Shown: positions 1 to 42,521 of the stretch, piece by piece
Layout: each line of letters starts with the position of its first letter
How positions within the stretch are numbered: the stretch's first letter is position 1
Source of the DNA: a virus
IMG/VR virus record: IMGVR_UViG_3300005526_000006
Coordinates: 1 to 42,521 of that record
Reading direction: 5' to 3' (one strand)
Length of the DNA stretch: 42,521 nucleotides
Program-made: the position numbers and the translations under genes
The notes under the pieces: model-generated
The model's input: the letters and a program-made list of their open reading frames with translations, nothing else
Databases searched by the model: none
What the model was told of the DNA's origin: nothing

Positions 1-30
1 GCGAAAGCTGAAGCCGCCGAAGCGCTGTCC
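1..30. repeat. Terminal direct repeat, left copy
   Basis: These 30 bases are identical to the last 30 bases of the window (42492-42521), and the reading frame continues across the join. The simplest reading is an assembly overlap of a circular or circularly permuted genome rather than a biological terminal repeat. Confidence 0.95.
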
Positions 31-282
31 GCCGCGGCAACCAAGGTTGATGAGCGTTCCACTGCCGAACAGCACGAGGCCCATCACGATAAGGTGAAGC
101 GAGCCCTTTCGGACATTCAGGCGGCACACGAAAAACTATTCAGCGCCCTGGGCGAAGCCGATCAGATGGATATGCCAACAACGTCACAATTTAGGAAGCA
201 AATGGATGTGGTCAAAGGGTTGGGACTGGAATGCGGCCGCAAAATCGCGGCACTCATAAGGTTGGAGCCTCCAAGCCCCTGA
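1..282 (+). CDS. Small head-region protein, C-terminal part (gene spans the cut)
   Basis: The frame is open from base 1, and joining it to 42453-42521 gives a 106-residue protein starting MSQQQTKAEARAEAKAEAAE. The N-terminus is Ala/Glu/Lys-rich and probably a long helix; the rest is charged and helical. It lies between the scaffold-like gene and the major capsid gene, where a head accessory or scaffold-related protein would be expected. I do not recognise the family. The internal GTG at 94 would be a false start caused by the cut. It ends 33 bp before the capsid gene. Confidence 0.8.
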   Translation, partial: AKAEAAEALSAAATKVDERSTAEQHEAHHDKVKRALSDIQAAHEKLFSALGEADQMDMPTTSQFRKQMDVVKGLGLECGRKIAALIRLEPPSP

Positions 283-315
283 TTTACGAAAGTCGAAAAC
301 CACCGCTAAAAATCT

Positions 316-1302
316 ATGGCAGACTCATTCTTAACACTCCTCGACATCACCAAGATGAATGGCACCGACCCGGCAGTCGGCATCATCGAGGAAGTCCGAA
401 CTTTCGCGCCTGAAGCCAATGTGATTGGCGGCAGGACAATCCGCGGCACGACCTACAAGGGTCTTGTGCGGACTGCGCTTCCAAGTGCTCCGACATTCCG
501 TCGCGCCAACGAAGGCACTGCGGTTGCAAAGAGCAACTGGGACCAACGCGTGAATCAATGCTTTTTCTTCGACGGCCAAATGCGCGTCGACGAAGCGGTG
601 TTGGACGCTTCCGAGTTCGGCCCGGAATGGGCGCTGGCCAACGAAGCCTCGGGCATCATTCGCCAGAAGCTTATTGCCCTAGGCACGCAGGTTTATTACG
701 GCAACCCCAGCACGACCGACTTTGGTTTCGCCGGCCTGACTTACCTTTACGACCCCGCCGCGATGGAAATTACCGCGAACGCGACGGGCTCACTTGGGGC
801 CACTACCTCGAGCGCATGGCTTGTGGTAAACATGCCAGATTCGGTCGAGTTCATTTACGGCAACAATCAGGGGTTGCAGTTGAAGCAGTGGGTTCCGCAA
901 TATATCAGCGCGACCAATTCGCAGTATCGCGCCTTCCTGAACAACCTCAGCGGCTACGTCGGCCTCTCCTTCAATTACACCAAGGCTGCTTGCCGAATCA
1001 AAAACCTCGTATCGTTCGGGACCGCCAGTAATACCGGGTTGACCGATGCGCTAGTAGCCCGTGCGCTCGCACTATTCCCCGTCGGCACTGTTCCAACTCA
1101 CTTGTTCTGTAACCGTGCGCAACGGCTTTACTTGCAGCTCTCGCGTTCCCCGGTTTACGGCACCACTGGCGGCAGCGCAATCACCGCGACGGATGCCCTC
1201 AAGTTCTCGACCGTGCCGATGGAATCCAACGGAATCCCGCTGCACGTCACCGATTCGCTAATTCAGACCGAAACCGCAACTGCCGCCGGAACGCCTTACT
1301 AA
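316..1302 (+). CDS. Major capsid protein
   Basis: This 328-residue protein is the likely shell subunit of the head. The N-terminus (MADSFLTLLDITKMNGTD) and the following segment IRGTTYKGLVRTALPS around residues 43-58 resemble a family of phage capsid proteins I know from siphophages. It has no signal peptide or membrane segment. Its position is diagnostic: portal, S49 protease and coiled-coil scaffold lie upstream and a cement-like protein lies directly downstream. An HK97-type fold is inferred from this context, not seen directly. The start is ATG 33 bp after the previous stop, with no clear Shine-Dalgarno but an A-rich leader. Confidence 0.8.
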   Translation: MADSFLTLLDITKMNGTDPAVGIIEEVRTFAPEANVIGGRTIRGTTYKGLVRTALPSAPTFRRANEGTAVAKSNWDQRVNQCFFFDGQMRVDEAVLDASEFGPEWALANEASGIIRQKLIALGTQVYYGNPSTTDFGFAGLTYLYDPAAMEITANATGSLGATTSSAWLVVNMPDSVEFIYGNNQGLQLKQWVPQYISATNSQYRAFLNNLSGYVGLSFNYTKAACRIKNLVSFGTASNTGLTDALVARALALFPVGTVPTHLFCNRAQRLYLQLSRSPVYGTTGGSAITATDALKFSTVPMESNGIPLHVTDSLIQTETATAAGTPY

Positions 1303-1310
1303 CACAATTT

Positions 1311-1715
1311 ATGGCAACTCAAGTTCTTAACACACGCCTACTTCGTGATTCGGGCCTATCCGTCACCAAGGCGCTGCCTAACAACACCAACAATACCAGC
1401 GATGCCATCGACATCGGCAGCGGACCATTCAACCCCGAGGAAATCGAGATTGAAGTTTCCGTGCCGGCCATCGCGGCGCACACAACAGCGAACAATTTGC
1501 AGATTCAGCTTTACCACGGTGACGCTTCAAATTCGCTGGCGGTCACTACGCCATTGATTGAAGTGGACGTGCTTGGGGTTGTATCCACCGGGAGCGTAGC
1601 AACGGTGAAGCGTTTCAAGTTGCCGCCCGGAACCAAGCGTTACATCGCGTTCCACAATATCGCCACCACCGACGATTGCTCCGCGGTGTCTGCGACGTAT
1701 TCGATTTTGGTCTGA
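1311..1715 (+). CDS. Bbp16-like capsid cement protein (putative)
   Basis: The 134-residue product looks beta-rich. It has an early SDAIDIGSG segment, a central hydrophobic strand region (NLQIQLYHGD) and a late LPPGTKRYIAFHN segment. This order matches the Bbp16 family of head decoration proteins, which stabilise the capsid from outside; the family assignment is from memory and is moderate. It starts 8 bp after the capsid stop and is followed by a hairpin terminator, so capsid and cement probably end one transcription unit and are made in similar amounts. Confidence 0.6.
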   Translation: MATQVLNTRLLRDSGLSVTKALPNNTNNTSDAIDIGSGPFNPEEIEIEVSVPAIAAHTTANNLQIQLYHGDASNSLAVTTPLIEVDVLGVVSTGSVATVKRFKLPPGTKRYIAFHNIATTDDCSAVSATYSILV

Positions 1716-1735
1716 TTTGTTTTGGGTTGTGGCTG

Positions 1736-1768
1736 AAGGCCGATCGGCAATTGTCGGTCGGCCTTTTT
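1736..1768 (+). terminator. Rho-independent terminator after the capsid/cement genes
   Basis: AAGGCCGA (1736-1743) pairs perfectly with TCGGCCTT (1758-1765) around a 14-base loop, and the stem runs into a TTTTT tract (1764-1768). It lies in the 64-bp gap between the cement gene and the next gene. It probably limits read-through from the highly expressed head genes into the connector and tail genes. Confidence 0.8.
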
Positions 1769-1779
1769 AATTTGAAAAT

Positions 1780-2184
1780 ATGAAAAGATTCATCGTCTTT
1801 TGCGGAGCCCTGGTGCTTTTGGTTGCGGCCGTATTCCTTTCCAAGTCAGACGCGACCAGCTTTCCGACCGGGATGCGCGCCGACACTATAAACTCAACAA
1901 TCCTCACCGCATCCGGGACCACAACCACGAACAAGGTCGGAACCGGACTCTATGTCGAAGGCGTATTGAATCACAGTTTCCAATGCGTAAACTCCGGGGC
2001 GGCTGCGCAGCAATTCATCATTGATTGGAGCCTGGACAATACGAACTTCGTCCCCATTTCCACAAACGCGGTGGCTGCTACTTCGACGGCGGGGATTACC
2101 TCAATCGGCAAATACGCTTACGTGCGCGCGCGGCAGCTTGGGACAAATGACGCAATGGCCGTGATTTATCTCGGGGGGAATTAG
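1780..2184 (+). CDS. Secreted beta-rich protein of unknown function
   Basis: The 134-residue product starts with a classic Sec signal peptide: MKR, a hydrophobic stretch of about 17 residues, then a plausible cleavage site at SDA/TS near residue 26. The mature part is short, Ser/Thr/Asn-rich and probably all beta. A secreted protein between the capsid cement and connector genes is odd. It may be a late-expressed envelope or surface protein, or a decoration protein with an exported form. The gene begins 10 bp after the terminator and abuts the next gene. I do not recognise a family. Confidence 0.75.
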   Translation: MKRFIVFCGALVLLVAAVFLSKSDATSFPTGMRADTINSTILTASGTTTTNKVGTGLYVEGVLNHSFQCVNSGAAAQQFIIDWSLDNTNFVPISTNAVAATSTAGITSIGKYAYVRARQLGTNDAMAVIYLGGN

Positions 2185-2517
2185 GTGCCCACCGACATCC
2201 TAAGCCTCCTTGAGTATGAGCTTCAGCGTGCCAGCCTTGAGCTTGGTGCGGCTTCAGGTAATGCAACCTTCACTTGGAATGGTGCTGAGTATCCCTGCAC
2301 CTACGTTCGCGTCCAGCAGGAGTATTTGAATCCTGGTGGCGAGTCTCCGATTGGCGACTTGCAGCTAACGGTGCAAAGGAAAAACCTTCCGACAGTTGGA
2401 CCAGAATTGCATCAGCAAGTCACCTTCGAGGCTGTCGTTTACGAAATCCAGATAATCAAAGACGGCTCTGGCGGTTCACTTGTTTACACCTGCTGGCGTC
2501 CAGGAAAGGGTCTATAA
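2185..2517 (+). CDS. Head-tail connector/head-closure protein (putative)
   Basis: The 110-residue product begins with GTG directly after the previous TAG. It looks like a small beta-barrel: ATFTWNGAEYPCTYV around residues 28-42 and a closing VYEIQIIKDGSGGSLVYTC segment. Small proteins like this between the capsid and the tail-completion genes are usually head-closure or adaptor proteins. That assignment rests on size and position, not on a recognised motif. Confidence 0.5.
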   Translation: MPTDILSLLEYELQRASLELGAASGNATFTWNGAEYPCTYVRVQQEYLNPGGESPIGDLQLTVQRKNLPTVGPELHQQVTFEAVVYEIQIIKDGSGGSLVYTCWRPGKGL

Positions 2518-2552
2518 CCGGCTCGCTCGACACTTCCAAGTATGAGGCCGAG

Positions 2553-3212
2553 GTGAAGAAGCTTTTGGCCGAGTGCTATTCAAGCGCATGGCCCCGGACG
2601 GTAAACAAGCACGCTTTCTATACCGCGCTCGGTGCGCTTAATGAAACTCCGGTTGTCCCAGGCTTAAAGATTGCCGCCGAATTGGGGCGCGAGATAACCG
2701 CCAAACGCAAAGACGGTCGAAGCGGTCTTGTCCCGGTCGGTTTCGTAATCGCAGCCAAACGGGCTTCCAAGAAATTCGGCGCAATTCGCGCCATCCGCAC
2801 TTGGCAAGCGATACAGTCAAAGCGCGGATTCAATGGTCGCAAGTTCTGGCAGGCGGCCATAGACCAGAAGCTGAAATCCATGTTCGGCGGCCGTCGGAAG
2901 TCCGCGGCTTTCATCCGGGCTGGCTGGGCGGCGGTCCTTACGCAACTCGGGCCGTTAATCGGCGGGCGGTATAATCGCGGAATTGCCCCAAACGTGCGGG
3001 GAGCCTTCAAGGGAAGCGTAAAACCCGCCACGGCGAACAATCTTAACTGCACCATCATCAATACAGCCCAATCGCGCTCAGAACACCGCAGCGGGCTAAT
3101 CCGCTACGGCGAACCAGCTTTACAGCGCGGGATTGACAAAGAAGCCAACAATATGGCGAAGTATTTGGAAGAGGAGATGGCCAAGCCGGTCTTTGAGTTC
3201 AACCGACGCTAA
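2553..3212 (+). CDS. Minor head-tail protein (putative neck/tail completion)
   Basis: The 219-residue product is basic (many Arg/Lys) with Trp-rich helical segments such as KFWQAAIDQKLKSMF. Large basic proteins between the adaptor and the tail terminator are typical neck proteins of siphophages. The start is uncertain. GTG at 2553 has GAGG five bases upstream, but the frame is open further upstream and reads a plausible sequence (GSLDTSKYEAE) before it, so translation may begin at a non-standard codon near 2514. It overlaps the next gene by one base. Confidence 0.55.
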   Translation: MKKLLAECYSSAWPRTVNKHAFYTALGALNETPVVPGLKIAAELGREITAKRKDGRSGLVPVGFVIAAKRASKKFGAIRAIRTWQAIQSKRGFNGRKFWQAAIDQKLKSMFGGRRKSAAFIRAGWAAVLTQLGPLIGGRYNRGIAPNVRGAFKGSVKPATANNLNCTIINTAQSRSEHRSGLIRYGEPALQRGIDKEANNMAKYLEEEMAKPVFEFNRR

Positions 3213-3709
3213 TGGCCTTTTCCCTATCAGTCGTTGACCGCGTTTTAGCCGCTTACATCATAAACGGTGGGGCTGGCACATCTCTGGACGTTTTGCCCGC
3301 GAAGGCGAGTCTTGAAAAGACTCCCCCGGTAACAGTCTGCTACTGCCACTCAGGCGAACCACCGGACTTCGATCCCTACTCTGGTAATCTAATGGTGCAA
3401 GGCTATGTCGAGGTTAGGACAAGCGGCATAATCCAGCCCTCAGCATCCGAGGACCGGCCGCGCAACGATGCTGAGTCTCGCACCGACGCCACGTTTAAGC
3501 TGTTCCGGTTCACTGACAACAATACCGGCGAAGGATTGGGCGAAGCGATTACCCAGGCGCGCGGCGGCGAGACAGCCACGATTATAAACGCTCGCGTAAA
3601 GGAAGTCAGCCAGGGCTTCAATCCGGTTCATCCAAACCGCAACCTTGGCAACATTTGGGTGGACTGCATACACCTGGAAATGCTCGTCAGTCCCGGGGAT
3701 ACATCCTGA
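3212..3709 (+). CDS. Tail terminator-like protein (putative)
   Basis: The 165-residue product follows the neck protein with a TAATG overlap at 3210-3214 and precedes the putative tail tube gene. That is the usual slot of the tail terminator that caps the tail and joins it to the head. The sequence mixes helix and strand, with MVQGYVEVRTSG near the middle and VDCIHLEMLVSPG at the end, as in small terminator folds. The function is inferred from order and size. Confidence 0.5.
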   Translation: MAFSLSVVDRVLAAYIINGGAGTSLDVLPAKASLEKTPPVTVCYCHSGEPPDFDPYSGNLMVQGYVEVRTSGIIQPSASEDRPRNDAESRTDATFKLFRFTDNNTGEGLGEAITQARGGETATIINARVKEVSQGFNPVHPNRNLGNIWVDCIHLEMLVSPGDTS

Positions 3710-3711
3710 TT

Positions 3712-3742
3712 GTTGACGCCTTGCCATTTCCGATATGGCAAG
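3712..3742 (+). promoter_or_regulatory. GTTGAC motif plus hairpin over a start codon (copy A)
   Basis: GTTGAC starts at 3712. Eight-base arms CTTGCCAT (3720-3727) and ATGGCAAG (3735-3742) pair perfectly around a 7-base loop, and the 3' arm begins exactly at the ATG of the next gene. The same GTTGAC at a similar distance occurs before the starts at 8657, 35917 and 41974. It could act as a promoter -35 element, a translation-control hairpin, or both. Confidence 0.45.
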
Positions 3743-4172
3743 CGAAGTCCAAAACGGCAAGGGCACTCTATTTGGCATTACCAATTCGGGAAGCCCGATC
3801 AGCATGACCGGCTATGCCACTTTCATTTTGGACACCGCCAAAGGCGCTCACAAATTCAAGCTGACCGCAATCGAGGACGAAAACGAATTTGATACCACGC
3901 TGATTGCGACAAACAGCCACATCGAACTAGACATCACCTGGACCCCATCTGGCGCAACGCGCGCAGCGGCTGCGGCGACTGCTGCTTTCCTGCTCCCACT
4001 CGCCAAGGTCACACTCGCCAACTTCAAAGTGTCCGCCTTCAACGGTGATTATGTGTATGTCGGCGACGAATCAATCGACCTTTCTCATGGCGCAGGGAAG
4101 ATGAGTTTGAAGGTGCGCAAGTACGACGATTCCACGCAGAACACCAGCCTAACCACAACCGTCACCGGCTAA
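3735..4172 (+). CDS. Major tail tube protein (putative)
   Basis: The 145-residue product is beta-rich. It has ISMTGYATFILDTAKGAHKF around residues 20-39, a strand-helix centre, and a C-terminal KMSLKVRKYDDSTQNTS segment. Size, predicted fold and place (after the tail terminator, before the chaperone slot and tape measure) fit a small tail tube subunit. No motif proves it. Its start codon lies in the 3' arm of a perfect hairpin, suggesting translational control of an abundant protein. Confidence 0.55.
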   Translation: MASEVQNGKGTLFGITNSGSPISMTGYATFILDTAKGAHKFKLTAIEDENEFDTTLIATNSHIELDITWTPSGATRAAAAATAAFLLPLAKVTLANFKVSAFNGDYVYVGDESIDLSHGAGKMSLKVRKYDDSTQNTSLTTTVTG

Positions 4173-4181
4173 TAGGTTTTT

Positions 4182-4574
4182 ATGGCAAACGTAGTCAATT
4201 TCACTCTGACACTGGGGCTTACCGCAACCCGGGCTCACCCATCAATGTCCCTGAGCTGGACACTGCCGCAGACGGGAACTAATTACGTCCAGGAAACTCA
4301 AATCATCGGAACCGCTGTCGTAGCATTGGACATCGGGACCGCCGGATCTGTTACGAGCCTTGGATGGCTCCTAGTCGAAAACCTCGACACCACCCACTCC
4401 GTAACGGTTTATTCCGACAGCGGCGGCACTAACAAATTAGCGTCGATACCCGCGGCCCCATCTGCGAGTTCAACGTCCGGGGCAATCGTCATGGTTCCAG
4501 CCTCGACTACAACTATCTACGTGAACGCATCGGGGGCCGGAACCCAAATTCAATTACTGGCCATCGAGACTTAA
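4182..4574 (+). CDS. Beta-rich structural protein of unknown function
   Basis: The 130-residue product is Ser/Thr/Ala-rich and probably all beta, with TSLGWLLVENLDTTHSVTVY near the middle and VPASTTTIYVNASG near the end. The pattern resembles small decoration or tail-tube-associated proteins that give spatial averages of a field in phage fibres, but I recognise no family. It starts 9 bp after the putative tube gene with a run of Ts before the ATG and no Shine-Dalgarno. It lacks a signal peptide, unlike the similar-sized gene at 1780. Confidence 0.65.
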   Translation: MANVVNFTLTLGLTATRAHPSMSLSWTLPQTGTNYVQETQIIGTAVVALDIGTAGSVTSLGWLLVENLDTTHSVTVYSDSGGTNKLASIPAAPSASSTSGAIVMVPASTTTIYVNASGAGTQIQLLAIET

Positions 4575-4596
4575 CCGCCAGGACGTTTTCAATTTT

Positions 4597-5187
4597 ATGC
4601 ACGAGCGGCTTTTATCTGAGGCCGCATGGCCAAGCCCGAAAGTTGTCATGGGGATGCTTCTGCGTCCCTACTCGCTCGGCCACGAATTACGCCTCACCGC
4701 ACTAAACAACCCTTTGGCCGACGTTGATTCCGGCACAGCGGAAAACATAGCCGAAGCGGTCCTAATCTGTTCCCAGTCCTGGCGCGAGGCTGAGAAGATG
4801 CCTTTCGACTCGCTGCTTGGCTTAAAACTGTGGCTGTGGCGATGGCGAGCACACAAGCTGGATTTCAGAGCGGAGATAAAGAAATTCGTTGAATACCGAA
4901 AAGCTGGGACTGTCGAGTTTCCAATTTCAGATGTGCCCGAAGCTTCACGATCTCCCTCGCGCATCCCCGGCTGCCCCTTCCTGCTCCGGTTGCACCAATG
5001 GCTCATGCTCCATCTGAGACTTAGCGAGGCTGAAGCGTGGGACTATCCGTACGGATTGGCTAAATGCCGATGGGCTTGTTACTGGGAGCAGGAAGCTGGT
5101 TTGAAAATCTACAACGCGCACGATGAGGAGTTTGACGCATTTGTGCTCGAGCAAGAAAAGAAAGGAGCGGAACAGTGCCGACATTAA
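4597..5187 (+). CDS. Tail assembly chaperone-position protein (putative)
   Basis: The 196-residue product is helical and Trp-rich (LKLWLWRWR near residue 80; WDYPYGLAKCRWACYWEQE in the C-terminal third). It sits directly before the tape measure gene, where siphophages usually encode tail assembly chaperones that protect the tape measure during assembly. I saw no classic slippery site for the frameshift found in many such genes, although I did not scan exhaustively. Its end overlaps the tape measure start by 13 bp, suggesting coupled translation. Confidence 0.55.
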   Translation: MHERLLSEAAWPSPKVVMGMLLRPYSLGHELRLTALNNPLADVDSGTAENIAEAVLICSQSWREAEKMPFDSLLGLKLWLWRWRAHKLDFRAEIKKFVEYRKAGTVEFPISDVPEASRSPSRIPGCPFLLRLHQWLMLHLRLSEAEAWDYPYGLAKCRWACYWEQEAGLKIYNAHDEEFDAFVLEQEKKGAEQCRH

Positions 5188-6506
5188 TGGCAATTCTAGG
5201 GCTGAACGCAAAGCCGTTTAATGACACGTTGCATGATTCGAGCCTTGCCGCGAAACGGTTCGGGAGAGAAACCGCTTCATCCATCGGCGAACTGGCGCTT
5301 GGCGCATTCGCGGGATTCAGCGCGGCGAGCATGGTTGAGCAAATGGTGGGAGTTGCTACCCGCGTAAAGGAATTGTCGGAACTGTTCCACGTTTCCACTG
5401 ACACTATTCAGATGTGGGACAAGGCCGCAATCCGCGTCGGACTCACGGCTGAAGATGTTGGCAATGCGATGAACCGGCTGAAGAAGGCGAGGGAGGCTGC
5501 TATTTCAAAAGGCGAAGTTGGCGGCTTTGGAGTTTTCGGATTAGGAATGGCGGATATAAAGAATCAGGCGCTGGACGCTGAAGGTATTTTGATGCGGATG
5601 CGGGAAGCGGCCGCCGGCCATCCACTCACCGACCAAGAAGATGTTGCGGGCATGGAGTTGATGGGCAAGAGCGGGGCAAAGATTCTTTCCGTGATGGAGC
5701 AGCTTAACAACCTCGGCCCCGTCCACCTGATTCCGAAAGATGACATAGATAATATTCACGAGGCTGAGCTTCGTCTCCGCGACTTAAAGAATGAACTCAC
5801 AATCGGAACCGCAAAGATAGTCGGCGAGACAGTCCCGGCGTTTGACAAGCTGGCGCGAAGGATTTCGGCAATAGGTGAGTTTATGGGCGGCAAGAGCAGC
5901 TTCAGCGAAATGATTAATCGCGGCTGGAAGATGGGTGCAGACGTTCCGAATATTCCAGCACCCACAACGGACCTGAAAGGCCGCCCACTCACCGGGCCAA
6001 AAGCGCAACCTGCCGCAGAAAGCGGCCTTAGCTTTTCCAGGACCACGACTGTCGATTTGAATAAAGATGCTGCCGAAATCGAAAAGCTTCGAACTCAGCT
6101 TGCCGAAAAGATTCTCCAAAATCAGATGAAGTCCATGACCGCAGCGGAGCGGGAATTGGAAATCAAAAAGCAGATTGCGGAGCACGAAAAGAAGGCGATG
6201 GAATTTCGATTTGGCGAAGGAGACGAAAAGAAAGCACTCCTTGAAGATTTGGAAGTTCAAAAGCTAAAGGGCGAAATGGCGACCAAAAAGGCGTCACACC
6301 AAAAGGAAGAAGGAGATTCATTGTCGAAATTCGGCGGCCACCTGCTCTTAGCCTCCGGTCCTGAAACCGCCGCAGCCAAGCTCGAGGAAAATACCCGCAA
6401 GAGCGAAGAACACTTGCGATTCATCGCGCAATGGGCCGCAGGGACTGGCTTAGGCAAAGGCCAATGGCACGCCTGGAGCAGATACAAAGACGGATTGGAG
6501 TTCTGA
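5175..6506 (+). CDS. Tape measure protein
   Basis: This 443-residue protein should set tail length and fill the tail tube. Gly/Ala-rich helices near the N-terminus (LALGAFAGFSAASMVEQM, residues 38-55), the VKELSELFHVSTDTIQMWDKAA segment that follows (residues 63-84), and a long charged helix around residues 290-375 are typical. At about 1.5 Angstrom per residue it predicts a tail of roughly 65 nm, which is short. GTG at 5175 has AAGGAG seven bases upstream; an in-frame ATG at 5187 overlaps the previous stop and is the alternative start. Confidence 0.75.
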   Translation: MPTLMAILGLNAKPFNDTLHDSSLAAKRFGRETASSIGELALGAFAGFSAASMVEQMVGVATRVKELSELFHVSTDTIQMWDKAAIRVGLTAEDVGNAMNRLKKAREAAISKGEVGGFGVFGLGMADIKNQALDAEGILMRMREAAAGHPLTDQEDVAGMELMGKSGAKILSVMEQLNNLGPVHLIPKDDIDNIHEAELRLRDLKNELTIGTAKIVGETVPAFDKLARRISAIGEFMGGKSSFSEMINRGWKMGADVPNIPAPTTDLKGRPLTGPKAQPAAESGLSFSRTTTVDLNKDAAEIEKLRTQLAEKILQNQMKSMTAAERELEIKKQIAEHEKKAMEFRFGEGDEKKALLEDLEVQKLKGEMATKKASHQKEEGDSLSKFGGHLLLASGPETAAAKLEENTRKSEEHLRFIAQWAAGTGLGKGQWHAWSRYKDGLEF

Positions 6507-7300
6507 TGGCAGGTCGCAAAATCATCATCAACGGCTCACTTGGACCAGTCGGCAGGCCCGCAAGCGTCGATTCCGATCCGGTGCGCGGGCTTGTCGTTAA
6601 TGAATCATTTCATGGGGCGGGGTTGCAAAGCCTTGCGGGTAAAGCTGCGGCTTATATGGCGCACGGGGTTGCATTCAGTTGGCACCTAAGCCCAGTCGTC
6701 TCAACAATTCAAGCAACGTATTCAGGAGGACAACTGGGTATGCCGGATGACGCGGCAATTAATTGGCAACTGCTCGGCAACGATGTCCAGGAGTCGATTT
6801 TCAAGAATCCTTTCGTGCTGCAAAACTGCAACGACTTTCCGACGCTATCGGATGATGTCAGGCAATGGCGTTCGCTATGGGACCAGGGCGATACAGATGG
6901 GGCTAACGCTTTTATAAATACTGCGATTGCGGCTGTCCCGGGAGAAGAAGGCGCGCTCCGTGCAATAATCCAGATGATTAAAAACGGCGAGACGCACTTC
7001 GGCGTGGCCGGTTACGTCCTTAAGCGCACGCATTCAATCTCAAATTTCTTCAGCGGAACAATCCCCGGCGATGCAGCCGCGGAAAAGTTGCTGACCACTG
7101 CGACTATACTTGGATTCGGATTGCCGGGGCCGCTGATTGCCAAGATTGGCAGCATCGCCGCACCGCCGTTCAGCGCGCCATACGATTGGACCTGGAGGCA
7201 ATTACCATCGCAACTTGTCACGAGCGCCAGAAATCGCGTTGAAGTCTCAACCGAATGGCAGCTCGGACTCTGGAACACGAACCTTTACGCCTACGCCTAA
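6506..7300 (+). CDS. Tail-tip protein (putative distal tail component)
   Basis: The 264-residue product starts at ATG 6506, overlapping the tape measure TGA by one base (TGATG); the longer open frame upstream lies inside the tape measure gene. It contains no recognisable enzymatic motif. It has GIN/GSLGPVG turns at the N-terminus, a helical centre and a C-terminus rich in Trp/Tyr (YDWTWRQLPSQ, EWQLGLWNTNLYAYA). Genes directly after the tape measure usually encode distal tail or hub proteins, which is the basis for the call. Confidence 0.5.
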   Translation: MAGRKIIINGSLGPVGRPASVDSDPVRGLVVNESFHGAGLQSLAGKAAAYMAHGVAFSWHLSPVVSTIQATYSGGQLGMPDDAAINWQLLGNDVQESIFKNPFVLQNCNDFPTLSDDVRQWRSLWDQGDTDGANAFINTAIAAVPGEEGALRAIIQMIKNGETHFGVAGYVLKRTHSISNFFSGTIPGDAAAEKLLTTATILGFGLPGPLIAKIGSIAAPPFSAPYDWTWRQLPSQLVTSARNRVEVSTEWQLGLWNTNLYAYA

Positions 7301-7897
7301 ATGTCCATACAAGCACCCAAGCGTCCCGACGGTTCTAACCCTGAGGCGCTTTACGCACAGTTCTCGCATGAGTCCATTTCGCACGTTCTGAGATTGCAAA
7401 GGGTGGCGGGGACTGGGATGCGGAACACCACGCAAGGGCTTGCGGTCATCCCCGACCAAACTTCGATGGCATCTGGCGCAGTCGTTAAAATGTATCTGCT
7501 GCGCGATGTCAAAGGCGATTACCTGGTTGCGCATTCATGGGACGGAGATACCGAGGGAACGCAGGATATTTACATCGCAAAGGAACCCGAACACCGCGAA
7601 AGCGTCACCGATGAAACAATCCTTGGGGTTGACCATACCTTCACATACTCCGATGGGCCAAGTGAGGACTGGGACGTTGAAACCGCGGCGCGATTCAATC
7701 GTGTGCGCCACGATAACGACGGAAGCACGACCGAGGACCAGCGCATCGTCCCGCCCTGGAAAGATGGCCTGGTTATTCATGCCATAACGGCGAGGACGGA
7801 CGCCACTCGGCCGACATCCGATGACGATGACACGCCTATAAAGATAGGGCTTCTGATTATCGGCCGTTCCTGCCAATGGGCTAAAAAGCGCGGATGA
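7301..7897 (+). CDS. Tail-tip/baseplate-type protein of unknown function
   Basis: The 198-residue product starts immediately after the previous stop and overlaps the next gene by ATGA. It looks largely beta, with VVKMYLLRDVKGDYLVAHSW around residues 61-80, a charged linker of DDD residues near position 177, and a hydrophobic C-terminus. Its place in a coupled run after the tape measure suggests a tail-tip subunit; no family is recognised. Confidence 0.6.
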   Translation: MSIQAPKRPDGSNPEALYAQFSHESISHVLRLQRVAGTGMRNTTQGLAVIPDQTSMASGAVVKMYLLRDVKGDYLVAHSWDGDTEGTQDIYIAKEPEHRESVTDETILGVDHTFTYSDGPSEDWDVETAARFNRVRHDNDGSTTEDQRIVPPWKDGLVIHAITARTDATRPTSDDDDTPIKIGLLIIGRSCQWAKKRG

Positions 7898-8625
7898 GCC
7901 ACGTCCTTTCATCGGAGAGTGCGCACCATTGCGGAACGGAAAGCACCCATCATGTTTTATCGGGTGCTGGCACAATCAATTTAAGCACGGACAAATCTTC
8001 AATTCTCGTTGGCGAAAAGTTCCAATTCATCGTCACCTCCACGGATTTAGAAACCCCAAGTGTCGCCATTGATGAAATATTCCCTGGCGTTAGGCTGAGC
8101 GTTGCGACCGTCTCACTCGATGGGGTGGGCGCTGGTTCGGTCGCGTACGTCTCTGGAATTTTGCCAGCAAACCCGGCCCTGATCTCTAGCTTGGACATCG
8201 GCCCAGACTTCCAATTCATTGGACATTCCCCAGGCGCCGACGATTCCAATGTGGTTCATATGGTCATCACAGACCCCGGGCTCTTTCATTGCGACGGGGG
8301 TTTTATTTCCTGGGTAAATGCAGCCGCTGGAATCTCTGCGACTGGGACATTGACCGGCTCCGCGGCATTTCTAAGCGGTGGGCTCGGGGTGACATCGGCG
8401 GGATACACCGACACCGGATCAAGCCTGCTGGTATGGCAAGTGCCAAGGGATTCATTCGGCGTTTGGCACGACACCTCGGGGGCCTGGCAGATGGATGGGC
8501 TTGGACTTCTTTACGTGAAGCACGACGACAGCTATGGCATCCACTGCCCGCGCGGGCTTTATGATAAGACCGGCGATCTCGGATTCTACCCGGGCGCGCC
8601 GGCCACGCTTACGCTTTTGCCATAA
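7894..8625 (+). CDS. Tail-tip protein with Ig-like features (putative)
   Basis: The 243-residue product is coupled to the previous gene by ATGA at 7894. The segment GAGTINLSTDKSSILVGEKF (residues 25-44) followed by alternating strands resembles an Ig-like fold. The C-terminal third has short Gly/Asp turns and aromatic residues (GVWHDTSGAWQMDGLG). The N-terminus has several His and Cys residues that could bind a metal. It is probably part of the tail tip or a fibre attachment protein. This is inferred from position. Confidence 0.55.
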   Translation: MSHVLSSESAHHCGTESTHHVLSGAGTINLSTDKSSILVGEKFQFIVTSTDLETPSVAIDEIFPGVRLSVATVSLDGVGAGSVAYVSGILPANPALISSLDIGPDFQFIGHSPGADDSNVVHMVITDPGLFHCDGGFISWVNAAAGISATGTLTGSAAFLSGGLGVTSAGYTDTGSSLLVWQVPRDSFGVWHDTSGAWQMDGLGLLYVKHDDSYGIHCPRGLYDKTGDLGFYPGAPATLTLLP

Positions 8626-8656
8626 CCAAAGGTTGACAAGACGCCAATGGAGGACA

Positions 8657-9271
8657 ATGGCCCAGTTAGATTTCTATTTCGACGTTGACCGACGGCAACG
8701 TGTCAGGAGTTCATCCGACTCCTCGATTGTGGCAATGCCGCCGTTTGCCCTTGGAGATACTTACGCGATACGGATTCACCCCCTCCAGCCGACAGGTCAA
8801 ACCATTGGAACCATTTACGCGCCGATTTTAACGGCTGGAAAGACTATCGAGTTTGCCGTCGGTAATCTTGGCGGCGGCGGCGGCGGGCCTTACGCGAGTC
8901 AATACGTGTGGACTGGGAATGACGCCAACGCAAGCGACCCGTTTTTCTATGCCGACGTTTCGTTTAACACGACCGAAATGACGACGTTGCTGACGAATGA
9001 GGAGACAGCTAGGAAATACCTTCAAATCATCCTCAACGACGGCACTCCCAAAACCATCTTCCAAGACCAGGTCACACTCACGAGCGCGGTCATCATTGGA
9101 ACGCCGCCCTCTGCAACACCCGGGCAAACGTGGGCCACAATGGAAACTGTTCGCGCCTTGCTGCAAAACATCACGACAAAGAGCGTGACGATTGAAAGCC
9201 CGGATGGCACGCACAGCCGACGCTTGTCAGAAGAAAACGACGGAACGCCATTGGATACGCAGTCCCCATGA
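8657..9271 (+). CDS. Upper tail-fibre/baseplate protein (putative)
   Basis: The 204-residue product starts at ATG 8657, preceded by GGAGG and, 24 bases upstream, by TTGACA. An open frame extending back to 8534 overlaps the previous gene and is ignored. The N-terminal 60 residues resemble the fibre-anchoring domains of tail proteins (MAQLDFYFDVDRR, then GDTYAIRIHPLQP). A Gly-run hinge (GGGGGG) occurs near residue 76. Its end overlaps the start of the first signal-peptide gene by ATGA, so a cytosolic tail protein is directly coupled to an exported one. Confidence 0.55.
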   Translation: MAQLDFYFDVDRRQRVRSSSDSSIVAMPPFALGDTYAIRIHPLQPTGQTIGTIYAPILTAGKTIEFAVGNLGGGGGGPYASQYVWTGNDANASDPFFYADVSFNTTEMTTLLTNEETARKYLQIILNDGTPKTIFQDQVTLTSAVIIGTPPSATPGQTWATMETVRALLQNITTKSVTIESPDGTHSRRLSEENDGTPLDTQSP

Positions 9272-10260
9272 ACCGATTAGCCATCATCCTGTTTTTTGTT
9301 TGCTTCGGCGCATTGGCCGCCTCAGTCCCGGTGAACGTCCGTTACGATTTCTCGGACTTCACGCTCAACGCTCAAGGCGTGCGGCGAATCAACATCACGC
9401 CGATAAATGCGCCAATGGTTTATACCAACATCATCTCTGGGGACCGGCTCAGTTTCACCAACAATTCAAGCGGCGCGCTGATAGTCACAAACCTTGTAGC
9501 GCCTGGAAGCTATGAGGTGGATTTCGTCGGCAGATTTCAAACGCTGAGTTTCACAAACACTTTCCCGGAAACAAATGCGGGCGTGACGCTGAACGCGAAG
9601 GATTTCATCTCGGCGCCCACGAACACGCCAACTGGGGCGGTCGCTTATTCGATGGCTTCGGCTGATGCGCGGTTTGCCCCAATTTCGGGAGGCCCGCAGG
9701 TATGGACCAATGACGGAGCTCTAATCAAATTATCATCGGACGCAAACGTTCCCCCTGCCGTATTAGTTGATACCAATTCCAGCAAAATCGAGATCAATGC
9801 CGCCGATGCCAGTTCATCTTCGTTCTTTTACGCCCGCACGAGGGATTCTGGTTCTGGGTTTCAAGCCTCAACCACGGACAGCATAAACGGAAATACATTC
9901 GTTTCGACGCACTATACCTATACGACGGGCACCAATGGCGTTATGGCGTTTGCGCAGTATGAAGGCTCGTCTCTATTTACCCTGCTTGACCCCGCCCAGG
10001 ACAACGGGGATGCCCCCTATGTTTTCGACACCATTTCACCGGCGACGCACGGAGCGGTCCTGGCGGATTTTCGGCTGGGCAGAGCTTCTAAAATAACCTT
10101 TGGCACAAATGGGAATATCACACTCGCTGGAACCACCAACCAGATTATTTTTGGCGGGACGAACACCGCCCCGGTGGGTTCCGCAACGACTCCGACAAAA
10201 TGGATCTCCGTTCGAGTCCAAGGCGAATCCACCGTCTACCGACTACCGCTTTACCAGTAA
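9268..10260 (+). CDS. Tail-fibre-like protein with a Sec signal peptide
   Basis: The 330-residue product begins with MNRLAIILFFVCFGALAAS, a signal peptide with an AXA site near residue 18. The mature part is rich in Asn, Thr, Ser and Gly and has fibre hallmarks: AYSMASADARFAP (about residues 126-138) and a C-terminal KWISVRVQGESTVYRLPLYQ, like the tip of trimeric phage fibres. A virion fibre should not be exported, so this is either a surface-displayed protein or a fibre with an unusual route. It is coupled to the previous gene by ATGA. Confidence 0.75.
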   Translation: MNRLAIILFFVCFGALAASVPVNVRYDFSDFTLNAQGVRRINITPINAPMVYTNIISGDRLSFTNNSSGALIVTNLVAPGSYEVDFVGRFQTLSFTNTFPETNAGVTLNAKDFISAPTNTPTGAVAYSMASADARFAPISGGPQVWTNDGALIKLSSDANVPPAVLVDTNSSKIEINAADASSSSFFYARTRDSGSGFQASTTDSINGNTFVSTHYTYTTGTNGVMAFAQYEGSSLFTLLDPAQDNGDAPYVFDTISPATHGAVLADFRLGRASKITFGTNGNITLAGTTNQIIFGGTNTAPVGSATTPTKWISVRVQGESTVYRLPLYQ

Positions 10261-10271
10261 CAGAATCATTT

Positions 10272-11003
10272 ATGAACAAATCCAAAATGCTTTTTCTTGC
10301 AGCCCTTTCCATCGCGCTTCTTGCCCGGGCCGAAGATATAAACCGCACCTTGAGATTCCGCAGTGGGGGCGCAATTACGATGGACACGACCGCCAGCATT
10401 GCGGACGAGGACGGAAATTGGACGCTTAGCAGCTCCACGCTGAAGTCTCTGGCAGGCCAAAGCGCAACGACCTTCAGCGGAGGCGTCACCGATACAAACT
10501 CGACCACCGGCAGCTATACGCTGATTCGGGCTGGCTGGTTCGTTGCAAGTAACGCGGTAACCGGAAGCTTTCTCTATTACACAAACGGTTCTCTGCTTAT
10601 TAGCAACGCCGTCACCGGGAAATATTTGCTTTCAACCAACGGCACGGTCACGGCTACCGGAACGACTAACTTCCTTTCTGGCAACTTGCAAATCGGCGGC
10701 ACCTATTACGGAAACGCAAGCCAGCAGACCAATAATGTCAGCACGCAGGCGGCCAATTACCCCATAACCATCGCTGACAGCTACATCCTGTTATCTGCAG
10801 CCCATAGCGCCACGCTACCAACGGCAGTCGGCATACCCGGAAAGGTTTTCACAATCCTTTGCACTGGCAACGGAACAAACGCGATTTTAACCACCAGCGC
10901 ACAGACAATCAACGGCGCGACCTCATGGACGAACACGGCGCAATATAAATTTACCAGCGTGGTTTCTGATAATGCGAACTGGTGGGTTACAGGCCAGAAC
11001 TAA
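10272..11003 (+). CDS. Secreted fibre/spike-type protein with a phage C-terminal knob domain
   Basis: The 243-residue product starts at ATG 10272 with MNKSKMLFLAALSIALLARA and a cleavage site at ARA/E. The middle has short repeats of NAVTGxx and TNG. The last 75 residues (PITIADSYILLSAAHSATLP through the final YKFTSVVSDNANWWVTGQN) match a C-terminal domain common in phage tail spikes. The signal peptide plus a classic spike tip is the unusual combination. It follows the previous stop by 11 bp. Confidence 0.75.
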   Translation: MNKSKMLFLAALSIALLARAEDINRTLRFRSGGAITMDTTASIADEDGNWTLSSSTLKSLAGQSATTFSGGVTDTNSTTGSYTLIRAGWFVASNAVTGSFLYYTNGSLLISNAVTGKYLLSTNGTVTATGTTNFLSGNLQIGGTYYGNASQQTNNVSTQAANYPITIADSYILLSAAHSATLPTAVGIPGKVFTILCTGNGTNAILTTSAQTINGATSWTNTAQYKFTSVVSDNANWWVTGQN

Positions 11004-12317
11004 ATGAGGCGACTACTCTCAATCCTGATTCTCTGTCTCGCCTGCCTTTCGGCGGGCGCATCGACATTCATCACGGCAACGGTTGCTCTGACTAACACGA
11101 TTTGGGGAACGTCCAATTACAACACCCTTACGGTGAACGGCAATACGCGCCACTTCACAAACCAAGTTGCGGACGCATCGACTCAGATTCTCACCAACAC
11201 AACGCAATCTGGAAGCGCGGCGAATCTCCTAAACCAGATTGCCACGTTTCCATTCTCCGGTGTCGGCCTGGGTCAAACCGCGGCAACGAATGTCGTTTTG
11301 AAATCGGCGGCGGATACCGCCCTAACGGTTTCCGTGTCCTCCGGGTGGGCCACCGTGGCCTACGTCACGAATAGCTTTGGGACAAATATCTCAGTCGTTG
11401 TTCCGGACGTTTATACGCCACAGCAAAAAACTAACGTCTATAGCGGTTTGATGGCCGACATCAACTCCGACGCTGACACAAATAGGCTCGCGGTTAGCAA
11501 GCTGCCGGCAAATATCGGCAGCACCAACCCGGTTTTCCACGGATCGGCGACTGTGACCAACGACGGCTCCGGGAGCGCGGTGGTAATCACCGGCAGCAAT
11601 GTGACGGCGCAGTCATTCACCGCGACCGGCACCGGAACAAATCTCATCGGCCTCTCGCGCATTACCAACGTTGCCGGGGGCCATTTCCTTTTCCAGCCGA
11701 CGGGTGGGCCTATTACCAACAATGACGACGCCTCGGTCTTTACCAATCTTCCTCTGGTCACGAGCTTCGATGTTCCAGCCTCTGAGTTGTTCTCAAACAA
11801 TATCGGGGACGGCGCGACTCTTAGTTTCGGCGCTTTCGGGTGTATTACCAACGTCGGCCAAGGCGCGATCTTGTGGCACACGAACGGGACATCGGCGGTG
11901 ACCAATACCGTCAGGTTTAGGAAGTCGTTGCCATGGGATTGGGACGGCGGAACCGTGAAGGTCGGCATCGTCTCTGTGTGCTCCGGGACCAACTCAGTCT
12001 TGGCGACCAATCTGGTTTACGCTGCGAGGGCCGCGGCGATACCGTTTGGAACAGGGCTAACAACCCCGACATTCGGAAGCCTTGCCAGAGTCACCAACAA
12101 CGTCGCCATAGGTGCCTGGACAAACGGCGTTGAGGGAATTACGGCCGCCTTGACCGTCGGCGGTTCACCGTCAGCAACAAATGGAATCCTTTGGGAAATC
12201 CAACGGCATGGTGGCGACGGTGGGGATACAGAGACGAATTACGACGCCTTCATTTTGCGGCTGCGGGTTTACTACAAGTCCAACACTCGAACCAATTTCC
12301 CCGCGTCCAGCCCATGA
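11004..12317 (+). CDS. Secreted fibre-like protein, Asn/Thr-rich
   Basis: The 437-residue product begins with MRRLLSILILCLACLSAGA, cut probably at AGA/S. The mature chain is rich in Thr, Asn, Gly and Val with TNG/TNN turns, as in beta-helical or trimeric fibres; residues 170-220 include the fibre-like GTGTNLIGLS motif. It directly follows the previous stop and is coupled to the LamG gene by ATGA at 12314. Likely role: host-surface binding, either on the virion or displayed on lysogens. Confidence 0.7.
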   Translation: MRRLLSILILCLACLSAGASTFITATVALTNTIWGTSNYNTLTVNGNTRHFTNQVADASTQILTNTTQSGSAANLLNQIATFPFSGVGLGQTAATNVVLKSAADTALTVSVSSGWATVAYVTNSFGTNISVVVPDVYTPQQKTNVYSGLMADINSDADTNRLAVSKLPANIGSTNPVFHGSATVTNDGSGSAVVITGSNVTAQSFTATGTGTNLIGLSRITNVAGGHFLFQPTGGPITNNDDASVFTNLPLVTSFDVPASELFSNNIGDGATLSFGAFGCITNVGQGAILWHTNGTSAVTNTVRFRKSLPWDWDGGTVKVGIVSVCSGTNSVLATNLVYAARAAAIPFGTGLTTPTFGSLARVTNNVAIGAWTNGVEGITAALTVGGSPSATNGILWEIQRHGGDGGDTETNYDAFILRLRVYYKSNTRTNFPASSP

Positions 12318-13114
12318 GGATTCTGCTCGCACTCATCGTCTCGGCGCTATCGCTGCACGCTCAGAGCATTTTCACTTCCGGTGTTTTTTCTTCCGTCATC
12401 ACCCCCGGCGGCCCTGCAGCCGGTGGCGGCGGCGCTCCTGGCGACGGCTACGAGTCCAGCCTGTTCGCTTATTATGCCTGCGAGGATTCAGGTAACACCG
12501 GCCTGCACGACTCAACCGCGGGGGCTCGCAATTGGAGCCTTTACTCTGGCAGCCAAACCGGAGCCGACGCTACTGGAAAAATCGGCCAAGGATACACCTT
12601 TGGCCTTGGAAGTCCGACGCTGGACTTCCGCTATGGATCATCAACGGCTTTCAATTTTTCTCCCGGTCACAGCTTCACGCTGCGATTTTGGATAAAGACC
12701 AGTGCGACCGGAGCCAATGACAACCTGATTGGCCCAGCCGGACCGTGGGAAGTGCTTTTTGGAAGTCCACCCAGCGGAGGGGACAGCAAGATTGATTTCC
12801 AACTGAACGGCGCGAGTTTGAGCTTCGACCTGGTGAGCACCGCGATTGGCGATGGCAACTGGCATGAAATCTTTTGCTGGTTCGACCTTGGCAGCGGCGT
12901 GGCCGGTATTCAGGTGGACAATAATTCTCCAACAACACAATCGAGCGTCGATATGTATGACCCGGGCAGTGGTCAATTTTTTGATTTCAACGGGACTCCC
13001 GGAACCTTGCTCACACTTGACGAGATTGCGTTTTGGGATAATTACGTGCTCACCTCCGGTGACCGGACATTCGACTGGAATGGCGGCGATGGAGAGGGAT
13101 TCCCCCTGCCATGA
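12314..13114 (+). CDS. Secreted LamG/concanavalin-like lectin protein
   Basis: The 266-residue product starts at ATG 12314 (ATGA overlap), not at the longer upstream frame. MRILLALIVSALSLHA is the signal peptide. A Gly-rich linker (GGGGAPGDG) leads to a LamG-like jelly roll from about residue 47: LFAYYACEDSGN, FTLRFWIKT near residue 120, and GNWHEIFCWFD near 183, ending with LTLDEIAFWDN. Such domains bind carbohydrates, so it probably binds cell-surface or matrix glycans. It is part of the coupled signal-peptide run. Confidence 0.75.
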   Translation: MRILLALIVSALSLHAQSIFTSGVFSSVITPGGPAAGGGGAPGDGYESSLFAYYACEDSGNTGLHDSTAGARNWSLYSGSQTGADATGKIGQGYTFGLGSPTLDFRYGSSTAFNFSPGHSFTLRFWIKTSATGANDNLIGPAGPWEVLFGSPPSGGDSKIDFQLNGASLSFDLVSTAIGDGNWHEIFCWFDLGSGVAGIQVDNNSPTTQSSVDMYDPGSGQFFDFNGTPGTLLTLDEIAFWDNYVLTSGDRTFDWNGGDGEGFPLP

Positions 13115-13368
13115 AAACCGCCGCACTCCTCATCTTATCCGGCATCGTGATGGACCTTGGCGCATCCAATCCGATAACCGTTACGCTTGACCAGCCGCCC
13201 GACGGCAGCGTTATTTCAAACACCGTCACTCTGTCAGCAACTCCGTTTAGCAGCGCGGCTCCGATTGTGCGCGTCGAATACTACTTGGACGGGACGAACT
13301 TAATCGCCACGGCTACCAATCCGATTCCACCGCCTCAAAGTTTGAATCTAACCGTAATATCACAATGA
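13111..13368 (+). CDS. Small secreted Ig-like domain protein
   Basis: The 85-residue product has a short signal peptide (MKTAALLILSGIVMDLGA/S) and a single bacterial Ig-like domain: ITVTLDQPPDGSVISNTVTL followed by VRVEYYLDGTNLIATATNP. Such domains usually occur in large secreted Verrucomicrobiota proteins; here one stands alone. It is joined by ATGA overlaps at both ends (13111 and 13365). It could be a separable module of a surface assembly with its neighbours. Confidence 0.7.
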   Translation: MKTAALLILSGIVMDLGASNPITVTLDQPPDGSVISNTVTLSATPFSSAAPIVRVEYYLDGTNLIATATNPIPPPQSLNLTVISQ

Positions 13369-13877
13369 AAACAAAACTGACCCTCCTATCCCTTATCTGC
13401 TTCGCACTCAATCTGGCCGGCGCACAGCAATTCCTTTTCCCTAGCAATTCCCCACCCGTTATTCAACTCGCGTGGAATCCAAGCCCGTCGCCAAACATCA
13501 CGAATTATTCGATTTACACCGGAGTCGGCCCGCGGCAATACACGAACCGTCTGGCCTTTGGAACATCAACCGGCGCCACAATAACACTACCGGCCCGCGG
13601 GGTGACTTTCTACTTCACCGTTACGGCGTGGGCCAGTGGACAGGAAAGCGATTTCTCGAACGAGGTTTCATTCACGCCCGCCAGTGTTCCAAGCGCGCCG
13701 ACGATGAAGCCGCTTGTCGTCCTAACGGTTCAGAAATCAGTATCCGGCCAAGGCACATTTGCTGATACCCAGATGACCTACAGCGATGACCCGGGCGGGC
13801 CTGAAGCATTTTACCGGCTGAAGGTGGACCGTGGGTTTGCGCTGACACTTACTCCGCCACCGATGCCGCACAAATAA
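13365..13877 (+). CDS. Secreted fibronectin type III domain protein
   Basis: The 170-residue product has a signal peptide (MKTKLTLLSLICFALNLAGA/Q) and one FN3 domain from about residue 30: IQLAWNPSPSPNITNYSIY, then VTFYFTVTAWASGQESDFSN, which strongly resembles FN3 domains of secreted Verrucomicrobiota proteins. The C-terminal 50 residues are unassigned. It is the last of six consecutive genes with signal peptides and overlaps the Ig-like gene by ATGA. Confidence 0.75.
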   Translation: MKTKLTLLSLICFALNLAGAQQFLFPSNSPPVIQLAWNPSPSPNITNYSIYTGVGPRQYTNRLAFGTSTGATITLPARGVTFYFTVTAWASGQESDFSNEVSFTPASVPSAPTMKPLVVLTVQKSVSGQGTFADTQMTYSDDPGGPEAFYRLKVDRGFALTLTPPPMPHK

Positions 13878-13890
13878 TGTTCATTCTCTT

Positions 13891-13953
13891 ATGCTCATAG
13901 TGGCGCTGATATTGGTTGATAATCTGTTCGCCATCTTCATCGAGGGAAAATGA
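13891..13953 (+). CDS. Possible 20-residue hydrophobic peptide
   Basis: ATG at 13891 opens a 20-codon frame encoding MLIVALILVDNLFAIFIEGK. It is strongly hydrophobic and ends with an ATGA overlap on the next gene, the same arrangement used throughout this operon. It may be a small membrane peptide or only a translational coupling leader. Size and lack of a Shine-Dalgarno keep confidence low. Confidence 0.35.
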   Translation: MLIVALILVDNLFAIFIEGK

Positions 13954-14243
13954 AGCCTGCGACAAAAGTTGCGTCCCGCTGCCCTTTTTGCGACGGAGCG
14001 AAACACCCCTGGCACATGAAGTGCCGCAAGTGTTACTCTCGGATTCGCAAGCGCATTCAAAGCAACCTTCAGAGCGCCTGCCTCATGTATTGGGCAATGG
14101 GCTTCACTGCGCGGGAAATAGCCCCGCGGTTAAAACTTTCCCCGAAAAGAATCCAGCAGGGGATCACCGAAGGTCAAGCCCGCCTAAGAATCTGGGGCCA
14201 AGCCAACATCACGCGCTGGGCGCTGAAAACCGGATTGATTTAA
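13950..14243 (+). CDS. Zinc-ribbon/LuxR-type HTH DNA-binding protein
   Basis: The 97-residue product has a small zinc ribbon at the N-terminus (CPFCDG at residues 11-16, CRKC near 25-28) and then a GerE/LuxR-type helix-turn-helix. The segment MGFTAREIAPRLKLSPKRIQ matches the recognition region, and the end (ITRWALKTGLI) matches the usual A-x-x-x-GLI terminus of NarL/LuxR regulators. It lies three bases before a stand-alone receiver domain, so the two may form a split response regulator. Likely role: transcription control of late or lysis genes. Confidence 0.7.
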   Translation: MKPATKVASRCPFCDGAKHPWHMKCRKCYSRIRKRIQSNLQSACLMYWAMGFTAREIAPRLKLSPKRIQQGITEGQARLRIWGQANITRWALKTGLI

Positions 14244-14246
14244 GCA

Positions 14247-14675
14247 ATGGCCGACACTGAATATTTCGATTACCGGAAAGCGGTGGAGAACATCGAGGGC
14301 ACCATTCGTGCGCTCCAACCGCCAAAGACGCTCCTCCTGGTGGACGATGACTCGGCTGACATTTTACTCACCTTGAAAATCCTCAACCTTTTCAACGTGA
14401 AAGTAACCGTCGCCCATAGTGGCGAAGAGGCAAGGGATACGATTCAGAACAAGAATTTTGATTTGGTTTTATTCGACCTGGTTATGCCGGGATTGGATGG
14501 GCTTGAATTTGCGTTAGGGGCGGCGGGCCTTATGCCCGGTGCAAGATTCATTTTAGTCACTGGCTATCCGTTGAGTCCCAAAGTGGAAGCGGTCCTGAGA
14601 CTGGGGGCGGTGATGTTGGCCAAACCTTTGACTCGTCAAAGTCTCGAACTGATCCTTCCACTTAAACCGCGATGA
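14247..14675 (+). CDS. CheY-like response regulator receiver domain
   Basis: The 142-residue protein is a single receiver domain with all key residues: the acidic cluster D33-D35, phosphoacceptor D77 (LFDLVMPGLDG), T105 in ILVTGYP and K126 in LAKPL. It has a roughly 25-residue N-terminal extension and no output domain. Receivers are phosphorylated by histidine kinases; none is encoded here, so a host kinase would be the donor. Neighbours are the LuxR-type HTH gene (3 bp upstream) and a membrane coiled-coil gene coupled by ATGA. This is unusual in a phage late region. Confidence 0.9.
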   Translation: MADTEYFDYRKAVENIEGTIRALQPPKTLLLVDDDSADILLTLKILNLFNVKVTVAHSGEEARDTIQNKNFDLVLFDLVMPGLDGLEFALGAAGLMPGARFILVTGYPLSPKVEAVLRLGAVMLAKPLTRQSLELILPLKPR

Positions 14676-14998
14676 ATGACCACACAATGGAACAGGCGCT
14701 CACGTCCATTGAGACGAGAGTGAAAAATCTGGAAGAAGCGCAATTAGAATTGAATCGCACCGGCACGGAGCTCCGCGTTGTGCTCGGCGGCGATCTCACC
14801 GGAAAGCCCGGAGTGCTGCAAAATCAGGTTAGAATGATAAACGCCCTATTCGACGAAAAGGAGGGCATCGTCCCGAGGTTGACGGCGATGGAACGCCGGG
14901 AACTCGAGCGCATGGGCTGGCTCAAGGGCGTTTATTTCGCTTGGTGCATACTTGGCGCAATCATCGGCTACCTCATCAGCCATTTCATCATCAAATAG
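14672..14998 (+). CDS. Coiled-coil protein with a C-terminal transmembrane helix (XhlA/holin-like)
   Basis: The 108-residue product has a heptad-like N-terminal helix (ALTSIETRVKNLEEAQLELN, residues 9-28), a charged middle, and one membrane helix at the end (VYFAWCILGAIIGYLISHF, about residues 87-105). This layout resembles XhlA-type lysis proteins and some holin partners. It is coupled to the receiver gene by ATGA and begins the likely lysis cassette. Confidence 0.6.
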   Translation: MNDHTMEQALTSIETRVKNLEEAQLELNRTGTELRVVLGGDLTGKPGVLQNQVRMINALFDEKEGIVPRLTAMERRELERMGWLKGVYFAWCILGAIIGYLISHFIIK

Positions 14999-15005
14999 CA
15001 AACTC

Positions 15006-15347
15006 ATGACAAATCGCACCCGCAAATGGATTCGCGCCGGCACGGAGGTTCTTATCCACGGCGGGACATCGGCCCTGATTTCATCAATCACCGCATCGCT
15101 GGTGGATTCGGATCACTTCCCGCTGTTCTCCATGCCGTTTCTGAAAATGTTCGGCGCGGGATTCATCGGCAACGGAGGAATCCGCTTTCTCCAATGGTGG
15201 CAGGCCAATCCGTTACCCCCTGACGGTGACACGGGGCAGATACTAGCCGATGGCGGGTCGCTCGTTCCGCAACAAGTAATTTCCCTCAATCCTCTAGCTA
15301 AAGTTCAAACCATGTCCGTGCCAATCGAGGCAAACAAACCGCAGTAA
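15006..15347 (+). CDS. Small membrane protein, holin candidate
   Basis: The 113-residue product starts at ATG 15006 (a longer frame from 14952 overlaps the previous gene). Two weakly hydrophobic helices are visible, TSALISSITASLV near residue 20 and FLKMFGAGFIGNGGIRFLQWW near residue 46, followed by a hydrophilic tail with Pro and Gln. Its place between a coiled-coil/TM protein and another small membrane protein suggests a holin or membrane lysis factor. No family is recognised. Confidence 0.5.
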   Translation: MTNRTRKWIRAGTEVLIHGGTSALISSITASLVDSDHFPLFSMPFLKMFGAGFIGNGGIRFLQWWQANPLPPDGDTGQILADGGSLVPQQVISLNPLAKVQTMSVPIEANKPQ

Positions 15348-15365
15348 AACGAAAGGAAAATCAAA

Positions 15366-15530
15366 ATGTCAATCGGACTTTTGTTTTGGGTGATAATGAT
15401 TATCGGACTCCTGTTCGGCATCTATACCAATCGGGCCAATCCAATGCAATGGGCTGGCAATAACCTCGTGCTCTGGATTCTCCTAGCACTTTTAGGCTGG
15501 GCTGTTTTCGGTCCAGCGATCCACCGTTAA
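15366..15530 (+). CDS. 54-residue double-spanning membrane protein
   Basis: ATG at 15366, preceded by AAAGGA about 10 bases upstream, opens a 54-codon frame. The product has two hydrophobic helices, SIGLLFWVIMIIGLLFG (residues 2-18) and LVLWILLALLGWAVFG (residues 34-49), separated by a short polar loop with ANPMQW. It lies within the lysis-type cassette and may be a holin or antiholin. Confidence 0.65.
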   Translation: MSIGLLFWVIMIIGLLFGIYTNRANPMQWAGNNLVLWILLALLGWAVFGPAIHR

Positions 15531-15554
15531 ACCACCAATTAAAAATACACAGCA

Positions 15555-16043
15555 ATGAAACAAGCACTCGCACTATTAACACTCACCGCCCTGCTCGCCG
15601 CCGGCTGCGCGTTCAAGAAAAACACCGAAGTCACCGGCAACCCCGGCCACGGCTACACCACGAACACCACTTGGACCGTGAATACCAACATCCTGGCGCT
15701 AGATTGCGCGGCGGCGCAGGTAGCAACAGCCATCGCGGTAAACACCACCATTAACGCAACGCACAATGACGCGGGCGTAATATCAGCGCTGAAGAATGCA
15801 CAGGTCGCACTTGGCGGCATACTCAACGGGACCAATCCGCAGACCACGCAGACCGTCATTGAATTGCTGAAGGCTCAAGGCAATCCCGCGCTGACCCAAC
15901 AGGTAACGATGCTTATCGAGTCGCTGAGTGCGGCAGAGCAACAGCTATTGATGAAGTATGGCGCGAGCACTGGAGGCCAAGTCGCTATTGCGATGACGCA
16001 GGCGGTTTACTCTGGGCTGACGGTGGGATTGTCGGGGCATTAA
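15555..16043 (+). CDS. Lipoprotein of unknown function (o-spanin candidate)
   Basis: The 162-residue product starts with MKQALALLTLTALLAAGC, a signal peptide ending in the lipobox LAAGC, so C18 is probably lipid-modified. The mature part is Thr/Asn/Ala/Gln-rich and mostly helical, with an amphipathic segment QTTQTVIELLKAQGNPAL. Its position after the holin candidates fits a role at the outer membrane at lysis, but it is longer than classic o-spanins. It immediately precedes a second lipoprotein. Confidence 0.65.
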   Translation: MKQALALLTLTALLAAGCAFKKNTEVTGNPGHGYTTNTTWTVNTNILALDCAAAQVATAIAVNTTINATHNDAGVISALKNAQVALGGILNGTNPQTTQTVIELLKAQGNPALTQQVTMLIESLSAAEQQLLMKYGASTGGQVAIAMTQAVYSGLTVGLSGH

Positions 16044-16418
16044 ATGGAATCCAATTGGAATCTAATCGGATTCTGTTTGGCATGCCTGGTCCTATGCGGC
16101 TGCGCCGTGCCCCATCGCGCCGCAATCACAACCCGCGAGCTGCGCACCTACCAAGGCCGCGATGATGGCCTGTTAGCGATTGAAACATGGACCGACACTG
16201 AAAAGGGCGGCGGGTGGTTTCTGCTCACGACGAGTGACGTTCAATCCCTCTCCGCGATTCACACTAACCAGAATGCGCTCGGAGGCGGCAGCGTTTTTAA
16301 CGCTGGTCCGATTAGGATCAAAGTGGACCAGGCAACGGGACAAATCATCGAGGCCAGCGGGAGTGCCGTTGGGAATATAGTGGGCGAGGCGCTGAGGAAG
16401 GCGGTCGGTGTTCCTTAA
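16044..16418 (+). CDS. Second lipoprotein of unknown function
   Basis: The 124-residue product begins with MESNWNLIGFCLACLVLCGC; LVLCGC is a lipobox with the modified Cys at residue 20. The rest is a small mixed fold with GWFLLTTSDVQSLS near residue 57. It abuts the first lipoprotein. Two lipoproteins in one lysis region may mean one outer-membrane spanin plus one exclusion or surface protein, but neither is recognised by motif. Confidence 0.65.
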   Translation: MESNWNLIGFCLACLVLCGCAVPHRAAITTRELRTYQGRDDGLLAIETWTDTEKGGGWFLLTTSDVQSLSAIHTNQNALGGGSVFNAGPIRIKVDQATGQIIEASGSAVGNIVGEALRKAVGVP

Positions 16419-16421
16419 TTT

Positions 16422-16751
16422 ATGCCACCAGACGGAATGACAACCTGTCCGCGCTGTCGCGGCACTGGGTATGTGTCAGGGCTCTTTGCCGCTGACGCAA
16501 ACATCACGACAATAACGCTTCGCTATCCAGAGCGGTTCGCATTTACGAACTGCTCGTCATTCGAATTTGAAAGCAGGGAGCCGTCGGAAGTTAGTCGGCG
16601 GTTTTGGCTTGGCGTTCACAAGTTTCTTGGAATTGCCAGCCTTGAGCCGAATCTATTGCCGATTATTTCGAAGGCGTTAAACCCGATTCGTTCGTTCAGA
16701 AGCATATTCCAACCACGCTGGCGGTCGGGGCGCTGGAGGTCAAAGACGTGA
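16422..16751 (+). CDS. Zinc-ribbon protein, possibly frameshifted at the 3' end
   Basis: The 109-residue frame has a DnaJ-like zinc motif at the start (CPRCRGTGY, residues 9-17). Its last 40 residues become Arg/Ser-rich (RWRSGRWRSKT), while another frame over the same bases (16646 onwards) reads a coherent chain including GVKPDSFVQKHIPTTLAVGA that runs into the DUF1353 gene. Either the overlap is accidental or an indel has separated two parts of one protein. The frame ends by GTGA overlap with the next gene. Confidence 0.45.
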   Translation: MPPDGMTTCPRCRGTGYVSGLFAADANITTITLRYPERFAFTNCSSFEFESREPSEVSRRFWLGVHKFLGIASLEPNLLPIISKALNPIRSFRSIFQPRWRSGRWRSKT

Positions 16752-17161
16752 TTGTTTTTAAAACCCGCCACGACCTTCTCGTTCGCACCACCGACGGGCG
16801 CAACATTGTCACCCAGGAGCCGATTGAACTCGTCACGGATAAAGGAGCCCATTACCAAGTTCCAGCAGGCACGGAAAGCGACGGGGCGAGTATTCCGCAG
16901 GAGCTCTGGTCCTCTGGTTTGGCACCCTTCGGAAATTGGTGGCTTGGAACGGTCGTTCATGATGCTGCCTATCGGAACAAACTGCTTCGCCAACTCGAAA
17001 ACGGGTTTTGGGTTCCAGCAATGCTTTCGCGGGATTCTTGCGACACATTGCTTCTCGATTGCATGACTGCGCTCGCCGTGCCCATCGCGGTTAAGGAAGC
17101 GATTTACGAAGGTGTGAGAATCGGCGGGGCTGAAGCCTTCGAGCGCGATCGGAATACATGA
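16748..17161 (+). CDS. DUF1353 family phage protein
   Basis: The 137-residue product carries the hallmarks of DUF1353: YQVPAGTESDGASIPQELW (residues 36-54) and GNWWLGTVVHDAAYRNKLL (about 60-78). This family is common beside phage lysis genes and its function is not known. GTG at 16748 overlaps the previous TGA. The frame is open back to 16646 without a standard start, so the N-terminus may be longer. It overlaps the next small frame by ATGA. Confidence 0.75.
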   Translation: MIVFKTRHDLLVRTTDGRNIVTQEPIELVTDKGAHYQVPAGTESDGASIPQELWSSGLAPFGNWWLGTVVHDAAYRNKLLRQLENGFWVPAMLSRDSCDTLLLDCMTALAVPIAVKEAIYEGVRIGGAEAFERDRNT

Positions 17162-17247
17162 GTTTAACACTGCGCCCCAGTGCGATTCCGCGTCGCACGG
17201 GCCTTAAATTCCTTGGGGCCTCCTCCGGGGCGCGGTGTATCCAATGA
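17158..17247 (+). CDS. Possible 29-residue peptide, coupled by ATGA at both ends
   Basis: ATG at 17158 overlaps the DUF1353 stop, and the TGA at 17245 overlaps the next ATG at 17244. The peptide MSLTLRPSAIPRRTGLKFLG... is basic. Most of its length is occupied by a 12-bp stem structure (17167-17238), so the bases may be constrained by RNA structure more than by coding. Confidence 0.35.
   Translation: MSLTLRPSAIPRRTGLKFLGASSGARCIQ
17167..17238 (+). other. Large stem with inner hairpin (structured RNA element candidate)
   Basis: ACACTGCGCCCC (17167-17178) pairs over 12 bases with GGGGCGCGGTGT (17227-17238), with one U-G pair on the plus-strand RNA. Inside lies a second perfect hairpin GTGCGA/TCGCAC with a 7-base loop, and a weaker GGCC/GGCC pair, giving a three-way-junction-like shape of 72 nt. 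It is tRNA-sized but lacks T-loop and anticodon features, so it is not a tRNA. It could be a regulatory or processing site after the lysis genes. Confidence 0.5.
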
Positions 17248-17468
17248 GCCGAAATACTTTTGAGGATTGGGCGCGTCTTGGTGCAACTCAAAAGCTTGTC
17301 CGCCGAAAAGAGGAATTGGCGCGAGCTATCATGGAATCAGCGATTGAGAAGGTGGCCGACCTGGGCTTCACGATGCGAGTGGGAAAGAACAAATCCGCCA
17401 GCACCAAGAGCGAAAAGCATCCATTGAATCCCGAGTTTATTTTTTACCACAACCCGGAAAAGACTTAA
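17244..17468 (+). CDS. Small charged protein of unknown function
   Basis: The 74-residue product starts at ATG 17244 (ATGA overlap with the previous small frame). It is basic and mostly helical (ARLGATQKLVRRKEELARAI, residues 10-29), with a Lys/Ser-rich end. It lies at the 3' end of the lysis-type cassette. No family is recognised. Confidence 0.55.
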   Translation: MSRNTFEDWARLGATQKLVRRKEELARAIMESAIEKVADLGFTMRVGKNKSASTKSEKHPLNPEFIFYHNPEKT

Positions 17469-17475
17469 ATTGAAG

Positions 17476-17658
17476 ATGCGCGTCACAGTTCAGCTTTTCG
17501 ACTGCGAGAGAGGCGAAGGACATCCCAAAATCATTTATTGCGATTGGGATGAAGTGCCGCTGGGCATGACACCCGACCGTTGCGCTGAATGGATGCTCGC
17601 CAAAGCGCAAGAGAAGATTTTATTGCGCGCGCCAGTGGTTCAGAAGCGGCATGACTAA
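17476..17658 (+). CDS. Small protein of unknown function
   Basis: About 60 residues from ATG 17476 (an in-frame TTG at 17470 is an alternative). MRVTVQLFDCERGEGHPKII is beta-like and is followed by a helix (CAEWMLAKAQEKILL). It is probably the last gene of the rightward late operon before the lysogeny module. No family is recognised. Confidence 0.5.
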   Translation: MRVTVQLFDCERGEGHPKIIYCDWDEVPLGMTPDRCAEWMLAKAQEKILLRAPVVQKRHD

Positions 17659-17715
17659 ACCGCCAACTCCACCTTACGCTCGGACGTTCCACCCGCCCAC
17701 ACCGAATCATCCGGT

Positions 17716-17868
17716 CTAGCGCGAGGCGGCAACTCCCCCGCAACGGCGCAGCGCCTGGATGGCAGCCAGCAAAATACGGTTTTCGTTTTGTAGCCGGTGG
17801 ACTGTTTTGAGTGCCTTTATGGCCTCATCCTCTATCGCCAGCAGTTTTTCCTGTTCCTTGGTTGTCAT
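17716..17868 (-). CDS. 50-residue coiled-coil protein
   Basis: On the minus strand, ATG at 17868 with AAAGGA seven bases upstream opens a 50-codon frame. The product is one continuous amphipathic helix with Leu/Ile heptads (EKLLAIEDEAIKALKTVHRL, then ENRILLAAIQAL) and resembles a short leucine zipper. Its minus orientation, opposite to the late operon and next to the integrase, suggests a lysogeny-phase role such as a small regulator. Confidence 0.55.
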   Translation of the reverse strand: MTTKEQEKLLAIEDEAIKALKTVHRLQNENRILLAAIQALRRCGGVAASR

Positions 17869-18173
17869 TTGGTTCCTTTGTTCGCTAAAAATGCGAGCAT
17901 CGGGCGGCTAGTCTTTGTTGGTTTGTGCCACGCGATGCCCACTCCTCCTAAAATGTGCAGCGAAAGTGCAGCGGAAATCCGATGCGCTCGAAATTAGCCC
18001 TTAATTCCGAAACCCTCCAAAACAAGGAACCTACTCTTGCAGATAAAGCGGGATTCGTGCCAATAGGCCCTATTTGCAGGGTTGAGAGCGGCCTTGATTC
18101 GGTATTTACGGCTTGCTCCATATGTGCCTCACATTCAATCTCGTTATATGACGTGTAATGCAGTTATACAGAG
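17869..18173. other. Gene-poor region before integrase (putative attP/regulatory region)
   Basis: About 300 bp without a convincing gene. The two overlapping open frames here (17797-17997, 17955-18158) have no start signals or protein-like sequence. The region holds repeated TGCAGCG boxes at its left and right borders and AT-rich stretches (GTTATATGAC, CAGTTATACAG) near 18143-18170 that may be integrase promoter or arm-binding sites. Phage attachment sites usually lie beside the integrase gene, so attP is most likely here. Confidence 0.45.
17950..17962 (+). repeat. 13-bp direct repeat AAAATGTGCAGCG, left copy
   Basis: This 13-mer is identical to 18182-18194 and is followed in both places by a second TGCAGCGG box 10-11 bp on and a GATGCG/ATGCG box further on. 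Paired, phased repeats flanking the region before an integrase gene are typical of integrase/excisionase binding sites or an att core. Confidence 0.5.
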
Positions 18174-19313
18174 TTGTCAAGAAAATGTGCAGCGGATTGC
18201 AGCGGATGCGTGAAAGTCTCCCGCGCTCACTATCACGGCCTTACCCGATGGCGGGTGACGTGGCGTTCTGGCGGGAAAACCGTTCGCCGGTTCTTTAAGA
18301 CGCTCCGAGCTGCCAATAAGTTCGCAAAGAACATCGCCGGGGAGATTGCCAAATACGGGGAGGAATGGTCCGGCCTGCCAGCCCGGGACCGCGCTGAAAT
18401 CATAGATTGTTGGCGGCGGGCGCGGGAACGCGGCTATTCAATCGCTGAAGCCTTGAGGTTTTGGGAAACGCACGGCGCAAAGTCGGCAAGCGGGACAACG
18501 GTATCCGACCTGGCCACCAAGTTCCTTGAGGCGAAGCGTGCGAAGGGACTCAGGCCCGAAAGCCTCCGCTTGCTCGAGACAACCATGGACCAATTCAAGG
18601 TCGGACGCGAGAACTCCAAGGCCAGCGACGTTTCAACCGAGGATGTAACCGCATTCCTTTCTGAGCGGTCCTGGGGACCGTGGCGCCGACGCGGGGTGAT
18701 TATCGACTTGGGTAATATGTTCAACTGGGGGATTCGCGCTGGTCTGCTTATCCGCAATCCCGTTGCGCCAATCGAACGCCCCACAATCGAACACAAAACA
18801 CCCCGGGTTCTATCCGTGGAGGATTGCAAGCGCCTGCTAAAGCTCTGCCGCAACGAACATCCGAAGCTTTTGGCGTGGCTCGTTATAAGCCTATTCGCCG
18901 GATTGCGGGCGGCCGAGGTGGAACGATTGACCTGGGGTGACGTTAAGGAATCGCACATTGCGCTCGCCTCGCACCAAACCAAGGGCCGCGCGCGTCGGCT
19001 GGTTAAAATCCGCCCAGTCCTTGAGGGCTGGCTCACACTTTGCCGGAAGTCCGATGGCTCCGTTTGTCCGGGCGACCACCATAAGCGGGCAAACGCGCTG
19101 CGTGCTGAATTTGGGAACTGGCCAAAGAATGTTTTGCGCCATTCTTTCATCTCGTATGCGCTCGGAGTTGGCGAACCAATCAAAGACGTGGCGATGGAAT
19201 CGGGCAATAGCGAGGAGATTATCTTTCGGCACTACAGGGAGATTGTGACGCAAGAGCAGGCGAAGGAGTTTTTGGGGCTTACGCCGTCGGTCATGGGAGC
19301 GTCGGAAGCTTGA
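18174..19313 (+). CDS. int: Tyrosine recombinase (integrase)
   Basis: The 379-residue protein integrates the phage into the host chromosome. It has an N-terminal arm-binding region, a SAM-like core-binding domain (about residues 108-200) and a C-terminal catalytic domain. Catalytic residues visible are R245 (FAGLRAAEVE), K270 (HQTKG), R322/H323 (NVLRHSF) and nucleophile Y354. The usual first His of H-x-x-R is N319, as in integrases I associate with Verrucomicrobiota/Planctomycetes, and the usual GH is GN345. Start TTG 18174, or GTG 18210, which would leave the TGCAGCG repeat outside the gene. Confidence 0.93.
   Translation: MSRKCAADCSGCVKVSRAHYHGLTRWRVTWRSGGKTVRRFFKTLRAANKFAKNIAGEIAKYGEEWSGLPARDRAEIIDCWRRARERGYSIAEALRFWETHGAKSASGTTVSDLATKFLEAKRAKGLRPESLRLLETTMDQFKVGRENSKASDVSTEDVTAFLSERSWGPWRRRGVIIDLGNMFNWGIRAGLLIRNPVAPIERPTIEHKTPRVLSVEDCKRLLKLCRNEHPKLLAWLVISLFAGLRAAEVERLTWGDVKESHIALASHQTKGRARRLVKIRPVLEGWLTLCRKSDGSVCPGDHHKRANALRAEFGNWPKNVLRHSFISYALGVGEPIKDVAMESGNSEEIIFRHYREIVTQEQAKEFLGLTPSVMGASEA
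18182..18194 (+). repeat. 13-bp direct repeat AAAATGTGCAGCG, right copy
   Basis: Second copy of the 13-mer at 17950, overlapping the first codons of the integrase frame if TTG 18174 is used. It is followed by TTGCAGCGG and ATGCG boxes as at the left copy. Confidence 0.5.
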
Positions 19314-19815
19314 TTGAAACTGTGACGGAGTTCGTTCCCTGAGCTATCCGCGTGCGATTCGGCATCTGCTTCAAGGAATCGAACACCGCACCGATGTTGG
19401 TTCGGTCGCAGCCTGAAACGCAATAGATGATTGTCCCGGACCTGCGATTGGTCTCGACGGCAACATTTAAGTCGCCGAGGTCCTTTAGGTAAAGCTCTGA
19501 CACCTTCGCCGGACTCGGCACGGTGTTGGTCGACCGCTCAAGCCACTCGGCATGCCTCATCCTGGCGCCGAATTGTCCAGCTTCGGCTTTGATCTCTTGC
19601 TGTCTGGACTTCTCAGCATCGGTTGTGGCCTTATTGCTTTCTGAAACCCTCGCTTGTTCTGCTTTGTCCTTTTCTGCTTGTTCTGCGGCTGATTTCTTTT
19701 GCAGGTCCCACATGTCTTTGTTCCACTGACTGGGGCTTTTTGGATTCCTATAGGTCTGCGCTGACCCAAGACAAACACCAACAACCAGGAACATTATTTG
19801 CGTTTTAATATTCAC
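19291..19815 (-). CDS. Secreted Lys/Glu/Gln-rich protein, lysogeny-conversion candidate
   Basis: The 174-residue minus-strand product has a signal peptide (MNIKTQIMFLVVGVCLGSA/Q). The mature part has a long charged helix (residues 34-75) and then a small alpha/beta domain (VAVETNRRSGTIIYCVSGC near residues 118-136) with a pair of Cys. GTG at 19815 is preceded by GGAGGG. It is transcribed towards the integrase and overlaps its 3' end by 23 bp. Genes here are often expressed from the prophage, so a role in the host envelope is possible. Confidence 0.7.
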   Translation of the reverse strand: MNIKTQIMFLVVGVCLGSAQTYRNPKSPSQWNKDMWDLQKKSAAEQAEKDKAEQARVSESNKATTDAEKSRQQEIKAEAGQFGARMRHAEWLERSTNTVPSPAKVSELYLKDLGDLNVAVETNRRSGTIIYCVSGCDRTNIGAVFDSLKQMPNRTRIAQGTNSVTVSIKLPTLP

Positions 19816-19950
19816 TTCCCTCCGTAGTTTTGCCGACCCCCAAAGTTATTCACATGGACAGCCTTTGTCCTAGCAGTTGCGGCGTAATGTCGTGCATGAA
19901 AATTAAAAAGGAGACTGGTCTAACCCACATACAAATGCTTATGAGCGCCA

Positions 19951-20154
19951 TCATTTTGACGAGGGAGGGGAATCGCCTTTTGACGGAGGCCGCCGTTTTA
20001 AGACGAATTGCTCTGCATCGGCATTGGCAATCATGTAATCCTCCACCGCCTTTAAAACAACGTCTGAGACGCTAATTCCGAAGTCTTTGGCGTGGCGCTG
20101 CACTTTTTGAAAAAGCGTGCGGGTGCATCTCGCCCTCAAGACGGCATCCTTCAT
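19951..20154 (-). CDS. Ribbon-helix-helix regulator 2
   Basis: The 67-residue minus-strand product (MKDAVLRARCTRTLFQKVQR...) fits the Arc/MetJ-type ribbon-helix-helix pattern: a short N-terminal strand (AVLRARCT) then two helices (FQKVQRHAKDFG, VSDVVLKAVEDYMI). It is coupled by ATGA (20151-20154) to the upstream minus-strand RHH gene, to which it is similar. Likely a DNA-binding repressor or co-repressor in the lysis-lysogeny switch. Confidence 0.7.
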   Translation of the reverse strand: MKDAVLRARCTRTLFQKVQRHAKDFGISVSDVVLKAVEDYMIANADAEQFVLKRRPPSKGDSPPSSK

Positions 20155-20330
20155 GCCGTTGCGATCTGCCCCCTGAGCACCGTTTGAACCCTAGCTACAT
20201 AAGTATCGCAAGCGATCCGTATAATATCGGATGGGTCTAGCTTCTGCATTTTTGCAATTTCTTCGATTTGTTGTTTTAAAACATCCGGGCATCTAGCCCG
20301 AATTACCGCATTTTTAGGGTCTTTCTTCAT
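20151..20330 (-). CDS. Ribbon-helix-helix regulator 1
   Basis: The 59-residue product from the ATG at 20330 (MKKDPKNAVIRARCPDVLKQ...) has the RHH layout: strand NAVIRARC, helix DVLKQQIEEIAKMQ, turn LDPSD and helix IIRIACDTYVARV. In-frame upstream starts at 20339 and 20348 would lie inside a palindrome. It diverges from the RHH gene at 20420 and shares its beginning (MKK...RARxP), so the three are paralogues. It is probably the first gene of the leftward repressor transcript. Confidence 0.7.
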   Translation of the reverse strand: MKKDPKNAVIRARCPDVLKQQIEEIAKMQKLDPSDIIRIACDTYVARVQTVLRGQIATA

Positions 20331-20349
20331 TGTGGCCATTTGTGCCACA
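20331..20349. promoter_or_regulatory. Palindromic operator candidate (left)
   Basis: TGTGGC (20331-20336) and GCCACA (20344-20349) form an inverted repeat with a 7-base spacer, directly upstream of the start of RHH regulator 1. RHH dimers bind such dyads, so autoregulation is the likely role. Confidence 0.5.
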
Positions 20350-20378
20350 CGAAAGTTTAAAAATCAAGCAGAAACCTA

Positions 20379-20407
20379 TTGACGCCTTGAGCTACGCTGT
20401 GCTACAT
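20379..20407 (+). promoter_or_regulatory. Rightward promoter candidate for the early operon
   Basis: TTGACG (20379-20384) and CTACAT (20402-20407) are 17 bp apart in the gap between the divergent RHH genes. The -10 match is weak. The -10 region overlaps the 17-bp palindrome, which is what is expected of a repressor-controlled promoter. Confidence 0.4.
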
Positions 20408-20415
20408 CGTAGCAC
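20399..20415. promoter_or_regulatory. Perfect palindrome GTGCTAC-ATC-GTAGCAC, operator candidate
   Basis: Seven-base arms pair exactly around a 3-base centre. A further direct GCTAC half-site lies exactly 10 bp upstream (20391-20395), so half-sites repeat by one helical turn. The element ends five bases before the ATG of the rightward RHH gene. It is probably the site where one of the RHH proteins represses the early promoter. Confidence 0.6.
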
Positions 20416-20419
20416 GACG

Positions 20420-20605
20420 ATGAAAAAACGATTCCCGAAAGAGACTTCCGACCAGGATAAAATGACTGGCGTGCTGCGCGCCAGAGCGCCTATCCGACTC
20501 AAGGAAATGGTGTCAGACCTCGCCAGAAAGCGCCTGACCAACGAAGGCCAAATAGTCAGGGAGGCGGTTCAAGCCTGGGTCGAGAAACAAGAAAAAGCCG
20601 CTTGA
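20420..20605 (+). CDS. Ribbon-helix-helix regulator 3 (rightward, Cro-like position)
   Basis: The 61-residue product starts at ATG 20420. The strand TGVLRARAP is followed by helices IRLKEMVSDLARKR and EGQIVREAVQAWVE, an RHH domain similar to the two minus-strand RHH proteins. It is the first gene of the rightward early operon, so it holds the position of a Cro-like antirepressor in a divergent switch. It overlaps the next gene by TTGA. Confidence 0.75.
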   Translation: MKKRFPKETSDQDKMTGVLRARAPIRLKEMVSDLARKRLTNEGQIVREAVQAWVEKQEKAA

Positions 20606-20805
20606 ACACCATTCTCCGAACCATGCGCCGTTCCGGCCTGCTCAACACCAAGCAGGCCGCCAAATGGCTGCACCTTTGCGAGCACACAGTCAGAGGCATG
20701 GTCGCCGCTAGGGAACTGAAGGCGATCCGAATCGGTTCAAAGATTCTCAGATTTCGCCCTGAAGATTTGCAGGACTGGGCAGCAAAGAAAGCGAAAGCAC
20801 GATGA
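20602..20805 (+). CDS. Excisionase-like helix-turn-helix protein
   Basis: The 67-residue product has a MerR/HTH_17-type domain: LLNTKQAAKWLHLCEHTVRG followed by the wing RIGSKILRFRPEDLQDWA. This family includes excisionases that direct prophage excision, and it lies after the switch in the early operon. Start TTG 20602 (TTGA overlap) or ATG 20623. It overlaps the HNH gene by ATGA. Confidence 0.7.
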   Translation: MNTILRTMRRSGLLNTKQAAKWLHLCEHTVRGMVAARELKAIRIGSKILRFRPEDLQDWAAKKAKAR

Positions 20806-21305
20806 TGACCCTCACCAAACTAATCCCCCGCCTTTTAGCCCGCGCTGTCCGCCAGCCGAACGGTTGCTTGGTTATCCCTGGCAATCGGCGCTACATCGAT
20901 GTTGCATATGATGGCAAACGCGAGCGAGCCCATCGCGCAATCTGGGAGCGCAACTGCGGGCCAATACCAGAAGGCTTGGAAGTTTGCCACGCTTGCGACA
21001 ATACCCGCTGCATTGCGATTGCGCATCTCTTTGTCGGCACGCACGCCGCGAACATTGCCGACCGTGACGCCAAGGGCCGCAACGGAACGCTCGGTGAGGC
21101 TTCCCCGCTTGCTAAATTAACCCGCGAGAAAGTCCTTGCGATTGACGCCCTGTTAGACCGGCTTCCATTTGATGCTATAGCGGAACAATTCGCGATTTCC
21201 AAACAGACGGTTGTCCGCATCGCAAACCGCACGACGTGGAAGCATCTCTTTCAGCCCCACGCCACCCGCCCCTCCCGTCGCGATGCGGAATTGATGAACG
21301 TATGA
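20802..21305 (+). CDS. HNH endonuclease with C-terminal HTH
   Basis: The 167-residue protein carries an HNH_3-type motif: H63 in VCHACDNTRC, N67, C70, H75 in IAHLFVGT, then NIADRDAKGRNG. The C-terminal segment (residues 102-148) is a helix-turn-helix, as in homing-like HNH enzymes that bind DNA through it. Probably a free-standing homing-type nuclease inserted in the early operon. ATG 20802 overlaps the previous stop. Confidence 0.75.
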   Translation: MMTLTKLIPRLLARAVRQPNGCLVIPGNRRYIDVAYDGKRERAHRAIWERNCGPIPEGLEVCHACDNTRCIAIAHLFVGTHAANIADRDAKGRNGTLGEASPLAKLTREKVLAIDALLDRLPFDAIAEQFAISKQTVVRIANRTTWKHLFQPHATRPSRRDAELMNV

Positions 21306-21535
21306 AAAAGCAGGCCATCCCACAGCCTCAAATCGTCAGGATACCGGATTACAAGCCGCTCTTAATAAGCGGAACAATAGGCTTGGCAGTCGTTTCTCTG
21401 GCGCTGATTTTTACATCGTGCAATAGGCTTACCGCTCCTCCGCACGATGTGACTCTGGATTCCATTTGGATAAAGATCAATGGGACTAGTTACTGGTATC
21501 ACGCCGGGGGAGGCACTTTTACGCCGTCACCATGA
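21302..21535 (+). CDS. Single-pass membrane protein of unknown function
   Basis: The 77-residue product starts at ATG 21302 (ATGA overlap), with a cytosolic N-terminus of about 20 residues and one hydrophobic helix (LLISGTIGLAVVSLALIF, residues 20-37) ending in TSC. The C-terminal part is extracytoplasmic and aromatic (DSIWIKINGTSYWYHAGGG). A lipobox-like FTSC might allow lipidation. Possibly a superinfection or membrane protein; no family is recognised. Confidence 0.55.
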   Translation: MKKQAIPQPQIVRIPDYKPLLISGTIGLAVVSLALIFTSCNRLTAPPHDVTLDSIWIKINGTSYWYHAGGGTFTPSP

Positions 21536-21714
21536 TCCCCCACCCCCAATCATTCGCAAATCGTAGAGGCATTCTCGCACCTTACGCCGCCTGCGAGATG
21601 AACCACCATATCGCCTGCATCCGATTGGCTAAAGCCGTCCGCAATTGCGCGTTGATTAAATTGGCGTGCGAATTGGCTGCGGCACGGGCGGCGATGAAAG
21701 CGAGGGCTGCGTGA
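21532..21714 (+). CDS. Small protein of unknown function
   Basis: A 60-residue frame coupled by ATGA to the previous gene. The product has several Cys, Arg and Ala residues (CELAAARAAMKARAA) and is probably helical. It is kept because the ATGA coupling pattern of this operon continues, but the sequence itself is not informative. It is followed by the structured-RNA candidate. Confidence 0.4.
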   Translation: MIPHPQSFANRRGILAPYAACEMNHHIACIRLAKAVRNCALIKLACELAAARAAMKARAA

Positions 21715-22375
21715 TTATCCCGATGGCAACCGCAGTGCTTTTCACGGTCCTATTCTTGTTCGCGTTGTGGCGTGGCGCTCGCGGGATTAATTTGGCTGGC
21801 GGCGGCGTGGAAAGCAGACACGCTACTTACACCTCAAAAAACCAAGTTGCTCGACCCGGGAGATTGGCGCCCGAGGTAATGCGAAGGTCCGGATGCAATC
21901 ACACGGATACAAGAGCAATCGGAGCAGAGTCGGATGACGATCCGATAACATCGCCGTTAATCTGCGGCGGCGCCGTAAGTGTTTTAGGGGATGGCCATAG
22001 CAGGAGCAGCGACCTGCCCGCCAGCCAATCCCTTCACGCAATCAGACGCCGGATATGGGTGAAGGTTGCGGAGAGAATTTCTGAAATTCCCATCACTGAG
22101 CAGCTAGTCGAAGCAGTCCCCGGAAGTAGCTTAGATGATGCTGCACCCAAAGGACTGGGTTGGCCGGCAAATAAGCCATTGATGCGAAAACCGAGAGTGC
22201 GCCTGAGTGTGCACCGGCCCGATAGGGTTATTACCGGGGACACTTTCATAATTTCTGGCACCCGCCAGATTGCAGCAACTCCCCACAAGCCGAGTCTTAG
22301 ACTAAACCCCCATACTCTAAGGCTCGGCATCTTGCTTTTCGTGAATCACGCAGTCAACTAAAACCCACAATTCCC
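21715..22375 (+). ncRNA. Candidate large structured RNA (about 600 nt)
   Basis: No convincing gene lies here. A single open frame (21711-22361) uses many AGA/AGG/ATA codons and does not look like a protein past its first 30 codons. The bases instead pair into many hairpins: 21854-21877 (7 bp with a bulge), 21930-21945 (TCGGAT/ATCCGA), gcagg/cctgc nested inside a GGGAT-GGC/GCC-ATCCC stem near 21988-22032, CTTCAC/GTGAAG near 22032-22064, GAATTT/AAATTC at 22075-22089, ACCCA/TGGGT at 22145-22160, TCTGGC/GCCAGA at 22254-22269, and a 13-bp terminal stem at 22289-22328. Size and complexity recall GOLLD/ROOL RNAs of phages; this is unproven. Confidence 0.4.
22289..22328 (+). terminator. 13-bp stem-loop, possible RNA 3' end or terminator
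   Basis: GCCGAGTCTTAGA (22289-22301) pairs with TCTAAGGCTCGGC (22316-22328) with one U-G pair on the plus-strand RNA, around a 14-base C-rich loop, followed by ATCTTGCTTTT. On the minus strand the U-G becomes an A-C mismatch, so the plus-strand transcript is favoured. It is the longest hairpin I found in the early region. Confidence 0.55.
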
Positions 22376-22615
22376 ATGAAAACAGAACAACTTCCAAACA
22401 TGCCACCGCCCGACGCAGTTGGGACCGCTGCACAGAAATTCCGCACTGCGCTGGAAAAACTCGAAGCAGCTCAAGAAGAAAAGGGAGAAACCTCCGCCGC
22501 GTTATTCAAGTCCTTAGTCAAAGCTAAACGGACATCCATACAAATTGACGGCTACAAGTTTGAGCGCATTCATACCGGGCCGAAAGACTCAATAAAGGTG
22601 CAGAAACCGAAGTAA
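22376..22615 (+). CDS. Small helical protein of unknown function
   Basis: The 79-residue product is charged and helical (FRTALEKLEAAQEEKGETSA, residues 22-41), with a basic end (SIKVQKPK). It restarts the early operon after the structured RNA region with an ATG preceded by an A/C-rich leader and no Shine-Dalgarno. No family is recognised. Confidence 0.6.
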   Translation: MKTEQLPNMPPPDAVGTAAQKFRTALEKLEAAQEEKGETSAALFKSLVKAKRTSIQIDGYKFERIHTGPKDSIKVQKPK

Positions 22616-22622
22616 TCCCACT

Positions 22623-22880
22623 ATGGCCATCGAAACTTGCAAATCATTCAAAACGTCTGACGGTCGGACATTTCTCAACCGCGAGGAGGCGCAGTTGCAT
22701 GAGATTGAAATTCTCGCCGCTCATGAGAGCCAATTATTAGACCCTGGCGATGGCCAGACGCCTGGACCCGGCGCATTCGCGAAATGGATCGTCGCCAACA
22801 AAGACGCGCTGCTGGCCATTCTCTCAACCCGTAAACCTCGCGTCGTTAAGGCAAAGCAGAAGAAGGTGGTGGCAGCATGA
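22623..22880 (+). CDS. Small protein of unknown function
   Basis: The 85-residue product begins MAIETCKSFKTSDGRTFLNR, which resembles the N-terminus of small phage proteins that read a 'key = value' like strand pair, then continues as helix and ends with basic KVRKAKQKKVV-type residues. Overlaps the next gene by ATGA at 22877. No function assigned. Confidence 0.6.
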   Translation: MAIETCKSFKTSDGRTFLNREEAQLHEIEILAAHESQLLDPGDGQTPGPGAFAKWIVANKDALLAILSTRKPRVVKAKQKKVVAA

Positions 22881-23077
22881 GCGACTATAGCCCAGTGGTG
22901 GCGTTCTGTGAATCGCGGATTGAAACGCTCAAATCTCATAAACGATTCGCCGTTGGATTGACAGCCGAGGACGAGGCCCGCATCGACGAACTCACGATGA
23001 TTGTGACGCTGTGCCGTGGGTTGCAAAAGACCGACGATATGCTACGGAAACAGTTGGGGCTCGTGGAGACGATATAG
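22877..23077 (+). CDS. Small helical protein of unknown function
   Basis: The 66-residue product is a helical hairpin type (ESRIETLKSHKRFAVGLTAE and ARIDELTMIVTLCRGLQKTD). It is coupled by ATGA upstream and abuts the RecE-like gene, so it may be an accessory to recombination or replication. Confidence 0.55.
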   Translation: MSDYSPVVAFCESRIETLKSHKRFAVGLTAEDEARIDELTMIVTLCRGLQKTDDMLRKQLGLVETI

Positions 23078-23962
23078 ATGAGCCAACCGTCACAACCTGG
23101 ATTCTATTACGGCGTGGCATTCGACGATTACCGTTCATGGCCCGCCGTCAATTTCTCCCTGCTGAAGGAAATGGACAAGACGCCGATGCACTGCGCTTAC
23201 CGTCGCAGCCATCCATCCGAAGCAACCGAGGAAATGGAAGTCGGAGGAGCCGCGCATTGTCGCATCCTGGAGCCAGATAAATGGGATTCGCGCTTTTACG
23301 TGTGCCCGCCATGCAAACTAAACAGCAAAGAGGGCAAAGCGATAATGGCCGATGCCATCCTTGCCGCCAAGGGCCGAACCATCGTCAGGATGGAACACGA
23401 CACTGAAGCCAGCGCAGCCGAAGCAATGGCGGAATCCTTATCCGGTAATTCAGTTGCGGAATCGCTCATAAACGACATCGGGCGGACTGAGGTATCCGCG
23501 CTTTGGTTTGATGAAATGGGGCAGCAATGGTGCAAGGGTCGATTTGACAAGCTCAACGTCGGTGTCACCCCGTCGGTTGGTGACCCGATACAGCCGACGA
23601 TTGTCGAAATCAAAACCTCATCGCGGTTAGATGATTTCGCATTCAGCCGCACCGCTCGCAATCTGCACTATGACGCACAGGCTGCTTGGTATTGCTGGGG
23701 ACACGTTTGCATCACAGGCGAAACCGCAGCGCACCGAATCATTGTTATTGAGAGTCACCCGCCGCATACGGTTCGCGTGATGGAACTGGACGAACCTTCA
23801 ATGCAAGGTGGCGCGACAAAATATTCCCGGTGGTATGGCGAGTATTGCAAATGCACCAAGCGCGGACAGTGGCCGGGATGGCCGGAGAAGGTGCAAAAGT
23901 TGAGCGTGCCGCAGTTTGGGGAACTCGATCTAGTTGTAGGCGGGAAGGAGTACGCGTTATGA
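23078..23962 (+). CDS. RecE/exonuclease VIII-like PD-(D/E)xK nuclease
   Basis: The 294-residue protein is a 5'-3' exonuclease-type enzyme for phage recombination. Motifs: GGAAHCRILEP with H60 (near residues 56-66), GRFDKL with D157, IVEIKT with E177 and K179, and Y198/Q201 in the following helix. It opens a DNA-processing run with methyltransferases and HNH genes. No RecT partner is recognised nearby. It overlaps the methyltransferase by ATGA. Confidence 0.8.
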   Translation: MSQPSQPGFYYGVAFDDYRSWPAVNFSLLKEMDKTPMHCAYRRSHPSEATEEMEVGGAAHCRILEPDKWDSRFYVCPPCKLNSKEGKAIMADAILAAKGRTIVRMEHDTEASAAEAMAESLSGNSVAESLINDIGRTEVSALWFDEMGQQWCKGRFDKLNVGVTPSVGDPIQPTIVEIKTSSRLDDFAFSRTARNLHYDAQAAWYCWGHVCITGETAAHRIIVIESHPPHTVRVMELDEPSMQGGATKYSRWYGEYCKCTKRGQWPGWPEKVQKLSVPQFGELDLVVGGKEYAL

Positions 23963-24606
23963 ATCCCTATTACGACGATGGCAAAGGCATCGTGATTTAT
24001 CACGGCGATTGCCGGGAGATTTTGCCTACATTGCCGAAGGTTGATTTGGTGCTGACTGACCCGCCGTATGGGATTAACGAAAACTATGCCAGTTATATTG
24101 ACCGGCTTGGAGAATTAAGGGTAACGATTGCACAATCCATGCCATTGATTATCAAAAATTCGGTTGTAGCTATTTTGACGGTTGGGGTTGGTAATATATT
24201 CGAGTATCCGAAACCGACATGGACCCTCGCGTGGGTTACGCCGGCGGGTTGCGGGAGCGGTCCTTGGGGATTTTGTTGCTGGCAACCTGTTCTTGCTTAT
24301 GGAAAAGACCCTTACTTAGTGAACGGATTAGGCAGGAGACCAGACTGCATTCTACACACTGAATCAGCAGAGGAAAACGGCCATCCATGCCCTAAACCTA
24401 TAGGATTTTGGAGTAAGCTGCTTCTTAGGGGTTCACCTAAAGACTCAGACTATATTTTAGACCCCTTCATGGGCAGCGGCACCACCCTCCGTGCAGCCAA
24501 AGACTTAGGCCGACGCGCTATCGGTATCGAAATCGAAGAGCGCTACTGCGAAATTGCGGCGCGTCGCTTGCAACAGGAGGTTTTACAACTATGCACTACC
24601 GCCTGA
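23959..24606 (+). CDS. DNA methyltransferase, N4/N6 type (DPPY)
   Basis: The 215-residue protein methylates DNA, probably to block host restriction. The catalytic DPPY (residues 34-37) precedes the AdoMet-binding FMGSG (170-174), the order of beta-class enzymes. It is small, with a short central part as target-recognition region. It is coupled to the RecE-like gene by ATGA and overlaps the next gene by 16 bp. Confidence 0.85.
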   Translation: MNPYYDDGKGIVIYHGDCREILPTLPKVDLVLTDPPYGINENYASYIDRLGELRVTIAQSMPLIIKNSVVAILTVGVGNIFEYPKPTWTLAWVTPAGCGSGPWGFCCWQPVLAYGKDPYLVNGLGRRPDCILHTESAEENGHPCPKPIGFWSKLLLRGSPKDSDYILDPFMGSGTTLRAAKDLGRRAIGIEIEERYCEIAARRLQQEVLQLCTTA

Positions 24607-24902
24607 TGTATCCCTCCGAGTTTCTAAATGCGGCCGATCTCCATGACAAGGAAGTCTCGGTGATAATCGAATCCGTCACTATCGAAGATGTCCCAGGCGT
24701 TGATGGCAAAAAGAAAGCCAAGCCGGTCGTGCGGTTCCAAGGCAAAGAAAAGCGCTTCCCGCTGCCCAAATGCTGCGCCAAGGCAATCGCGGCCAAACAT
24801 GGGAAGGATACGGAGGATTGGGTGGGGAAGCGGATTATTATCTATCCAACTACCTGCCTAGCGTTTGGTTCCGAATGTGAATGTATCAGGGTGAAGACAT
24901 GA
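24591..24902 (+). CDS. Conserved phage early protein, possibly OB-like
   Basis: The 103-residue product (MHYRLMYPSEFLNAADLHDK...) belongs to a group of small phage proteins I recognise by their pattern: a beta-rich start with VSVIIESVTIEDV, a central KPVVRFQGKEKRF and a late WVGKRIIIYPTTCLAFG. Neighbours are DNA-processing enzymes. The fold may be a nucleic-acid binding barrel, which is inferred. It overlaps the methyltransferase end. Confidence 0.6.
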   Translation: MHYRLMYPSEFLNAADLHDKEVSVIIESVTIEDVPGVDGKKKAKPVVRFQGKEKRFPLPKCCAKAIAAKHGKDTEDWVGKRIIIYPTTCLAFGSECECIRVKT

Positions 24903-24988
24903 CCCCCATCTCCTACGCCGAAGCTGACAAGAATCGGGTGCGCCTTTATTGGCCGGGAGTATCGAAGATTCGCGGGCTGATTTTATGA
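24899..24988 (+). CDS. Possible 29-residue peptide
   Basis: ATG 24899 overlaps the previous TGA and the frame ends with an ATGA overlap at 24985. The peptide (MTPISYAEADKNRVRLYW...) is charged and aromatic. Its coupled start and stop make it plausible as a translated linker or a small protein; function is unknown. Confidence 0.45.
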   Translation: MTPISYAEADKNRVRLYWPGVSKIRGLIL

Positions 24989-25554
24989 AACAATACACCG
25001 TTGAGGAAGCTAAGGCGATGACGGCCAAGCAGCGTTCAAGGTTGAGACTGCGCGGCTTTGACGTTCCAAAACTCAGACCGGGCGCTCCGCTGGGCTTCAA
25101 AATGTCGCCCGATGTAATTCAAAAACGAAAGAGATTTGGTCCGCAGCATCATAGGTGGAAAGGTGATTCTGCAAAGCCATCAGCCGGGAGGGCTAGGGCT
25201 AGAAGTCTATTTAAGTCCCCCGGCGTCTGCTCGGGGTGCGGCAAACCAGGTAGAATCGAGCGCCACCACGTAGATGGTAATACTCTAAATAATTCGGTTG
25301 AGAACATTCAGTTTCTTTGTTCGTCGTGCCACCAATCGGTCGATGGGCGCTCGGAAAGATTTAAGGAAATCGCAAGACTACACTCGGGTGTTGGCAACGC
25401 GGCTTCAGCAATCGCACGAAAAAGCAAAACTCATTGCAAATGGGGTCATCCATTTTCAGGTGATAACCTTCTGATTACGCAGAGGGGGAGGGTATGCCTG
25501 ACGTGTAGAAGGCGCTTCGAATTTGAAAGTAAAAGGCGGGGCGCTGCGAAATGA
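24985..25554 (+). CDS. HNH endonuclease with zinc site
   Basis: The 189-residue protein starts at ATG 24985 (a longer frame from 24949 overlaps upstream coding). A zinc-bound HNH core is visible: C82 and C85 (CSGCGKPG), H94/H95 in RIERHHVDGNT, N103-like residues, and C112/C115 in FLCSSCHQS. The N-terminus is basic. A second Cys cluster (THCKWGHPF, VCLTCRRR) near the end may bind zinc. Probably a homing-type endonuclease; overlaps the next small gene by ATGA. Confidence 0.8.
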   Translation: MKQYTVEEAKAMTAKQRSRLRLRGFDVPKLRPGAPLGFKMSPDVIQKRKRFGPQHHRWKGDSAKPSAGRARARSLFKSPGVCSGCGKPGRIERHHVDGNTLNNSVENIQFLCSSCHQSVDGRSERFKEIARLHSGVGNAASAIARKSKTHCKWGHPFSGDNLLITQRGRVCLTCRRRFEFESKRRGAAK

Positions 25555-25718
25555 TTTGGCCCATAACATTCTCCTGCGCGTGCGGCGATAGCTGGCGATT
25601 AACAGTGCCCATGAAGTTTCGAACGCGAGATTTTTACGAGTATGCCATGACCGAATGGCTAAAGGCGCACGATGGGCATTTAATTGCGTCCAGGCGGGCG
25701 AAGAAGGATAGGAAATGA
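25551..25718 (+). CDS. 55-residue Cys-containing protein
   Basis: ATG 25551 (ATGA overlap with the HNH gene) opens a 55-codon frame with CACG near residues 9-12 and a helix of EYAMTEWLKAHDG, ending with a basic tail. It ends with ATGA at the Dam gene start (25715). The CxC may form half of a zinc site, but no partner pair is seen. No function assigned. Confidence 0.55.
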   Translation: MIWPITFSCACGDSWRLTVPMKFRTRDFYEYAMTEWLKAHDGHLIASRRAKKDRK

Positions 25719-26734
25719 CGGCGGAAACTCTCACAGCTCCTTTTCCTTGGTTCGGCGGAAAATCCCGCGTGGCTGATGTCGTTTGGGAACGCTTCGGCAA
25801 CGTCCAAAACTACGTTGAACCATTCGCCGGGAGTCTTGCCGTCCTTTTAGCCCGTCCGCACGATGCCAATACCGAGACTGTAAACGACAAAGACGCCTAT
25901 CTATCAAACTTCTGGCGTGCAATCCAATGCGACCCTACAGAGACAGCCAAATGGGCGGATTGGCCCGTCAGTGAAGCCGATTTGCTTGCGCGGCACCGTT
26001 GGCTTGTTTCCACCGGAAAAGACCGCCTGAAGTCATTACGGAGCGATCCTGAGTTCTTTGACGCGAAGGTGGCGGGATGGTGGGTTTGGGGGCTTTGTTC
26101 GTGGATTGGGGCTGGTTGGTGTGTGGAACGCGGGAATGGGCATCAACCGGAACAAGTTCCCCACCTTGGGAACGCGGGAATGGGCATCAACCGGAAACTG
26201 CCGCACCTTGGGGACGCGGGGATGGGATTAAACGCGGAGCGTTCTGCGAATTGGAAACAGCGCCCGCATTTGGGAACGAATGGTTTCGGAATCAACGCGG
26301 CCCGCGCTAATGGGATTTACGGTTATTTCGAAGCTCTTTCAAACCGCTTGCGCAAAGCTCGCGTGTGCTGCGGCGAATGGGATCGCGTCCTAGGCGAGTC
26401 CGTCACGATTAAGCACGGATTAACCGGCGTTTTCCTTGACCCGCCCTACTCTACCGACCGCGCTGATTGTTATTCCGTCGAGTCGGATTGTTCTGCAGTC
26501 GTCCGCGATTGGGCAATCGCCAATGGCGACAATCCCGACCTGAGAATCGCGCTTTGCGGTTACGAAGGCGAACACGCGATGCCTGAAACCTGGGAGTGCG
26601 TACCATGGAAAGCTCGCGGTGGATACGGCTCGCAAGGCGACGGCTCAGGCCGAGAGAATAGCGCGAAGGAACGAATCTGGTTTTCGCCCGCATGTTTGAA
26701 AATGGAGCTATTCAACCGATGCAACCAAGCCTAG
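25715..26734 (+). CDS. DNA adenine methylase, D12 class
   Basis: The 339-residue protein methylates adenine in DNA. Motifs are PWFGGKSR (residues 10-17), VEPFAGSLAV (34-43), NDKDAYLSNFWRAI (57-70) and the catalytic LDPPYS (241-246). Between residues 140 and 195 lies an insertion of repeated PHLGxAGMGIN units (149-159, 163-173, 184-194). The DNA below shows a 28-bp repeat read in two frames, so the insertion is evolving by slippage. It overlaps the next gene. Confidence 0.85.
   Translation: MTAETLTAPFPWFGGKSRVADVVWERFGNVQNYVEPFAGSLAVLLARPHDANTETVNDKDAYLSNFWRAIQCDPTETAKWADWPVSEADLLARHRWLVSTGKDRLKSLRSDPEFFDAKVAGWWVWGLCSWIGAGWCVERGNGHQPEQVPHLGNAGMGINRKLPHLGDAGMGLNAERSANWKQRPHLGTNGFGINAARANGIYGYFEALSNRLRKARVCCGEWDRVLGESVTIKHGLTGVFLDPPYSTDRADCYSVESDCSAVVRDWAIANGDNPDLRIALCGYEGEHAMPETWECVPWKARGGYGSQGDGSGRENSAKERIWFSPACLKMELFNRCNQA
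26125..26196 (+). repeat. 28-bp direct repeat inside the adenine methylase
   Basis: The same 28 bases occur at 26125-26152 and 26169-26196, 44 bp apart. Since 44 is not a multiple of three, the copies are read in different frames: ERGNGHQPE versus NAGMGINR. A third, diverged copy follows near 26213-26240. This marks a minisatellite within a coding region. Confidence 0.85.
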
Positions 26735-26937
26735 AAAAACAACTGGACCTCGCGCACAAATGGCTCGCAGCGCACGAAGCCAAGTCTCTTCGCAACCGTG
26801 GCGATTCGTCGCACCCTGCGCATGTGGAAGTTAAGGTTTGCCAGGCGTTGATAGCGACGGTGGAACGGGCGATTGGGTGCCGCGATTGTGCGGAGTCGGA
26901 TTGGCCGGAGGAGAAAGGGGTGCAAAGTGCCGTTTGA
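26692..26937 (+). CDS. Small protein of unknown function
   Basis: The frame gives 81 residues from ATG 26692 or 72 from ATG 26719; the second removes most of the overlap with the methylase. The product is helical and charged (LEKQLDLAHKWLAAHEAKSL) with CRDC near the end. It overlaps the next gene by 11 bp. No family is recognised. Confidence 0.5.
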   Translation: MFENGAIQPMQPSLEKQLDLAHKWLAAHEAKSLRNRGDSSHPAHVEVKVCQALIATVERAIGCRDCAESDWPEEKGVQSAV

Positions 26938-27517
26938 TGTGGCAGTCCTTTGTTGTGCCCGCAAATCGGTTTACAAGTCGGTTCCCGGCGTGGAGTGCTT
27001 CGATATTGATCGGGATGCGCGAACGTTTGATGGTGGAATGCCCGTTGTTGCTCACCCGCCATGCCGGCTTTGGTCGGCCTTTTGCGCGCACCAAGCGAAG
27101 TCCAATAATCCAGATGCCGAACGCGCGCTCGGTGTTTTCTGTGTCGAGCAGGTGCGCGCATGGGGCGGCATAGTTGAGCAGCCGGCACACTCAAGGCTTT
27201 GGGATGAATGCCGATTACCTCGCCCTATTGATTGCCTTTACGCGGCGCCCGAAACGATGGACCCGCGCGACGGCTATTCTTTTGAGATTTCCCAGTATTG
27301 GTTTGGAGACTCCAGGGAGAAGGCGACTTGGTTGTGGTTCTCTGGGCTGGATAAATACGCAATTCCAACACTCCCGTTCCGATTAAAAGCTGAAGGCGGC
27401 GACCGTCGCACTTGGCAATTAATGTCCCGGAACACGCGAGAGCGAACCCCGATTGCATTTGCTGAATGGATGGTCAGTTGCGCACGGCTTGCAAAAGTCA
27501 TGGAGGCTCAATTATGA
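26927..27517 (+). CDS. Cytosine-methyltransferase-like phage protein (degenerate or specialised)
   Basis: The 196-residue product from GTG 26927 has HPPCRLWS (residues 43-50), like the motif IV P-C of C5 cytosine methyltransferases, and GGIVEQPAHS (80-89), like the following E-N-V region. It is far too short for a full enzyme, and motif I and a target-recognition domain are not evident. I recognise it as a conserved phage protein family of unknown function. It ends with AKVMEAQL, overlapping the left 17-bp repeat of an inserted cassette. Confidence 0.6.
   Translation: MPFDVAVLCCARKSVYKSVPGVECFDIDRDARTFDGGMPVVAHPPCRLWSAFCAHQAKSNNPDAERALGVFCVEQVRAWGGIVEQPAHSRLWDECRLPRPIDCLYAAPETMDPRDGYSFEISQYWFGDSREKATWLWFSGLDKYAIPTLPFRLKAEGGDRRTWQLMSRNTRERTPIAFAEWMVSCARLAKVMEAQL
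27491..27507 (+). repeat. 17-bp direct repeat flanking a minus-strand cassette, left copy
   Basis: GCAAAAGTCATGGAGGC here is identical to 27940-27956. Between them lie two minus-strand genes in an otherwise rightward operon. The repeat codes for AKVMEA at the end of the upstream gene, so it is probably the target duplication or homology made when the cassette inserted. Confidence 0.8.
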
Positions 27518-27652
27518 CGGCTTGCGCTTTTTACCCTTCGGCCATCCGCCAAGTTTACCGTTTGCGCGCGATGCCTTCGCTTTGGCTTTCGATTTCACGG
27601 AGCCGAGTAGTGCGCCGATGTTTAGCTCTTTTCCGCAATTTGGGCAGTTCAT
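27512..27652 (-). CDS. 46-residue zinc-finger/basic protein
   Basis: On the minus strand, ATG at 27652 opens a 46-codon frame. It starts MNCPNCGKEL with a C-x2-C knuckle, then has a Lys/Ala/Ser-rich linker and a GKLGGWPKGKKRKPS tail that resembles the AT-hook-like ends of small phage DNA-binding proteins. Its start overlaps the upstream minus gene by ATGA. It is part of the inserted cassette. Confidence 0.7.
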   Translation of the reverse strand: MNCPNCGKELNIGALLGSVKSKAKAKASRANGKLGGWPKGKKRKPS

Positions 27653-27864
27653 ACGGGCTTAAGCGTCTCCGGGTTGCATTCCGCAATCGCGGTTGTGATT
27701 CCATCCAAAGGCAGGCCGTAGCGGTGCAAATCTTCATCGTAAAGAGCCTTGGCTTCATTCTCGGTTGCGGCTTCATACCAATCCGTAAATTGGGATGGGG
27801 TGCGGATTGCGCCGGTGTAAGTCACAGTGGTTTTAAATCTGAAAAGTTTCATGGTTTCTGTCAT
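27649..27864 (-). CDS. 71-residue protein, first gene of the inserted cassette
   Basis: The product (MTETMKLFRFKTTVTYTGAI...) looks like an N-terminal strand pair (KLFRFKTTVTYTG), then a helix with EAATENEAKALYDEDLHRYG. A putative promoter lies upstream on the minus strand. Coupled by ATGA to the zinc-finger gene. No family recognised. Its antisense (27466-27963) is open but reads poorly. Confidence 0.65.
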   Translation of the reverse strand: MTETMKLFRFKTTVTYTGAIRTPSQFTDWYEAATENEAKALYDEDLHRYGLPLDGITTAIAECNPETLKPV

Positions 27865-27870
27865 ACCAAC

Positions 27871-27898
27871 ACTATACCTAACAGTTGGGTTTACGCAA
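27871..27898 (-). promoter_or_regulatory. Minus-strand promoter candidate for the inserted cassette
   Basis: On the minus strand TTGCGT (27898-27893) and TATAGT (27876-27871) are separated by 16 bp, close to the sigma70 pattern, seven bases before the ATG of the 71-residue gene. A cassette opposite to its operon needs its own promoter. Confidence 0.5.
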
Positions 27899-27939
27899 TA
27901 GGCCGAAATACGATTTCAGATGCGCTAATACAACTCGGC

Positions 27940-27956
27940 GCAAAAGTCATGGAGGC
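27940..27956 (+). repeat. 17-bp direct repeat flanking a minus-strand cassette, right copy
   Basis: Second copy of GCAAAAGTCATGGAGGC. It is followed by GAAATGA, so here the reading AKVMEAK ends with ATGA overlapping the next gene. That is the arrangement expected before the insertion. Confidence 0.8.
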
Positions 27957-27959
27957 GAA

Positions 27960-28130
27960 ATGAGTATCAGCTTCTATAAATTCGGAGTCGGATTTCGTTA
28001 CTCGCAGCGATTATTCTTCGTTCGTGTGTTCGGTTGGGGATTTTTAATCAAAGACATATCGCGCCATCCATTGTTGTATTCACAATGCCAACACGGCGTT
28101 TGGATGACTTGGCTGCGACCAATCAAATGA
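27960..28130 (+). CDS. Small aromatic protein of unknown function
   Basis: The 56-residue product starts at ATG 27960 with GGAGG upstream. It is beta-like and aromatic (FYKFGVGFRYSQRLFFVRVF, residues 5-24; GWGFLIKDISRHPLLYSQ), and resembles other small phage proteins with a KDIxRHPLLFSQ motif. Ends with ATGA at 28127. Function unknown. Confidence 0.6.
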   Translation: MSISFYKFGVGFRYSQRLFFVRVFGWGFLIKDISRHPLLYSQCQHGVWMTWLRPIK

Positions 28131-28519
28131 ACTGGACACCCGAACAATATCGCGCCCATCAAATGCGACTTGGTGAGCAAACCCAAGAGCCGCCGCGCAG
28201 CGCCGAAGTCGAACGCGAAATCCCGCTTCACAATCGCATAATGATTTGGTGCAACAGCAGAATACCTCGGGTGCCGTATATTCACGCGAGGCCCGACCAG
28301 AAAAGCAGAATTGCCATGGGCTGCCAAGATTTCACGGTGTTTTACAAAGGCAGCGCGATCTGCATTGAGTGCAAGGCGAAGGATGGGAAGTTGAGCGTTG
28401 ACCAAACGATATGGGCGCATCTGATGAAGTCGCAAGGATTCACAGTCTGGATTGTGTGCGATTTTGCTACGTTCCTATCCATCGTCGAAGCGCCGGCCAA
28501 AGAAAGGGAGTTGGCATGA
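28127..28519 (+). CDS. VRR-NUC domain nuclease
   Basis: The 130-residue protein belongs to the PD-(D/E)xK nuclease VRR-NUC family. G65/D68 (GCQDFTVF), E81-x-K83 in IECKAKDG and Q93 in DQTIWAHL are in the right order and spacing. Such enzymes act on branched DNA such as Holliday junctions and are common in phage replication regions. It is coupled at both ends by ATGA. Confidence 0.8.
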   Translation: MNWTPEQYRAHQMRLGEQTQEPPRSAEVEREIPLHNRIMIWCNSRIPRVPYIHARPDQKSRIAMGCQDFTVFYKGSAICIECKAKDGKLSVDQTIWAHLMKSQGFTVWIVCDFATFLSIVEAPAKERELA

Positions 28520-28683
28520 TGCCTAAAGGCCAACCAGATAGGGGATTTAATGAACTTCCGATTTTGGTAGGTAACGGCATGGTTGCCCGCATCCCATTCC
28601 CCATGTCCGAAGATGATTTTCAACTGCTCATAGAGACTCTGAATCTCTGGAAGAAAAAACTGGTTAAGCCGCAAATGCCATGA
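28516..28683 (+). CDS. Small protein of unknown function
   Basis: The 55-residue product starts at ATG 28516 (ATGA). It has a beta-turn start (NELPILVGNGMVARIPFPMS) and a helix DFQLLIETLNLWKKKL, a pattern of small phage regulatory or accessory proteins. It is coupled at both ends. Confidence 0.6.
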   Translation: MMPKGQPDRGFNELPILVGNGMVARIPFPMSEDDFQLLIETLNLWKKKLVKPQMP

Positions 28684-29123
28684 CCACACCCGCCCCAATC
28701 CTGCCCGTAGGCGACTTCAGCCCCAAGGAAGTCGAAGGCGGGGATTCCAAAATAAACAAGGAACAACGAGACAGGTTTTGGAAAAATCTCTACAGCCAAC
28801 AGGATGGCGTGTGCCTGAATGGCCGCTCGATGGCTTCGGACAGGCTCACGATACAGCGCGACGACAACCCGGTGTCAGCTTGGCTCCATTGGCACCAGGG
28901 CAGCGGCATATTCGATTGGCGTCTGGGCATGGAGCCGGCGGCAGGTTCCTACGACTTGGTTCTGTGCAACCCCATGCGCGGCATCGGCCAGGCTGGCGCT
29001 AACAATCCCGGCCCCGTAGTTCTGCGCATCAAGCCCGATGGCACGCTGGTGAACAAAACGATTGCCGCTTTGGAGCAGCGCATCGCCAACCTCGAAGCGC
29101 ATATAAGGAGCATGGAGAAGTGA
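28680..29123 (+). CDS. Fibre-like protein in the early operon (unknown function)
   Basis: The 147-residue product has a beta-rich middle (SAWLHWHQGSGIFDWRLGM), a strand-turn region VVLRIKPDGTLVNKT, and a C-terminal coiled coil (TIAALEQRIANLEAHIRSME) like the trimerising end of phage fibres. Its place among DNA-processing genes is unexpected for a virion protein. It is coupled by ATGA upstream and GTGA downstream. Confidence 0.55.
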   Translation: MTTPAPILPVGDFSPKEVEGGDSKINKEQRDRFWKNLYSQQDGVCLNGRSMASDRLTIQRDDNPVSAWLHWHQGSGIFDWRLGMEPAAGSYDLVLCNPMRGIGQAGANNPGPVVLRIKPDGTLVNKTIAALEQRIANLEAHIRSMEK

Positions 29124-29302
29124 AACATCCGGCACGCTTCCCTTGTAAATCTCCAAGAATCTACCATTCCTGGTGCAATCGAGATGGCGGCATTTGGGAT
29201 GGCGACACCTGCGCGAGGTGCGGTGCCAGCCTCAGGGAACTGCAACTAAAACTCAAGCAAGCCCGCAACGCACAGAAGCGGATTAATTCGATGAACAAAT
29301 GA
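29120..29302 (+). CDS. 60-residue zinc-ribbon-like protein
   Basis: GTG 29120 overlaps the previous stop. The product contains CKSPRIYHSWC and CARCG (residues 9-35), which could bind one zinc, followed by a basic helix (LRELQLKLKQARNAQKR). It could be a small DNA- or RNA-binding protein. Coupled at both ends. Confidence 0.55.
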   Translation: MKHPARFPCKSPRIYHSWCNRDGGIWDGDTCARCGASLRELQLKLKQARNAQKRINSMNK

Positions 29303-29478
29303 AAACGCGACGACTTGAGCGTGCGATACGCCAAACTGAGGCTTTGGAGCCAGAAACTCAAGGGGCAAGGCAAACCGTCAGGAAATGGTTGGATGAAAAG
29401 CGCACCGAGTGGAAGCGATTAACGGGCGAAGAATGGACTAATTCCCCATTGCCCCCTGAGAAGCAACCCGCGAAATGA
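29299..29478 (+). CDS. 59-residue charged protein
   Basis: ATG 29299 (ATGA overlap) opens a 59-codon frame of a basic, mostly helical product (MKTRRLERAIRQTEALEPET, KWLDEKRTEWKRLTGEEW). It ends with ATGA at 29475. No family is recognised. Confidence 0.55.
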   Translation: MKTRRLERAIRQTEALEPETQGARQTVRKWLDEKRTEWKRLTGEEWTNSPLPPEKQPAK

Positions 29479-29909
29479 CACCGCTCGCCACAATCCAATC
29501 CTGGAGCCGCGAACAACTGGAATCGGCCTTTAGCCAGCGCGATCAGCAGTTGGCCAAAGCGGATAAGGACATCGAAAAACTCGGAGCGTTTCTGACGGGT
29601 TACGAAGATTGGCATTCACCGGAGGACTACGCCAACCTCAAAGCCGCCCTCGCCTCCTCCACCTCCGCAGGCCACTCCGCATTTGAGGCGGAACACGCTA
29701 AGGTGGAGTCTCTGGAAAAACAGAACCAGGCTTTGCGGGAGGCGTTAATCGGTTGGCGAAACTATTTTCAGAAAGACATCCCAACTACTTCAGACCAACA
29801 GGAAGCTCAAGGCGAGCAATTCACCTCCGCGTGGTTTGCGATGGAACAAGCTTTGTCAGCGACCCCAACCCCCGACCACTCCAATGTGTCCACGCGAGGT
29901 GAGAAATGA
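29475..29909 (+). CDS. Coiled-coil protein of unknown function
   Basis: The 144-residue product is helical. Gln/Lys/Leu heptads are visible in LESAFSQRDQQLAKADKDIE and EHAKVESLEKQNQALREALI, and the end is Ser/Thr/Pro-rich. Repeated coiled coils suggest a partner-binding role in replication or transcription control. Coupled by ATGA at both ends. Confidence 0.6.
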   Translation: MTPLATIQSWSREQLESAFSQRDQQLAKADKDIEKLGAFLTGYEDWHSPEDYANLKAALASSTSAGHSAFEAEHAKVESLEKQNQALREALIGWRNYFQKDIPTTSDQQEAQGEQFTSAWFAMEQALSATPTPDHSNVSTRGEK

Positions 29910-30069
29910 AGTATAAACTCTGTCGATTTTGCGGGTGCCCGATGAAACCCAAAAGCGTGAAGAAGCGACCTGGCGCGCATGTGGCTGCCCTTATCACCGG
30001 CACGTCCAAGACTGCCATTCCAGTAAGCCAAATTTGTGCATCCCCGGAAAAGGAGGCTACGACCCATGA
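29906..30069 (+). CDS. Zinc-ribbon protein, probably frameshifted
   Basis: ATG 29906 overlaps the previous stop and reads MKYKLCRFCGCPMKPKSVKK, a zinc ribbon. The frame that ends exactly at the next ATGA (30066) is a different one and reads ACGCPYHRHVQDC...NLCIPGKGGYDP, clearly another zinc-rich part. The two are joined only by a -1 shift near 29960-29985. Either a programmed shift or an indel (mutation or assembly error) is present; the unshifted frame runs to 30085. Confidence 0.5.
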
Positions 30070-30317
30070 ACACGCCATACGATAACCCCACCATTGAAAC
30101 TGATGAGATGCGAATTGCCGTACGACTTTGCACAAACACTCTTGATCTTTGTGATGTTATAGAAAAACTCCATATTATCGTTGGACCGAACGGCAAGTGC
30201 ATGTGCGGTGGACCCTACGGTTCAGAAATGCTGACCTGCCCGCAAATACTTGGTCGGCTTTCAAAGGACGCGCAGGCCGCGATTATAATTACAAGCAGTG
30301 GAGGCCAACGATTATGA
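30066..30317 (+). CDS. Small Cys-containing protein of unknown function
   Basis: The 83-residue product starts at ATG 30066 (ATGA). A helix NTLDLCDVIEKLHII is followed by CMCGGPYGSEMLTC, which may bind zinc, and a C-terminal helix. It is the last gene of the dense run; the next 120 bp (30318-30437) hold only two 15-codon frames and no clear gene. Confidence 0.55.
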   Translation: MNTPYDNPTIETDEMRIAVRLCTNTLDLCDVIEKLHIIVGPNGKCMCGGPYGSEMLTCPQILGRLSKDAQAAIIITSSGGQRL

Positions 30318-30437
30318 ACAAGCAGTGTAGATTTGCGCGGACTTTTCGAGGAAGCTTTTAAAGAAAGGACCAAAAAAGGAAGCGACGATGATTATTAACC
30401 ACCACGATTTCAACCGATTAAAAAGCCAGCTCTAAAG

Positions 30438-31130
30438 TTGCCATGGGCGAAATGGTTCCCTGACGCCTGGCGTAACGACCCTCAACTTTCTCTTTGCACG
30501 TGCGCAACTCGCGGCGTCTGGAGTGATTTGCTTGGGGCTATGCACTCTCTCGGCCGCGAAGGCGTGCTGCGTGGGACGGATGAACAACTTTGCCGTCTTG
30601 CCCGCTGCTCTCCCGCCGAAATTGTCCTCGCCTTGACCGATCTTCAGACCACCGGAGCTGCCGACGTTACGGAGCGTAACGGCGTATATACTGTGATAAA
30701 CAGACGCATGTTCCGCGAGCACAAAGAGCGAAAGATGAGCGCTTTACGACAGAAGCGATTCAGACATAACGCCACAAATAACGATTGCGTAACGCCGAAG
30801 TTCGCGGGAGACGATATAAGTCAGAAGTCAGAGATCAGAGATCAGAAGCGTTTAAACGATGCCGAAAACGGCATTTTGAATCGTTCACCGATTAATCGCT
30901 TTAAAGAAAGGGAACTGATGTCCCGATTGAGGAACGCACTAGGTGAAGATGAGATGCAAAGGTGCGGTGGCATGTGGCGGGCGCATCATGTGCGAAAACA
31001 TCCAGACTTGCTCGACCGAGCATTGTCCGAAGTCGAGCGAATGATCAAAGTTGGAGAGGCGTTCTCTGAAAGCCCGGCTGCTTGCCTAACGGACATCCTA
31101 AGCCGATGGGGGCCACAACAAATTCATTAG
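30438..31130 (+). CDS. Phage replication initiator-like wHTH protein
   Basis: The 230-residue product begins with MPWAKWFPDAWRNDPQLSLC, then ATRGVWSDLLGAMHSLGREG and a winged-helix block (DEQLCRLARCSPAEIVLALT), a layout found in phage replication proteins of the DUF1376/replisome-organiser type. The linker (110-150) is polar; the C-terminal part is helical. Start TTG 30438. It probably recognises the phage origin, which I did not locate. It follows the small early genes and precedes the terminase block. Confidence 0.6.
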   Translation: MPWAKWFPDAWRNDPQLSLCTCATRGVWSDLLGAMHSLGREGVLRGTDEQLCRLARCSPAEIVLALTDLQTTGAADVTERNGVYTVINRRMFREHKERKMSALRQKRFRHNATNNDCVTPKFAGDDISQKSEIRDQKRLNDAENGILNRSPINRFKERELMSRLRNALGEDEMQRCGGMWRAHHVRKHPDLLDRALSEVERMIKVGEAFSESPAACLTDILSRWGPQQIH

Positions 31131-31235
31131 CCGTGGCGTGCGGCCCTCAAGGAATCTTTTCAAAAATGTTTGGGAGCAGGTTACCCGAACTTCCTCTATT
31201 CGTTCGCAAATGTGCAAAAAAGTCATAAACGCGCT

Positions 31236-31772
31236 ATGAGCCAAATTCGGCTGTGTCCAATTTGTAACACTGAACTCCCCGAGAAAGCCTGGAAGACGCG
31301 CAAATATTGCTCAGAGCGATGCAAATCAGCGTCCAGTTATCCCCGCGCGGCGGCATACGCCAGGAGTGAGGCTGGTAGGGCGGTCAGGCGGCGCATTAGG
31401 TTGAAATACGAGAAAACCAGCGCTTCCTATCTCCTCAGGAACCGCCTCAAAGCTAGAATCCATAAGGCGCTGAAATGCGTCGGCCTTCGTAAAAACAGCA
31501 AGACCGCAGACTTAATCGGCTGCGACTTCGATACGTTCCGGGCGCATATTGAATCCCAATTCAAACGTGGGATGCGCTGGGATAACCTCGGCAAAGTTTG
31601 GCACATTGACCACATAGCCCCGGTTTCAAAGTTCAACCTATCCGACCCAGCCGATCAAAGGCGGGCATTCCATTTCTCCAACATGCGGCCACTGCGCGTC
31701 TTGGAGAACTTAACAAAACACGACAGCATTATTCCGCACCAGCCGGAGCTGTTAATCCGCATCAATGTCTAA
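31236..31772 (+). CDS. HNH endonuclease beside the terminase genes
   Basis: The 178-residue protein starts at ATG 31236. An N-terminal zinc ribbon (CPIC at 7-10, YCSERCK at 24-30) precedes an HNH core of H123-x-D125-H126 (WHIDHIAPV) with N149 in FHFSNMRPL and a late N159. HNH enzymes directly upstream of terminase genes assist cleavage at the packaging site in many phages, so this could be packaging-linked rather than homing. It overlaps the small terminase by 8 bp. The 105 bp before it holds no gene. Confidence 0.75.
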   Translation: MSQIRLCPICNTELPEKAWKTRKYCSERCKSASSYPRAAAYARSEAGRAVRRRIRLKYEKTSASYLLRNRLKARIHKALKCVGLRKNSKTADLIGCDFDTFRAHIESQFKRGMRWDNLGKVWHIDHIAPVSKFNLSDPADQRRAFHFSNMRPLRVLENLTKHDSIIPHQPELLIRINV

Positions 31773-32232
31773 AAAATCCCATCGCACATTCGACAGCATG
31801 GGCGCCGCAGCCTCCGCACTCGGCGTTTCCAAAGACACACTTCGCGCCGCCAAAGAATCACCGGATTGCAAAGCCTTCGTCGGTTCGCGTGTGCTCGAGA
31901 AAGAGTTGTTGGACTGGATGAGCCGCAACGATGTCACGGCATCCAGTGACGGACCACTGACATTGAAGGACGAAAAGACAAAGGAGGAAATCCGCAAGTT
32001 GCGAATCAAAAACGATAAAGACCAAGGCAAGTTAGTCCTCAAAGCCGAGATGGCATCAGCCATTCGTCGCGCGCTGGGCAAAGTCTCGTCCATTTGTGAG
32101 AGCAAACTGGTCCATGAATTTCCAACTGTCGTCGCAGGGTTAGACCCAGCGGCAGCGCGTGTGTATGGCCGAAGGTTGCACGACCTGCTTATGTCCGAAT
32201 GTCAGGCGTTGGCGAAGGAGTTCCCGGAATGA
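31765..32232 (+). CDS. terS: Terminase small subunit (Nu1/TerS-like)
   Basis: The 155-residue protein recognises phage DNA for packaging. The N-terminal HTH is of the Nu1 type (SMGAAASALGVSKDTLRAAK, residues 11-30), then comes a long charged helix (KTKEEIRKLRIKNDKDQGK, 71-89) and a C-terminal helical part. Its position before a GpA-type large subunit supports the call. Confidence 0.75.
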   Translation: MSKKSHRTFDSMGAAASALGVSKDTLRAAKESPDCKAFVGSRVLEKELLDWMSRNDVTASSDGPLTLKDEKTKEEIRKLRIKNDKDQGKLVLKAEMASAIRRALGKVSSICESKLVHEFPTVVAGLDPAAARVYGRRLHDLLMSECQALAKEFPE

Positions 32233-32516
32233 AAAAGAAAATATCAAAACTCGACCAAAGGATTGAAAAGGTTCTGACACAATGGGGCACTCCATTTAGG
32301 TCGCTCAGCGTTGAATCAAAGGCTAATTGGGAAAACCTGGTGCGTCTCATCATTAAGGAATGTGTTAGGTATCCACCCACGACTAAATCTTTAATTTGTG
32401 ATGTTGGCGAACTGACAAACACCGTCCGGTTGCTGCGCCGGAAGCTGGAGAAAAGAGACTTGATAATAAAAGCAATTCAGGCCGCCCTTAGTGATATTCG
32501 GGGGCTTCCAAAATGA
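32229..32516 (+). CDS. Small helical protein between terminase genes
   Basis: The 95-residue product starts at ATG 32229 (ATGA overlap with terS) and ends with ATGA at the large terminase. It is highly charged and helical (KLDQRIEKVLTQWGTPF, LLRRKLEKRDLIIKAIQAAL). It may be a terminase accessory or adaptor. No family is recognised. Confidence 0.55.
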   Translation: MKKKISKLDQRIEKVLTQWGTPFRSLSVESKANWENLVRLIIKECVRYPPTTKSLICDVGELTNTVRLLRRKLEKRDLIIKAIQAALSDIRGLPK

Positions 32517-34351
32517 CCCCCATCCGCGATGCCTGGGAATCGGTCTGGCGCAGACGCGACCTTCGCCCCATACCGGAATGGGCGTTGGACAACACCGACC
32601 TGCAAGCACCACTCACCATAACTGGCCCATTCGACGTTTCACGCTCGCGTCATTTCATTGAGCCGTTAGCCGCGCTTCAAGACGACCATGTGCGCGAGGT
32701 GAACATCCTTAAACCAGTCCGCGGCGGCGGCACACTAATTGCCGACATTTGGGTGCCGTGGACACGCGCCAACGACCCAGGCCCGGTCATGTTTGTTTTG
32801 CAAACCGACCCGATAGCCGATGACCACTTTACCAAAGTGCTAATGCCTACACTCGAAAGTGTTCCGGCGATAAGGAGCGAGATTGATTCACTCGACCGCT
32901 TCAAGATAACCGCGCGCAAGATTGAGTTTAACGACGGGAATCATTTGCACGTAAACGGACCATCTATAGGAAATTTGCAAACGAACGCATTCCGGTTTCT
33001 CGTTGAGGACGAATGCTGGCTTTATCCCGACAAGATGGCGGATGCTGAGGGTCGCGTTGGCGATTTCCAAAAGCTCGAGAACTCAAAGATTCTCAGGGTG
33101 AGCCAGGGAGGTCCAAAGGACGGCGTTGAGATGGACCATTGCGCATGGGGCCGCGCGTATCGCCGAGGGTCGGTTCACGAATGGGAAGCCGCCTGCCCTT
33201 TGTGCAACGCATTCTACGAGCCCATATTCACCGGCCAACGTGCGGACGGCAGCTTTTACGGCATCACTTGGGACAAGATAATGCTGCCAAACGGCGATTA
33301 CGACATCGCTAAATGTGCAGGAACCGGCCGTTTCGAATGTCCGCATTGCAACGGGCCGGTCTTAGACACACCGCGCACGAAAAGCGAATGGAACCGCACT
33401 GGACGCTACAAGCTTGCAACCGAAGAAAACCGCAAGCGCAAGTCATTCCACTGGGAAGCGGTGATTGATTACCCCTGGGATGAATTGATCACCCTTTGGC
33501 TCGATGCCTGTAACGCGGAACGCCGTGGCGATCTGAAGCCGAAGTTGCAGTTCTATCAAAAGCGCAGGGCCATGCACAAAGATGAGGAATCACTTTTGCG
33601 CGGCGGTCTGCACTTTGGCCGGCAGGTTTACGAAATCAACACCGATTGGCCGGAAGAAAAAGCGCGGTTTCTAACCCTCGACCGGCAAGAGGAGGATTTG
33701 TTTTGGTGGACAGTGCGCCAATGGTCATTGGAGAAGTCGCGCAAGCTGGGCTTTGGCAAGGCTTACGGTTTTGCCGAGTGTGAGCGCATCCGGGAGAAGT
33801 TCAAAGTGCCGCCCAATCACACGTTTTGCGACTCGGGATTCTTGCCAAAGGGCGACAACGGCGTTTACATCGCCTGTATAAAATTCGGATGGCGCGCTGT
33901 GAAGGGAGACGACAAGTTTTCCTTTACACATCAAGGCCCAAAAGGTTATGAACTTCAGAAGTGTTACGCGCCCCTCACTTGGGCAGATCCGGGGAGCGGC
34001 ACTGCGGACCAGGGCAGGCGCCGCTGCCCGCTTATCCTCTTCTCCAAATATCAACTCAACCAGCAGGTTCAGCGCCTTATCGACCAGGGCGTTTGGATGG
34101 AGCCCCAGAACTCCGAAGACCCTGAGATGGAAAAGGAGTATGCCGCACAGATGGGTAGCCGCATAAAACAAAGCGAATACAACCCCAAAACCGGGCAAAC
34201 TAAAGTCTGGTGGAAGGAGTCTAAGAACGATCACGCGCGCGACTTGGCCAACATGCAAACCCTTGGCGCGATTCTGCGTGATTGCCTGCCAGACCCGGCG
34301 ATGGAGAGGCTAACGAAATCAGAGAAGGAGAAAATGGAGGAGGCAGCGTGA
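32513..34351 (+). CDS. terL: Terminase large subunit (GpA type)
   Basis: The 612-residue protein is the ATP-driven packaging motor and nuclease. A Walker A-like KPVRGGGT (67-74), Walker B FRFLVEDE with D166/E167, and a CPLC...CPHC zinc ribbon (about residues 224-280) are the usual GpA-family marks. A nuclease region with an acidic FCDSGF follows in the C-terminal half. It is a lambda gpA-like enzyme. ATGA and GTGA couplings link it to its neighbours. Confidence 0.9.
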   Translation: MTPIRDAWESVWRRRDLRPIPEWALDNTDLQAPLTITGPFDVSRSRHFIEPLAALQDDHVREVNILKPVRGGGTLIADIWVPWTRANDPGPVMFVLQTDPIADDHFTKVLMPTLESVPAIRSEIDSLDRFKITARKIEFNDGNHLHVNGPSIGNLQTNAFRFLVEDECWLYPDKMADAEGRVGDFQKLENSKILRVSQGGPKDGVEMDHCAWGRAYRRGSVHEWEAACPLCNAFYEPIFTGQRADGSFYGITWDKIMLPNGDYDIAKCAGTGRFECPHCNGPVLDTPRTKSEWNRTGRYKLATEENRKRKSFHWEAVIDYPWDELITLWLDACNAERRGDLKPKLQFYQKRRAMHKDEESLLRGGLHFGRQVYEINTDWPEEKARFLTLDRQEEDLFWWTVRQWSLEKSRKLGFGKAYGFAECERIREKFKVPPNHTFCDSGFLPKGDNGVYIACIKFGWRAVKGDDKFSFTHQGPKGYELQKCYAPLTWADPGSGTADQGRRRCPLILFSKYQLNQQVQRLIDQGVWMEPQNSEDPEMEKEYAAQMGSRIKQSEYNPKTGQTKVWWKESKNDHARDLANMQTLGAILRDCLPDPAMERLTKSEKEKMEEAA

Positions 34352-34530
34352 AAATCATACGAGTTGAAATCTCAATCGACGATAAGCCGGCCATCAGCGT
34401 CACTGTCGATGCCGGCTTAATGCAATCCGACGCCAATCCGAAGGCTTATTTCCTTACCGAGGTCGGCTATGCGTGGGATCATTTAAACGATAACGCCGGC
34501 TGGCTGAAGTTCTTTGATTCCACAGCGTGA
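34348..34530 (+). CDS. Small beta-rich protein of unknown function
   Basis: GTG 34348 overlaps the large terminase stop. The 60-residue product has KIIRVEISIDDKPAISVTVD, a strand pair, and a helix with AWDHLNDNAGWLKFF. It may be a head-completion factor. Overlaps the next gene by GTGA. Confidence 0.55.
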   Translation: MKIIRVEISIDDKPAISVTVDAGLMQSDANPKAYFLTEVGYAWDHLNDNAGWLKFFDSTA

Positions 34531-34766
34531 AACCCCAAACCGCAAAGCAGATTAACGACGCGCAGACCGGAATGGTTTATATCGGCGAGCCGATTCCATT
34601 TGGGGATGGACTGAAGCGGTCAATGAAGTTTAAAAAACTCGGCAAAGCGCACTTCATTGTCCAGCATGAGGATTATGTAACGTGCGATATTACACTGGCG
34701 AACCCGCTTCCCGATAACTGCCGCACTGTCACAATCAATGAAATCAAATTCCGCCGCGTTTTATGA
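34527..34766 (+). CDS. Small protein of unknown function
   Basis: GTG 34527 gives a 79-residue mixed alpha/beta product (MVYIGEPIPFGDGLKRSMKF near residues 16-35, CDITLANPLPDNCRTVTINE later). It lies in the packaging operon between terminase and regulatory-type genes. No family is recognised. Confidence 0.55.
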   Translation: MKPQTAKQINDAQTGMVYIGEPIPFGDGLKRSMKFKKLGKAHFIVQHEDYVTCDITLANPLPDNCRTVTINEIKFRRVL

Positions 34767-34778
34767 ACCACCACCACC

Positions 34779-35243
34779 ATGAGCGACCTAGCACTATTCC
34801 ACGATCCGGCTGAACTCCCGCGCGCCTCAACGTGCGATCACCCATCAGAACACATCCTCGAAGCCTGGTGCCCGCATTGCGAGCATGAAGTGGACGCTGT
34901 TTGCCCATCGTGCGAGTCCAATGTGGAATCGTCTGGCTCGGACAGTATCGGTGAATCCATGAGCGTGTCCGAGTTTCATCGGAGATTGCTGCTCTACCTC
35001 GCGTCCAAGAAAAACAGCAAGTTTGCGATATACTGTTTCCTAATCGCAACCGGCAGCGGTGAAGCCGACGGGCTGTCCATGACGCTGTTTGCACGCCGCT
35101 TTGGCGTCTGCAAGGCCACCGTGAGCAAGTATTGCCGCGAGATAGTGGAGACGTTCAACCTTCCGCCGTCGCGCTACATGCTCACCGAGGACAACGCGGC
35201 GAAATTCAGGCTATCGAACCGTAGACCTGTAAAACTGCAATGA
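34779..35243 (+). CDS. Zinc-ribbon/HTH protein in the packaging region
   Basis: The 154-residue product has CPHCEHEVDAVCPSCES (about 31-47), a zinc ribbon, and then a helix-turn-helix-type part (LSMTLFARRFGVCKATVSKYCREI). It is likely a DNA-binding regulator or packaging-linked factor. A short HHHHHE frame (34763) just before its start is in another frame. It is coupled by ATGA to the ParB-like gene. Confidence 0.6.
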   Translation: MSDLALFHDPAELPRASTCDHPSEHILEAWCPHCEHEVDAVCPSCESNVESSGSDSIGESMSVSEFHRRLLLYLASKKNSKFAIYCFLIATGSGEADGLSMTLFARRFGVCKATVSKYCREIVETFNLPPSRYMLTEDNAAKFRLSNRRPVKLQ

Positions 35244-35893
35244 CAACCACCGAACTAGAACCACAAACAATCAAATGTGAATCAGTGCTGGAATCAGAGC
35301 TTGCCCAAAAAGGGGCGAGATTCAACCCGCTAAACCTGGAGCTACCAGACGACCTCAGCGAGCAGGACTGGGCCGACATTGGCCGACGGCTTTTAAGGTC
35401 TGAACAGGTTATTCAATGGTGGATTGGCGACTGGGCGGCATTCGGTTCCGGGGATGAAAACCAAACCGGCTGGCGCAAGCATGGGCTCTTAAAGCAATTC
35501 TGCGAGGCGAATGGATTCGATTACAGCAATGTGCGGAATAAATCATGGGTTTCATGCTCAGTCCATTTGTCACTACGTCGAACATTTGCGCTTCCGTGGA
35601 GTTTCTTTCAAGAGGTTGCGCCATTGAAGCCGAAGGAACAAAAGAAGTGGCTGCAAGAGGCCGAAACGGATGATTTGCCTGTGTCGGAACTCCGAAAACG
35701 CATCCGACGCGAGGATGCCAAAGAGCCTGGGTTTGAATCCGATGGCCCCCTGATGAAACTCGGCAGCAAATTGGCTGGCGATTTGATTTCCTGGCTGCAA
35801 GCGCAGTCTCAGGAGTTCTGGACGGGCGAGCGGCGGGCGATATGGCGCAGAATCCTCGAACCGCTGGCTAAGTTTTGGGAGGGGTTGGCGTAA
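35240..35893 (+). CDS. ParB/KorB-like DNA-binding protein (putative)
   Basis: The 217-residue product contains DLSEQDWADIGRRLLRSEQV and VIQWWIGDWAAFG around residues 37-66, then YSNVRNKSWVSCSV and PLKPKEQKKWLQEA. This resembles a family of ParB-like DNA-binding proteins from plasmids and phages with a W-W-x-G-D-W core. Its place between terminase and portal is unusual and might reflect a role in packaging-site recognition or prophage maintenance. The assignment is from pattern only. Confidence 0.5.
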   Translation: MTTTELEPQTIKCESVLESELAQKGARFNPLNLELPDDLSEQDWADIGRRLLRSEQVIQWWIGDWAAFGSGDENQTGWRKHGLLKQFCEANGFDYSNVRNKSWVSCSVHLSLRRTFALPWSFFQEVAPLKPKEQKKWLQEAETDDLPVSELRKRIRREDAKEPGFESDGPLMKLGSKLAGDLISWLQAQSQEFWTGERRAIWRRILEPLAKFWEGLA

Positions 35894-35927
35894 GGTTGAC
35901 GGCTTTCCATGCTTGAATGGCATGGAA
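35894..35927 (+). promoter_or_regulatory. GTTGAC motif plus hairpin over a start codon (copy B)
   Basis: GTTGAC begins at 35895. TTCCATGC (35905-35912) pairs perfectly with GCATGGAA (35920-35927); the start ATG at 35917 lies in the loop. This repeats the layout seen at 3712-3742. It could gate translation of the head completion gene or mark a promoter. Confidence 0.45.
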
Positions 35928-36195
35928 TCCGTTTATTGGCAAAGACCGCAAGTGGCTTGAATCAGAATTATCCGCCGCACAACGGGATTTATCAGCCGGC
36001 AAGATGACCGTGCGTGCCGCTGACGGCAACGTGCTGGTTCAAAGCGAGGTGGATACCAAGGCAGCGGAGAGAATCCGACGCCTCTTGGTCGCGTTGAACA
36101 AACTCGCACCCGAGGACTACCCGATTGACCAGATTACCCCGATAACCTCGTTCAGAACGGTGTTTTCAACGTCAATTCCCAGCACGAACACCTAG
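35917..36195 (+). CDS. gpW-like head completion protein (putative)
   Basis: The 92-residue product (MAWNPFIGKDRKWLESELSA...) has a helix, a strand pair with MTVRAADGNVLVQSEVDTKA (about 29-48), and a second helix (AAERIRRLLVALNKLAP), similar to lambda gpW proteins that close the portal before tail joining. gpW genes lie directly before the portal, as here. The start is ATG within a hairpin loop. Confidence 0.65.
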   Translation: MAWNPFIGKDRKWLESELSAAQRDLSAGKMTVRAADGNVLVQSEVDTKAAERIRRLLVALNKLAPEDYPIDQITPITSFRTVFSTSIPSTNT

Positions 36196-36199
36196 CGCG

Positions 36200-38056
36200 A
36201 TGGCCCGCCTGCGTAACTCCCTAGACGTCGCCAAATCCCGTTTCAGAAACAACGGCACGGCGAACGGAAATGGCCATTCAAACGGCATCCAGGCCGCCGC
36301 AGACCCATTCCGCAACGTCCAGAAGGGTTATTCCTACGGATTCAACAACACGCTGATCGAGGCCGCGGTTCAGACGCAGGACCGGCAGACGGTCAACTAT
36401 GTCGATTACGATTTCCACAGGGTTGTCTCAGTTCAAGGACGACGAACACTCCTGAGCCTCGGCAGAACGATGTATTGGCGCATCCCCGCGCTCCAAGGTG
36501 CGATAAAAGAGCAGGCTAATCTTGCCGTTAGCCCATTTAACCCGATTTATGAGGGCAAGAATGAAGGTTGGGGGCAGGATGCAACCGATTGGCTGAACGG
36601 CTTTCACAAGGTCATGGACCTCCAGTCTTGGCCTTACAATTACGAGTCATACTGCGAAACCCTTATCATCATGGGGGTAGTTGACGGCGAGTTGTTCACG
36701 CTTTTGACCCAGGACAACTCGGGCAACCCAAGAATCCAGACGATTGGCTCTCACCGCGTCGGCAGCCGCCACCAAACCGGAGGAATTGCGCACGTCAAAT
36801 TCATCGGCAATCAGCTTTTCGTTGATGACGAGCTCGTGGACGACAATTTGCCGTTCACCTTCGCCGCCGCCGTTGAATGGGATGCGCCGATGATAGACGG
36901 GGCAATCCTGGACGACCAGGGGCGCGCCATCGCCTACCGTGTTTACGATGACCCCGTAGTCTCGAGCGATTACCGGGACATTTCTTCGCGCAACCTGTTC
37001 CCCGCATTCCTCCCTGAGTTCCCCGGCCAAGTGCGCGGCTATTCCATGCTGGCATCCTCCGTGTTCGACTGGCAGGACGTGCGTGAGTGGAAACGGCTGG
37101 AGATGCTTGCCCAAAAGGGCTTTTCAAGCCACGGCATCATCGAGGAAAACGAGCAGGGCTACGTGGATGAATCAAAGGCCATCGTAGCGCAATCCGCCAC
37201 GTTCGACACCGACAATAAAAAGACCGGGCCCGACATGGTGAAGCTCGACGGTGGCACATACACCGTTTTCAAGGCCGGCACAAACTCAAAACTCAGCGCG
37301 TTTGATTCCGGCAACCGACCCGGACGCAACACGCAAGACTTCCTCGACCAGACCATCCGTGAGGCAATGCGCGGCATGGAATGGGATGCCTTTTTCTCCC
37401 TGGACCCCGCGCACGTCGGCGGCGCACCGATGCGCGTCATTGTTGATAGGGTAAACCGCACGATTCGCAAGCGGCGTAGGTTGGCCGGCATGTGCGCCTT
37501 GCGCGTTGATGTCTATGCGCTGGCAAAAGCAATCAAGAATGGCGACCTGCCATTCGACCCCGATTGGTTCAAGTGGAGCTATCGCGGCCAACCGGACGTT
37601 ACCGCCGACCGCCGGTATGAGTCTCAAACCGACCTCATGGAATACGAGCAGGGCTGGATCAACCTTGAGGACATCCAGGCGAGGCGGCAAGGCAACTGGC
37701 AGAAGAGGCGTGAGCAACGCTTTGTCGAGGCCGATGACAAGATGACGCGGGCTGAAGCTTTGGTTAAAGCGCACCCCGATTGTTCATTCCAGGAGGCGAT
37801 GACCGAGCTGGGCATGACGGGGACCGTTGGTTTCACAATGTCGCGCAAGGACCAGGGTGGAAACGCGCTTGAAGACGATAATTCTAATGCACCCCAAAAT
37901 CCGAAGCCGGGAGAATCGTCCGACGCTAAGGCCGAACACCCCGGCGCACCGATAACCCTGAATATCGAGAACCGACCTGGAGTCGCGAAACGCAAATTGA
38001 TATTCAAGCGCGATACTCAAGGGGTGATCACGTCTGCGGAAATTGAAGAACGCTAA
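36200..38056 (+). CDS. Portal protein (lambda gpB type)
   Basis: The 618-residue protein forms the head portal ring. The central SSRNLFPAFLPEFPGQVRGY and DWQDVREWKRLEMLAQKGF segments and the late PDWFKWSYRGQPDVTADR part are typical of lambda-family portals. An N-terminal Asn/Gly linker (NGTANGNGHSNG) and a C-terminal tail of polar residues are additions. It starts five bases after the previous gene. Confidence 0.85.
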   Translation: MARLRNSLDVAKSRFRNNGTANGNGHSNGIQAAADPFRNVQKGYSYGFNNTLIEAAVQTQDRQTVNYVDYDFHRVVSVQGRRTLLSLGRTMYWRIPALQGAIKEQANLAVSPFNPIYEGKNEGWGQDATDWLNGFHKVMDLQSWPYNYESYCETLIIMGVVDGELFTLLTQDNSGNPRIQTIGSHRVGSRHQTGGIAHVKFIGNQLFVDDELVDDNLPFTFAAAVEWDAPMIDGAILDDQGRAIAYRVYDDPVVSSDYRDISSRNLFPAFLPEFPGQVRGYSMLASSVFDWQDVREWKRLEMLAQKGFSSHGIIEENEQGYVDESKAIVAQSATFDTDNKKTGPDMVKLDGGTYTVFKAGTNSKLSAFDSGNRPGRNTQDFLDQTIREAMRGMEWDAFFSLDPAHVGGAPMRVIVDRVNRTIRKRRRLAGMCALRVDVYALAKAIKNGDLPFDPDWFKWSYRGQPDVTADRRYESQTDLMEYEQGWINLEDIQARRQGNWQKRREQRFVEADDKMTRAEALVKAHPDCSFQEAMTELGMTGTVGFTMSRKDQGGNALEDDNSNAPQNPKPGESSDAKAEHPGAPITLNIENRPGVAKRKLIFKRDTQGVITSAEIEER

Positions 38057-38062
38057 TCAAAT

Positions 38063-38515
38063 ATGTCAGTAATCACAACCGAGGCAGGCGCAGCCCTGCT
38101 AAACCACGTCCTCAACAACCTAGCCTGGGCCAATATCGGCGACGCCTCCGGTCTGCCAGCGGGCACAGCCGGATCGCTCTACGCGAGTCTCCACACCGCC
38201 GATCCAGGCGTGGGCGGCAGCCAGTTAACCAGCGAAGCAGCGTACACGGGCTACGCACGGGTTGCGATGGCGCGTGATAATACCTGGTGGACCGTGAGCG
38301 GGCTTTCGGCGACCAACGCCAAAGCAATCGCTTTTCCTCAGAGCAGCACCGGCCCGGAGACTGAGACTTACCTGGGAATAGGAACCGCCACAACGGGCAA
38401 TGCGGGCCATTTGCTTTTCCGCTGCCTCATCAGCTCGCCGGCCGCGGGACTGGTAGTCAATCCAAATATCACACCCTCGATTGCGATAGGGGCGGGAACT
38501 CTGAGCGTGTCATAA
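38063..38515 (+). CDS. Conserved phage structural protein (tail-fibre type)
   Basis: The 150-residue product has SLYASLHTADPGVGGSQLTS (about 38-57), EAAYTGYARVAMARDNTWWT (58-77) and a closing NITPSIAIGAGTLSV. This pattern is a well-known phage structural protein that usually sits near fibre genes. It probably decorates the virion. Its place between portal and protease is unusual in a lambda-type head cluster. Confidence 0.7.
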   Translation: MSVITTEAGAALLNHVLNNLAWANIGDASGLPAGTAGSLYASLHTADPGVGGSQLTSEAAYTGYARVAMARDNTWWTVSGLSATNAKAIAFPQSSTGPETETYLGIGTATTGNAGHLLFRCLISSPAAGLVVNPNITPSIAIGAGTLSVS

Positions 38516-38549
38516 TCACCAAACCAACTCCGCAAACAGTTCTAACTTT

Positions 38550-39092
38550 ATGGGCAGACAACTTTTCAACGATGGACCGTTTATTGATCCGCCAATCACG
38601 GCGCCATCGTCATTCACTCCGGGTTCAATAGCCGCCCTCTGGCCTGCGGCCTCATGGACGCCGATCTTCGCCAACGATCCCAAGGCCGGCAAAATTTATT
38701 GCGTGAGGGCGGGCGGCCTTATCACGATGAGTGTGAACACGGCCACGATGATCATCACTCCGAAGTATGGCACAGGCGGCACCTCACTCGGGGCGAGCCC
38801 GGCGCAAACGCTCCCGGTCATGTCCGCGCTGCCCTGGACGTTGGACGCCGAACTGGTGTTCACGTTTATCGGAGTCTCGACAGCATCGAAGGCCTTCCTT
38901 AGCGGAAAACTCTGCTGCCAGGGCACGATTGCCACCGCTGGCGCCGGCACTGTGATTGCCTTCGGTGGAACTTTGGTCACTAACCTGGACGCCACGATTT
39001 TGAGCAACATCGAGATCAACGTCACTTTGGGCGGCACCGTTGGATCGCCAAGTATGCAGACGATCTACGCATATATATTCAGCAGGAACTGA
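38550..39092 (+). CDS. Beta-rich structural protein
   Basis: The 180-residue product is a beta-rich fold with FNDGPFIDPPITAPSSFTPG at the N-terminus, then a central strand region (TMIITPKYGTGGTSLGAS) and a closing MQTIYAYIFSRN. It resembles small phage capsid- or tail-decorating proteins. No signal peptide. Function unknown; it is one of four structural genes between portal and protease. Confidence 0.6.
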   Translation: MGRQLFNDGPFIDPPITAPSSFTPGSIAALWPAASWTPIFANDPKAGKIYCVRAGGLITMSVNTATMIITPKYGTGGTSLGASPAQTLPVMSALPWTLDAELVFTFIGVSTASKAFLSGKLCCQGTIATAGAGTVIAFGGTLVTNLDATILSNIEINVTLGGTVGSPSMQTIYAYIFSRN

Positions 39093-39102
39093 TCTGTGAG
39101 TT

Positions 39103-39426
39103 GTGCAGTCCAGCAACATAAGCACTGGCGTTCCTTCGACCGTCGCAAGCGAAATCACAGGCTTCCGCGACCAGGCCACGCCAGAAGGCCAATACAATTA
39201 TTTAATCTCTGGCACGACCAGGGATACTAATGGGGCGGCGCTTGGACTTTGCACCGTCCATTTATTTCGCACGTCTGATGATGCTGAGCTGAACGTGACC
39301 ACATCGGACGCTAACGGACTATTCTCGTTTCGCGTAGCTCAAAGCGTCCAGTGCTACCTAGTGGCATACCTGCCCGGCTCTCCAGACGTTGCGGGAACGT
39401 CGCTGAATACGCTCACCGGATCGTGA
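39103..39426 (+). CDS. Carboxypeptidase-regulatory/CNA-B-like domain protein
   Basis: The 107-residue product has YNYLISGTTRDTNGAALGLC (about residues 31-50), TVHLFRTSDDAELNVTTSD and an end with PDVAGTSLNTLTG, a single CNA-B/carboxypeptidase-regulatory-like beta sandwich seen in virion decoration and fibre proteins. GTG 39103 is the start. It could attach to host or environmental surfaces. Confidence 0.7.
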   Translation: MQSSNISTGVPSTVASEITGFRDQATPEGQYNYLISGTTRDTNGAALGLCTVHLFRTSDDAELNVTTSDANGLFSFRVAQSVQCYLVAYLPGSPDVAGTSLNTLTGS

Positions 39427-39430
39427 CCAC

Positions 39431-41128
39431 ATGCCCGACATATTCCTTTTTCAGCCGCCCAAGACGACGCTAATCTCCGATAGCTTCACAATCGGAGCTG
39501 ACGCGGACCTAAATACCCATCTCACCGATCAGGGCTCCGCCTGGGTGAAATCGGGCAGCCCGATCGTAAATGACATTGCGGCCACGGGCAAAGCGACGGA
39601 TGAGGTGACCGCCGGCACCGGGCCGTTTTATTACGTTAATCAGCTATTGCCGGCAGACTGTCAGGCGCAGGTGGACGTCGCCTACCCAAACAACACAGAT
39701 GCCGTCGATGCCGATATTGGGATTAGATACAACGGAGCCAACCCAGCGCTAAATCTCGCCTCCTACTATTTCGTCGCCTGGTTTCCGGACATAGCACAGG
39801 CTCGGCTCTATAAAGCAGTAGCCGGAGTAATGACCCAGCTCGGTGGGAACTTAACGACCTCCGGCCTGTCGCAGACCTTGCTCGTCAAAGCCATTGGTTC
39901 AACCATTTCGGGCTTCGCCAACGGGGTTCTCATCGCGTCAGTCACTGATACTTCTATAAGCGGCCCCGGTTTCTTTGCGATGACCGACTTGCGCTTCTCA
40001 CGCTTCGGCAGCGTGGGAACCAACCACATGACCTATGACAACCTCGTAGTGTCAGTTCTTACAGATGTAACGCTTCGAGACCCGCGGCTTCAAACCGGCG
40101 GCTTTATTTCCGGGGCCGCACTTTCACTGGACAGCTCGCCCGACACACTCGCGGGTGCTGGCGCAATTACTTGCAGCGCGGCGATGGCCCTTGCCAGCAC
40201 TGACACCGTTTCTGGCGCTGGATCGGTAACTGAGGCAGGAGCTATCGTTCTGGCGGCCTCGGATACGTTGAAAGGCGCTGGCGCAATCATAGATGCGGGC
40301 GCTATCGCCTTTGCCGTATCCGACACTTTGGCCGGCAAGGGGGCCATCACGGAGGCTGCCGCTTTGGCTTTTGCCGCAACTGACACGCTCAAGGGCGCAG
40401 GTGCGATTACCGAAGCCGGAGCGATTGCCTTCGCTAATTCCGACACACTGAAAGGGGCCGGCGCGATTACGGAAACTGCGACCAACTCGTTCTCTGCCGC
40501 GCCGGAAACACTGAGCGGCGCCGGCGCTGTCTCAGATTCGGCACCGATAGTCTTTTCCGCGAGCGACGCGCTCAACGGTTCAGCCGCGCTCGCAACTGGG
40601 CCGTCGATAATTTTCGCGGCACCACAATCCACAACTGGCGGTGCCACAATCGTCAGCATTGGTGGGGTCACATTCACATCAACGGCTAATTTCTCAGATG
40701 AGCCGGGCACCATTGTCGCCAGCGGATCACTTAGTTTCTCCACTTCATTCACCGCACTACAACCAACTCCTCCTATAGCGCCATCATCAATTGGCGGCGG
40801 TGGTGGAGGGCTTTCCGTCAGATTTTGGAATGCGCTCGCCAAAAAGACAAAGAAGCGAAAAAGGAAGGATGGGGAGTATGTAACTCCTACAGTTGCTCTT
40901 GCTGGATTTTCCTCTCGGATTGAGTTCGAGTCGAGGTTGGTTGCTGGAGGAGGTTCGATTGTGGTATGCCATTCCAATCTTCTCTTAGGATCTCAATCGT
41001 CTGCGTGTGGCTTGGCTAACGCAAAATCAAAGTGTGGCATAAGGTTCTCACGCAGGGTGCAGGCAACTCGGAAATGGAATCAAAGCGACGAAGAATTAGC
41101 CGCAATCCTTTTGACGGCAATCGACTAA
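39431..41128 (+). CDS. LamG-like head and 20-residue repeat adhesin
   Basis: The 565-residue protein has an N-terminal concanavalin-like domain (about residues 10-215; WVKSGSPIVNDIAATGKATD and TQLGGNLTTSGLSQTLLVKA). Residues 236-400 contain about eight repeats of 20 residues based on SDTLKGAGAITEAGAIAFA, then a Gly-run hinge (GGGGGG, 455-460) and a basic KKTKKRKRKDGEYV part. Likely a long surface adhesin or fibre on the virion. It is unusual between portal and protease. Confidence 0.75.
   Translation: MPDIFLFQPPKTTLISDSFTIGADADLNTHLTDQGSAWVKSGSPIVNDIAATGKATDEVTAGTGPFYYVNQLLPADCQAQVDVAYPNNTDAVDADIGIRYNGANPALNLASYYFVAWFPDIAQARLYKAVAGVMTQLGGNLTTSGLSQTLLVKAIGSTISGFANGVLIASVTDTSISGPGFFAMTDLRFSRFGSVGTNHMTYDNLVVSVLTDVTLRDPRLQTGGFISGAALSLDSSPDTLAGAGAITCSAAMALASTDTVSGAGSVTEAGAIVLAASDTLKGAGAIIDAGAIAFAVSDTLAGKGAITEAAALAFAATDTLKGAGAITEAGAIAFANSDTLKGAGAITETATNSFSAAPETLSGAGAVSDSAPIVFSASDALNGSAALATGPSIIFAAPQSTTGGATIVSIGGVTFTSTANFSDEPGTIVASGSLSFSTSFTALQPTPPIAPSSIGGGGGGLSVRFWNALAKKTKKRKRKDGEYVTPTVALAGFSSRIEFESRLVAGGGSIVVCHSNLLLGSQSSACGLANAKSKCGIRFSRRVQATRKWNQSDEELAAILLTAID
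40136..40630 (+). repeat. 60-bp tandem repeat array (20-residue units)
   Basis: About eight units of 60 bp encode the repeating ADTL-x-GAGAIT-x-AG-x-IAFA pattern of the adhesin. DNA copies have diverged while keeping the protein repeat, so the array is under selection and may still vary in copy number. The antisense open frame over this array is a by-product. Confidence 0.85.
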
Positions 41129-41133
41129 TAGAA

Positions 41134-41946
41134 ATGAAACAGTATCCGCATTGTGTTGAGCAGCTTTTCTATAAGCCCCTGGTTATCACCCAGGCTCGAC
41201 ACGCCGCGCTGTGCCGAATCCTTGAAACCCGGATGCGCGGGGATATGCCGATGCCGCTTCCGACAACTGAACCGGATGACGACGACGAAATCGAGCCGGA
41301 TTGGCAAAGCTACGGTGCCGATGCGGTAATCCCGGTTCACGGCGTTCTAACCGCTCACGAATCTGACATACCCGCCAGTTCATGCGGCTGCGGACTGGAT
41401 ACCGTTCGCGGGATGATAAAGGCGGCAGTAGCCGACCCCGAGGTTGAGAAAATCATTCTCGACTTTCGCACCCCGGGCGGTGGCGTCACCGGACTTCCTG
41501 AACTTGGCCGAGAGATTGCATCCATCCGAGACAAAAAGACCATAGCCTTCACCGATTCAGAATGTTGCTCAGGTGGCGTTTGGCTGGCGTCTCAATGCCA
41601 GTATTTCTACACCACCGGCAGTGCATCCGTCGGTTCTATCGGCGTTTGGTGCGCTTACCTGGATATGTCGCGCATGATGCAGAATGAGGGCGTGAACATG
41701 CAGGCGATTAGCGCGGGGAAATACAAGCTTCTCGGCGCTTACTGGAGGCCGTTGAACGATGAAGAAAAGGGGATGCTGCAATCGGAAGTGGATAACATTT
41801 ATAACCAGTTCACCGAGGCGGTAAATCTCAACCGCGAAGTGGACCGCGAGTATATGCAAGGCCAGATATTCAGCGGAACCGAAGCCGTGGAAATCGGGCT
41901 CTGCGATGGGCAAGTCGAATCAATGGATGAATTGCTCGAAAGTTGA
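41134..41946 (+). CDS. S49 family head maturation protease
   Basis: The 270-residue protein is a SppA/S49-type peptidase that matures the prohead. The nucleophile S146 lies in DSECCSGGVWLAS, and the general base Lys is K196 or K198 in SAGKYKLLGAY. PGGGVTG (114-120) and the TGSASVGSIGVW block (161-172) are the family marks. It starts at ATG 41134, just after the adhesin stop; the longer frame from 41032 overlaps that gene. It precedes the scaffold and capsid genes. Confidence 0.85.
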   Translation: MKQYPHCVEQLFYKPLVITQARHAALCRILETRMRGDMPMPLPTTEPDDDDEIEPDWQSYGADAVIPVHGVLTAHESDIPASSCGCGLDTVRGMIKAAVADPEVEKIILDFRTPGGGVTGLPELGREIASIRDKKTIAFTDSECCSGGVWLASQCQYFYTTGSASVGSIGVWCAYLDMSRMMQNEGVNMQAISAGKYKLLGAYWRPLNDEEKGMLQSEVDNIYNQFTEAVNLNREVDREYMQGQIFSGTEAVEIGLCDGQVESMDELLES

Positions 41947-41950
41947 TTTT

Positions 41951-41980
41951 GTTGACGCTGTGCCAAATGCAATATGGCGC
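41951..41980 (+). promoter_or_regulatory. GTTGAC motif plus weak hairpin over a start codon (copy C)
   Basis: GTTGAC starts at 41951 and the ATG lies 22 bases downstream of TTGAC, as at 3712. GTGCCA (41960-41965) pairs with TGGCGC (41975-41980) with one U-G pair, overlapping the ATG of the scaffold gene at 41974. This copy has a weaker stem than A and B. Confidence 0.35.
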
Positions 41981-42438
41981 GCTTTTGGAACGTAGGTAAG
42001 GCAAATGCCGAAATCACACGGCTTGAAGCTGAGGTAGCAAAACTCACCAAGGAACGCGACGAGGCCGCTGCAGCCGTCGAAGCGAACAACTCCGAAGCCG
42101 TTGCTGGCGCAACGCAACTCGAATCCGACCTTGCGACCGCCAAACAAAGCATTTCCACGCTGACTGCCGAACGCGATGCCGCGGTAAAGCAGCTTTCCGC
42201 AAATGCCGACGCGATTAAGGCGCTGAACGAGAAATTGGCCGGCAAGGATGAGGAAGTAAAAATCCAAGTCGCCCGCCAGGTTCAGCAAACGCAATCGCAG
42301 CTTGGCGCGCCGCCCGTTCCCACGCCTCCCGCCGCCACCAAGACGGCAACCACTCAGGTTTCAGGAATGCAGAAGGTTTTAGCCGCCGCCCGCGAAGATT
42401 TGAAAAAGGCAGGCTATGTCCACCCCTCTGAACGGTAA
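41974..42438 (+). CDS. Head scaffolding protein
   Basis: The 154-residue protein is a coiled coil from about residue 11 to 95 (ITRLEAEVAKLTKERDEAAA, QSISTLTAERDAAVKQLSAN), then a Pro/Thr linker with PPVPTPPA (112-119) and a short helix at the C-terminus (MQKVLAAAREDLKK). Coiled-coil scaffolds between protease and capsid shape the prohead and are removed by the protease. It is followed by the gene spanning the cut. Confidence 0.7.
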   Translation: MARFWNVGKANAEITRLEAEVAKLTKERDEAAAAVEANNSEAVAGATQLESDLATAKQSISTLTAERDAAVKQLSANADAIKALNEKLAGKDEEVKIQVARQVQQTQSQLGAPPVPTPPAATKTATTQVSGMQKVLAAAREDLKKAGYVHPSER

Positions 42439-42452
42439 AACTCAATCCCGAT

Positions 42453-42521
42453 ATGAGCCAGCAACAAACAAAAGCTGAAGCAAGGGCGGAAGCGAAAGCT
42501 GAAGCCGCCGAAGCGCTGTCC
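42453..42521 (+). CDS. Small head-region protein, N-terminal part (gene spans the cut)
   Basis: ATG 42453 starts the 106-residue protein completed at 1-282. The first 23 codons (MSQQQTKAEARAEAKAEAAE...) are Ala/Glu/Lys-rich. It lies 14 bp after the scaffold stop. The last 10 of its codons here repeat the first 30 bases of the window. Confidence 0.8.
   Translation, partial: MSQQQTKAEARAEAKAEAAEALS
42492..42521. repeat. Terminal direct repeat, right copy
   Basis: Identical to bases 1-30, giving a circular overlap of 30 bp. The preceding base (A at 42491) does not extend the identity into anything at the left end. Confidence 0.95.

Follow-up and report, generated by a model that had tools for sequence, protein, structure and literature searches.

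The signal-peptide array and its phage

The window analysed here, a virus record of 42,521 bases, carries a 30-base repeat at both ends and is therefore probably a complete, circularly closed sequence. A simple gene-calling script found 77 genes, including those for an integrase, TerL, portal, protease and capsid protein, and the window is a temperate phage of 42.5 kb. Its best INPHARED relatives point to the Verrucomicrobiota as the probable host group: the capsid protein shares 34% identity with that of Akkermansia phage Chantilly, and a terminase match spanning most of the protein is to Verrucomicrobia phage P8625. One relative sits on a Verrucomicrobia MAG contig.

Behind a gene for a short tail protein, here called the adaptor, lie six consecutive genes (9268 to 13877) that all begin with signal-peptide sequences (Table 1). 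All six reading frames are real, as originally predicted, and every N-terminus combines a basic n-region with an uncharged hydrophobic core and, after it, a small-x-Ala site. The predicted cleavage sites are ALA^ASV (9268), ARA^EDI (10272), AGA^STF (11004), LHA^QSI (12314), LGA^SNP (13111) and AGA^QQF (13365), and the predicted mature start of the 11004 protein is STFITATVALTN. The same prediction had the genes mostly linked by ATGA overlaps. This is true of the starts at 9268, 12314, 13111 and 13365, whereas 11004 directly abuts its neighbour (TAA followed by ATG) and 11 bases separate 10272 from the gene before it; the cytosolic gene in front of the array, placed at 8534, in fact starts at 8657.

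Table 1. Adaptor and predicted exported proteins of the window
Positions	Strand	Length (aa)	Predicted signal peptide (residues)	Description	Basis of export or domain call
1780..2184	+	134		Predicted exported head-module protein, behind the capsid gene and the gene at 1311-1715	Heuristic predictor
8657..9271	+	204	None	Adaptor; cytosolic, ATGA-coupled to the first exported gene	
9268..10260	+	330	~1-17	Family B, fibre-like, predicted exported	Heuristic predictor
10272..11003	+	243	~1-20	Fibre-like, predicted exported	Heuristic predictor
11004..12317	+	437	~1-19	Family A (lead family), predicted exported	Heuristic predictor
12314..13114	+	266	~1-16	LamG-type, lectin-like, predicted exported	Heuristic predictor
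13111..13368	+	85	~1-18	Short Ig-like, predicted exported	Heuristic predictor; PF17957 Big_7, E 1.4e-7
13365..13877	+	170	~1-20	Beta-rich, predicted exported	Heuristic predictor

The 10272 protein matches phrog_37034 (E 1.4e-7), a PHROG without assigned function, and the 13365 protein, fibronectin-III-like by eye only, had zero matches in the PHROG and Pfam libraries. The LamG domain first read in 12314 does give a PF13385 match (24.4 bits, E 3.5e-5), but one below the Pfam cut-off of 27.6 bits. Sequence searches of the PDB with families A and B returned no usable relative, and the predicted structure of the 11004 protein is unusable (pLDDT 39), so no docking interface could be read from it. 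A simple consensus scan found no forward promoter-like site between 8500 and 14300. Neither a lipobox nor a known surface-sorting signal was noticed in the six proteins, and their C-termini showed no known outer-membrane sorting motif; soluble mature proteins would thus be expected to stay in the periplasm until lysis.

Signal-peptide calls and controls

Signal peptides were called with a heuristic predictor (charge, uncharged core, small-x-small site), not SignalP, and a test on E. coli showed that membrane anchors pass it too and that some of its calls are false. It flags 10 of the 77 window genes, and a run of six flagged genes arose in 11 of 200,000 shuffles. Applied to seven control phage genomes with 341 genes, the same predictor flagged 13: spanins, lipoproteins, small membrane or unknown proteins, lambda Lom and one false call on lambda Z, with no annotated fibre or spike among them. 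Among 35 tail-module proteins assigned a signal peptide, the heuristic called 32 and the remaining three were called by eye (L027:15444 and two in G001, with a polar residue in the core or a weak n-region). Motifs of the form [AV]xA occur in 23 of these 35 N-termini against 16.9 in shuffled sequences (P ~0.02), a modest signal.

The possibility that the leaders arise from misplaced start codons was rejected, as the segments stay signal peptides across homologues at 25-35% identity; starts coupled to the previous gene also contradict it. A composition-based export classifier trained on MAG proteins was dropped, having an AUC of 0.75 and calling cytosolic fibres exported as well. A literature search of open-licence full texts found no published signal peptides on tailed-phage fibres. 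The authors who described P8625, using SignalP, found no signal peptide in any of its proteins (PMC4642752), and the target proteins of phage DGRs, some of which are tail fibres, are reported to lack them (PMC6199706).

The adaptor and gene order in related phages

The adaptor has no Pfam match and no PDB sequence match. Its AF2 model (pLDDT 73) has T5/DT57C tail-tip proteins as top Foldseek matches (7qg9_J, E 1.4e-4), other matches being phage tail, fibre and BppU N-terminal-domain proteins; comparison with BppU proteins in BFVD gave E 8e-4 to 2e-3 with moderate TM-scores. Judged from this model, the fold of the adaptor may be of the tail-tip or BppU type.

Scanning directly with the fibres or with gene 6506 gave no close relatives, and the protease and the conserved tail gene 4597 were used as anchors, leading to about a dozen related uncultured phages, many with contigs that stop inside the fibre module. 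The adaptor is conserved at the same position in these relatives. Wherever a viral contig has a stand-alone adaptor and extends far enough beyond it, a signal-peptide gene comes next or after one gene of 78-98 aa. The region in G001 is syntenic with the window and contains the adaptor, five signal-peptide-like genes (three flagged, two by eye) and a lipoprotein; its first exported protein is 30% identical to 11004 and keeps the leader.

The arrangement also occurs in bacterial genomes. An adaptor profile matches 10 of 388 Verrucomicrobiota genomes, and in G093 (on a 3.76-Mb contig), G146, G343, G231, G190 and G323 the adaptor is followed by one to three signal-peptide genes. Several of these six loci are integrated prophages; in G343 and G231, on contigs of 133 and 202 kb, a gene reading as an integrase adjoins the array. 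A final scan of viral sequences with the G343/G231 fibre found nothing.

Counted once per genome, a stand-alone adaptor is followed by one to six signal-peptide genes in 14 of 15 cases (the window, G001, L013, L014, L025, L026, L027, L028, G093, G146, G343, G231, G190 and G323), the sole exception being G140. Of the five cases with adaptor and long shaft fused into one protein, only one has a signal-peptide gene next: the isolated phage P8625, G126, G039 and G036 have none, and L020 with its near-copies is the exception. The difference (Fisher P 0.005) overweights kin, as G343/G231 and L013/L014 are close pairs, and its true weight is smaller.

Fibre and spike domains behind the leaders

Membership in fibre or spike families is found among the signal-peptide-bearing relatives. 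L015:16786 matches tail-spike PHROGs (5e-12, 9e-11) and PF12708, as a tailspike of the pectate-lyase type, and L020:16499 matches the virion structural phrog_16122 (3e-10). A 701-aa exported protein of G093 has fibre-shaft-like repeats, a GDSL esterase and, at its C-terminus, a match to tail protein phrog_17312 (8e-10); a 946-aa exported protein of G001, with PF12708, is a second beta-helix protein. Lectin-like proteins are also among the export-tagged members. The original prediction that fibre-type proteins carry export signals is thus supported well beyond the window, in relatives and prophages. Within the window array the link to fibres and spikes is confined to the 9268 protein, whose residues 19-135 match the post-signal domain of L015:16786 (36% over 121 aa); the other five were assigned to no fibre or spike family. 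In family B this single post-signal domain is joined to quite different C-terminal parts. More generally, the exported genes lie at the end of the tail operon and combine a conserved N-terminus with a variable C-terminus, a pattern characteristic of fibres and spikes.

Family A was found in nine phage-type records: the window itself, one contig of a MAG and seven further phage records. All nine members carry the leader, and the search for homologues lacking the hydrophobic N-terminus, proposed at the outset as the observation that would count against the prediction, turned up none in this family. Family A was not found in the 387 other Verrucomicrobiota genomes searched. Phages UTEC10, BcepMigl, Frankenweenie and Ibantik encode related spikes, none of them with a signal peptide. 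Since family A keeps its leader and the spikes of phages from other hosts have none, the signal peptide is a property of the phage group and not of the spike domain.

These distributions bear on whether the genes are simply cargo (morons) captured recently from host genes for secreted proteins, with signal peptides left over from their former use. The LamG, Big_7 and possible Fn3 proteins (12314, 13111, 13365) are of kinds common among bacterial secreted proteins. That said, the same arrangement recurs in divergent phages and prophages, family A is seen only in phage-type contigs with the leader in all members, and several members have spike or fibre PHROG domains, so that this already weakened reading is now very improbable.

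Divergence of the leaders

Sequence identity within family A is 0.20 in the signal peptide and 0.35 over the next 60 residues, dropping to 0.09 at the C-terminus, which is the usual conservation profile of a virion-anchored fibre. Between L013 and L014 the leader is 35% identical against 67% for the next 60 residues, and for the first fibre of G343 and G231 the values are 53% and 85%; the other two genes of this last pair show no difference in identity between leader and mature start. The leader drifts yet stays tripartite and so, as far as sequences can tell, evolves like a cleaved leader.

This behaviour matters for a second alternative, in which the hydrophobic N-terminus is not an export signal at all and stays uncut at the tail tip, serving as a handle for assembly or for seeking out membranes; it might, for example, enter the host membrane or be packed against the adaptor. 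Cleavage is, after all, a sequence prediction made with a tool that accepts membrane anchors too, and L027:15444 and the two G001 members went unflagged. A docking handle should be conserved in sequence, however, whereas the segment drifts as a tripartite signal peptide; separate proteins with unrelated bodies all carry it, and the modest excess of [AV]xA motifs also argues against retention. We consider an uncut handle rather improbable.

Assembly at lysis or a role outside the virion

In the textbook account of tailed-phage assembly, all virion parts are put together in the cytoplasm. The reading that we prefer, at not quite an even chance, departs from this. Fibre and spike proteins with Sec signal peptides would be made late in infection, pass through SecYEG, lose their leaders to signal peptidase I and fold in the periplasm, while heads and tails tipped by the short BppU-like adaptor would be assembled in the cytoplasm. 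Once the lysis proteins had opened the envelope, tails and mature fibres would come together, and the fibres would attach to the adaptor by the conserved domain behind the cleavage site, so becoming part of the virion. The coupling to late tail genes, the lack of a forward promoter-like site in the array and the pairing with shaftless adaptors favour this account. The broader version, a split host-recognition apparatus with a cytoplasmic adaptor and Sec-exported fibres joined at lysis, possibly taking in capsid-associated proteins and a modification of Thr-Asn sites in the periplasm too, is put forward only slightly more tentatively.

There are also points against assembly at lysis. L014 encodes a cytosolic LamG-looking tail protein upstream of the adaptor and L020 a fused cytosolic fibre, so these phages may have other receptor-binding proteins. 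Periplasmic proteins could also leave the cell by way of the host's other secretion systems.

The strongest rival is that the proteins are exported and never enter the virion, acting as adhesins, lectins or polysaccharide-cutting enzymes in the periplasm, in the medium or on the cell surface. Late in infection they might mask receptors (superinfection exclusion), serve as decoys, hold debris or open the matrix. Domains of the LamG, Ig-like, GDSL-esterase and pectate-lyase types fit well in secreted proteins, the tail-fibre region of lambda encodes the exported Lom, flagged by our predictor as well, and cytosolic fibres or lectins adjoin exported ones in L020, where the cytosolic fibre is complete, and in L014. 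The mosaic adhesive trimer (MAT) proteins of Bdellovibrio bacteriovorus, fibre-like and exported, share this architecture and are displayed on the cell surface, so a conserved post-signal domain is no proof of virion docking (PMC10769870). Against a role outside the virion, the genes are locked in a late tail operon behind the adaptor, usually where the adaptor has no shaft, family A was found only in phage-type records as described above, and no lipobox or known surface-sorting signal was noticed in the six proteins. On balance such a role is somewhat less likely than assembly at lysis, and a good deal more likely than an uncut handle or captured cargo. Surface display by lysogens, one of the explanations originally offered, looks less probable as the sole function: the array is coupled to late tail genes, the consensus scan found no forward promoter-like site within it, and G001, which carries the same array, has no integrase that could be recognised, although its 127-base end repeat lies in a repetitive gene, leaving its completeness and the absence of an integrase uncertain.

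Comparison with known systems

The window proteins are like MAT in having a signal peptide, a conserved domain directly behind it (beta-rich in MAT) and diverse C-terminal tips. MAT proteins, in contrast, are encoded by bacterial genes and displayed by the predator cell, whereas the window genes lie in a phage late operon behind a tail adaptor. Many MAT proteins, in one subfamily, end in an S74 chaperone; no S74 was found in the window proteins or in ten relatives scanned, and families A and B matched no MAT protein in the PDB, although the window proteins could still belong with the MAT subfamily that lacks S74. P8625, an example of a phage whose fibre carries a BppU-type adaptor at its N-terminus, has a similar adaptor N-terminus, a similar position in the tail operon and a LamG-type protein nearby, but its fibre is cytosolic, with adaptor and shaft in one protein.

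Other phage proteins are known to leave the cytoplasm. The filamentous phage proteins pIII and pVIII are virion proteins that pass through Sec/YidC with a cleaved leader; unlike the present case, filamentous virions are assembled in the membrane and extruded, with no tails and no lysis. Lambda Lom, an outer-membrane protein of lysogens, is likewise an exported product of a tail-fibre region, though it is not fibre-like and not part of an array. Of the traits of Lom/Bor-type lysogenic conversion, neither a lipobox in the six proteins nor a promoter of their own between 8500 and 14300 was seen in the scans above. The endolysin Lys44 of phage fOg44 is Sec-exported, cut before lysis and kept waiting outside the membrane (PMC6116005), but signal-peptide endolysins are lytic enzymes and not receptor-binding proteins.

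Receptor-binding proteins with export signals would either break the cytoplasm rule or reveal widespread exported fibres encoded by phages. Split assembly, if true, would be a route not described for tailed phages. For annotation, metagenomic fibre genes with signal peptides are easily mistaken for host genes. Prophages such as those in G093, G343 and G231 would make the question testable if strains are to be had.

A head-module gene and Thr-Asn enrichment

The predicted exported protein at 1780 (Table 1), a seventh one that the original prediction did not include, has a weak match to phrog_16217 (E 0.0013), and L019, L027 and G190 also have signal-peptide genes a short way downstream of the capsid gene. 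The idea that the 1780 family consists of decoration proteins that have gained a leader was rejected, a profile comparison being negative (probability 0.2).

The exported proteins of the window's clade are also rich in the dipeptide Thr-Asn, with 312 observed against 103.5 expected, a threefold excess encoded by mixed codons; Asn-Thr occurs only 68 times, and the LamG protein 12314 is an exception to the enrichment. It is absent from the non-exported proteins of the window and G001 and from the cytosolic fibres tested. An origin of this composition in the host secretome was rejected, Thr-Asn standing at 0.93 of expectation in sampled Verrucomicrobiota exported proteins. As the enrichment is missing from most of the prophages that are more distantly related, it is a feature of the clade, perhaps a modification site or a structural habit.

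Composition of the exported proteins

The dipeptide Thr-Asn occurs at about three times its expected count in the exported proteins of the clade, that is, in those of window 9268-12317 and 1780-2184 and in the signal-peptide proteins of the related phage-type records G001 and L013-L033. The excess is specific to the order of the two residues and is written in mixed codons; it is absent from phage proteins that are not exported, from cytosolic fibres and from the sampled exported proteins of hosts. The product of the signal-peptide gene that overlaps the 3' end of the integrase gene (window 19291-19815) is likewise rich in Thr-Asn (2.9 per 100 aa), and is possibly an exported protein made in the lysogen.

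Genes outside the fibre array

Small signal-peptide genes also occur in the head module, where they frequently follow the capsid gene immediately or at a short distance; a test for homology to decoration proteins gave no support for it. The late region of the window includes a receiver-like gene, which is unusual in a phage. Downstream of the fibre array sit two genes with lipoprotein signals, whose role may be lysis-related.

Additional genes in the window and in related phage-type records (L) and a Verrucomicrobiota genome (G190)
Feature	Location	Strand	Detail
Signal-peptide gene	window 19291-19815	opposite (-)	overlaps integrase gene 3' end
Stand-alone response-regulator receiver domain, by reading	window 14247-14675		DDD...LVLFDLVMPGLDGLE
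Lipoprotein signal peptide, adjacent to next	window 15555-16043		LAAGC
Lipoprotein signal peptide	window 16044-16418		VLCGC
Small signal-peptide gene, head module	window 1780-2184
Same	L019:5862-6485
Same	L027:5364-6047
Same	L014:2258-2716
Same	L028:3009-3455
Same	G190 (L106) 1073-1483	reverse

Repeated modules

In the related record L033 (G012), at 6776-7498, a second adaptor paralogue is followed by another exported-looking protein, which suggests that adaptor-fibre modules are duplicated within one phage. The chromosome of the Verrucomicrobiota genome G093 (C1) carries two copies of the adaptor-fibre region, near 3726981 and 3761844; the fibre of the second copy has a broken frame, its gene being called in pieces.

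Follow-up and report, generated by a model that had tools for sequence, protein, structure and literature searches.

A phage-encoded single-domain receiver whose gene overlaps that of an XhlA-like membrane protein in otherwise unrelated uncultured phages

Results

The locus and the virus record

The window analysed here is an entire virus record of 42,521 bases (IMGVR_UViG_3300005526_000006). At the late and lysis end of the genome, the location given in the original prediction, we find the following genes.

13365 to 13877, plus strand: secreted protein of 170 residues, the positional counterpart of the secreted protein gene upstream of the receivers of relatives
13950 to 14243, plus strand: protein of 97 residues with a zinc-type motif and a probable LuxR/NarL-like helix-turn-helix (HTH), from motif reading, an HMM and the predicted fold
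14247 to 14675, plus strand: single-domain CheY-like receiver of 142 residues, from the Pfam profile and the active-site residues
14672 to 14998, plus strand: XhlA-like tail-anchored membrane protein of 108 residues, from the ATGA overlap with the receiver stop and from hydropathy
15006 to 15347, plus strand: protein of 113 residues downstream of the receiver/XhlA-like pair
15366 to 15530, plus strand: two-TM-like protein of 54 residues (MSIGLLFWVIMIIG...), related to proteins encoded behind the module in L012, L002 and L016

The record is that of a temperate-type tailed phage, because these genes are recognisable elsewhere in it:

316: head protein
5175: tape measure
18174: integrase
32513: terminase
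36200: portal
41032: prohead protease
41974: scaffold-like protein

Judging from the gene order, the record is probably near complete and opened between the scaffold and head protein genes. The prohead protease has distant matches to many proteobacterial phages. No tRNA genes were found in the record, and a scan of it for promoters and terminators gave matches that were rarer than in shuffled sequences.

The receiver

The 142-residue protein is beyond doubt a receiver. It scores 55.3 bits (E = 8.5e-15) against the Pfam profile Response_reg (PF00072), over the cut-off of 30.2, and the nearest solved sequences are CheY-like receivers, for example 3crn. It was predicted to be complete and to be encoded three bases behind the 97-residue frame, and both hold: D33, D34, D35, D77, T105 and K126 are present and, in the alignment, invariant across five lineages. 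By homology to CheY we take D33/D34 to be the acid pair and D77 the phospho-accepting aspartate, with T105 and K126 in their usual roles. Judged by these residues, the receiver should be competent for phosphorylation. The histidine kinase that belongs to a classical two-component system is missing, as predicted, since HATPase_c, HisKA and Hpt domains were found nowhere in the record.

Thus, the protein shares with the CheY-like single-domain response regulators the profile, the acid pair, the phospho-aspartate, the threonine and the lysine. Unlike these it is phage-encoded, has no kinase in the record, and its gene is always coupled to a membrane-protein gene. It further differs by a conserved N-terminal extension of 28 residues before the first strand, in which M1, D3, T4, D8, A12, I16, E17, T19, I20, L23 and Q24 are invariant, and by the residue three positions before the lysine. 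At this switch position receivers usually carry tyrosine, phenylalanine or histidine, which is common within PF00072 and not universal. Here the residue is methionine (Met123) in all five lineages, and therefore the output switch of the receiver may be unusual.

Searching GenBank phages with the receiver returned only receivers below about 40% identity. The GTDB genomes were searched via narrow peptide patterns and gave generic receivers only; this search therefore argues just weakly for an absence of the receiver from bacterial chromosomes.

The HTH protein

The 97-residue protein contains the zinc-type motif C11-x2-C14-x10-C25-x2-C28 (CxxC-x10-CxxC), read from the sequence, and ANITRWALKTGLI can be read directly at its C-terminus. 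The signature A-x3-R-x-A-x3-GL near this end is common to the HTH proteins of the record and its relatives and is shared with NarL/LuxR regulators (GerE, PF00196). Against GerE the protein itself reaches 17.5 bits (E = 0.003), below the cut-off of 23.5, whereas its counterparts in L002 and L004 pass with 29-30 bits. An HMM built solely from the HTH proteins of other phages ranks the 97-residue protein first among the 222 open reading frames of the record (E = 0.0009, next best 2.4), and the alignment reaches the GLI end. The predicted fold is a helical helix-turn-helix (pLDDT 73). With Foldseek, the LuxR/NarL domains of LiaR, VraR, DosR and TraR come out high, but with E of about 0.3-1, and in VIA-align sigma region 4 is equally close (Z 6-7), LuxR-type and other folds being tied. 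The original prediction named a NarL/LuxR domain with a zinc motif; the motif and the HMM match bear this out, whereas the GerE score and the tied folds leave the family assignment at probable. In contrast to NarL/LuxR regulators the chain has no receiver or ligand domain, and the record's copy carries the zinc-type motif. A PhyR-like reading, that is, a sigma-like domain combined with a receiver, was rejected: PhyR is found at Z 6.8-6.9, yet many HTH folds tie. A search of IMG/VR with the 97-residue protein returned no relative.

The receiver gene continues the reading frame of the HTH gene after a gap of three bases (GCA). Only TAA and GCA separate the two frames, and read-through would yield an HTH-receiver fusion. 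Such a fusion (TAA GCA ATG) was set aside because no relative has the two genes side by side.

The membrane protein

The 108-residue protein has a conserved central motif, GKPGVLQNQVRMINALFDEKEG..PRLTAMERRELERM, and by hydropathy a single C-terminal TM segment at about residues 84-102. It is predicted to be helical with an N-terminal helix, in a model of low confidence (pLDDT 52). The positive-inside rule places the basic flank of a TM segment in the cytoplasm. As the lone C-terminal TM segment follows a basic stretch, the rest of the protein would be cytoplasmic, as is the receiver. In size, N-terminal helix, single C-terminal TM segment and holin-like neighbours the protein resembles XhlA (PF10779), the lysis proteins of PBSX-like prophages. 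It differs in its distinctive central motif and in the profile match, which at 12.7 bits is far under the cut-off of 34.7, the E-values obtained being 0.14 and 0.3. We therefore use the name XhlA-like for position and architecture only. No such protein was found in a search of phages and plasmids.

Relatives and gene order

The scans of IMG/VR used as query the receiver sequence, alignments of receivers or of the membrane protein, or a degenerate pattern for the ERRELERM motif of the latter. Scans with the receiver or the XhlA-like protein converge on the same eight further records in four lineages, some scans giving subsets of these. The scans detect only members holding exact seed peptides and could therefore have overlooked more distant phages in which the pair is disrupted. 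Every relative is a metagenomic contig, and some probably come from one sample series. Receiver identity to the record's copy is 68% for L010, L011 and L012, 61% for L004, 60% for L002, L003 and L005, and 54% for L016. As the receivers of L004 and L002 are 97% identical to each other, the independent lineages may be four. The gene orders are as follows.

This record: secreted (13365), HTH, receiver, XhlA-like, 15006 gene, two-TM-like of 54 residues (15366)
L012: zinc-motif HTH of 159 residues, FN3-like, receiver, XhlA-like, small protein, two-TM of 53 residues
L004 and L002: GerE HTH of 86 residues, secreted, receiver, XhlA-like, two-TM of 109-110 residues
L016: secreted, receiver, XhlA-like, holin, two-TM of 53 residues

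In all eight junctions read, covering five lineages, the receiver stop and the start of the XhlA-like gene share ATGA. This coupled membrane protein had gone unmentioned in the original prediction. If the receiver were a decoy or a phosphate sink that disturbs a host two-component pathway (envelope stress or the cell cycle, for instance) late in infection, this invariant coupling and the co-conservation with the membrane protein would be left unexplained. We thus consider such a role very improbable, although a receiver with a full active site and no kinase, encoded on the late strand, is what it would lead one to expect.

The HTH gene is close to the receiver gene in four of the five lineages and directly adjacent only in this record. 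One secreted protein gene (FN3-like in L012) parts the two in L012, L004 and L002, and near the receiver of L016 we looked for an HTH gene and found none. Since the HTH gene is the less constant neighbour, the proposal of one response regulator split into two genes is overstated; what survives of it is the proximity in most lineages. Conservation as neighbours, the check attached to that proposal, has a mixed outcome.

Conservation against the genome background

We compared all open reading frames of the record by blastp with those of three phages, namely G003 (54.8 kb, holding L004), G007 (41.5 kb, holding L012) and G008 (21.9 kb, holding L016). The receiver and the XhlA-like protein are the only proteins common to the record and all three, and they are 54-68% identical to their counterparts there. 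The head and packaging genes of the record have no detectable relationship to those of the three phages. Apart from a tail/adhesin protein in G007 and an HNH-like match in G008 almost nothing else is matched. As the pair is shared while the rest of the genomes is not, it has either been exchanged as a module or been preserved by an unusually strong constraint.

Between L004 and L002 dN/dS (Nei-Gojobori; rough values, as there are few differences) is about 0.037 for the receiver gene and 0.028 for the XhlA-like gene; the HTH and secreted-protein genes reach about 0.10. The receiver and XhlA-like genes are thus under strong purifying selection between these two. Across the phages the HTH proteins are only 20-35% identical, far more divergent than the receivers. 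Because the ATGA overlap is found everywhere, whereas the HTH gene relocates, is once absent and is poorly conserved, it is the membrane protein, and not the HTH protein, that constantly accompanies the receiver.

These observations also bear on a two-part response regulator in which the phosphorylated receiver would bind the HTH protein and direct it to phage or host promoters. The LuxR-like gene lies at most one gene from the receiver in four of five lineages, the HTH proteins share their C-terminal signature, and in this record the two genes are adjacent and in frame. Against this, L016 manages without the HTH gene, adjacency is lost outside this record, and the HTH sequences diverge much more than the receivers. 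Moreover, the neighbourhood could be due to chance, as G007 carries another small LuxR-like HTH gene far from its receiver. We therefore regard a two-part regulator as unlikely to be the main function, and as possible in the form of a secondary layer. The additional HTH gene of G007 encodes a stand-alone NarL/LuxR-type protein of 86 residues scoring 48.9 bits (L030 1489-1749; G007 38351-38512), in the same phage as L012.

The lysis neighbourhood

In L016 the gene following the XhlA-like gene encodes a holin (Phage_holin_5_2 at E = 3e-5, under the Pfam cut-off; PHROG holin at E = 1e-6). A holin is recognisable in this one lineage only; in the others small two-TM proteins are found near the module. 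The 54-residue protein of the record is a candidate holin or accessory protein; the L012 copy has no PHROG match. Members of this family also occur in the L004 phage, away from the cassette. The 113-residue protein between has no family match and no TM segment over the hydropathy threshold and is not conserved in the other lineages. An endolysin was not identified in the record by the searches made.

The receiver and the membrane protein might also cooperate outside lysis, for example in superinfection exclusion or in control of the host surface. The genes upstream encode secreted or lectin-like proteins, a tail/adhesin protein is common to the record and G007, and the XhlA match is not significant. 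However, the holin adjoining the pair in L016 and the small two-TM proteins near it in the others speak for lysis, and we hold a non-lysis role to be distinctly improbable.

The scan that yielded the relatives also reached a further receiver in L029 (IMGVR_UViG_3300032373_000846, 6572-8606), a candidate phage record. Its 201-residue protein has an N-terminal receiver that is distant from that of our record, and a search for relatives of this receiver returned only L029 itself. The gene has an M23/PG-binding endolysin gene a short distance upstream and small membrane proteins encoded beside it, an independent hint that receivers accompany lysis genes.

Discussion

We suggest that the receiver and the XhlA-like protein form a module of two genes, whose receiver, once phosphorylated by the host, would tune a tail-anchored membrane component of lysis. 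In our view this is a serious possibility that stops somewhat short of being probable. The coupled membrane partner, the lysis-like neighbours and the hint from L029 lead us to infer a post-translational control of lysis. The original prediction had the receiver time late or lysis genes; the location is indeed lysis-like, whereas a role in timing late transcription fits less well, since the pair is found at the distal end of the late region.

The control of lysis could proceed in these steps. With no kinase of the phage at hand, the receiver would draw phosphate from the host, where a histidine kinase, a phosphotransfer protein or acetyl phosphate could be the source. The XhlA-like protein would be made from the message of the receiver by translational coupling. 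In one of its two states the receiver would then bind the XhlA-like protein at its cytoplasmic part and in this way hold back or release the holin or lysis function. The host signal would thereby set the lysis time. The nearby HTH protein might provide an optional second output or be an independent regulator.

To our knowledge, the timing of lysis is for the most part poorly understood in phages that have neither quorum nor peptide sensors. Otherwise unrelated uncultured phages may let a host signal time their lysis via a receiver. More tentatively, we propose a phosphorylation-controlled lysis clock, in which the receiver acts post-translationally on a membrane lysis protein and which is exchanged as a module between unrelated phages, possibly with more than one origin, as L029 might indicate. 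If true, host two-component signalling would act on lysis directly and at the post-translational level, unlike the known transcriptional inputs.

Bacteria offer a precedent for direct action of a single-domain receiver on a membrane protein: a stand-alone receiver is reported to activate a membrane phosphoglycosyl transferase by binding to it (PMC12802240), as is here proposed for the XhlA-like protein. That receiver is cellular and not from a phage, and its target differs from the XhlA-like protein. Phage VP882 likewise controls lysis in response to a host signal, which it senses with VqmA, a regulator borrowed from the host (PMC10426928); VqmA is, however, a ligand-binding transcription factor which has no receiver and acts on transcription. 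In a limited literature search we found no mention of a phage-encoded response regulator, receiver or two-component system.

Two further observations concern the record itself. The tail/adhesin-like protein encoded at 11004-12317 shares 52% identity over its C-terminal 200 residues with a protein of G007, a phage that is otherwise unrelated. Two genes are DNA methyltransferase-like, at 23830-24606 (phrog_67) and at 25715-26734 (phrog_56), the match of the latter being confined to the first 80 residues.

Follow-up and report, generated by a model that had tools for sequence, protein, structure and literature searches.

An open reading frame with an overlapping start, a terminator-like hairpin and excess predicted RNA structure in the early operon of a phage

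Does a hairpin-rich stretch among the early genes of a phage produce a large structured RNA, or is it a gene whose transcript happens to fold? The question is raised by positions 21715–22375 of virus record IMGVR_UViG_3300005526_000006, of which we analyzed positions 1–42,521 (42,521 bases, one strand; hereafter, the window). A first-pass annotation had proposed a giant RNA in this region and likened it to GOLLD and ROOL RNAs. We instead read 21711–22361, with a probability of roughly one half, as an orphan gene of the early operon with a terminator- or attenuator-like hairpin near its 3′ end. In our judgement, this reading is preferable to a structured RNA, a decaying gene or a member of the GOLLD or ROOL class; the weights that we give to these readings are judgements, not computed values.

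The phage and its relatives

The window encodes a terminase large subunit (32513–34351), a portal protein (36200–38056), a head protease (41032–41946), a major head protein (316–1302), an integrase (18174–19313) and an exonuclease VIII-like protein (23078–23962). Given these genes, the record most likely represents a temperate tailed phage. The only named phage that the portal matches is Verrucomicrobia phage P8625 (26.5% in two records). The integrase matches eight records, of which the best are three Akkermansia phages (26–29%, E 7e-8 to 3e-18), followed by five records of Pseudomonas phages (26.7%, E near 3e-6). From the P8625 and Akkermansia matches, we infer a host within Verrucomicrobiota. 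A literature search on Verrucomicrobia phages and noncoding RNA returned no paper. A response-regulator receiver domain (PF00072, E 8.5e-15) is encoded at 14247–14675 (+ strand), flanked by late phage genes.

The segment under study sits within a run of + strand early genes. The next gene in the operon (22376–22615, + strand) encodes 79 amino acids of unassigned function and has phage-like codon usage (codon z 3.54, reached by 0 of 200 shuffles; amino-acid z 3.35, reached by 1 of 200). The genes from 22376 onward include the exonuclease. No promoter-like site was found on the + strand within 17954–23319 (four sites in 10 kb, with a shuffle mean of 6.4). Between the integrase and the early operon, the opposite strand contains a 174-codon open reading frame (ORF) at 19291–19815, whose codon usage resembles that of the phage (z 4.37) and whose composition is protein-like (z 3.44). 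This ORF has no Pfam match and only weak PHROG matches (the best to a zinc-finger family, E 0.0026, then Rz-like spanins, E 0.008 and 0.013), and is probably a real gene.

The segment occurs once in its own record, and no homologue of it or of its predicted product was found in the viral contigs, phages, plasmids and virus records searched. In phages, the segment DNA had no match; at an E-value of 10, three records contained pieces of 24–25 nt (E 2 to 6), which we attribute to chance. The predicted protein matched two phage records (E 3 and 8), neither a homologue, and gave nine pattern matches in viral contigs, none of which was confirmed. No plasmid matched the segment DNA. Two sets of 11 virus records, searched with DNA and protein, contained no homologue (best DNA match 18 nt, E 0.09), an empty result that shows little without a positive control. 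When 43 loci were searched by BLAST, the matches listed were protein pieces with E-values of 0.08 or more for codons 41–216 and pieces with E-values of 2.3 or more for the segment DNA. Searches of genome collections gave 7 and 72 pattern matches, none confirmed. Two structure models built from the single sequence (R1 and R2) were run on 35 sources (403,989 bases) and, apart from one match with E 1.7, recovered nothing but their own location; since such models are weak, this is a weak negative.

Other genes of the phage were used as baits for related loci. The HNH gene (24949–25554, + strand) led to six loci (33–59%), and none of their six records contains a relative of the terminase. The exonuclease led to four distant loci (27–38%), and the gene at 22376, the integrase and the gene at 24591 led to none. 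The portal recovered one locus as a single protein and 17 virus loci as an alignment (33–66%). Eleven of the 17 were searched for the segment; the remaining six come from records of 4.3–8.2 kb, and one of these six (L029) shares its record with L012. All six of the largest portal-locus records encode the terminase and portal as well as the head protease (27–61%), four of the six encode the major head protein (73–82%), and some encode certain other genes, which are late genes. By contrast, none of 12 tested window ORFs between 18174 and 23962 had a match at E 1e-3 in these six records, so their early modules are not recognizably related to that of the window. Weak matches to a 66-amino-acid protein (22877–23077) in two portal-locus records (E 0.2 and 0.5) were dropped because they fall within a 186-amino-acid ORF that is otherwise unmatched.

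Six IMG/VR loci (L014, L015, L016, L023, L024 and L025, in records G012, G013, G014, G018, G019 and G020) have the terminase, the portal (51–66%) and head genes in common with the window, and their early modules differ where covered. Together with the window, these records appear to form a mosaic group of phages, presumably of Verrucomicrobiota.

A long reading frame overlapping its upstream neighbor

The region had been described as lacking a believable gene, a description at odds with the frame at 21711–22361 (+ strand). This ORF of 216 codons starts with GTG, ends with TAA and encodes an N-terminal hydrophobic helix. Its start overlaps the stop of the preceding ORF (21532–21714) in a GTGA sequence (21711–21714), a layout typical of translational coupling, and four upstream junctions are likewise 4-nt overlaps (20602/20605, 20802/20805, 21302/21305 and 21532/21535). 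The frame is also difficult to explain by chance. Over its 648 nt, it stays open in only 3 of 20,000 dinucleotide shuffles, with any forward frame open in 11, and the other five frames over the same span contain 4 to 15 stops.

Compared with shuffles that keep the frame open, the whole frame has a strong RNY bias (reached by 1 of 200) and triplet periodicity (0 of 200; z 4.5). Both signals extend into the 3′ part: for 21831–22358, RNY was reached by 0 and periodicity by 1 of 200 shuffles, and for 21882–22358 by 3 and 2 of 200, respectively. A separate RNY run gave 3 of 300 for the whole frame and 7 of 300 for 21831–22358. However, periodicity is also high in most antisense ORFs and several off-frame ORFs over genes, and most antisense ORFs score high in codon and composition tests as well. 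Periodicity by itself therefore identifies neither strand nor frame. Still, an open, overlapping frame with a triplet signal is hard to obtain from non-coding DNA, and for this reason we favor an orphan gene.

Codon usage gives a mixed picture. The first 40 codons match the usage of the phage (z 2.39, reached by 3 of 300), which supports the orphan gene. By contrast, codons 41–216 are at chance (z −0.15; −0.02 in a second run), with an amino-acid composition that is neutral relative to average proteins (z 0.46, and 1.08 for the whole frame). Among 20 tested + strand genes, one, the HNH gene, has a composition as low as that of codons 41–216, and two are as low as the whole frame. The HNH gene (codon score −0.77, composition −0.60) is nonetheless genuine, with Pfam domain PF01844 and many PHROG matches, so failing these tests does not prove that a gene is absent. 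In both codons and amino acids it departs from the other genes of the phage, and it was perhaps acquired recently. The first-pass annotation had also pointed to an abundance of AGA, AGG and ATA codons. AGA and AGG are indeed about six times over-represented (11 of 216 codons, or 5.1%, versus 43 of 4958, or 0.9%, in phage genes), but ATA is hardly raised (1.4% versus 1.0%). Along with the chance-level codons, this AGA/AGG excess counts against the orphan gene.

These irregularities could indicate the remnant of a gene that was frameshifted after approximately codon 27, or acquired and now decaying, followed by an ordinary terminator; the openness and folding that persist would then be leftovers and chance. 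In addition to the atypical codons and a clear codon-usage signal confined to the first 40, this explanation can draw on an alternative + strand frame that follows the N-terminal helix and ends at a TAA (21763–21879). Over 28 codons (21793–21876), this frame has the better codon score (z 2.22, reached by 5 of 200, versus −0.22 for the main frame), but RNY favors the opposite. It has no match among phages. Whether as a frameshift or a short gene, its use is possible but unproven. Yet past codon 40 the main frame has no stop for a further 176 codons; for 21831–22358 alone, it was open in 22 of 20,000 shuffles, and any forward frame in 53. Moreover, the folding described below exceeds chance, more so on the + strand. 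We think a gene remnant improbable.

The predicted product of the orphan gene has no Pfam family at E 1 and only two PHROG matches (E 0.1 and 0.27). A structure model calculated from the single sequence, without an alignment, has a mean pLDDT of 48.5. It includes an N-terminal helix (residues 2–29), with mean pLDDT values of 85, 89 and 66 for the first three blocks of ten residues, and a short C-terminal helix (residues 200–215); residues 31–183 are below 50. The N-terminal helix is in favor of a gene, and the mostly low confidence of the model and the lack of a homologue or family in the searches above count against it. The product is probably a single-pass membrane protein. It would be translated by coupling to the preceding gene through the GTGA overlap and would be located in the membrane.

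Predicted RNA structure and the terminal hairpin

Beyond the frame, the segment has more predicted RNA structure than expected by chance, and more strongly on the + strand. This excess is concentrated at 21880–22336 (+ strand, z −4.24, with 0 of 100 shuffles as low), where the reverse complement has a z of −1.65. Extending the span to 22375 gives a z of −4.20 (0 of 100; reverse complement −0.91), and the adjacent 21711–21879 folds worse than chance (z +2.18). An excess of RNA structure is thus supported for part of the region; the exact span originally proposed, 21715–22375, is weaker (z −2.20, −1.99 and −2.62 with 20, 60 and 100 shuffles, respectively).

The excess also stands out among other windows. 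When 210 windows of the + strand were scanned with a maximum pair span of 80 nt, the lowest was 21801–22335, which is 535 nt long (−4.27; the next was −3.44). None of 846 windows of 500 nt, from both strands of two relatives and from the − strand of this phage, was below −3.66 (7 shuffles per window, pooled standard deviation). Among 100 windows of 661 nt, four were as low as 21715–22375 by pooled z, one of them overlapping it (starting at 21841), and this one was the lowest of all (−3.76). The second-lowest (−3.11) was 20161–20821 (+ strand), which contains a 9-bp hairpin (20634–20659) within an HTH_17 gene. Shuffling synonymous codons, which keeps the protein and the codon usage, gave a z of −4.16 for 21882–22358 (0 of 60), and four control genes ranged from −0.61 to +0.49 under the same null. 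Because the shuffle, window and synonymous-codon nulls were all exceeded, we regard the excess as real.

Many short hairpins had been noted in the region, including nested ones, and these are predicted with high pairing probability. On the + strand, they comprise a stem at 21887–21908 (mean pairing probability at least 0.88), a 7-bp hairpin at 21929–21946 and a 6-bp hairpin at 21952–21969 (both 0.98), a 6-bp stem at 22114–22157 that encloses a 5-bp stem at 22126–22144 (0.88 and 0.95), and a 6-bp hairpin with a 4-nt loop at 22254–22269 (0.98). The nearest candidate for an 8-bp nested stem that had also been reported is a bulged stem of 7 + 3 bp around 21986–22034 in the local fold. Repeats were rejected as an explanation, there being just one 16-nt direct pair at 81%.

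The 13-bp stem reported at the end of the region is present. Its arms (22289–22301 and 22316–22328, + strand) form 12 Watson-Crick pairs and one G-U pair around a loop of 14 nt, with a predicted free energy of −19.7 kcal/mol and a pairing probability of 1.00. The terminator-like hairpin (22289–22328) lies within the ORF, ending 33 nt upstream of the last base of the frame, and is directly followed by the T-rich but interrupted tract ATCTTGCTTTTC (22329–22340). The fold of 22289–22375 has a z of −5.42 (0 of 100 shuffles as low). Among the best 18 of 72 simple + strand stems of at least 9 bp, this hairpin ranks second in stability, and only the intrinsic terminator at 1735–1766 outranks it. A consensus terminator scan did not list the hairpin, but the scan allows loops of up to 8 nt and the loop here has 14. 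An intrinsic terminator has a stable GC-rich hairpin with a U run immediately after it; of these features, 22289–22340 has the stable stem, and its T tract (ATCTTGCTTTTC) is interrupted. It is unusual for a terminator to be located inside a reading frame, and the interrupted tract of such an in-frame terminator weighs against our preferred reading.

The minimum free energy of the folded segment is 25.5 kcal/mol below the shuffle mean with the hairpin (21880–22375) and 15.9 kcal/mol below without it. The hairpin thus makes up a good part of the excess, which supports the orphan gene, but because 15.9 of 25.5 kcal/mol remain, it is not the whole signal. Without the hairpin, 21880–22288 has a z of −2.72 (1 of 100 shuffles; reverse complement −1.60), a level also reached in the 210-window scan by three other windows at two places (11001 and 40001–40201). 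The synonymous-codon null then gives −2.38 (1 of 60), a low value that counts against the orphan gene. Given that the place was chosen for its hairpins, the excess beyond the terminal hairpin is modest. When G-U pairs are disallowed, the two strands of 21880–22336 are alike (z −2.48 and −2.71). A cluster of DNA-level palindromes alone was rejected, since the full + strand excess requires G-U pairs.

It is conceivable, although in our view less probable than the orphan gene, that 21880–22340 is a structured RNA of approximately 0.45 kb within the early operon, alone or overlapping a gene. Such an RNA may be a cis-acting leader or attenuator for the genes from 22376, or a small RNA that termination near 22328 would release. 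It may share its sequence with a translated frame and have a dual function, or it may come after a short gene for a membrane protein ending around 21879. Its rank in both window comparisons, a strand asymmetry that depends on G-U pairs, its survival of the codon-preserving null, the terminal hairpin with its T-rich tail and the chance-level codon and amino-acid scores past codon 40 all fit this idea. However, the frame over it is open and periodic, the fold without the hairpin is matched elsewhere in the phage, and the ensemble is not better defined than those of shuffled sequences, 8 of 25 of which had a positional entropy as low. Further, the + strand lacks a promoter-like site in the range given above, and no homologue was found, hence no covariation. 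The more specific idea of a new family of phage RNAs, approximately 0.45 kb long on the + strand, overlapping a translated frame and bearing its own terminator before the exonuclease genes, seems to us rather doubtful.

We favor the orphan gene also because a terminator or attenuator readily accounts for its terminal hairpin and the remaining fold excess is modest. Some transcripts would end or be slowed at the hairpin, before the genes from 22376 are reached, and the genes behind it, including the exonuclease, would be expressed at a lower level; read-through or antitermination may overcome it. An orphan gene with a terminator near its end would add one more to the many in poorly sampled phages, and would matter little. 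If the fold is functional, the locus would represent a structured RNA, possibly overlapping a gene, in what is apparently a Verrucomicrobia-like phage. Hairpins and odd codons are insufficient to call a giant RNA, as the sequence beneath them may hold a frame that is open, coupled and periodic.

Comparison with known RNAs and terminators

No Rfam family matched any part of the window at its gathering score. For 21500–22500, with E-values up to 10, only JUMPstart (− strand, 22399–22453, E 3.8) and RT-15 (21609–21693, E 6.1) were reported, both outside the folded segment. Other Rfam families, including introns and retrons, were rejected for lack of Rfam support. A tRNA or tmRNA was likewise rejected, with none predicted in the 42,521 bases, which may be an incomplete record.

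The proposed kinship with GOLLD and ROOL therefore found no backing in these searches. According to PMC12286853, both are large phage RNAs with covarying stems that assemble into homo-oligomeric, cage-like structures, and they are often, but not obligatorily, near phage tRNA islands. The segment resembles ROOL RNA in being phage-encoded, several hundred nucleotides long (the env-120 ROOL has 659 nt) and rich in stems. It differs in having no model match, no tRNA and a frame that is open throughout, and the pseudoknots and conserved covarying stems of ROOL have no demonstrated counterpart in a segment known here from one sequence (PMC12286853). GOLLD RNAs are phage- or prophage-encoded, large and ornate, as was proposed for the segment, but many exceed 800 nt and occur near tRNA islands, and the segment does not match their model (PMC12286853). 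Phage context, length and many hairpins speak for a giant ornate RNA of this class. Against it are the lack of a match to either family at E-values up to 10 in 21500–22500, or of any at the gathering score, the absence of tRNAs in the window and the modest fold excess without the end hairpin. We consider such membership highly implausible.

A further comparison is with the putRNA of phage HK022, which works in cis during early transcription of the phage (PMC9378689). Like putRNA, the segment would be a folded RNA in an early phage transcript, a likeness by description only. However, put suppresses termination, and the strongest element of the segment is terminator-like instead (PMC9378689).

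Another parallel is within the same phage. The intrinsic terminator at 1735–1766 (+ strand) lies behind the gene at 1311–1715 and outside any listed gene. Its 14-bp stem closes a 4-nt loop and leads into a TTTAATTT tail; the end of the stem is T-rich and is followed by TTAATTT. The hairpin at 22289–22328 differs from it in its 14-nt loop, its interrupted T tract and its location within an open frame, but both have a long stem followed by T residues.
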